NCBI RefSeq assembly: GCF_001465345.1 | Contig: NZ_CP013655.1 | Span: 1,220,313 to 1,252,612 of the forward strand | DNA length: 32,300 bases | Direction: 5' to 3' | Source: Enterococcus rotai | GTDB taxonomy: Bacteria; Bacillota; Bacilli; Lactobacillales; Enterococcaceae | In this document: positions 1 through 32,300 of the stretch, piece after piece | Numbering within the stretch: position 1 is the first letter of the stretch | Layout of the letters: each line of letters starts with the position of its first letter | Notes under the pieces: model-generated | What the model saw: the letters and a program-made list of their open reading frames with translations, nothing else | Databases searched by the model: none | What the model was told of the DNA's origin: nothing | Program-made: the position numbers and the translations under genes

Positions 1-52
1 GCGCCGATTGTAGTGAAGGGTTTCCCTTTGTGAGAGTAGGACGTCGCCACGC
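1..52 (+). rRNA. rrf: 5S ribosomal RNA, 3' end only
   Basis: The first 52 bases match the 3' part of a Firmicute 5S rRNA, including the GAGAGTAGGACGTCGCCACGC end. The gene begins upstream of the window. It is followed directly by a tRNA cluster, the usual end of an enterococcal rrn operon. The 3' boundary is approximate. Confidence 0.85.
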
Positions 53-66
53 TAAAGTGTTGTCTT

Positions 67-139
67 GGAGGTTTAGCTCAGCTGGGAGAGCACCTGCCTT
101 ACAAGCAGGGGGTCGGCGGTTCGATCCCGTCAACCTCCA
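67..139 (+). tRNA. tRNA-Val (TAC)
   Basis: A full 73 nt cloverleaf with acceptor GGAGGTT/AACCTCC, a GGTTCGATCC T arm, and anticodon TAC in loop CTTACAA. The CCA is partly encoded (discriminator A only). It is the first tRNA after the 5S and is probably cotranscribed with the rRNA. Confidence 0.97.
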
Positions 140-145
140 TTTTTT

Positions 146-218
146 GAGCCGTTAGCTCAGTTGGTAGAGCATCTGACTTTTAATCAGAGGGTCGCAGGTT
201 CGAGCCCTGCACGGCTCA
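146..218 (+). tRNA. tRNA-Lys (TTT)
   Basis: A 73 nt cloverleaf with acceptor GAGCCGT/ACGGCTC and anticodon TTT in loop CTTTTAA. It follows tRNA-Val after 6 nt, so it belongs to the same transcript. Confidence 0.97.
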
Positions 219-230
219 TAGGAATATTTT

Positions 231-312
231 GCGGGTGTGGCGGAATTGGCAGACGCACTAGATTTAGGATCTAGCGCCTTACGGCGTGGGGGTTCAAGTC
301 CCTTCACCCGCA
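231..312 (+). tRNA. tRNA-Leu (TAG)
   Basis: A class II tRNA with a long variable arm and acceptor GCGGGTG/CACCCGC. The anticodon loop ATTTAGGA contains TAG. Third gene of the rrn-linked cluster. Confidence 0.96.
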
Positions 313-343
313 TTTTTAGTCTCGTTTAATACTTGGCGAATAC

Positions 344-416
344 GCCGGCTTAGCTCAGTTGGTAGAGCATCTGATTTGTAATCAGAGGGTCGAGGGTTCA
401 AATCCTTTAGCCGGCA
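344..416 (+). tRNA. tRNA-Thr (TGT)
   Basis: A 73 nt cloverleaf with acceptor GCCGGCT/AGCCGGC and anticodon TGT in loop TTTGTAA. The T arm reads GGTTCAAATCC. Confidence 0.96.
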
Positions 417-424
417 TCCAAATT

Positions 425-496
425 GCGGAAATAGCTCAGTGGTAGAGCACCACCTTGCCAAGGTGGGGGTCGCGGGTTCGAACCCCGTTTTCCGCT
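425..496 (+). tRNA. tRNA-Gly (GCC)
   Basis: A 72 nt cloverleaf with acceptor GCGGAAA/TTTCCGC and anticodon GCC in loop TTGCCAA. The T arm has the GGTTCGAACC consensus. Confidence 0.96.
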
Positions 497-506
497 TAGC
501 TTGTTC

Positions 507-592
507 GCCGGGGTGGCGGAACTGGCAGACGCACAGGACTTAAAATCCTGCGGTGAGTGATCACCGTACCGGTTCGATTCCGGTCCTCGGCA
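507..592 (+). tRNA. tRNA-Leu (TAA)
   Basis: An 86 nt class II tRNA with a long variable arm (GGTGAGTGATCACC) and anticodon TAA in loop CTTAAAA. The acceptor GCCGGGG/CCTCGGC contains one G-U pair. It is the second leucine tRNA of the cluster. Confidence 0.96.
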
Positions 593-622
593 TTGCAGTG
601 ACATACAGATGTATGACATGTA

Positions 623-696
623 GCACCCATAGCTCAACTGGATAGAGTGCTTGACTACGAATCAAGAGGTTAGGGGTTCGACTCCCTTTGGGTGCA
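623..696 (+). tRNA. tRNA-Arg (ACG)
   Basis: A 74 nt cloverleaf with acceptor GCACCCA/TGGGTGC and anticodon ACG (read as ICG after deamination in the family) in loop ACTACGAA. A degraded copy of its 3' half follows directly downstream. Confidence 0.96.
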
Positions 697-701
697 TAGT
701 T

Positions 702-756
702 GATAGGTTTGACTGCGGATTAGAAGGTTAGGTGTATTAGTTCCTTTTAAACGTTT
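702..756 (+). pseudogene. Decayed tRNA-Arg remnant
   Basis: This stretch aligns with the D arm to 3' end of the tRNA-Arg at 623-696. Matching blocks are GATAG, TTGACT-CG, AGGTTAGG and CCTTT. The T loop and acceptor are ruined: GGTTCGA has become GTATTAG, and no pairing partner for an acceptor remains. The former anticodon position now reads GCG. I infer an old tandem duplication of tRNA-Arg that has lost function. A T-rich stretch (761-767) follows. Confidence 0.6.
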
Positions 757-780
757 AGTCTTTTTTTATTATTATAGCTA

Positions 781-854
781 CGGGAAGTAGCTCAGCTTGG
801 TAGAGCACTTGGTTTGGGACCAAGGGGTCGCAGGTTCGAATCCTGTCTTCCCGA
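781..854 (+). tRNA. tRNA-Pro (TGG)
   Basis: A 74 nt cloverleaf with acceptor CGGGAAG/CTTCCCG and anticodon TGG in loop TTTGGGA. It is the last tRNA before the terminator and is set off from tRNA-Arg by about 84 bp holding the remnant. Confidence 0.96.
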
Positions 855-857
855 TTG

Positions 858-889
858 AAAGAACAGAGTAATTGCTCTGTTCTTTTTTG
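858..889 (+). terminator. Terminator of the rrn/tRNA operon
   Basis: Stem AAAGAACAGAG with CTCTGTTCTTT, a 6 nt loop and a run of six T. It lies directly behind tRNA-Pro. Confidence 0.9.
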
Positions 890-975
890 TTCTAATAAAA
901 TACCCAAGGCGTTATCTATATTTACTTTTTCTTATCAAATCAGGCATTCCACTTTATTAAACAGTTGAAGTTATG

Positions 976-1001
976 TATAATTAAGGTCAGTATTAGTCAA
1001 G
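976..1001 (+). promoter_or_regulatory. ctsR promoter -10 and CtsR operator
   Basis: TATAAT lies at 976-981, preceded by TG, with no convincing -35. The sequence GGTCAGTATTAGTCAAG at 985-1001 matches the known CtsR heptad direct repeat (RGTCAAA-NAN-RGTCAAA) with three mismatches. It sits at the transcription start and runs into the ribosome binding site. This predicts autorepression of ctsR-clpC that is relieved by heat. Confidence 0.75.
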
Positions 1002-1009
1002 GGAAAAGG

Positions 1010-1486
1010 ATGAGTGTGATGAGTAATCAAAATACTTCGGATTTAATAGAAGCATATCTAAAGAAGATTCTTGAAGAGAGCAGTAAAATTGAGATTCGCA
1101 GAGCCGAAATGGCTCATTTATTCAATTGTGTTCCATCCCAGATTAATTATGTTATCAATACACGCTTTACAATTCAACGCGGCTATTCTGTTGAAAGTAA
1201 ACGTGGTGGCGGTGGTTACATTCGAATCGCCAAGGTTCAAATTTCTGATAGTGATCAATTGTTAAAACAGATTGCTCAGTTTACAGGCAATGAACTTTCA
1301 GAAAAAGATGCACTGATTTTTATACAAAAGTTGTACGAAGAAGAAGTGATCACCAAAAGAGAAGGAAACCTGATGTTGTCAGTTCTTGGAAAACAAGTTC
1401 TAGGCAAAGCAGGATCAAATGAAGATTATTTACGTGCTCAATTGATGCATTCATTTTTAGAACGTTTGAGTTACGAGGAGGAATGA
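1010..1486 (+). CDS. ctsR: Transcriptional repressor CtsR (class III heat shock)
   Basis: CtsR is a winged-helix repressor of clp genes that senses heat through a glycine-rich wing. The N-terminal DNA-binding half is intact, including EIRRAEMAHLFNCVPSQINY and the wing VESKRGGGGYIRI with its tetraglycine thermosensor. A C-terminal helical domain, the site of McsB phosphorylation in bacilli, follows. The ATG at 1010 has AAGGG 6 nt upstream. The ATG at 1019 would give the more usual MSNQNTSDLIEAYL start and cannot be excluded, while the further upstream ATG at 965 would lie before the -10 box. The gene ends 4 bp before clpC, and the two form a two-gene operon. The mcsA and mcsB genes found between them in Bacillus are absent, as is usual in enterococci and streptococci. 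Confidence 0.95.
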   Translation: MSVMSNQNTSDLIEAYLKKILEESSKIEIRRAEMAHLFNCVPSQINYVINTRFTIQRGYSVESKRGGGGYIRIAKVQISDSDQLLKQIAQFTGNELSEKDALIFIQKLYEEEVITKREGNLMLSVLGKQVLGKAGSNEDYLRAQLMHSFLERLSYEEE

Positions 1487-1490
1487 TAAT

Positions 1491-3980
1491 ATGGATGAAT
1501 TATTTACAGAAAGTGCCAAGGCAGTCTTAGCCATTGCACAAGAAGAAGCAAAATATTTTAGGCATCAATCTGTTGGATCAGAGCATTTGCTATTGGCATT
1601 AGTTTTGGAGCCAAATGGAATTGCTGGGAAATCATTGCGCCAGTTGAATGCTGATAAAAACGATATTCGTGAAGAAATCGAACACTTAACGGGTTATGGT
1701 ACTGTAAAAGCCTATCCTAAAGGTTCATACTTGCCTTATTCTCCTCGTGCAAAGCAAATTTTTGCATATGCTGGTGATGAAGCCAAGCGTTTAGGTGCAC
1801 CAAATATTGGTACAGAACATATTTTATTAGGGTTATTAAGAGATGAAGATATACTAGCATCACGTATTTTATTGAATCTGGGCTTAAGTTTATCCAAAAT
1901 GCGCCAGCTTTTAATGAAAAAAATCGGTATAACAGATCCACAAATGAGTGGTAATGTAGGACGTCGAAGAAATAATCAAGCTCAAAAGGCAACGCCAAAA
2001 GGAACACCAACATTAGATTCGTTAGCACGTGATTTAACAAAATTAGCTCGTGAAAAAAATCTTGATCCAGTAGTTGGACGTTCACAAGAAGTTAGACGTT
2101 TGATTCAAATTTTAAGCCGTCGTACAAAAAATAACCCTGTTTTAGTTGGAGAACCTGGTGTTGGTAAAACAGCGATTGCTGAAGGGTTAGCACAAAAAAT
2201 CGTAAATGGTGAAGTGCCAGAAGATATGCAAGAAAAACGCTTGATGATGTTGGATATGGGCGCTTTAGTAGCTGGTACTAAGTATCGTGGAGAGTTTGAA
2301 GATCGTCTCAAAAAGGTAATCGATGAGATTTACCAAGATGGCGAAGTCATTTTATTTATTGATGAATTGCATACTCTGATTGGTGCAGGTGGTGCTGAAG
2401 GTGCAATCGATGCATCAAATATTTTAAAACCAGCACTTGCAAGAGGTGAGTTGCAAACAATCGGTGCAACAACATTAGATGAATATCAAAAGTATATCGA
2501 AAAAGATTCTGCTTTAGAACGACGCTTTGCTCGTGTACAAGTTGATGAACCAACACCAGAAGAGGCAGAAGAGATTCTAAAAGGGTTACGATCTCGATAT
2601 GAAGAACATCATGGTGTGGAGATTACAGATGATGCACTTCATGCAGCAGTTCAATTATCTGTACGCTATATCAATTCTCGTCAGTTACCAGATAAAGCAA
2701 TCGATTTGATGGATGAGTCTTCAGCTAAAGTTCGCTTGGATTTAGCGGATGAACCTTCTGAAATCAATAACTTACGTTTAGAAATTGCTCGTTTGGTTCA
2801 AGAAAAAGAAGAAGCCATTCAATCTCAGTCTTTTGAAAGCGCAGCTAGATTACGTCAAAAAGAGAAAAAATTAGCTCGAAAATTAGAAAATATTCTCTTA
2901 TTAGAAGAAAAAGAGGCTTCTGGTTACGCAAATCGGGTAACAGAAGAAGATGTTGCGAATGTTGTTTCACAATGGACAGGTGTACCTTTACAGCAATTAG
3001 AGAAAAAGGAAAGTGAACGATTGCTTGAATTGGAAAGTATCTTACATCATCGAGTAGTCGGACAAGATGAAGCGGTTCAAGCTGTGTCGCGTGCGATTCG
3101 CAGAGCCCGTAGTGGTTTGAAAGATCCAAATCGACCAATTGGTTCATTTATGTTTTTAGGACCAACCGGTGTTGGTAAAACAGAACTTGCAAAAGCTTTA
3201 GCTGAAACCATGTTTGGTAGTGAGGATGCTCTTGTTCGGGTAGATATGTCTGAGTTTATGGAAAAATACAGTACTAGTCGTTTGATTGGTTCCCCTCCAG
3301 GTTACGTCGGGTATGAAGAAGGCGGTCAGTTAACCGAAAAAATTCGTCAAAAACCGTATTCTGTTATTTTACTGGATGAGGTAGAAAAAGCTCATCCTGA
3401 TGTCTTCAATATCTTGTTACAAGTGTTGGACGATGGTCACTTAACAGATTCTAAAGGACGAAAAGTAGACTTTAGAAATACAATTTTGATTATGACATCA
3501 AACATTGGCGCAACGGCGATTCGTGATGAAAAAAATGTTGGTTTCAATGTTCAGGATCTAACGAAAGATTACGGTGCAATGCAAAAACGGATCATGGAAG
3601 AGCTGAAAAAAGCCTTCCGCCCAGAATTTTTGAACCGTGTGGATGAAACAGTTGTTTTCCGTTCATTGGATCAGGAAGAAATTCACGAAATCGTGAAAAT
3701 CATGAGTAAATCGATTATTCAGCGTTTAAGAGAACAGGATGTTAATGTAAAAATCACAGCAGCAGCGATTGAAGTGATTGGAAAAGTCGGTTTTGATCCA
3801 GAATACGGTGCACGCCCAATTCGTAGAGCTTTACAAAAAGAAGTAGAAGATCGTTTAAGTGAAGCATTACTTTCTGGTCAAATTCATCTTGGAGATAAAG
3901 TGACGATTGGCGCAAGTAAGGGCAAGATTACATTAAATGTTAAATCACCCAAACCAGAGCAAGTATTACAAACAATTTAA
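1491..3980 (+). CDS. clpC: ATP-dependent Clp protease ATPase subunit ClpC
   Basis: ClpC is a Hsp100 AAA+ unfoldase that feeds damaged or adaptor-delivered proteins to ClpP in the cytosol. The 829-residue protein has a double Clp N domain (about 1-145) and a first AAA+ module with Walker A GEPGVGKT (about 220-227) and Walker B DELHT (about 291). A coiled middle domain with a UVR-like segment (about 420-460) is the feature that separates ClpC from ClpB and ClpE. The second AAA+ module has GPTGVGKT (557-564) and LLDEVEKAH (about 629), and a VGF loop (about 684) is the ClpP-docking tripeptide. It starts with ATG behind GAGGAGG, overlapping the end of ctsR's control region. Nothing is missing. Regulation is through the upstream CtsR operator. 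Confidence 0.97.
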
Positions 3981-3998
3981 AGCTAAAATCAATAATTC

Positions 3999-4035
3999 GC
4001 TGTGCAAAACGAATCTGTTTTGTACAGCTTTTTTT
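3999..4035 (+). terminator. ctsR-clpC terminator
   Basis: Stem GCTGTGCAAAAC with GTTTTGTACAGC (one mismatch), loop GAATCT and a run of seven T. Confidence 0.92.
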
Positions 4036-4057
4036 CTTAAAAAAAAGTAAGCGAACA

Positions 4058-4095
4058 CTCTTTATTTTGTGAAAAATGAGCGTTAAAATAAAGAG
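4058..4095. repeat. 11 bp inverted repeat upstream of the trhP promoter
   Basis: CTCTTTATTTT (4058-4068) and AAAATAAAGAG (4085-4095) are perfect inverted copies 16 nt apart. No U-tract follows on either side, so it is not a standard terminator. It ends 6 bp before a good -35 box and could be an operator. The function is unknown. Confidence 0.5.
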
Positions 4096-4101
4096 AGTCT
4101 A

Positions 4102-4130
4102 TTGGAAAGTTTGTGAACCTGTGCTACTAT
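4102..4130 (+). promoter_or_regulatory. Promoter for the structured leader and trhP1-trhP2
   Basis: -35 TTGGAA (4102-4107), a 17 bp spacer, and an extended -10 TGC-TACTAT (4125-4130). Transcription from about 4137 would give a leader of about 340 nt before the first gene. Confidence 0.65.
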
Positions 4131-4210
4131 AAAACAGTTGTGAGAAGACTGTGTAAAAAGATAAAAGCATTGCTGTTAGATGAATTTGTAAAAGGATTGA
4201 ATGATTCTGT

Positions 4211-4331
4211 TCAGCTTTTGAGATATCTAGCTTCATGGGCTAGCTCTTCGGAAAAAAGATAAATATGAATAGTGGCAAAAAACACCACCATCCCTATTTC
4301 CTATTTTTCAGTCAGAGCTGAACAAGCCCAT
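4211..4331 (+). ncRNA. Candidate structured RNA element, copy 1
   Basis: This is the first unit of a tandem pair with a period of 121-122 bp. After the shared lead TCTAGCTTCATG, an outer stem pairs GGGCT-AGCTCT (from 4237) with AGAGCT-(GAACA)-AGCCC (ending at 4329), leaving a 5 nt bulge. Inside, TCGGAAAAAAGATAAA faces TATTTTTCAGTC, with GAAAAA/TTTTTC pairing. An apical hairpin GTGG/CCAC closes it. The same layout with different paired bases occurs in copy 2. I do not recognise it as a named RNA family. The strand is inferred from the downstream genes and the promoter. Confidence 0.65.
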
Positions 4332-4453
4332 TCAGCTTTTAAAATTATCTAGCTTCATGAACCAGCATCTCGGAAAAAAGATAAAATTAGCCTGTGACAA
4401 AGAACGTCACATTCAAATTTCCCTATTTTTCAGTCGATGCTAAGCGGGTTCAT
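4332..4453 (+). ncRNA. Candidate structured RNA element, copy 2
   Basis: The second unit keeps the unpaired blocks TCTAGCTTCATG, TCGGAAAAAAGATAAA and CCTATTTTTCAGTC. Its outer stem is GAACC-AGCATC with GATGCT-(AAGCG)-GGTTC, again with a 5 nt bulge on the 3' side. Six base pairs differ from copy 1 by compensatory changes. The apical hairpin is TGTGAC/GTCACA. A third stub (TTCAGCTTTTAAAGGAGG, from 4453) repeats the unit's opening and merges into the ribosome binding site of trhP1. No terminator hairpin with a U-run is visible, so any control would act on translation or RNA stability. Confidence 0.65.
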
Positions 4454-4477
4454 TCAGCTTTTAAAGGAGGATACAAA

Positions 4478-5398
4478 ATGATAGAACTTATTGCGACTGC
4501 TGAATCTGTTGAACAAGCAGATGCGTTATTAGCAGTAGGGGTAGATACTTTATACATTGGAGAAGAGATGTTCGGGTTGCGTTTGCCAACGTCATTTTCT
4601 CGTGAGGAACAGCGTATTATTACAGAAAAGGCCCATCATGCAGGAAAAAAAGTGACTGTTGCGCTAAATGGGATCATGCATCCGGAAAAAATGAAGAAGG
4701 TCCCGGAATATTTGACTTTTTTACAAGAAATCAATGTTGATCAAATAACTGTTGGAGATCCAGGGGTAGTATTTGTTTTGCAGCGTGATGGAATCGATAT
4801 TCCGTATATTTATGATGGAGAAACCTTAGTAACTAGCTCTCGTCAAATTAATTTCTGGGCAAAACGTGGATCGATCGGTGCAGTTTTGGCTCGTGAAGTT
4901 CCTTTTGAAGAAATGAAAGCAATGAAGGATAATTTGATGGTTCCAGCTGAGGTCCTTGTGTATGGTGCTACATGTATTCATCAATCAAAACGACCATTGT
5001 TGCAAAATTACTATAATTTTACTAAAAATGATGAATCAGCCAGTAAAGAGCGTGGCCTATTTATATCTGAGCCTAAAAAAGAAGAAACGCACTATTCCAT
5101 TTATGAAGACAGTCATGGTACCCATATTTTTGCAGATAATGATGTAAATTTAATTGGTGAATTGGACAAGCTTCATGAACATAATTACACAAAGTGGAAG
5201 CTTGATGGCATTTATGCGCCTGGAGAAAATTTTGTGAACGTTGCAAAGCTATTTGCAGATGCTAAGGAAAAAATAGAAGCTGGACTTTGGTCGAGTGAGC
5301 AAGCACAAGTGGCAATTGAACAAATAGAAGCTCTTCATCCAGAAAATCGTGGTTTAGATATCGGGTTCTTTGATTTGGATCCAGACGAGATAAAATAA
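4478..5398 (+). CDS. trhP1: U32 family protein, TrhP1/YrrN-like (tRNA 5-hydroxyuridine synthesis)
   Basis: This 306-residue U32 'peptidase' family protein matches the size of B. subtilis YrrN. In that organism the YrrN/YrrO (TrhP1/TrhP2) pair is needed for prephenate-dependent 5-hydroxylation of U34 in certain tRNAs. The TIM-barrel start MIELIATAESVEQADALLAVGVDTLYIG is typical of the family. Only one cysteine of the family cluster region is present (YGATCIHQS), so on its own it should not hold the Fe-S cluster seen in its partner. The ATG at 4478 follows AAAGGAGG by 7 nt; an upstream GTG in frame lies inside the structured leader and is rejected. The second U32 gene starts 14 bp downstream, so the two are an operon. 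The activity is inferred from family and pairing. Confidence 0.85.
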   Translation: MIELIATAESVEQADALLAVGVDTLYIGEEMFGLRLPTSFSREEQRIITEKAHHAGKKVTVALNGIMHPEKMKKVPEYLTFLQEINVDQITVGDPGVVFVLQRDGIDIPYIYDGETLVTSSRQINFWAKRGSIGAVLAREVPFEEMKAMKDNLMVPAEVLVYGATCIHQSKRPLLQNYYNFTKNDESASKERGLFISEPKKEETHYSIYEDSHGTHIFADNDVNLIGELDKLHEHNYTKWKLDGIYAPGENFVNVAKLFADAKEKIEAGLWSSEQAQVAIEQIEALHPENRGLDIGFFDLDPDEIK

Positions 5399-5412
5399 GG
5401 AGAAAAAAACAT

Positions 5413-6654
5413 ATGACAAATGAACGAACACTGAAGCGTCCTGAGGTCTTAGCACCAGCAGGGACGCTAGAAAAACTAAAAACAGCTATTCACTATGGCG
5501 CCGATGCAGTCTATATTGGTGGCAATGCTTACGGTCTACGTAGTCGTGCAGGAAATTTCACAAAAGAAGATATGATTGAAGGAGTAGCTTTCGCCAACGA
5601 ACATGGAGCAAAAGTTTATGTAGCAGCAAATATGGTTACGCATGAAGGAAATCAAGAAGGAGCAGGAGACTTTTTCAGAGAAATTCGTGATGTTGGGATT
5701 TCAGCAGTCATTGTTTCTGATCCAGCTTTGATTGAAATTTGTGCAGCGGAAGCGCCAGGCTTGCCGATCCATTTATCTACACAAGCATCAGCGACAAACT
5801 ATGAAACATTAGAGTTTTGGAAAAACGAAGGATTAGAACGTGTGGTGTTAGCACGTGAAGTATCAATGGACGAAGTCGCAGAAATCCGCAAAAATACAGA
5901 TGTGGAAATTGAAGCGTTTATTCATGGGGCAATGTGTATTTCTTATTCTGGTAGATGTACGTTGTCTAATCATATGTCGATGCGGGATGCGAATCGTGGT
6001 GGTTGTTCACAATCTTGTCGTTGGAAATACGAGCTTTATGATATGCCTTTTGGCGCTGAACGTACAAGTTTGACTGATAAAGGTGAAGTTGAAGAAGAAT
6101 TTTCGATGAGCGCAGTGGATATGGCAATGATCCAACATATTCCTGAATTGATCCAAAATGGTGTTGATAGCTTTAAAATCGAAGGCCGAATGAAGTCGAT
6201 TCACTACGTTTCTACAATAGCAAATGTCTACAAAAAAGCGGTTGATACGTATATGGAAGATCCTGAAAATTATGAGTGCAAACAAGAATGGATCGATGAG
6301 CTTTGGAAAGTAGCGCAAAGAGAGCTTTCAACTGGTTTTTATTACCATGTACCAACCGATGAAGAACAGTTATTTGGAGAACGTCGCAAGATCCCGCAAT
6401 ATAAATTTATCGGGGAAGTGATGGCGTATGATCCCGAAACAAAAGTCGCAACGATTCGTCAAAGAAATCATTTTAGTGTAGGCGACGAAATTGAATTTTA
6501 CGGTCCTGGGTTCAAACACTTCCATCAAACAGTAGATGTTATGTATAATGAAGAGGACGAGTCAATCGATCGAGCACCAAATCCAATGATGATTTTAACA
6601 ATGCCAGTTGAAGAACCAGTAGTAGTTGGTGATATGATTCGTAAAAAGAAATAA
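5413..6654 (+). CDS. trhP2: U32 family protein, TrhP2/YrrO-like (tRNA 5-hydroxyuridine synthesis)
   Basis: A 413-residue U32 family protein of the YrrO/TrhP2 type. The signature segment around residues 172-204 carries four cysteines (C175, C182, C198, C202) in the pattern GAMC...GRC...GGCSQSC, expected to bind a Fe-S cluster. A C-terminal beta-barrel-like part (about 335-413) with GEV and VGD motifs follows. In B. subtilis and E. coli this family uses prephenate to make 5-hydroxyuridine at position 34 of tRNA. The ATG is preceded by AAGGAG with 10 nt spacing, right at the stop of trhP1. Older annotations call such genes collagenase-like peptidases, and I see no basis for a protease role here. 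Confidence 0.88.
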   Translation: MTNERTLKRPEVLAPAGTLEKLKTAIHYGADAVYIGGNAYGLRSRAGNFTKEDMIEGVAFANEHGAKVYVAANMVTHEGNQEGAGDFFREIRDVGISAVIVSDPALIEICAAEAPGLPIHLSTQASATNYETLEFWKNEGLERVVLAREVSMDEVAEIRKNTDVEIEAFIHGAMCISYSGRCTLSNHMSMRDANRGGCSQSCRWKYELYDMPFGAERTSLTDKGEVEEEFSMSAVDMAMIQHIPELIQNGVDSFKIEGRMKSIHYVSTIANVYKKAVDTYMEDPENYECKQEWIDELWKVAQRELSTGFYYHVPTDEEQLFGERRKIPQYKFIGEVMAYDPETKVATIRQRNHFSVGDEIEFYGPGFKHFHQTVDVMYNEEDESIDRAPNPMMILTMPVEEPVVVGDMIRKKK

Positions 6655-6667
6655 ATAATTTGAGTGA

Positions 6668-6691
6668 GGGATTGGCTGTTACAGCTTGTCC
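6668..6691 (+). terminator. Weak hairpin between trhP2 and gor
   Basis: GGGA-TTG-GCTG, loop TTA, CAGC-TTG-TCCC: a symmetric hairpin with a 3x3 internal loop, followed only by TTTC. It is at best a weak terminator, so gor may be partly cotranscribed with trhP1-trhP2. I see no clear gor promoter in the remaining 28 bp. Confidence 0.4.
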
Positions 6692-6719
6692 CTTTCATTG
6701 CAGAAAGGATAAGTGAACA

Positions 6720-8072
6720 ATGACAAAACAATATGATTATATCGTAATCGGCGGTGGCAGTGGTGGAATTGCTTCTGCTAATCGTGCAGGGATGCACGGG
6801 GCCAAGGTTTTATTGATTGAAGCGGCTGATATTGGCGGAACTTGTGTGAATGTTGGTTGTGTCCCTAAAAAAGTAATGTGGCAAGCAAGCTCAATGATGG
6901 AAATGATCAAACGAGATACAGCAGGGTATGGAATGGATGTAGAGGTAAAATCCTTCAGCTTTGAAAAGCTCGTTCAAAATCGTGAGGCGTACATTGATAA
7001 TCTACATGCGGCTTACCATCGTGGGTTAGATAGTAATAATGTAGAAGTTTTAGCAGAGTATGCAACGTTTGTTGATGATCACACAGTCGAAGCAGGAGGC
7101 GAACGTTATACAGCTCCTAATATTTTGATTGCAACTGGTGGACGTCCTAAAAAATTAGGAATTCCAGGTGAAGAATATGCGATCGATTCTAATGGCTTTT
7201 TTGCTTTAGAAGAATTACCAAAACGAGTAGTCTTCGTTGGAGCAGGCTACATAGCTGCTGAACTTGCTGGAACTATTCACGGATTAGGATCTGAGACACA
7301 TTGGGCATTTAGAAAAGACCGTCCATTACGAGGTTTCGATGAAATGTTATCAGAAAAAGTAGTTGAGCATTATGCTGAAGATGGCATGCATATTTATCCT
7401 CATTCAACTCCTCGTTCGATTGAAAAGTTTGAATCAGGAGAATTGATGATCACTTTTGAAAACGGCACTAAAATCACAGCTGATAGTATTGTATTTGGAA
7501 CTGGTCGTCAACCTAATACAGATACGTTAGGGCTAGAAAATACACATGTTGAGCTGACAGATCAAGGCTATGTAAAAGTGGACAAATTCCAGAATACAAC
7601 ACAAACTGGTATTTACGCTGTTGGCGATGTGATTGGCAAAATTGATTTAACACCCGTGGCGATTGCTGCAGGACGAAGATTATCAGAGCGTTTATTCAAC
7701 GGGAAAGAAAATGAGTATTTAGATTATGAAACAATTCCGACTGTGGTCTTTACGCACCCAACAATTGCTACAGTTGGTTTAACTGAAAAAGAAGCCGAAG
7801 AAAAATATGGGGATGAAAATATCAAAATCTACCAATCGACTTTTACACCAATGTATTTTGCTTTGGGTGAGTATCGTCAAAAATGCGATATGAAACTAGT
7901 GTGTGTCGGCGAAGAAGAGAAAATCGTTGGACTGCATGGGATTGGCTTAGGGGTTGATGAAATGTTGCAAGGTTTTGCAGTAGCAATCAAAATGGGGGCT
8001 ACGAAAAAAGATTTTGATAATACTGTGGCAATTCACCCGACAGGTTCGGAAGAATTTGTAACGATGAGATAA
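6720..8072 (+). CDS. gor: Glutathione-disulfide reductase
   Basis: A 450-residue FAD-dependent pyridine nucleotide-disulfide oxidoreductase. It has an N-terminal FAD Rossmann motif ([10 protein letters not shown], 11-20) and redox cysteines C42 and C47 in [14 protein letters not shown] second nucleotide-binding motif [11 protein letters not shown] follows, with an [13 protein letters not shown] segment whose basic residues indicate NADPH preference. The interface domain ends with the catalytic His-Glu pair in HPTGSEE (H439, E444). It would keep glutathione reduced in the cytosol; enterococci can make glutathione with the fused GshF. The spacing and C-terminal motif favour glutathione reductase over mercuric reductase or lipoamide dehydrogenase. 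The ATG follows AAAGGA. A strong terminator follows directly. Confidence 0.92.
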
Positions 8073-8077
8073 AAGAA

Positions 8078-8116
8078 CACGGATAAAACGTCAAACGTTT
8101 TATCCGTGCTTTTTTT
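8078..8116 (+). terminator. gor terminator, overlapping the dmkB stop
   Basis: A perfect 13 bp stem CACGGATAAAACG/CGTTTTATCCGTG, loop TCAAA and seven T. The T-run overlaps the stop codon of the convergent dmkB gene. On the minus strand the stem is followed by TTCTTTTA, so it may serve both directions. Confidence 0.92.
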
Positions 8117-9101
8117 AATTTGTTCGTGCAAGAATGGCTTGTGTGATTTCTAAGAGCTCATCCTTAGCTTTAGAGGAAGTTTCAGGTAGCTTCTGAATAC
8201 CTTTTAAAGCTTGCTGCGTATATTTTTGTGCAAGCTTTTGGGCTTTCTCAACTCCGCCAAATGAATGAACTAATTCATAGATTTTATTTGTTTCAGAGTC
8301 AGTCAATGTTTCACCTTTTTTCAAATAAGGAAGTAGGGTGTCTCGTCCGTCTTCTAATGCATATAAAAGCGGCAATGAATAGATTCCCTGACGGACATCT
8401 TCCAACACAGGTTTTCCGATTTGTTCTGGACTTTGGGTATAATCTAAAACGTCATCGATAATTTGAAAAGCAATCCCAATGTTTTCACCGATTTTTCCGC
8501 AATTTTTGGCAAAACGTTCAGTTGTTCCACTTTCATAAGCGCCAACAAAGCAGCTTAGTGAAAAAAGTTCAGCAGTTTTACCAGAAATATTTTCTAAGTA
8601 TTGATCAATCGTCATATCAAGATTATAACGATTATCCATTTGTCCCAGCTCACCACTTAATATTTTTTCCATACTCCGTGAATTTAACTGGATACTTTTT
8701 AAAGAAGAAGAGTAGTCAGCAAGTAACTTGAAACAGCTGACAAACAAATAATCACCCGCATAAACAGCTGTGCTATTGCCAAATTGAGAACGAATAGTTG
8801 GTAAACTACGTCTGATATCAGCATCGTCTACGATATCGTCATGAATCAATGTTGCAGTGTGCAATAATTCAATCGCTGCCGCTAAAGCAACAGCCTTTTT
8901 GGGTTCTCTTTTTTCGCCAAACTGTGAAAATAAAAGCTGATAAGCTGGACGAAGTAACTTACCGCCGGAATGGATCATCGACATGACTGCATCTTCGACA
9001 TCTTTATTTTTTAGATCAACACTATTTTCCATCAATTTTAACGTATTGTTTAATTCTTTTGCTAGTTCAGGATATTTTTTCCACATGGGATGAATGTTCA
9101 T
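8115..9101 (-). CDS. dmkB: Polyprenyl diphosphate synthase DmkB (demethylmenaquinone side chain)
   Basis: A 328-residue all-trans polyprenyl synthase that would extend farnesyl or geranylgeranyl diphosphate for the quinone tail. The first aspartate-rich motif is DDIVD (88-92), followed by the conserved Arg pair ADIRR. The second motif QIIDDVLDY is near residue 217, and the substrate-binding GGKLLRP is near 46-52. In Listeria monocytogenes the gene at the same position of the electron transfer locus is DmkB, which with DmkA supplies a dedicated demethylmenaquinone. Start ATG with AAAGGAGT 7 nt upstream. It is the last gene of the leftward ndh2-eetA-eetB-dmkB series, 39 bp after eetB. A general heptaprenyl synthase role for respiration is the alternative. 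Confidence 0.88.
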   Translation of the reverse strand: MNIHPMWKKYPELAKELNNTLKLMENSVDLKNKDVEDAVMSMIHSGGKLLRPAYQLLFSQFGEKREPKKAVALAAAIELLHTATLIHDDIVDDADIRRSLPTIRSQFGNSTAVYAGDYLFVSCFKLLADYSSSLKSIQLNSRSMEKILSGELGQMDNRYNLDMTIDQYLENISGKTAELFSLSCFVGAYESGTTERFAKNCGKIGENIGIAFQIIDDVLDYTQSPEQIGKPVLEDVRQGIYSLPLLYALEDGRDTLLPYLKKGETLTDSETNKIYELVHSFGGVEKAQKLAQKYTQQALKGIQKLPETSSKAKDELLEITQAILARTN

Positions 9102-9140
9102 AAGATGACTCCTTTGATTGTACTCAGTCAGAATAAAATA

Positions 9141-9701
9141 TTATTGAAAATATTGGCTCCATTTATGTTTGGTTGTTGATTCGTAATTTAGCTGAAATTG
9201 GCGTAGAGTTTGAACGTGGCGCAGTAGGTAATTTGCTGCAATCCCGATTGCAATTCCGGATAATAAGCCGAAAAAAGAAAGGAAAGGCAGATAAAGCATA
9301 GGAGCCCATGATTGAGCAAAGAAACAAGTGGTTAATAATTGCCCAACATTGTGTAAAAATCCACCTGCCGCACTAATTCCAATAATGCTGACGCGTTTAG
9401 GACCTAACTGCATGATGAGTAGCATTCCTAAATAGCTAAGTAAGGCACCACTGGCGCTATAAAAGAAAGTGGAAATCGTTCCGCCAAGCAGTGTCGTTAA
9501 AATTAGACGCATACAGACCAAAAAGAAACTATCTCTTTTTCGCATTGTAAAAATAGCAATGATGGTAATTAGATTAGCCAGTCCTAGTTTAGCACCAGGG
9601 GCAAAAGCAAAAGGATAAGGAATCATATTTTCAATCAATCCAATGATCACACCTTGTGCGACTAACATGGAAATATAGATGTTTTTTTGTAATTTACTCA
9701 T
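9141..9701 (-). CDS. eetB: EetB-like membrane protein (Gx transporter family)
   Basis: A 186-residue hydrophobic protein with about five membrane segments. It belongs to the family once labelled heptaprenyl diphosphate synthase component I and now called Gx transporter, with the family start MLVAQGVIIGLIENMIP and PGAKLGLANL. In Listeria the homologue EetB lies in the flavin-based electron transfer locus and is needed, with EetA, for extracellular ferric reduction; its exact step is not settled. The family resembles ECF substrate-binding subunits. The gene lies 16 bp after eetA and before dmkB. Here the name is a context call plus family match. Confidence 0.85.
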   Translation of the reverse strand: MSKLQKNIYISMLVAQGVIIGLIENMIPYPFAFAPGAKLGLANLITIIAIFTMRKRDSFFLVCMRLILTTLLGGTISTFFYSASGALLSYLGMLLIMQLGPKRVSIIGISAAGGFLHNVGQLLTTCFFAQSWAPMLYLPFLSFFGLLSGIAIGIAANYLLRHVQTLRQFQLNYESTTKHKWSQYFQ

Positions 9702-9717
9702 AATATACTGACAGTGT

Positions 9718-10140
9718 TTAATAAATCAAACTGCCATCCTCACTCCCATCAGAAGCCTCAACTGTGATGAATAAATTATGGGGCAAACAGGCAATAGGTG
9801 TTTCTCCTGCTTTAGATATCCAACCTCGTTGTACGCAAATTTGATCTCCGCAATTTGATTCTACCATGCGGATTTTATCACCACTGACTTCGATCAAGTT
9901 ATAGTCTCCATCAGAGTCTTCGTATTTGTATGTATATGTGGGGCCACCTTCTTTTAAATCGAAGACTTTGATTACTTCACCATCCACTTTTAGTACTGCT
10001 TGTTTTGTCGCGTCATCTTGTGCAGTGTTTTGCATGCTAAATACTGCAAGGGGCAAGAAAGAACTGAGAATCAAGAAAACAATGATTACAATATCCCACG
10101 GACGTATATAGCTTTTTTTGACAAATTCTTTGATGTCCAT
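9718..10140 (-). CDS. eetA: EetA-like protein with NusG domain II
   Basis: A 140-residue membrane-anchored protein with one transmembrane segment (about residues 15-36) and an outside NusG domain II fold. The conserved family segment is seen: NCGDQICVQRGWI, then GETPIACLPH, giving three cysteines on the outer face. The Listeria homologue EetA works with EetB between Ndh2 and the exported flavoprotein. The start chosen is ATG at 10140 with GGAGAGGA 5 nt upstream. A longer reading to 10212 has no ribosome binding site and adds a non-homologous stretch. The gene is 109 bp from ndh2, with a terminator-like hairpin between them. Confidence 0.87.
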   Translation of the reverse strand: MDIKEFVKKSYIRPWDIVIIVFLILSSFLPLAVFSMQNTAQDDATKQAVLKVDGEVIKVFDLKEGGPTYTYKYEDSDGDYNLIEVSGDKIRMVESNCGDQICVQRGWISKAGETPIACLPHNLFITVEASDGSEDGSLIY

Positions 10141-10188
10141 TTCTATCCTCTCCCTTGTAGTGTTTATTTTCTTATATTCTATCATAAT

Positions 10189-10222
10189 GAGAAAAGAAAG
10201 TTCTAGGAGCAAACCTAGAACT
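10189..10222 (-). terminator. Hairpin between ndh2 and eetA
   Basis: On the minus strand AGTTCTAGG, loop TTTGCT, CCTAGAACT (perfect 9 bp), then TTCTTTTCTC. This terminator-like hairpin with a mixed U-tract may lower transcription of eetA, eetB and dmkB relative to ndh2. Confidence 0.6.
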
Positions 10223-10249
10223 CTCTTAGATTTTTACTATAAGAAGTAA

Positions 10250-12157
10250 TTATTTACTGCCATATCTGGACTTAGGTGTTCCGTACCACCATTTACCTAG
10301 TGTACGTTGAACCCAAGGGATAACCCAGCGGTCTAAACCAAGTGCACGTCCAGAACCATTCATTAAAGCGAAGGCTACAAAGATAAACCAAATGTTTACC
10401 CAATAGAACATACCTGAAAGACAGAAGGCAATTGTTAAACCAATTGTAGCAGCGCTACTTAACCAAGTGAATAATCCAGCGATCAATGCTAAAGCAATTA
10501 GTACTTCAACGATTGTCATGAATTTTTGCATGAACAATGCCACTTCTTGGTTAGGCATCATGAATTTCATAACACTTTCGAACCATTTAGGCATATGATC
10601 GAACACTTGCATTGGTTCTTCACCGTATGCATAGCTTAAACCAAACTGAGCAGCTTTAGCTGTTGTTTCAGTTGCTTCAGCACCACCACCTGCAGCAGAT
10701 GCACCTGTTGTTACTTGTTCTTGTAACCAAGGGAATGGGAAGGCAACTTTATCAGTAAACCATGAACCATCACCAAACCAAGTGCTTGGTTTCAAGTAAT
10801 CGCCAGTACCGACAATTTTCTTCATCGATTCGACTAACCAAACCATACCGTAGAATACACGTAAAGGAACGCTCCATAAAACATTACCATAACGTGAAGA
10901 ATGTCCACGTGTTACATTACGGTCATCTTTAATATGGAAGAATTCGTGCATAATATATTGGAACATGTAATAACCAGAACGGATGTCAAAGAAATATTTC
11001 AAGTTAACGATGTGTTTCATGATGATCGCTAAGAAACCGCTCAGGTGGATTTTATCAAATAAGTTTGCGACACCCCATTTAGCGCCAACAGAAACCATGA
11101 ATCCTTGATAATTTCCTTTGAATTTGTGTTTTTCACTGCCTTTGATGTCCGCTACGATATTTGCCGCAGCTGTATGACCTGTTTGTTCAGCAGCTTGAAC
11201 GATTTGTGGTGTCGGTGTTTCAGGGAATTCTTCGTAATAGACCAAGTCACCAACGATATAAATGTTTTTGTCTTCGTAGCCTTTCGCTTGCATGTATTCA
11301 TTTGCAATCAAACGATTACCACGAGCTGACTCTAAACCGAAGTCAGCAGCGTCAGAAGTTGCTTTAACACCAGCAGTCCAGATCAATGTGTGTGTTGGAA
11401 CTGTAGAACCATCTTTTAATTTGATATGATCTGCAGCTACTTCAACGATTGGTGCGTTAAGCAACAATTTCACATTTTTCTTCTCTAAGTAACGTTCAGC
11501 TTTTGCTGCATCATTACGAGAAAGCATGTTTAAGATTGTCGGCATTGCTTCAACGACCATTAAAGTAAATTCATTAGGGTCAAGTTTAAATTCTTTTGCA
11601 AGACGATCTTTCCAGTCGATCAATTCGCCGACCATTTCAATACCAGTAAATCCTGAACCACAGACAACAAATGTTAGCATCGCTTTACGAACTTCTGGAT
11701 CTGGTTCGATTGCTGCTTTTTCAACTGTTTCCAAGATATGTTCACGAATTTTCAGAGAGTTTTCAAAAGACCATAGAGTAAAACCATGTTCTTTAACCCC
11801 AGGAGTACCAAAATCATTTGGCTCGCCACCCATACCGATAATCAATTGGTCAAATTCATAAGAACCTAACTCTGTTTGAACAACTTTTTTGTCTTTATCG
11901 ATACCAGTTACAGTGTCAGTTACAAGAGTGACATTCTTTTTACGTGAGAATAAACGTTGTAGATCGTACTGAATGGCTGAAGGCTCAACGCGTCCTCCGG
12001 CTACTTCGTGCAGCTCAGTCATCATGGTGTGGTAAGAATGACGATCAATTAAAGTAATCTCAACGTCAGAATCTTTTTTCAATTTTTTGGCTAAAAATTT
12101 AGTAGCTGAAACTCCAGCATAACCAGCTCCCACAACGACAATTTTTTGCTTTGTCAT
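10250..12157 (-). CDS. ndh2: Type II NADH dehydrogenase of the extracellular electron transfer pathway (Ndh2)
   Basis: A 635-residue protein, far longer than the roughly 400 residues of respiratory NDH-2. The N-terminal part is a normal type II NADH:quinone oxidoreductase: FAD motif VVGAGYAGVSATKFL (about 6-20), NADH motif VCGSGFTGIEMVGEL (about 165-180) and IYIVGDLVYYE near 310. The extra C-terminal part (about 450-635) contains membrane segments around 545-600 and resembles the extension of Listeria Ndh2, which passes electrons to a demethylmenaquinone for export rather than to respiration. The ATG is preceded by AAGGAG at 10 nt. It is the first gene of a leftward transcript, divergent from pplA. 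Confidence 0.92.
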   Translation of the reverse strand: MTKQKIVVVGAGYAGVSATKFLAKKLKKDSDVEITLIDRHSYHTMMTELHEVAGGRVEPSAIQYDLQRLFSRKKNVTLVTDTVTGIDKDKKVVQTELGSYEFDQLIIGMGGEPNDFGTPGVKEHGFTLWSFENSLKIREHILETVEKAAIEPDPEVRKAMLTFVVCGSGFTGIEMVGELIDWKDRLAKEFKLDPNEFTLMVVEAMPTILNMLSRNDAAKAERYLEKKNVKLLLNAPIVEVAADHIKLKDGSTVPTHTLIWTAGVKATSDAADFGLESARGNRLIANEYMQAKGYEDKNIYIVGDLVYYEEFPETPTPQIVQAAEQTGHTAAANIVADIKGSEKHKFKGNYQGFMVSVGAKWGVANLFDKIHLSGFLAIIMKHIVNLKYFFDIRSGYYMFQYIMHEFFHIKDDRNVTRGHSSRYGNVLWSVPLRVFYGMVWLVESMKKIVGTGDYLKPSTWFGDGSWFTDKVAFPFPWLQEQVTTGASAAGGGAEATETTAKAAQFGLSYAYGEEPMQVFDHMPKWFESVMKFMMPNQEVALFMQKFMTIVEVLIALALIAGLFTWLSSAATIGLTIAFCLSGMFYWVNIWFIFVAFALMNGSGRALGLDRWVIPWVQRTLGKWWYGTPKSRYGSK

Positions 12158-12218
12158 TGATAATCCGCTCCTTAAAATAAATGAAATGAAAAATGATAAT
12201 AATTACACAATCGAATTC

Positions 12219-12247
12219 ATTATATAGCCATTTTTAGGTTTTGTCTA
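12219..12247 (-). promoter_or_regulatory. ndh2 promoter
   Basis: On the minus strand: -35 TAGACA (12247-12242), a 17 bp spacer, and -10 TATAAT (12224-12219). The start point is about 55 nt before ndh2. It is back to back with the pplA promoter. Confidence 0.75.
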
Positions 12248-12336
12248 ATAACAATTCTTAAATATAGGAAATAATTTTTTTTTATTAAAAAGTCGTGAAA
12301 AACGGGTGAATTTTTGTTTTTCTTTTATAACTTTAA

Positions 12337-12364
12337 TTGACATAATTGGAAAATTCTATAGAAT
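12337..12364 (+). promoter_or_regulatory. pplA promoter
   Basis: -35 TTGACA (12337-12342), a 16 bp spacer, and -10 TAGAAT (12359-12364). The 5' leader is about 50 nt, with an AAAAGG ribosome binding site before ATG 12424. Confidence 0.75.
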
Positions 12365-12423
12365 GTAAATTATATCACAAACAAAAATTGTGAATGTTTA
12401 AGAAAAGGAAAAGGTGAACAAAA

Positions 12424-13353
12424 ATGAAAATGAACAAAATTGTAAAGGGCTTCACAGCTATCGCACTTTCATCTCTTTTATTAGCAGCATGTGGATCAGA
12501 TCAAAAGAAAGACACAGCGAAATCTTCTGAATCAACTACTGCAACATCAAAAACAGCTGAATCTTCTACAGTAGCAGAAAAAGAAGCTGGTGCAGATTTA
12601 CAAGATGGTACTTATAAATTAGAAGAAAAAAATGAATCTAATGGTTACCGTGCAACATTTGAAATGACTGTTAAAGACGGCAAAATCACTGAATCTAAAT
12701 ATGACAATATCAATGCTGATGGTAAATCAAAAGCAGATGATAAAGACTATGAAAAAAATATGAAAGACAAATCAGGCGTAGGCCCAGCTGAATACATCAA
12801 AGAATTAAACGATTCTTTTGTTAAAGCACAAAGCGCTGATGGCGTAGAAGTAGTAACTGGTGCGACTCACTCAAGTGAATCATTCCAAAACTATGCACAA
12901 CAATTGATTCAAGCAGCTCAAGCTGGCGATACTAAAACAATCGAAATCGACAATGGTGCTGACCTTAAAGATGGTACGTATGCATTGAAAGAAAAAAATA
13001 ATTCAAATGGCTACCATACTGAATTTTCAATCGTTGTAAAAGATGGTAAAGTAACAGAATCTAACTACGATAACGTGAATGATGAAGGCAAATCTAAAAA
13101 AGATGACGCTGACTACAACAAAAACATGAAAGACAAATCAGGTGTAGGCCCAGCTGAATACATTAAAACTTTAAACGAAGAATTAGTGAAAGCAATGAAC
13201 GAAAAAGACGGTTCAGCTGCAAACGTAGAAGTAGTAACTGGTGCAACTCACAGTTCTCATTCATTCGTAATCTACGCTGAACAATTAGTGAATGCTGCTG
13301 AAAAAGGCGACACTAACGAAATCGTTGTAGACAACATTGTAATGAAAAAATAA
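12424..13353 (+). CDS. pplA: Flavinylated extracellular electron transfer lipoprotein PplA
   Basis: A 309-residue lipoprotein: signal peptide with lipobox LLAAC (lipidated C23), a Ser/Thr/Lys linker (about 24-55), then two FMN-binding domains (about 56-170 and 178-300). Each ends in a flavin attachment motif TGATHSS, with the FMN-bearing threonines expected at T148 and T275. In Listeria PplA carries two covalent FMNs placed by FmnB and reduces ferric iron or other acceptors outside the cell. The two domains are very similar, and short DNA segments 366 bp apart are almost identical (12760-12801 versus 13126-13167), pointing to recent duplication or gene conversion. In Listeria the proteolysed signal peptide is the pheromone pPplA. 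It is transcribed alone and ends at a strong terminator. Confidence 0.95.
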   Translation: MKMNKIVKGFTAIALSSLLLAACGSDQKKDTAKSSESTTATSKTAESSTVAEKEAGADLQDGTYKLEEKNESNGYRATFEMTVKDGKITESKYDNINADGKSKADDKDYEKNMKDKSGVGPAEYIKELNDSFVKAQSADGVEVVTGATHSSESFQNYAQQLIQAAQAGDTKTIEIDNGADLKDGTYALKEKNNSNGYHTEFSIVVKDGKVTESNYDNVNDEGKSKKDDADYNKNMKDKSGVGPAEYIKTLNEELVKAMNEKDGSAANVEVVTGATHSSHSFVIYAEQLVNAAEKGDTNEIVVDNIVMKK

Positions 13354-13388
13354 TTTTTCACATAAGTAAAACAAAAAAAGAAATGTGT

Positions 13389-13423
13389 GCAGAATTCAGA
13401 GATTGCTCTGAATTCTGCTTTTT
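13389..13423 (+). terminator. pplA terminator
   Basis: A perfect 13 bp stem GCAGAATTCAGAG/CTCTGAATTCTGC with loop ATTG and five T. It makes pplA a single-gene transcript, so the tandem repeats behind it are outside the pplA mRNA. Confidence 0.93.
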
Positions 13424-13428
13424 GCTGT

Positions 13429-13656
13429 GAATCACTGCGACTGCTACGCAGAGTAGATGATGAACAGTACTTGGCGACCGAAGGGAGAGAAGTAACCGTA
13501 CTAGGAATCACTGCGACTGCTACGCAGAGTAGATGATGAACAGTACTTGGCGACCGAAGGGAGAGAAGTAACCGTACTAGGAATCACTGCGACTGCTACG
13601 CAGAGCAGATGATGAACAGTACTTGGCGACCGAAGGGAGAGAAGTAACCGTACTAG
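13429..13656. repeat. Three-copy 76 bp tandem repeat
   Basis: Exact units at 13429-13504, 13505-13580 and 13581-13656, each starting GAATCACTGCGACTGC. Copies 1 and 2 look identical; copy 3 has one visible change (AGAGTAGATG to AGAGCAGATG). Each unit contains a small hairpin CTGCG-7 nt-CGCAG and an AGTAC...GTACT pair. There are no spacers, so it is not CRISPR. It falls between the pplA terminator and the fmnB promoter. Confidence 0.95.
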
Positions 13657-13789
13657 GAATCACCCAATGCTTAACTCGCAAAAAACAGAGGTAACTGTAT
13701 CTAGAAAAGTAAATGTCGGTCAAAAGAATAGCCCAACAGGCTCTGCCAGAGCAGATGATGAAAACAGTACAAGGCGACTGCAAGGAGCG
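13657..13789. repeat. Degenerate continuation of the 76 bp repeat
   Basis: GAATCAC begins a fourth unit at 13657 but then diverges. AGAGGTAACTGTATCTAG (13687-13704) resembles the unit end AGAAGTAACCGTACTAG. CAGAGCAGATGATGAAAACAGTAC with AAGGCGACTG (13743-13789) resembles its middle. These look like older, decayed copies next to fresh ones. From 13790 to the fmnB start I see only a weak promoter-like region. Confidence 0.7.
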
Positions 13790-13890
13790 TTGCTTCATTC
13801 TCTTAATGCGCAAATACCAAAAGTCTAAACAAATCACTGCATTCATTTCACTAAACCGTACCAATAACAGATAGAAAATCCTTTCCATTC

Positions 13891-13914
13891 AAGCGAAAAA
13901 GCGCTACTATAAAT
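13891..13914 (+). promoter_or_regulatory. Possible fmnB promoter with AGCG dyad
   Basis: AGCG-AAAAAG-CGCT forms a short dyad directly before a -10-like TATAAAT, about 35 bp upstream of the fmnB ATG. No clear -35 is visible at normal spacing. A local promoter is needed because pplA ends at a strong terminator, but this assignment is weak. Confidence 0.35.
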
Positions 13915-13947
13915 AAGACAATTTTTCTATGTAGAAAGAGGGATACG

Positions 13948-15027
13948 ATGAAAAACAAAAAATCACTGATCATCTTAATGACAGTACTATTTTTAGCTGT
14001 CTTAGCAGGATGTAACTCAAAGGAGAAGACGGAAGAAACCAAAATCAACAAAGAACCTTATTCAGATCAACAATCGCTATTAGGAACTTATGTACAAGTG
14101 AGAATCTATGATGACGGTAAAGAAGATGTATTAGAAAAAGCCTTTGCCAGAGTGAAAGAGCTAGGCGATAAAATCACGGTCAACGAAAAAGGCTCTGAAA
14201 TCGATAAAATAAACGAACAAGCTGGGATCAAACCAGTCAAAGTCTCTGATGATATCTTCCCGTTATTGAAACGAGCATATGAATATAGTGAAGATTCTTC
14301 CGGTGGTTTTGATATGGCAATCGGTCCAATCACACAATTATGGCATATTGGCTTTGATGATGCTCGTAAACCTTCACAAGAAGAAATCGACCAAGCGTTA
14401 AAATTAGTTGATTATCATAAAGTAAAATTAAATGATGAAGATAAAACGGTCTATCTTGAAGAAAAAGGAATGCAACTTGATCTAGGTGCAATCGCCAAAG
14501 GATTTATTACAGATGAAGTCGTGAAAGTTTTGAAAGATAATGGCGTAACGACTGCAATTGTGGATTTAGGTGGAAATGTTTATGTGCTAGGACATAGCCC
14601 TCGTGGTAAAGATATGGACTGGAATGTAGGAATACAAGATCCTAACAAAGCCCGTAATACAGTAATCGGAACGATTCAAGAAAGCAATAAAACATTAGTA
14701 ACTTCTGGTATTTATGAGCGCTTTTTAGAAGTAGATGGTAAAAAATACCATCATTTATTTGACCCTAAAACAGGTTATCCTTTCGATAATGATATCGCAG
14801 GTGTCACTGTGATCACGAAGGAATCGATCGATGGCGATGGACTTTCAACAGCTGTATTTTCAATGGGGGTCAAAAAAGGTTTAGATTACGCTGAAGGCTT
14901 GAAAGATGTTGATGTGATTTTTGTTACAAAAGAGGATACCGTATTTGTAAGTAAAGATATCGAAAAGGTTTTTGAGTTAGGAAAAGATTCAGGTTATACA
15001 ATGGGTGATCGTAAAGACCTGAAATAA
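13948..15027 (+). CDS. fmnB: FAD:protein FMN transferase FmnB (ApbE family lipoprotein)
   Basis: A 359-residue ApbE-family enzyme that moves FMN from FAD to a threonine of exported proteins; in Listeria FmnB flavinylates PplA. The signal peptide ends in lipobox VLAGC (C22), so it acts on the outer face of the membrane. Family landmarks are SLLGTYVQVRIYDD after the linker, FDMAIGPITQLWHIG, LDLGAIAKGFITDEV, TAIVDLGGNVYVLG, and KYHHLFDPKTGYP with the metal-binding aspartate. The start is ATG behind AGAGGG. The dmkA gene follows after 11 bp in the same transcript, and the expected substrate, PplA, is encoded just upstream. Confidence 0.94.
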   Translation: MKNKKSLIILMTVLFLAVLAGCNSKEKTEETKINKEPYSDQQSLLGTYVQVRIYDDGKEDVLEKAFARVKELGDKITVNEKGSEIDKINEQAGIKPVKVSDDIFPLLKRAYEYSEDSSGGFDMAIGPITQLWHIGFDDARKPSQEEIDQALKLVDYHKVKLNDEDKTVYLEEKGMQLDLGAIAKGFITDEVVKVLKDNGVTTAIVDLGGNVYVLGHSPRGKDMDWNVGIQDPNKARNTVIGTIQESNKTLVTSGIYERFLEVDGKKYHHLFDPKTGYPFDNDIAGVTVITKESIDGDGLSTAVFSMGVKKGLDYAEGLKDVDVIFVTKEDTVFVSKDIEKVFELGKDSGYTMGDRKDLK

Positions 15028-15038
15028 GGAGAACGAAT

Positions 15039-15992
15039 ATGTCTTTGAAAGTATTTTTGCAGGTTGTGGAAATTCAGACGAAATTAGCGAGTCTATTTCC
15101 TTTTGCAGTTGGGGTGTTATTTTCGATTGCTTATTTCCAAGAGTTTCAGTTAGGCTATACAGTTTTGTTTTTCATAGGAATGGTTGTTTTTGATATGGCG
15201 ACGACTGCCATCAATAATTATATGGACTTTAAAAAAGCAAAATCTGAAGTATATAAATATGAAGAGAATATTATTGGTAGCTCTGGGATTAAACCTGTTC
15301 TTGTGAGAAATATGATCTTTGGAATGGTTGCTTTTTCCGCTGTGATTGGGATCTTTTTAACGGTTCAAACAGGTTGGCTATTTTTGGTAATGGGCGGCGT
15401 GTGCTGTTTTATTGGGATTTTCTACACGTTTGGGCCAATTCCGTTATCGCGGATGCCTTTAGGTGAGGTTTTCAGTGGATTTACAATGGGACTTGGGATT
15501 TTTGCGATGACGATTTATTTGAATGTTCAAGATAAACGACCATTTTATCTATTGCTTGATTGGGGTCGTGGAACATTCGCCTTGACAGGAAATTTGTGGG
15601 CAGTACTAGCGATCATTTGGGCCTCTTTGCCGATGGTCTTCACGATTGCCAATATCATGTTGGCAAATAACTTGAGAGATTTAGACACGGATATTGAAAA
15701 TCATCGTTATACGTTGGTTTATTATATTGGTCGAGAGCATGGTGTGATATTATTTCAACTATTGATGTTAGCCTGCTATGCAGTTGTCTTGATTGGGTGG
15801 CCATTGGGTGTATATCATTGGCCGATTTTGACTGTATTTTTATCACTGCCAACTGTTTGGAAAAATCTTCAGTCATTTAAAAAAGAGTTACCTCATCCAA
15901 AAAGTTTTGGCTATTCGATAAAAAATCTATTAGCATTTAACGGTAGCTATTTACTAGGGTTATTCTTAACGATTATTTTAGAAAAAATTTAA
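15039..15992 (+). CDS. dmkA: UbiA-family prenyltransferase DmkA (demethylmenaquinone synthesis)
   Basis: A 317-residue integral membrane prenyltransferase of the MenA/UbiA type, which joins a polyprenyl tail to 1,4-dihydroxy-2-naphthoate. The first substrate motif is NNYMD (59-63), a variant of NDxxD, followed by SSGIKP. The second is NNLRDLDTDIENHRYTL in the cytosolic loop. About eight to nine membrane segments are visible. In Listeria DmkA supplies the separate demethylmenaquinone used by Ndh2. AAGGAG precedes the ATG and fmnB ends 11 bp upstream. A housekeeping MenA role cannot be excluded without seeing the rest of the genome. Confidence 0.9.
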   Translation: MSLKVFLQVVEIQTKLASLFPFAVGVLFSIAYFQEFQLGYTVLFFIGMVVFDMATTAINNYMDFKKAKSEVYKYEENIIGSSGIKPVLVRNMIFGMVAFSAVIGIFLTVQTGWLFLVMGGVCCFIGIFYTFGPIPLSRMPLGEVFSGFTMGLGIFAMTIYLNVQDKRPFYLLLDWGRGTFALTGNLWAVLAIIWASLPMVFTIANIMLANNLRDLDTDIENHRYTLVYYIGREHGVILFQLLMLACYAVVLIGWPLGVYHWPILTVFLSLPTVWKNLQSFKKELPHPKSFGYSIKNLLAFNGSYLLGLFLTIILEKI

Positions 15993-15994
15993 AT

Positions 15995-16043
15995 AAAAAA
16001 GAAGGAAGCAGTAACCAACAACGACTCTGCTTCCTTCTTTTTT
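15995..16043. terminator. Bidirectional terminator between dmkA and the LPXTG gene
   Basis: Stem GAAGGAAGCAG/CTGCTTCCTTC, a 15 nt loop, A-run before and T-run after. It can end dmkA (+) and the convergent surface protein gene (-). Confidence 0.9.
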
Positions 16044-16074
16044 ATGCTCTATTTTAACAACCCTTTTTCAAACA

Positions 16075-17046
16075 CTACTTTTTATTTTTTTTACTTTTAA
16101 TGAATAGAAATAGTACAGCTAATAGAATAATGGCAATACCCGCAATTGAAAAGTAAACAGTTTTCTTTTCACCTGTGTTTGGAAATAAGCCTTTTTTCTT
16201 TTCTGTTTCTTTAGCAGAAGTCGAAGAGGAAGCAGTACTTTTAGCTGGTGTAGAGCTATCTGTTGTTCCTGCTGCAGCACCGGCAAAGGCTTTGTCAGTT
16301 AATGTGTAGATAGGCGAATAATCACCTGATTGTGGCGAAAAAGCTGCAAAACTGAAATCATCTTGGTATGGAAGAGTGAAATAACCTTCAGCATCTGTTA
16401 GGACAGGACTATCTGTTTTGGCAAAGGGATAAAACTCTTTTATATTTTTAGGAACTGCATCATAGTTAGCGGTATTTTCGCCGTAGATAGGCACGTTACT
16501 GACTGAAGCATCATCTGTAGTTAAGAGCCTCCCCTTAACTTGGTTATTTTCTGAATTATAGGAAATAAATTGGATATCATACACTGGCGTAGACTTTACT
16601 ACTGTATAGCCCATGTTTAGTGTAACTTCTTGCTTCTCTCCTTGGTTTTCTTCTAAAGGATAGAGCATAAAGCTCACTTTGACTAAATAGTCTCCTATCT
16701 TTTCTGTTGAGGCGTCCTCTAAAAGCTTAAGATCTCTAAACGCAGCGCCATGATAGCCACCATCTTGGAAAAGCATTTCTGCAGTCACTTTTTCTCCTTG
16801 AAATACAACTAAAGTTGTTTGGATAAGATCGCTATAAGCGTTGGGAGCTGAGCTACTGGAATTTTCTATGGAACTTGTATCTGATGTAGAACTATCCAAG
16901 GTTTTTTTGTTTTCCTTCTCAGACTCTTGTGTGGATGTTATAGAGGAAGAGCTTTCAACTTCCGATGTAGTTGAAACTTCTTCTGCAAAACTTGTAAGCG
17001 GTAGAGCTAAAGATAAAGCGACCAAACAAAAAACTACTTTTTTCAT
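16075..17046 (-). CDS. LPXTG-type cell wall anchored surface protein
   Basis: A 323-residue exported protein of unknown role. It has a signal peptide MKKVVFCLVALSLALPLTSFA, then a Ser/Thr/Glu-rich spacer (about 22-70). A folded middle region follows, with a possible Ig-like domain around 72-155 (LVVFQGEKVTAEMLFQ...) and a second beta-rich part. A Ser/Thr linker precedes the sortase signal FPNTG (288-292), a hydrophobic helix and the KSKKNKK tail. The motif is LFPNTG rather than canonical LPxTG. The ATG at 17046 has AAGGAG 7 nt upstream; an upstream in-frame ATG would lengthen it by 23 residues without a ribosome binding site and would bury the signal peptide. It is convergent with dmkA, and no link to electron transfer is shown. 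Confidence 0.88.
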   Translation of the reverse strand: MKKVVFCLVALSLALPLTSFAEEVSTTSEVESSSSITSTQESEKENKKTLDSSTSDTSSIENSSSSAPNAYSDLIQTTLVVFQGEKVTAEMLFQDGGYHGAAFRDLKLLEDASTEKIGDYLVKVSFMLYPLEENQGEKQEVTLNMGYTVVKSTPVYDIQFISYNSENNQVKGRLLTTDDASVSNVPIYGENTANYDAVPKNIKEFYPFAKTDSPVLTDAEGYFTLPYQDDFSFAAFSPQSGDYSPIYTLTDKAFAGAAAGTTDSSTPAKSTASSSTSAKETEKKKGLFPNTGEKKTVYFSIAGIAIILLAVLFLFIKSKKNKK

Positions 17047-17178
17047 AAATATTCTCCTTGCGTAATAATCGTATTGTTTATGATATAAATGTAACACAAG
17101 TGAAACATATAGCAAGTGGTTGTAAGAAAACTGGTTGACCCCTTAATAAATTCTTAATATATTTGTTTGATATTATTG

Positions 17179-18165
17179 TTAAGTCGTTGGATTGATGCTG
17201 CTTAAACTGATTTCCCCAGAAGAAAGGATCTTTTCTGTTTTGTCATGGAGTTGTACGACTAATTCACCATGATCATTGATGGAGACTGCAATTCCTTCAT
17301 ATTCAACACCTGTTTGAGTGAACGAAACAGTCTTGCCGAGGACAAATGATTTTTGGCGATATTCTTCTAAGAAATGTTGTTCTGGTAATTGATTTAGAAT
17401 GGCATAAAATTGATTCCAGATTTCTGCAATCAGTTCGTTTCTTGTGATCGTTGGTTCCTCTTTTGGAAATAGAGAGGTTGCTTTTTTTCTTAATTCCTTT
17501 GGAAATTCCTCTTGTTTTAAAGAGAAGTTGATTCCCATACCGATGATGACATTTGAGATTTGTCCCGATTCAACATCACTCATTGCTTCTGATAAAATAC
17601 CACAGACTTTCTTTCCGTTGATATAGATATCATTTACCCATTTGATTTCAGTAGAGACCTTGATCAACTTGTTCATTGCACGAGTGACTGCTACAGCCAT
17701 GATCACGGTATATTGTGCCATTTCTTCAAAGTTTTGATTTGGTCTTAATAACATGCTCATGTAGATGCCACTACCTGCTTTTGAGAAGAAAGGTCGGCCG
17801 AATCGACCAATCGGCGCCTCTTGGATATCAGCTACGATCAATGTATTATCTGGTTCACCATTGATTGCGGCTAATTTTGCATCTTTCATTGTGGATTCTG
17901 ATGAGTTTAGCACCGTGATCGAAAGACTTGGCGTTGCTGACTTTAGAGCTAAACGGATTCCTTCTGCTGATAAAACGTCTGATTTTCCGTAGCAATAGCC
18001 TTTATTACGACTACTTGAAATGATGTGTCCCTCTTTTTTTAATTCATTGATCGCTTTCCAGATCGCAGTTCGAGATAAAGAAAGTTGTTGCGCCATTTCT
18101 TCACCCGAAATAAAATTGGGGGCTTGTTTCATTAATAGGGTTAATACCTGACTTTTCGTAGACAT
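17179..18165 (-). CDS. birA: Bifunctional biotin-[acetyl-CoA-carboxylase] ligase and biotin operon repressor
   Basis: A 328-residue BirA. An N-terminal winged-helix domain (about 1-62, with LSLSRTAIWKAINELKKEG as recognition helix) is followed by the biotin protein ligase core (about 85-260) with KWVNDIYINGKKVCGILSEA and GMGINFS. A C-terminal SH3-like domain (about 275-328) completes it. It makes biotinyl-5'-AMP, attaches biotin to carboxylase carrier proteins, and may repress biotin uptake genes. The biotinyl-AMP loop reads PIGRFGR where the common form is GRGRxGR, so the first Gly-Arg is replaced while the later Arg residues remain. AAAGGAG precedes the ATG. It is monocistronic as far as can be seen. 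Confidence 0.93.
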   Translation of the reverse strand: MSTKSQVLTLLMKQAPNFISGEEMAQQLSLSRTAIWKAINELKKEGHIISSSRNKGYCYGKSDVLSAEGIRLALKSATPSLSITVLNSSESTMKDAKLAAINGEPDNTLIVADIQEAPIGRFGRPFFSKAGSGIYMSMLLRPNQNFEEMAQYTVIMAVAVTRAMNKLIKVSTEIKWVNDIYINGKKVCGILSEAMSDVESGQISNVIIGMGINFSLKQEEFPKELRKKATSLFPKEEPTITRNELIAEIWNQFYAILNQLPEQHFLEEYRQKSFVLGKTVSFTQTGVEYEGIAVSINDHGELVVQLHDKTEKILSSGEISLSSINPTT

Positions 18166-18285
18166 ACACTTCGCTCCTTTATAGTAGTTTCATTGTATCT
18201 GATGGTAGGAAGATGGGTCAACCACCATCCGCCTGAAAGAGGAGATAAAAATCCATCTAAGGATGTATGAGTTTTCCTGAAAAAA

Positions 18286-18295
18286 TTGCTATACT
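18286..18295 (+). promoter_or_regulatory. Extended -10 promoter of the Zn-ribbon gene
   Basis: TTGC-TATACT, an extended -10 with the -10 hexamer at 18290-18295. No good -35 at normal spacing. It lies about 55 nt before the gene. Confidence 0.5.
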
Positions 18296-18350
18296 TATGT
18301 AGTAGGAACGAAAGATGCTAGTTACAATTATAGAGACGGAGTGGGGAAGA

Positions 18351-18563
18351 ATGGAAAAGCAACAATATGTTTGTGATAAGTGTGGCAACACACATTATGT
18401 ATCAGATCAGTTTCAAGCAACAGGAGGAAACTTTTCAAAGATTTTTGATATACAAAATAAGAAATTTATCACAGTGAGCTGTACGAGATGCGGATTTACG
18501 GAATTGTATCGTGGTCAAACATCAGATGGCTGGAATGTTTTAGACTTTTTAATGGGTGGTTAA
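18351..18563 (+). CDS. Small zinc-ribbon protein (DUF2082-like)
   Basis: A 70-residue protein with two CxxC knuckles (C8/C11 and C44/C47) that would bind one zinc. The spacing and the ends YVCDKCGNTHYVSDQF and SCTRCGFTELYRG fit the family annotated as nucleic-acid-binding Zn-ribbon proteins (DUF2082, zinc_ribbon_13). The biological role is unknown. The start is ATG 18351 with GGAG upstream; an earlier ATG at 18315 is less likely because it would add a non-conserved N-terminus. It sits alone between birA and a terminator. Confidence 0.82.
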   Translation: MEKQQYVCDKCGNTHYVSDQFQATGGNFSKIFDIQNKKFITVSCTRCGFTELYRGQTSDGWNVLDFLMGG

Positions 18564-18582
18564 TAGCCCACAAAATAAATGA

Positions 18583-18625
18583 AAAAAAGGAGTTCAAGTG
18601 CGTCATACACTTGAACTCCTTTTTA
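18583..18625. terminator. Bidirectional terminator, Zn-ribbon gene and ABC operon
   Basis: Stem AAAAGGAGTTCAAGTG with CACTTGAACTCCTTTT, loop CGTCATA, A-run and T-run on the two sides. It serves the convergent Zn-ribbon gene (+) and ABC ATPase gene (-). Confidence 0.93.
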
Positions 18626-18626
18626 T

Positions 18627-19430
18627 TTAAACTAGTAGCAGTTGATCATCTTTTAATTCACTACCGCTATTTTTGTGGAACATTTCCATCAACTCGTTAA
18701 CGGTTAGATCTTTTTTCTGTTCGGCAGGAACATCTACTACAACTTGCCCTTGATGAAGCATAATCAGACGGTTGCCATAACGAATCGCGTCTTCCATATC
18801 GTGAGTAACCATGAAGGCTGTCAGGTTTTGTTCCTGTATTAATTTTTCAGTTAGCTCCATAACTGTGATCGATGTTTTAGGATCTAAGGCTGCGGTATGT
18901 TCATCCAATAAAATTAGTTCGGGACGAATCAAGGTAGCCATAAGCAAAGTGATTGCTTGGCGTTGTCCGCCAGATAATAAACCAATTTCCGCACCTAGGC
19001 GATTTTCTAAACCTAAGTTCAAACTGGCTAATTGTTCTTTGAAGAAATTACGGTCATTTTTACGAACGCCATTTCCCAAACCGCGTTTTTTTCCACGTTT
19101 CATTGCAAGGGCCATGTTTTCTTCCACAGTTAAACGTACAGCAGTCCCCATTTTTGGATCTTGAAACACACGGCTGATTTGTTTAGAGCGAGCAACGACA
19201 CGCTGTTTGGTAATATCTTTACCATTTAAAGTCAATTGCCCTTCTTCAATCGGTAATGTTCCAGCAATGCTGTTTAGCAAAGTCGATTTACCAGCACCGT
19301 TGCCACCGATGATCGTAATGAATTCACCTTGATTGATCGTTAAATCAATGCCTTTAAGTACATGGTTTTCATTGACTGTTCCACGCTCGAAATATTGGTG
19401 TAAATTTTTGATTGTTAGTACAGGTTCCAT
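18627..19430 (-). CDS. ABC transporter ATP-binding protein (TrpZ/YtrE-like amino acid uptake)
   Basis: A 267-residue ABC ATPase. Walker A is GGNGAGKST (42-50), the signature LSGGQRQ is near 155, Walker B is LILLDEHTAALDP, and the His switch is VTHDMED. It belongs with the COG1101-type ATPases of transporters that pair a COG4120 permease with a COG2984 binding protein; the pneumococcal TrpXYZ tryptophan system is of this type. The start ATG overlaps the permease stop as TAATG, so the two are translationally coupled. The substrate is not shown by this subunit. Confidence 0.9.
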   Translation of the reverse strand: MEPVLTIKNLHQYFERGTVNENHVLKGIDLTINQGEFITIIGGNGAGKSTLLNSIAGTLPIEEGQLTLNGKDITKQRVVARSKQISRVFQDPKMGTAVRLTVEENMALAMKRGKKRGLGNGVRKNDRNFFKEQLASLNLGLENRLGAEIGLLSGGQRQAITLLMATLIRPELILLDEHTAALDPKTSITVMELTEKLIQEQNLTAFMVTHDMEDAIRYGNRLIMLHQGQVVVDVPAEQKKDLTVNELMEMFHKNSGSELKDDQLLLV

Positions 19431-20380
19431 TAGTTGGCTCCTCCTTTACGTTTCCCTAGTTTAGAAAAACCTAATTTTTTTTGAATCAATGGTGAAGATA
19501 GACAAATCACCAGAATAATTGCTGAGAATAATTTTAAATCAGCTGGATCGACACGTAGCTCTAGTACGCAAGCGAGGATAAAACGGTATAAAATTGCACC
19601 AATCACAATTGTAAGCAAACGCAAACCAAGTGTTTTATTTTTAAAGAGAACTTCTGCAATGATAATGGAAGCAAGTCCGATAACGATCGTTCCGATACCA
19701 GAATTCAAATCAGCGAAGTTATTATTTTGTACAAGTAATGCACCAGCTAAGGCAATGCACCCATTTGACAACATATAGCCGATGATTTTCATGTTGTCAG
19801 TTTTGATTCCGTTCGCTTCACTCATATCGATGTTGTCACCCGTTGCTCGAGTGGCTAAACCAATTTCAGTTTTAAAGAATAAGACGAGTAGAGTAATGAC
19901 TAAAAGAACGATGATTGCACCGACGATTATTGCACTGTTGATTTTAGTGAGTCCTAATGATTGAGCGTGAGAGAAAATCGAATCTGTTCCTATTAGAGAA
20001 ATATTTGGAGCGCCCATGATGCGCGAGTTGATGCTGTAAAGTCCAGTCATCGTGATGATTCCTGCTAATAAAGCTGGGATTTTTAATTTTGTGTGTAAAA
20101 GTCCTGAAACAAGGCCTGCTAACATGCCGGCTATAAAGGCAATTATCAATGCAAAAATTGGCGCTATCATATAATGAATATCGAATAAAGACTGGAATGG
20201 CGCCGGCCAAGTCGTTGGATCTTTTGCTAAAATAACGGCAGCGACTGCACCGCCTAAAGGAAAACTTCCTTCAGTAGTTAAATCAGCGATATCTAAAATA
20301 CGGTAAGTCAGGAAGACTCCGATGGCGAGTAAGGACCACAGAAGACCTTGAGAGGTTGAAGATAGTAATATGTCTAACAA
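19430..20380 (-). CDS. ABC transporter permease (COG4120 family)
   Basis: A 316-residue integral membrane permease with about eight to nine membrane segments and a branched-chain-permease-like fold. Visible landmarks are TEGSFPLGGAVAA near residue 36, the cytosolic loop ATGDNIDMSEANGIKTDNMKI that contacts the ATPase, and a basic C-terminus. It forms the membrane channel for the adjacent binding lipoprotein and ATPase. It begins 97 bp after the binding protein gene, a gap that holds a hairpin. The substrate is inferred only from operon context (see leader peptide). Confidence 0.9.
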   Translation of the reverse strand: MLDILLSSTSQGLLWSLLAIGVFLTYRILDIADLTTEGSFPLGGAVAAVILAKDPTTWPAPFQSLFDIHYMIAPIFALIIAFIAGMLAGLVSGLLHTKLKIPALLAGIITMTGLYSINSRIMGAPNISLIGTDSIFSHAQSLGLTKINSAIIVGAIIVLLVITLLVLFFKTEIGLATRATGDNIDMSEANGIKTDNMKIIGYMLSNGCIALAGALLVQNNNFADLNSGIGTIVIGLASIIIAEVLFKNKTLGLRLLTIVIGAILYRFILACVLELRVDPADLKLFSAIILVICLSSPLIQKKLGFSKLGKRKGGAN

Positions 20381-20417
20381 TAAAATCAGCTTCTTTCAGT
20401 AGTTTTATGTAAAGGCC

Positions 20418-20461
20418 GAGAAAAAAGCGTTTAGCTTCGAAAAGCCAGTTGCTTTTCTCTC
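20418..20461 (-). terminator. Intercistronic hairpin between binding protein and permease genes
   Basis: On the minus strand GAGAGAAAAGC pairs with GCTTTTTTCTC over 11 bp (one G-U) around a 22 nt loop that can itself pair AAAAGC with GCTTTT. No T-run follows the outer stem. It probably lowers expression of the permease and ATPase relative to the lipoprotein, or protects the upstream mRNA. Confidence 0.5.
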
Positions 20462-20477
20462 AACGTTTATTTAGGAA

Positions 20478-21455
20478 TTAAGGTGCTTTGATCGTGTCTG
20501 GATCGATATTCAACGCTTTTGCCATGTCTTTATTCACGAAAAGTTCTAAGTCTTTTGCTTTTTCAACAGGCATATCCTCAGGTTTTGCTTCACCTTTTAG
20601 GATTTTTGCTGCCATGGCTCCAGTTTGTTTGCCGAGTGACTTATAGTCGATGCCCACAGTTGCCAAGCCACCTTCTTCGACTTGCTCGATAGAACCTGCA
20701 ATGACTGGCGTTTTATGTTCTTTTGCTACTTCGCCGATAACAGCAGCTGCTGAAGCGAAAGTGTTGTCGGTTGGAATATAAATTGCATCAACATCTTTTG
20801 CTAAGCTAGTCGTTACTTGCTGTACGTCGTTTGTTGAGTTAGCCGTTAAAACTTTTGATTTGATGCCAGCATCTGTTAAGGCTTTTTCTGCCATATCCGC
20901 TTGGATTTTAGAATTGGCTTCACCTGCGTTATACATGATTCCGACAGTTTTAGCATCAGGGACGATAGATAATAGTAAGGCAATTTGTTTGTCGATAGGG
21001 ACGATATCAGTAGTTCCAGTTACGTTGCCGCCAGGTTTCTCATCTGATTTTACGAGTTTAGCACTCACTAAATCTGTTACTGCTGTAACTAAAATTGGAA
21101 TATCTGTTGTTTCGTTCAACAGTGATTGCGCAGCAGGAGTTGCGATTCCTAGTAAGAGATCTGGTTTTTCTTTGACTAATTTTTCACTCATGCTTTTTAA
21201 TTGTGCTTGATCATTTTGGGCATTGCTATAGTCAATGGTTAGGTTGTCGCCGTCTTTGAATCCATTATCAGCTAAACCTTCTTTGAATCCTTCAAAAGCA
21301 GCATCTAGTGAGCCGTGTTCAACAGGTTGTAAAACACCGATCTTTTTACTGTCACTATTCGTTTCACTACCTGTCTTTTTGCCATCTCCACATGCGCCAA
21401 GAGCCAATAGTGCTACTGCTGATACGATGCTTAGTCCTAATAGTTTCTTTTTCAT
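20478..21455 (-). CDS. ABC transporter substrate-binding lipoprotein (TrpX/COG2984 family)
   Basis: A 325-residue lipoprotein. The signal peptide ends in LALGAC (C22), followed by a polar linker and two Rossmann-like lobes starting KKIGVLQPVEHGSLDAAFEGF. Family landmarks are TPAAQSLLNETTDIPILVTAVTDLVSAKLV, DIVPIDKQIALLLSIVPDAK and GIDYKSLGKQTGAMAAKIL. Members bind aromatic amino acids in streptococci (TrpX). Here the upstream leader peptide is rich in Tyr and Phe codons, which points to tyrosine or phenylalanine rather than tryptophan; this is inference. The ATG follows GGAGGA. It is the first structural gene of the leftward operon. Confidence 0.9.
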   Translation of the reverse strand: MKKKLLGLSIVSAVALLALGACGDGKKTGSETNSDSKKIGVLQPVEHGSLDAAFEGFKEGLADNGFKDGDNLTIDYSNAQNDQAQLKSMSEKLVKEKPDLLLGIATPAAQSLLNETTDIPILVTAVTDLVSAKLVKSDEKPGGNVTGTTDIVPIDKQIALLLSIVPDAKTVGIMYNAGEANSKIQADMAEKALTDAGIKSKVLTANSTNDVQQVTTSLAKDVDAIYIPTDNTFASAAAVIGEVAKEHKTPVIAGSIEQVEEGGLATVGIDYKSLGKQTGAMAAKILKGEAKPEDMPVEKAKDLELFVNKDMAKALNIDPDTIKAP

Positions 21456-21480
21456 CCTGATTCCTCCAATTATAATTAAT

Positions 21481-21520
21481 AAAACAAAAAATCCATTCAG
21501 ACAATATGCCTAAATGGATT
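21481..21520 (-). terminator. Leader terminator (attenuator) of the ABC operon
   Basis: Minus strand: a 13 bp stem AATCCATTTAGGC / GTCTGAATGGATT (two G-U pairs), loop ATATT, then a T-rich tract TTTTTGTTTT. It lies about 25 nt before the ATG of the binding protein gene, within the leader, so it must be overcome for expression. The upstream segment AGACAAT (minus strand, 21571-21565) can pair with ATTGTCT in the 3' half of this terminator. Confidence 0.85.
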
Positions 21521-21663
21521 GATAAAAGTCGTAAGATAAACACTTCTTCTTTTAGCCACTTAGGATTGTCTACGTGGCGTTTGTTCAGTACAAAAAGCTT
21601 TAGCCATCATAGATACAAAAACAGGTTTTTGCTGTTTGTACCCATGATTTCATGAATACAAAA

Positions 21664-21720
21664 CTATCTAAAGTAGCTAAAGTAAGCTTTATTCAGTTGT
21701 GAGTTGATTAAGTGTGTCAT
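21664..21720 (-). CDS. Aromatic-rich leader peptide (18 residues)
   Basis: A short reading frame MTHLINSQLNKAYFSYFR-stop begins with ATG 21720, 6 nt behind a strong GGAGGG. Four of its last six residues are Tyr or Phe (Y13, F14, Y16, F17). It starts about 25 nt into the predicted transcript and ends 144 nt upstream of the leader terminator. Its Phe-Ser codons TTTAGC can pair with GCTAAA downstream (minus strand, 21604-21599), as region 1 pairs with region 2 in classical attenuators. I infer ribosome stalling at Tyr/Phe codons when these amino acids are scarce. No T-box consensus is visible in the leader. Confidence 0.7.
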   Translation of the reverse strand: MTHLINSQLNKAYFSYFR

Positions 21721-21750
21721 AAAAATCCCTCCGCAAATTGAATTGTTTAC

Positions 21751-21780
21751 AGTATAAAGGAAAAGTGAGGTAGATGTCAA
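21751..21780 (-). promoter_or_regulatory. Promoter of the ABC transporter operon
   Basis: Minus strand: perfect -35 TTGACA (21780-21775), an 18 bp spacer, and -10 TATACT (21756-21751). The transcript starts near 21744, giving a leader of about 290 nt. Confidence 0.88.
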
Positions 21781-21906
21781 CAGATTATTTTAAATTTTCT
21801 GAACATTCATATAATGCTATTAAATAAAAAAAGAGATAAAAATAATTATAATTTTTGTGAAATATTTAAATTATTCCTAATGTTAAACACTGGAAAAGAG
21901 ATATCT

Positions 21907-21944
21907 TTGTGAATTTTAACTGGTTCATGCTAGAATTTAACTGG
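21907..21944 (+). promoter_or_regulatory. Promoter with direct repeats, upstream of the broken lipoprotein gene
   Basis: -35 TTGTGA (21907-21912), an 18 bp spacer, and an extended -10 TGC-TAGAAT (21931-21936). TTTAACTGG occurs twice, at 21915-21923 and 21936-21944, exactly 21 bp apart and flanking the -10. A looser copy (TTAAACACTGG) ends at 21893, 30 bp further up. The spacing puts all on one face of the helix, which suggests a regulator site. Confidence 0.55.
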
Positions 21945-21977
21945 ATAAATAAATAGTAGATAACTAGGAGGATGTAT

Positions 21978-22550
21978 ATGATTTCAAAAAAATGGATTAC
22001 ATTAGGTACCTTAGCAGCAACAGTATTGGTATTAGGTGCATGTAAAGGAGACAAGAAAGAATCTAAAGATAGTTCATCAGACAGCTAAACAGAAACATCA
22101 ATGAGTTCAAGCGTTGATACAGTGAGTGGTGCTTCAATCAGTGATAAACCAGAAGTAATCGAAAAAGCCTTGAGCAAAGATGGTAATTGGATCGTTGCAG
22201 CAACAGCTGATCTTACTTTTGACAAAGATGTAACAGTAGCGGGTGAGTTCCACGATAAAGGGGAAGCTTCAAACGATATTTATAGAAAATTAGCATTATA
22301 TGCCCAAGATTCAGATAAAAAAATCACAGATGAATACACATTGACTGTTCCTAAGTTAGTTGTTGAGACAGAAAATTTCAACATCGTTAACGGAACCGTT
22401 AAAGGGGATATCTTAGTAAAAGCGAACGGTTTTGTCTTGAATGGAACCAAAGTTGAAGGAAATGTAACGTTTGAAAAAGAAGAATACAAAACTTCTGCAA
22501 CTTTAGATAAAGAAGGCGCTGAAATTACTGGAGAAACTACGGTTCAATAA
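21978..22550 (+). pseudogene. Lipoprotein gene interrupted by an in-frame TAA (bactofilin-like C-terminal domain)
   Basis: A lipoprotein start at ATG 21978 (AGGAGG upstream) gives signal peptide MISKKWITLGTLAATVLVLG with lipobox LGAC (C22) and a polar linker. TAA at 22086-22088 then stops it after 36 residues. The same frame reopens at once and runs to 22550 (TETSMSSSVDTVSG... to the end). The downstream part has short beta-strand repeats (NIVNGTVKGDILVKANGF, LNGTKVEGNVTFE) like a polymer-forming or bactofilin-type beta-solenoid. The internal ATG at 22101 has no ribosome binding site and would lack export. A recent nonsense mutation in an intact exported protein is the simplest reading. A sequencing error or readthrough is possible. 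The function is unknown; the gene lies just upstream of rpoB. Confidence 0.72.
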
Positions 22551-22571
22551 GTAAAAACTAATTGAACATGC

Positions 22572-22607
22572 AAAAGACATTCGATTTATATCGAGTGTCT
22601 TTTTTTA
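22572..22607 (+). terminator. Terminator of the lipoprotein gene
   Basis: Stem AGACATTCGAT/ATCGAGTGTCT (one G-U), loop TTAT and seven T, with an A-run before the stem. Confidence 0.92.
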
Positions 22608-22641
22608 TAGAAAATAGCTCGTTTTAAGCTTGCGAATAACC

Positions 22642-22670
22642 TTGACTTTTACTATGGAAGGAAGTACAAT
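22642..22670 (+). promoter_or_regulatory. rpoBC promoter
   Basis: -35 TTGACT (22642-22647), a 17 bp spacer, and -10 TACAAT (22665-22670). Transcription from about 22677. Confidence 0.85.
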
Positions 22671-22676
22671 GTATAG

Positions 22677-22915
22677 ATGCAAAAACTATCTGAAAAATGA
22701 CAAAGCAGGAGCGAAATATTGTCCGTTCCGGTTTTTAATAGGGAAACAAAAGTAGAGACGCACGAGAAATTTTCAAGAGCACATTCTATTTTTGGTTTTT
22801 TTTTGCCTAAAAACTGCAAAAAATGCTCAATATTACAGATATTTAATATTTGTAATATTAAAGAAATATTTTCGGTTAGTGTTTTGATAGACTTTTAATT
22901 AGAGGAGTGAAGAGC
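22677..22915 (+). ncRNA. Long 5' leader of rpoB
   Basis: About 239 nt of untranslated leader. It contains a 14 bp AT-rich hairpin (22829-22842 with 22846-22859, loop TTA) and a possible longer-range GAGCA/TGCTC pairing enclosing a T-run (22789-22803). None is a standard terminator. A Lacto-rpoB RNA motif is known before rpoB in Lactobacillales and this leader is a candidate for it, but I cannot match the consensus by eye. Confidence 0.45.
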
Positions 22916-25900
22916 TTGGCTGGACACGTAGTAAAATACGGAAAACACCGCGAACGTAGAAGTTTCGCCCGGATCAGTGAAGTGTTGGAATTACCCAACT
23001 TGATCGAAATTCAAACAGACTCTTACCAATGGTTTTTAGATGAAGGACTAAGAGAAATGTTTGAGGACATTTTACCGATCGATGATTTTCAAGGAAACTT
23101 ATCTTTGGAATTTGTGGATTATGAATTAAAAGAACCTAAGTATACGGTAGAAGAAGCGCGTGCACATGACGCAAACTATTCTGCACCGTTACACGTTACT
23201 CTAAGATTGACGAACCGTGAATCTGGAGAAATCAAATCACAAGAAGTATTCTTCGGTGATTTCCCTCTAATGACTGAAATGGGAACATTTATCATCAATG
23301 GTGCAGAGCGTGTTATCGTTTCTCAATTAGTACGTTCACCTGGTGTTTATTTCCATGGCAAAGTAGATAAAAATGGTAAAGAAGGCTTTGGCTCAACAGT
23401 GATCCCTAACCGTGGTGCATGGTTAGAAATGGAAACTGATGCGAAAGATATCTCTTACGTACGTATTGACCGTACGCGTAAAATTCCTTTGACTGTATTA
23501 GTTCGTGCTTTAGGTTTTGGCTCTGATGATACAATTTTTGAAATTTTTGGTGAAACACTAAGCTTACGTAATACAATCGAAAAAGATTTACACAAAAATG
23601 CGAGCGATTCTCGTACCGAAGAAGGCTTAAAAGACATCTATGAGCGTCTACGACCTGGCGAACCAAAAACAGCTGACAGTTCTCGTAACTTACTGAACGC
23701 TCGTTTCTTCGATCCAAAACGTTATGACTTAGCGAACGTTGGTCGTTACAAAGTCAACAAAAAATTAGATTTAAAAACTCGTCTTTTAAACCTAACTTTA
23801 GGCGAAACATTGATCGATGCTGAAACTGGCGAAATTATTGTTGAAAAAGGAACGGTATTGACTCACCAAGTTATGGAAACATTAGGTGAACATATCGATA
23901 ACGGTTTAAACAGCGTAACCTATTACCCAAGTGAAGATGGTGTGGTTACTGAACCAATGACAGTTCAAGTAATCAAGGTTCTTTCTCCAAAGGATCCAGA
24001 ACGCATCGTTAACGTGATCGGTAATGGCTACCCTGATACAAGTGTGAAAACTGTTCGTCCAGCAGATATCGTAGCTTCAATGAGTTATTTCTTTAACTTA
24101 CAAGAAGACATCGGTAATGTAGATGATATCGATCACTTGGGTAACCGTCGTATTCGTTCAGTTGGTGAATTACTACAAAACCAATTCCGTATTGGTTTAG
24201 CTCGTATGGAGCGTGTGGTTCGTGAAAGAATGTCGATTCAAGATACTGAAACACTAACACCACAACAATTGATCAATATTCGTCCAGTTGTTGCAAGTAT
24301 CAAAGAATTCTTTGGTTCTTCTCAATTATCACAGTTCATGGATCAAACAAATCCTCTAGGTGAGTTGACACACAAACGTCGTCTATCTGCCTTAGGACCT
24401 GGTGGTTTGACTCGTGACCGTGCTGGTTATGAAGTTCGAGACGTTCACTATTCCCACTATGGTCGTATGTGTCCGATTGAAACTCCTGAGGGACCAAATA
24501 TCGGGTTGATCAATAGCTTGTCAAGTTATGCCAAAGTGAACAAATTTGGTTTTATCGAAACACCTTATCGTCGTGTTGATCGTGCCACTGGCAGAGTAAC
24601 AGATAAAGTAGATTACCTAACTGCTGACACAGAGGATCACTACATTGTAGCGCAAGCAAACTCACGCTTAAATGAAGATGGAACATTCGCTGAAGAATTA
24701 GTAATGGCTCGTCTGCAAAGTGAAAACTTGGAAGTAACGATCGATAGAGTCGATTACATGGACGTTTCACCTAAACAAGTAGTTGCTGTTGCGACGGCTT
24801 GTATTCCTTTCTTGGAAAACGATGACTCCAACCGTGCCTTGATGGGTGCCAACATGCAACGTCAAGCAGTGCCATTGATCCAACCTCGTTCACCACTTGT
24901 GGGAACTGGTATGGAATACAAATCAGCACATGACTCGGGTGCTGCTTTACTATGTAAACATGATGGTGTCGTTGAATATGTGGATGCATCAGAAGTACGC
25001 GTTCGCCGTGACAATGGCGCATTAGATAAATATATGGTAACAAAATTCCGTCGTTCAAATTCAGGAACAAGTTACAATCAGCGTCCAATCGTTCTTTTAG
25101 GCGAAAAAGTTGAAAAAGGCGATACATTAGCAGATGGACCTTCTATGGAAGAAGGCGAAATGGCTTTAGGACAAAACGTTCTTGTCGGGTTCATGACTTG
25201 GGAAGGATACAACTACGAGGATGCAATCATCATGAGCCGTCGTTTGGTAAAAGATGATGTCTACACTTCTATCCATATTGAAGAATATGAATCAGAAGCT
25301 CGTGATACAAAATTAGGACCTGAAGAAATCACGCGTGAAATTCCAAACGTCGGAGAAGATGCTTTGAAAGATCTTGATGAAATGGGCATTATCCGCATTG
25401 GTGCCGAAGTCAAAGATGGTGACCTATTAGTAGGTAAAGTAACGCCTAAAGGGGTAACTGAGTTATCTGCGGAAGAGCGTTTACTACATGCAATATTTGG
25501 TGAAAAAGCCCGTGAAGTTCGTGATACATCTCTACGTGTGCCTCATGGCGGCGGCGGGATTGTTCATGATGTGAAGATCTTTACTCGTGAAGCAGGAGAC
25601 GAATTATCTCCAGGTGTAAACATGTTGGTTCGTGTTTATATCGTGCAAAAACGTAAAATCAACGAAGGCGATAAAATGGCCGGACGTCATGGTAATAAAG
25701 GGGTTGTATCCCGCATTATGCCGGAAGAAGATATGCCTTTCTTACCAGATGGGACACCGATCGATATCATGTTGAACCCATTAGGGGTACCGTCACGTAT
25801 GAATATCGGACAAGTATTAGAATTACACTTGGGTATGGCTGCTCGTCAGTTAGGTATTCACATTGCAACACCAGTATTTGATGGTGCAAATGATGATGAC

Positions 25901-26533
25901 GTATGGGAAACAGTTCGCGAAGCTGGTATGGCTAGCGATGCGAAAACAGTTCTTTACGACGGACGTACAGGTGAACCATTCGATAACCGTATCTCTGTTG
26001 GTGTGATGTACATGATCAAATTGGCCCACATGGTCGATGATAAATTACATGCCCGTTCTATTGGACCATACTCACTTGTTACCCAACAACCACTTGGAGG
26101 TAAAGCTCAATTTGGTGGACAACGTTTTGGGGAAATGGAAGTATGGGCACTGGAAGCATATGGTGCAGCTTACACATTACAAGAAATTTTAACGTACAAA
26201 TCTGATGACGTTGTTGGTCGTGTGAAAACATACGAAGCCATCGTCAAAGGTGAACCAATTCCAAAACCAGGCGTACCAGAATCATTCCGCGTATTGGTAA
26301 AAGAATTACAATCACTAGGGTTAGATATGCGCGTATTGGACATTGAAGAACAAGAAATCGAATTACGTGATATGGATGACGATGATGATGACTTGATCAC
26401 AGTTGATGCCCTAACAAAATTTGCCGAACAACAATCAGCGAAACAATTAGAAAAAGAAGCAGCTGAAGCAAAAGAAGCTGCAGATGCAGTTCTTGAACAA
26501 GAAATTGAAACTGCTGAAGATACAAAAGACTAA
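22916..26533 (+). CDS. rpoB: RNA polymerase subunit beta
   Basis: RpoB, 1205 residues from UUG, with the usual Enterococcus start (M)[21 protein letters not shown]. The start is UUG at 22916, 8 nt behind AGGAG; the GTG at 22907 overlaps that ribosome binding site and is rejected. Visible landmarks are the rifampicin region (about 466-495, [20 protein letters not shown]) with its key Asp, His and Arg residues in the susceptible form, the catalytic-centre lysines in [12 protein letters not shown], and [31 protein letters not shown] near the C-terminus. The C-terminal end is an acidic then Ala/Glu-rich tail (DMDDDDDDL), as in other enterococci. It is the first gene of rpoB-rpoC. Confidence 0.98.
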
Positions 26534-26569
26534 TTGTTTAAAGTCTTACTAAAATTGTCAAGTTAGTCT

Positions 26570-26608
26570 AGTGTCAATACTCTTTTTACAAAGAGTGTTG
26601 TTACACTT
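26570..26608 (+). other. First hairpin in the rpoB-rpoC gap
   Basis: AGTGT-CAAT-ACTCTTT pairs with AAAGAGT-GTTGTT-ACACT around loop TTAC. No T-run follows. It could be an RNase processing or stabilising structure between the two cistrons. Confidence 0.5.
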
Positions 26609-26651
26609 GGTGGAAGAAAATGCGTAAAAAATACTGTGTTTTCTTCCCACC
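26609..26651 (+). other. Second hairpin in the rpoB-rpoC gap
   Basis: GGTGGAAGAAAA pairs with TTTTCTTCC-c-ACC over 12 bp with one bulge; the loop is about 18 nt. There is no U-tract after it, so it is not a terminator. With the preceding hairpin it fills most of the 154 bp intergenic region. Confidence 0.6.
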
Positions 26652-26687
26652 CTAACTTTTCCTATCAAGAAATGGAGGGAATCCCTT

Positions 26688-30341
<3,654 letters not shown>

Positions 30342-30349
30342 TAAATAGC

Positions 30350-30387
30350 AAAAGGCTTGAAATCAGTTGATTTCAAGCCTTTTTTTA
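30350..30387. terminator. rpoC terminator, probably bidirectional
   Basis: A perfect stem AAAGGCTTGAAATC/GATTTCAAGCCTTT with loop AGTT and a T-run; A-rich sequence on the other side could serve the convergent NagB-like gene. Confidence 0.93.
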
Positions 30388-31173
<786 letters not shown>

Positions 31174-31297
31174 TTATAGGTAAAGTAATAATTAGTTCAT
31201 ATGTTTTACAAGGATATGAGTGTTATAGCAATAAGTTCAAAATAACATAGAGCTATAGGTCTTACCTTACAAATGAAAACCCATTCCTGAAAAGTGC

Positions 31298-31326
31298 TTG
31301 TAAAAGAACTTTTGTTTCTATATAAT
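31298..31326 (+). promoter_or_regulatory. Promoter of the Rgg-type regulator gene
   Basis: -35 TTGTAA (31298-31303), a 17 bp spacer, and a perfect -10 TATAAT (31321-31326). Start point about 31333, roughly 30 nt before the gene. Confidence 0.85.
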
Positions 31327-31363
31327 TAACGTATTGATAGAATAAAATAAAGGGTGTGGAATC

Positions 31364-32260
31364 ATGGATATAAAGGTAGAATTAGGGAAAAAGATTCGGG
31401 CATTTCGCGAACAAAAGAAGTTAAGCAGAGAAGCATTTTGTGATGACGAACTGGAATTGACTGTTAGGCAACTTTCGCGAATTGAGTCTGGTGAATCACT
31501 CCCAACACTCCCTAAACTTACATATATTTCAAAACAACTTTCTATACCTATTTCGCACTTGATAAACGAAAATGACATTATATTACCTAAACGTTATATT
31601 CAGTTGAAAATGGGTTTATTCAAACGTCTACCACAATATAATGATGCGATGAAAAAAATGGTCGAGGACACCTTTGAGGAAATATATAAGGACTACTATG
31701 AGACTTTACCTGAAGAAGAGCAGCTTTTAGTGGATACTGCTCAGGCACAAAATGATGTAAATCTTTCAAAGAAAATCGATTTTGGTGAGGGAATACTGCA
31801 AGATTATTTTTTTCAAGTTAGAAACAAGAAGGAGTATTCTGAAAATGATTTGTTAATTGTAGATTTATATTTTGCCTGTTGTTTTTATAAGCCATTTGAT
31901 AATCAAGAGTTTGATGTTTTGGTGGAGAAGATATTGGAACAAGTAAACTATAGCTCGGAGTTTGGCTTGATTCTCCTAAATAGAATTCTCATTACAATAA
32001 TGGGTCTATATATTATTTCTAATAGATATGATAAAATTTTAACTATTACAAAGATTTCAAATATTATAATGAAAATGAGCCAGGACTTTCATCAAAAGCC
32101 GATCATTGATATGCTCGAAGGAAAGTATTGGCTATATTTTAATGACTTAGAAAATGGGAATAAAAAATATAATGATGCAATATTACTTGCTGAATTACAT
32201 GGTGAGGAGCTATTATCGGATAGAATTAAGCAAGAATGGGAAGAAGATCTAAATAGTTAA
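31364..32260 (+). CDS. Rgg/GadR/MutR family transcriptional regulator
   Basis: A 298-residue regulator with an N-terminal XRE-type helix-turn-helix (about 8-64, LGKKIRAFREQKKLSREAFCDDELELTVRQLSRIESGESLPTLP split across the domain). A helical, TPR-like C-terminal domain of the Rgg type follows. Such proteins often bind short secreted peptides and control nearby genes. Here no short hydrophobic pheromone gene is apparent in the flanking 200 bp. Lower GC and more Ile/Asn-rich codons than in rpoC suggest a less conserved or acquired gene. The ATG follows AAGGGTG. Its target is unknown; the divergent NagB-like gene is a neighbour candidate. Confidence 0.8.
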   Translation: MDIKVELGKKIRAFREQKKLSREAFCDDELELTVRQLSRIESGESLPTLPKLTYISKQLSIPISHLINENDIILPKRYIQLKMGLFKRLPQYNDAMKKMVEDTFEEIYKDYYETLPEEEQLLVDTAQAQNDVNLSKKIDFGEGILQDYFFQVRNKKEYSENDLLIVDLYFACCFYKPFDNQEFDVLVEKILEQVNYSSEFGLILLNRILITIMGLYIISNRYDKILTITKISNIIMKMSQDFHQKPIIDMLEGKYWLYFNDLENGNKKYNDAILLAELHGEELLSDRIKQEWEEDLNS

Positions 32261-32266
32261 TTGTAG

Positions 32267-32300
32267 ACTGTGGAGACATAAATTATGTTTCCACAGTTTT
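32267..32300 (+). terminator. Terminator of the Rgg-type gene, cut by the window end
   Basis: ACTGTGGA-G-ACATAA pairs with TTATGT-T-TCCACAGT, followed by TTT at the window end. Confidence 0.8.

Follow-up and report, generated by a model that had tools for sequence, protein, structure and literature searches.

Introduction

ERIC and REP/BIME elements fold into imperfect hairpins and occur in repeated copies, and REP elements are tied to Y1 transposases. In Enterococcus faecium, MLVA typing makes use of 121-bp VNTR repeats that occur in variable tandem number. Small interspersed repeats that fold have been described in Streptococcus pneumoniae as BOX, RUP and SPRITE (PMC3049150). BOX elements contain internal modules in variable number, and that account reports over-representation of the three families between convergent genes and few clear links to functional classes of the flanking genes (PMC3049150). 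The same text gives a length of 127 bp for ERIC and also describes BIME (PMC3049150), and a second source covers the folding of ERIC (PMC2267715). That source presents Efa-1 of Enterococcus faecalis as a structured intergenic repeat of 163 bp, found in 65 copies and composed of a pair of adjacent stem-loops (PMC2267715).

Here, we describe a hairpin unit that occurs twice in the leader of a U32-peptidase-family gene of Enterococcus rotai, within a window (the whole stretch of DNA analysed) of 32,300 nt. With a length of 117 nt and many dispersed copies, it falls within the class of small interspersed repeats, defined by units of less than 200 bp and many dispersed copies. Compared by description, the unit is like BOX, RUP and SPRITE (Croucher 2011) in its small size, folding and dispersal, but it abuts the Shine-Dalgarno (SD) sequences of codirectional genes; BOX is an A-B-C composite. 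On the same descriptive basis, Efa-1 (Petrillo 2008) is likewise a structured Enterococcus repeat, although longer and built of two stem-loops. ERIC and REP/BIME, again by description, are also imperfect, intergenic and repeated hairpins, but ERIC and REP belong to another lineage. The E. faecium VNTR repeats are alike in variable tandem number and in unit length. Efa-1 and these 121-bp repeats may be relatives, so that part of the repeat family may have been published before under a different name. Titles and abstract openings in the literature yielded no recognised description of the unit, and one of four core strings occurs in literature text, in an unrelated Plasmodium paper. The SD-hugging position is a new feature among the small interspersed repeats compared here by description. 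We read the unit, with a probability of about 0.6, as a MITE/BOX-like interspersed hairpin repeat that shows an unusual bias toward positions immediately 5' of strong SDs.

A tandem array in the leader of a U32-peptidase-family gene

The features of the window that are relevant here are given below; trhP is the name that we presume to apply to the U32-peptidase-family genes.

67-854: eight tRNAs (Rfam)
3999-4028: terminator-like site ahead of the promoter (scan)
4102-4130, + strand: predicted promoter TTGGAA-17 nt-TACTAT of the U32/trhP-like gene (motif recurrence at loci of the genus)
4210-4222, + strand: remnant 3' tail TTCAGCTTTTGAG of a lost, more 5' unit (read by eye; direct repeat 4210-4224; similar remnants in orthologous leaders)
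4225-4341, + strand: hairpin repeat unit 1 (covariance model R1, 133.3 bits)
4342-4346, + strand: 5-nt A/T spacer between units 1 and 2 (sequence)
4347-4463, + strand: hairpin repeat unit 2, nearest to the SD (R1, 128.6 bits)
4465-4470, + strand: SD AGGAGG abutted by the array, 1 nt past the end of unit 2 (sequence)
4478-5398, + strand: U32-peptidase-family gene, trhP1-like (Pfam PF01136, E 2.2e-54)
5413-6654, + strand: second U32-peptidase-family gene, trhP2-like (PF01136 and PF16325)
21476-21680, - strand: Enterococcus sRNA_2410 (Rfam)
22695-22749, + strand: Lacto-rpoB (Rfam)

The two units are of equal length and start 122 nt apart; their scores come from R1, a covariance model built on 21 units at eight loci, both of these units included. 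Tandem Repeats Finder reports 4210-4465 with a period of 122 and a score of 285, and a repeat search of the window recovers a 120-nt pair with 73% identity. The array at 4225-4463 is the sole array of R1 units in the window. Both surroundings fold more stably than dinucleotide shuffles, 4199-4340 with a z of -2.29 and 4330-4476 with a z of -3.57. In context, the minimum-energy fold of unit 2 contains the outer stem given below, and that of unit 1 adopts an alternative outer pairing with the upstream remnant GTTCAGCT in place of the GGGCT-AGCTCT stem.

The initial annotation of this DNA, made from the sequence alone, had described two adjacent units with compensated stems. Direct reading, the R1 matches and the tandem period bear this out: six double changes keep the pairing (GGGCT-AGCTCT/AGAGCT-(5 nt)-AGCCC versus GAACC-AGCATC/GATGCT-(5 nt)-GGTTC), and the 5-nt bulge is constant. 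The shared blocks, taken at that time to be unpaired, are for the most part paired in the consensus fold of 21 units (GAAAAA with TTTTTC, AAAAT with ATTTT). What had been read as a third stub at the ribosome-binding site belongs to unit 2, as its 3' arm; a genuine stub does exist, namely the remnant at about 4210-4222, upstream of unit 1. The motif of the proposed promoter (few variants allowed) lies upstream of the trhP-like gene in 20 of 22 genus genomes, with or without the repeat, although a consensus promoter scan of 3900-4520 listed no + strand promoter. The closeness of the array to the ribosome-binding site, also pointed out there, turns out to be typical of the repeat across this genome. 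The statement that no known family was recognised agrees with Rfam: the window leader gave no match at curated thresholds and, down to E 10, sub-threshold hits only, and further Rfam searches with units returned no match to a unit, one of them listing sub-threshold hits only.

Dispersal of the unit

A DNA search of the E. rotai genome with 4199-4470 gave 59 matches (best 40 of 125 candidates scored), and R1 detected at least 149 units at E up to 0.01 (best 150 candidates scored). At a threshold of 36.9 bits, which leaves out weaker rows that are mostly opposite-strand shadows, 177 units are present across 83 stretches around R1 matches. They are grouped in 96 arrays, comprising 39 single units, 40 doubles, 12 triples, 4 quadruples and one array of six; none of 94 clusters is of mixed strand. 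Spacers of 5 nt, as in the window, account for 49 of the 68 short spacers within arrays of this genome. The ten array genes to which an identity was assigned (trpB, dnaA, serS, map, lgt, V-ATPase subunit A, codY, hslV, tsf and glyQ) have no common function. A search for plasmid or phage carriage with one unit as query returned no match. One array lies directly ahead of a gene that, from its N-terminus, is presumably TnpB-like (L081, the same place as L003).

The trhP-like gene is present in all 22 genus genomes, and the state of its leader varies among them. Full units precede it in nine (L122, which is the window's own, and L123, L124, L128, L129, L131, L132, L136 and L137), and eight retain a decayed unit or a 3' arm only, e.g., ..CATTCAGCTTTTAAAGGAGG. 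The remaining five (L139-L143) have no trace of a unit, and their AGGAGG SD lies shortly past the -10 region. These data bear on the suggestion, made in the initial annotation, that the array is a selected RNA structure and possibly a tandem aptamer of the trhP operon. The array is indeed structured and sits behind a conserved promoter, and a conserved core with covarying helices is confirmed. However, the unit is a dispersed repeat beside unrelated genes rather than an element specific to trhP, an outcome that the initial annotation itself had named as refuting its proposal; at trhP itself it is reduced to remnants or absent in 13 of 22 genomes, and it matches no Rfam family. An aptamer or riboswitch dedicated to this operon is thus extremely improbable, and was rejected on the grounds of dispersal, unrelated host genes and full units in only nine genomes.

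Position relative to Shine-Dalgarno sequences

Downstream of 75 of the 96 arrays there is an SD together with a start codon that opens an ORF of 50 codons or more (gene starts here and in Streptococcus assigned by simple rules rather than annotation). The SD begins 5 nt from the unit end in 54 of these, 4 nt in 13 and elsewhere in 8; the offset at the trhP array is 1. The SD reads AGGAGG at 62 of the 75. When ORFs of roughly 100 codons and longer in these stretches and in the window are compared, with starts set by a simple rule, AGGAGG precedes 57 of the 64 genes that lie behind an array and 41 of the 177 that do not. Within arrays, the SD-proximal unit tends to fit the model better: it outranks the SD-distal one in 38 arrays versus 17, the two being tied in 2 (Wilcoxon p 3e-4; one common rank is shared by all units that are not among the best 150).

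An alternative explanation is a 5'-UTR module that the host retains across its genome, in which hairpins 4-5 nt before the SD stabilise the mRNA or tune translation, perhaps by protein binding to the conserved core UCGG(A/G)AAAAAGAUAAA / UCCUAUUUUUCAGUC. The pre-SD position and codirectionality at 75 of 96 arrays argue for such a module, as do the superior fit of the SD-proximal unit, the strong covariation across the family and the occurrence of the core in Streptococcus as well. It is nonetheless unlikely in our estimation: the ten host genes have no function in common, and the trhP leader carries only remnants in eight genus genomes and nothing in five. Turnover and base-pair statistics, which also bear on this explanation, are considered in the following sections.

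Eight of the other 21 arrays run, by our reading, into a second repeat module of about 79 nt, and several of the remainder seem by eye to end against a convergent gene's stop codon. This second dispersed module, CTTTGAAACACAGTGAA..GTTGTTACCATATGTT, precedes or follows arrays and gives them a composite, BOX-like make-up (37 BLAST matches, L039-L121). By eye, it resembles a 76-nt tandem repeat at 13429-13663 of the window (3.1 copies, 99% match), diverged copies of which are found in the E. rotai stretches L063, L073 and L091.

Gain and loss of units at orthologous loci

Unit-free sites that possess an SD are also found ahead of hslV (L289, L300, L301, L302, L305 and L306) and fabD (L283). The unit-free short gaps at these two genes come mostly from the same outgroup of five genomes, with arrays or remnants elsewhere; fabD loci L276, L280 and L282 were left out, and the gap at hslV locus L288 is negative. 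At fabD locus L284, a 138-nt gap has no unit by eye and is not a clean empty site. Together with the unit-free trhP leaders, these sites indicate that an SD can exist at the three loci without the repeat, and they give no support there to the idea that the element brought the SD with it. One outgroup fabD leader carries a different tandem repeat (L278, 858-1489; 104 nt, 6.1 copies, AAGGAG within the unit), for which Rfam gave no match.

The sister genome G007 contains 194 R1 matches (E up to 1e-6) in 66 stretches. Both flanks were found there for 76 of the 96 arrays, and the 20 without a usable flank pair, which need not be empty sites, are omitted from the turnover counts. The gap is equal within 8 nt at 19 of the 76 loci and differs by more than 8 nt at the other 57, many being off by about one unit. 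Such turnover of array length weighs against a 5'-UTR module maintained for the host. One clean empty site was found in G007 (L069: ..cagatttt / attttaggagg, the slash marking the place where E. rotai carries a unit); its flanks are only 77% and 84% alike, more diverged than most, and the tandem ATTTT that it contains means that it could be a deletion footprint. Inspection of four further short gaps revealed native sequence without a unit at L091 and retained unit parts at the other three. The scarcity of empty sites in the sister genome suggests that new insertions are rare now.

Relatives in other genomes

R1 matches all 22 genomes of the genus, with 3 to at least 150 units each, and 48 of 105 genomes of the family, in 7 of 17 genera. 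With a streptococcal model, matches appear in 98 of the 395 genomes from the order, which represent 9 of 80 genera (best nine or fewer candidates per genome scored). Among the matches listed by a pattern scan are Enterococcus ureasiticus, ureilyticus, termitis, moraviensis, caccae, crotali, quebecensis and plantarum, and many Streptococcus species. A pattern hit in a metagenome-assembled genome titled Aminicenantes had no match to the model, looks like chance and was discarded.

Placement differs beyond this genome. In five other genomes of the enterococcal family, representing four genera (six best loci each, with some overlap), most arrays are not SD-adjacent. In one genome of this family, a TPP riboswitch (Rfam, 71.9 bits; L384, 1358-1447, - strand) lies close to a unit. 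The 62 streptococcal matches are non-independent rows in which dnaJ recurs; in 13 an SD-like sequence lies upstream of the unit only and the start codon just past it, in 5 the SD falls between the unit and the start codon, in 2 no SD is seen, and 42 have no start within 40 nt. The hairpin sits between an SD-like sequence and the start at L185, L214, L179, L177, L162, L218 and others; from their N-termini, we take the streptococcal host genes to be dnaJ, purB, alaS and others. With a hairpin in this place, initiation may have to bridge it.

Covariation and constraint

The best 150 of the 177 E. rotai units, in an alignment fitted to the model and with nearly constant unit length, have 94.9% of cells paired and double changes at 24 of 31 pairs. 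Their covariation is 0.447; shuffles give 0.201, and slid controls no more than 0.122. In Streptococcus, where the alignment was fitted more freely than that of E. rotai, 94.2% of cells are paired and 26 of 31 pairs have double changes (62 matches at 32 pattern-scan loci, E up to 0.1).

Structured RNAs that pair on the mRNA strand are expected to have more G.U than A.C. Set against this expectation, which is taken from general knowledge of structured RNAs, the core-anchored helix 3 gives G.T versus A.C counts of 32 and 33 in E. rotai, 51 and 57 in G007, and 19 and 13 in Streptococcus (p 0.38); the core-anchored helix 2 gives 35 and 31 in E. rotai, and the whole A2 alignment 102 and 132. Contrary to a reading of no excess, streptococcal matches fitted to R1 have 36 G.T versus 11 A.C. 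Counts for the inner helix (30 and 50 in E. rotai, 24 and 52 in G007, 38 and 22 in Streptococcus) were not used, as its anchoring yields mostly non-pairs. The absence of a G.U excess on the mRNA strand in Enterococcus counts against a 5'-UTR module, whereas the excess of G.T in the fitted streptococcal alignment counts in its favor.

Constraint after insertion looks weak. Across 27 orthologous unit pairs (same length, at most 10% different, drawn from the best 150 units per genome, a choice that favours intact pairs), 36 pair disruptions are seen versus about 49.5 expected randomly, a deficit of about 2 sd. Changed sites in the same 27 pairs amount to 64 of 1674 paired and 89 of 1478 unpaired positions. 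The lower rate at paired sites and the deficit in disruptions, the latter again in line with a 5'-UTR module, make some local constraint possible.

Covariation might also arise without selection. Template switching can correct long quasi-palindromes by copying one arm from the other, and slippage can expand or delete units. The equality of G.T and A.C in anchored stems points in this direction, as do the perfectly complementary 5-nt helix-2 arms of 74 of 132 units and the arm remnants, which deletions would leave. Neither the dispersal of the unit nor its position at SDs is explained in this way, however, and the 5-nt bulge and internal loops of the core are kept although arm correction should erase both. 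We regard this explanation as quite unlikely. Because G.T and A.C are about equal in the anchored stems and constraint is weak, the covariation was probably set during propagation or by arm correction, and less by a role in each gene.

Propagation of the repeat

The preferred reading, an interspersed hairpin repeat favoring SD-adjacent sites, would work as follows. The unit would be short and probably non-autonomous, of the MITE/BOX/ERIC kind. In the E. rotai genome, it occupies, and presumably inserts into, the short interval that separates a strong SD from a transcription start or from a stop codon upstream, its 3' end usually lying 4-5 nt ahead of the SD. At an occupied site, rapid gain and loss of units gives tandem arrays (one to six units here) and arm remnants, and the unit closest to the SD tends to have the best family fit. 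Arrival would depend on an SD-seeking insertion process. The folded state, as DNA or as either strand, would matter for propagation over any gene-specific RNA function, and any influence on how well the host genes are translated, or on how stable their mRNAs are, would presumably be secondary.

Tentatively, and at less than even odds, the insertion process might be that of a mobile hairpin homing to SDs. AGGAGG (CCTCCT on the other strand) would be recognised, the unit placed directly 5' of it and fresh units added on the SD side, so that arrays would become polarised; streptococcal relatives can even lie downstream of the SD, ahead of the start codon. We know of no insertion system with an SD target. 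By eye, the unit ends ATCTAGCT...AGCTTTTA have only AGCT in common as inverted ends, and neither a terminal inverted repeat nor a target-site duplication was clearly seen, the one clean empty site being ambiguous at ATTTT. A mobilising enzyme was sought in the Y1 transposase family and none was found: the genome has a single Y1 match, which carries an internal stop and offers little support for a Y1/RAYT mobiliser.

Implications

The repeat family is present in high copy number and changes fast; relatives occur in Enterococcus and Streptococcus as well as elsewhere in the order, yet no Rfam family matched it. Its covariation carries a warning, in that covariation among paralogous copies can mimic a riboswitch. 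Its location prompts the question of how ribosome-binding sites come to have a repeat beside them. The family remodels the 5' leaders of core genes, including dnaA, and related species provide a natural series, from no unit through remnants to one or several hairpins ahead of the same ribosome-binding site, for measuring the effect of leader structure on translation.
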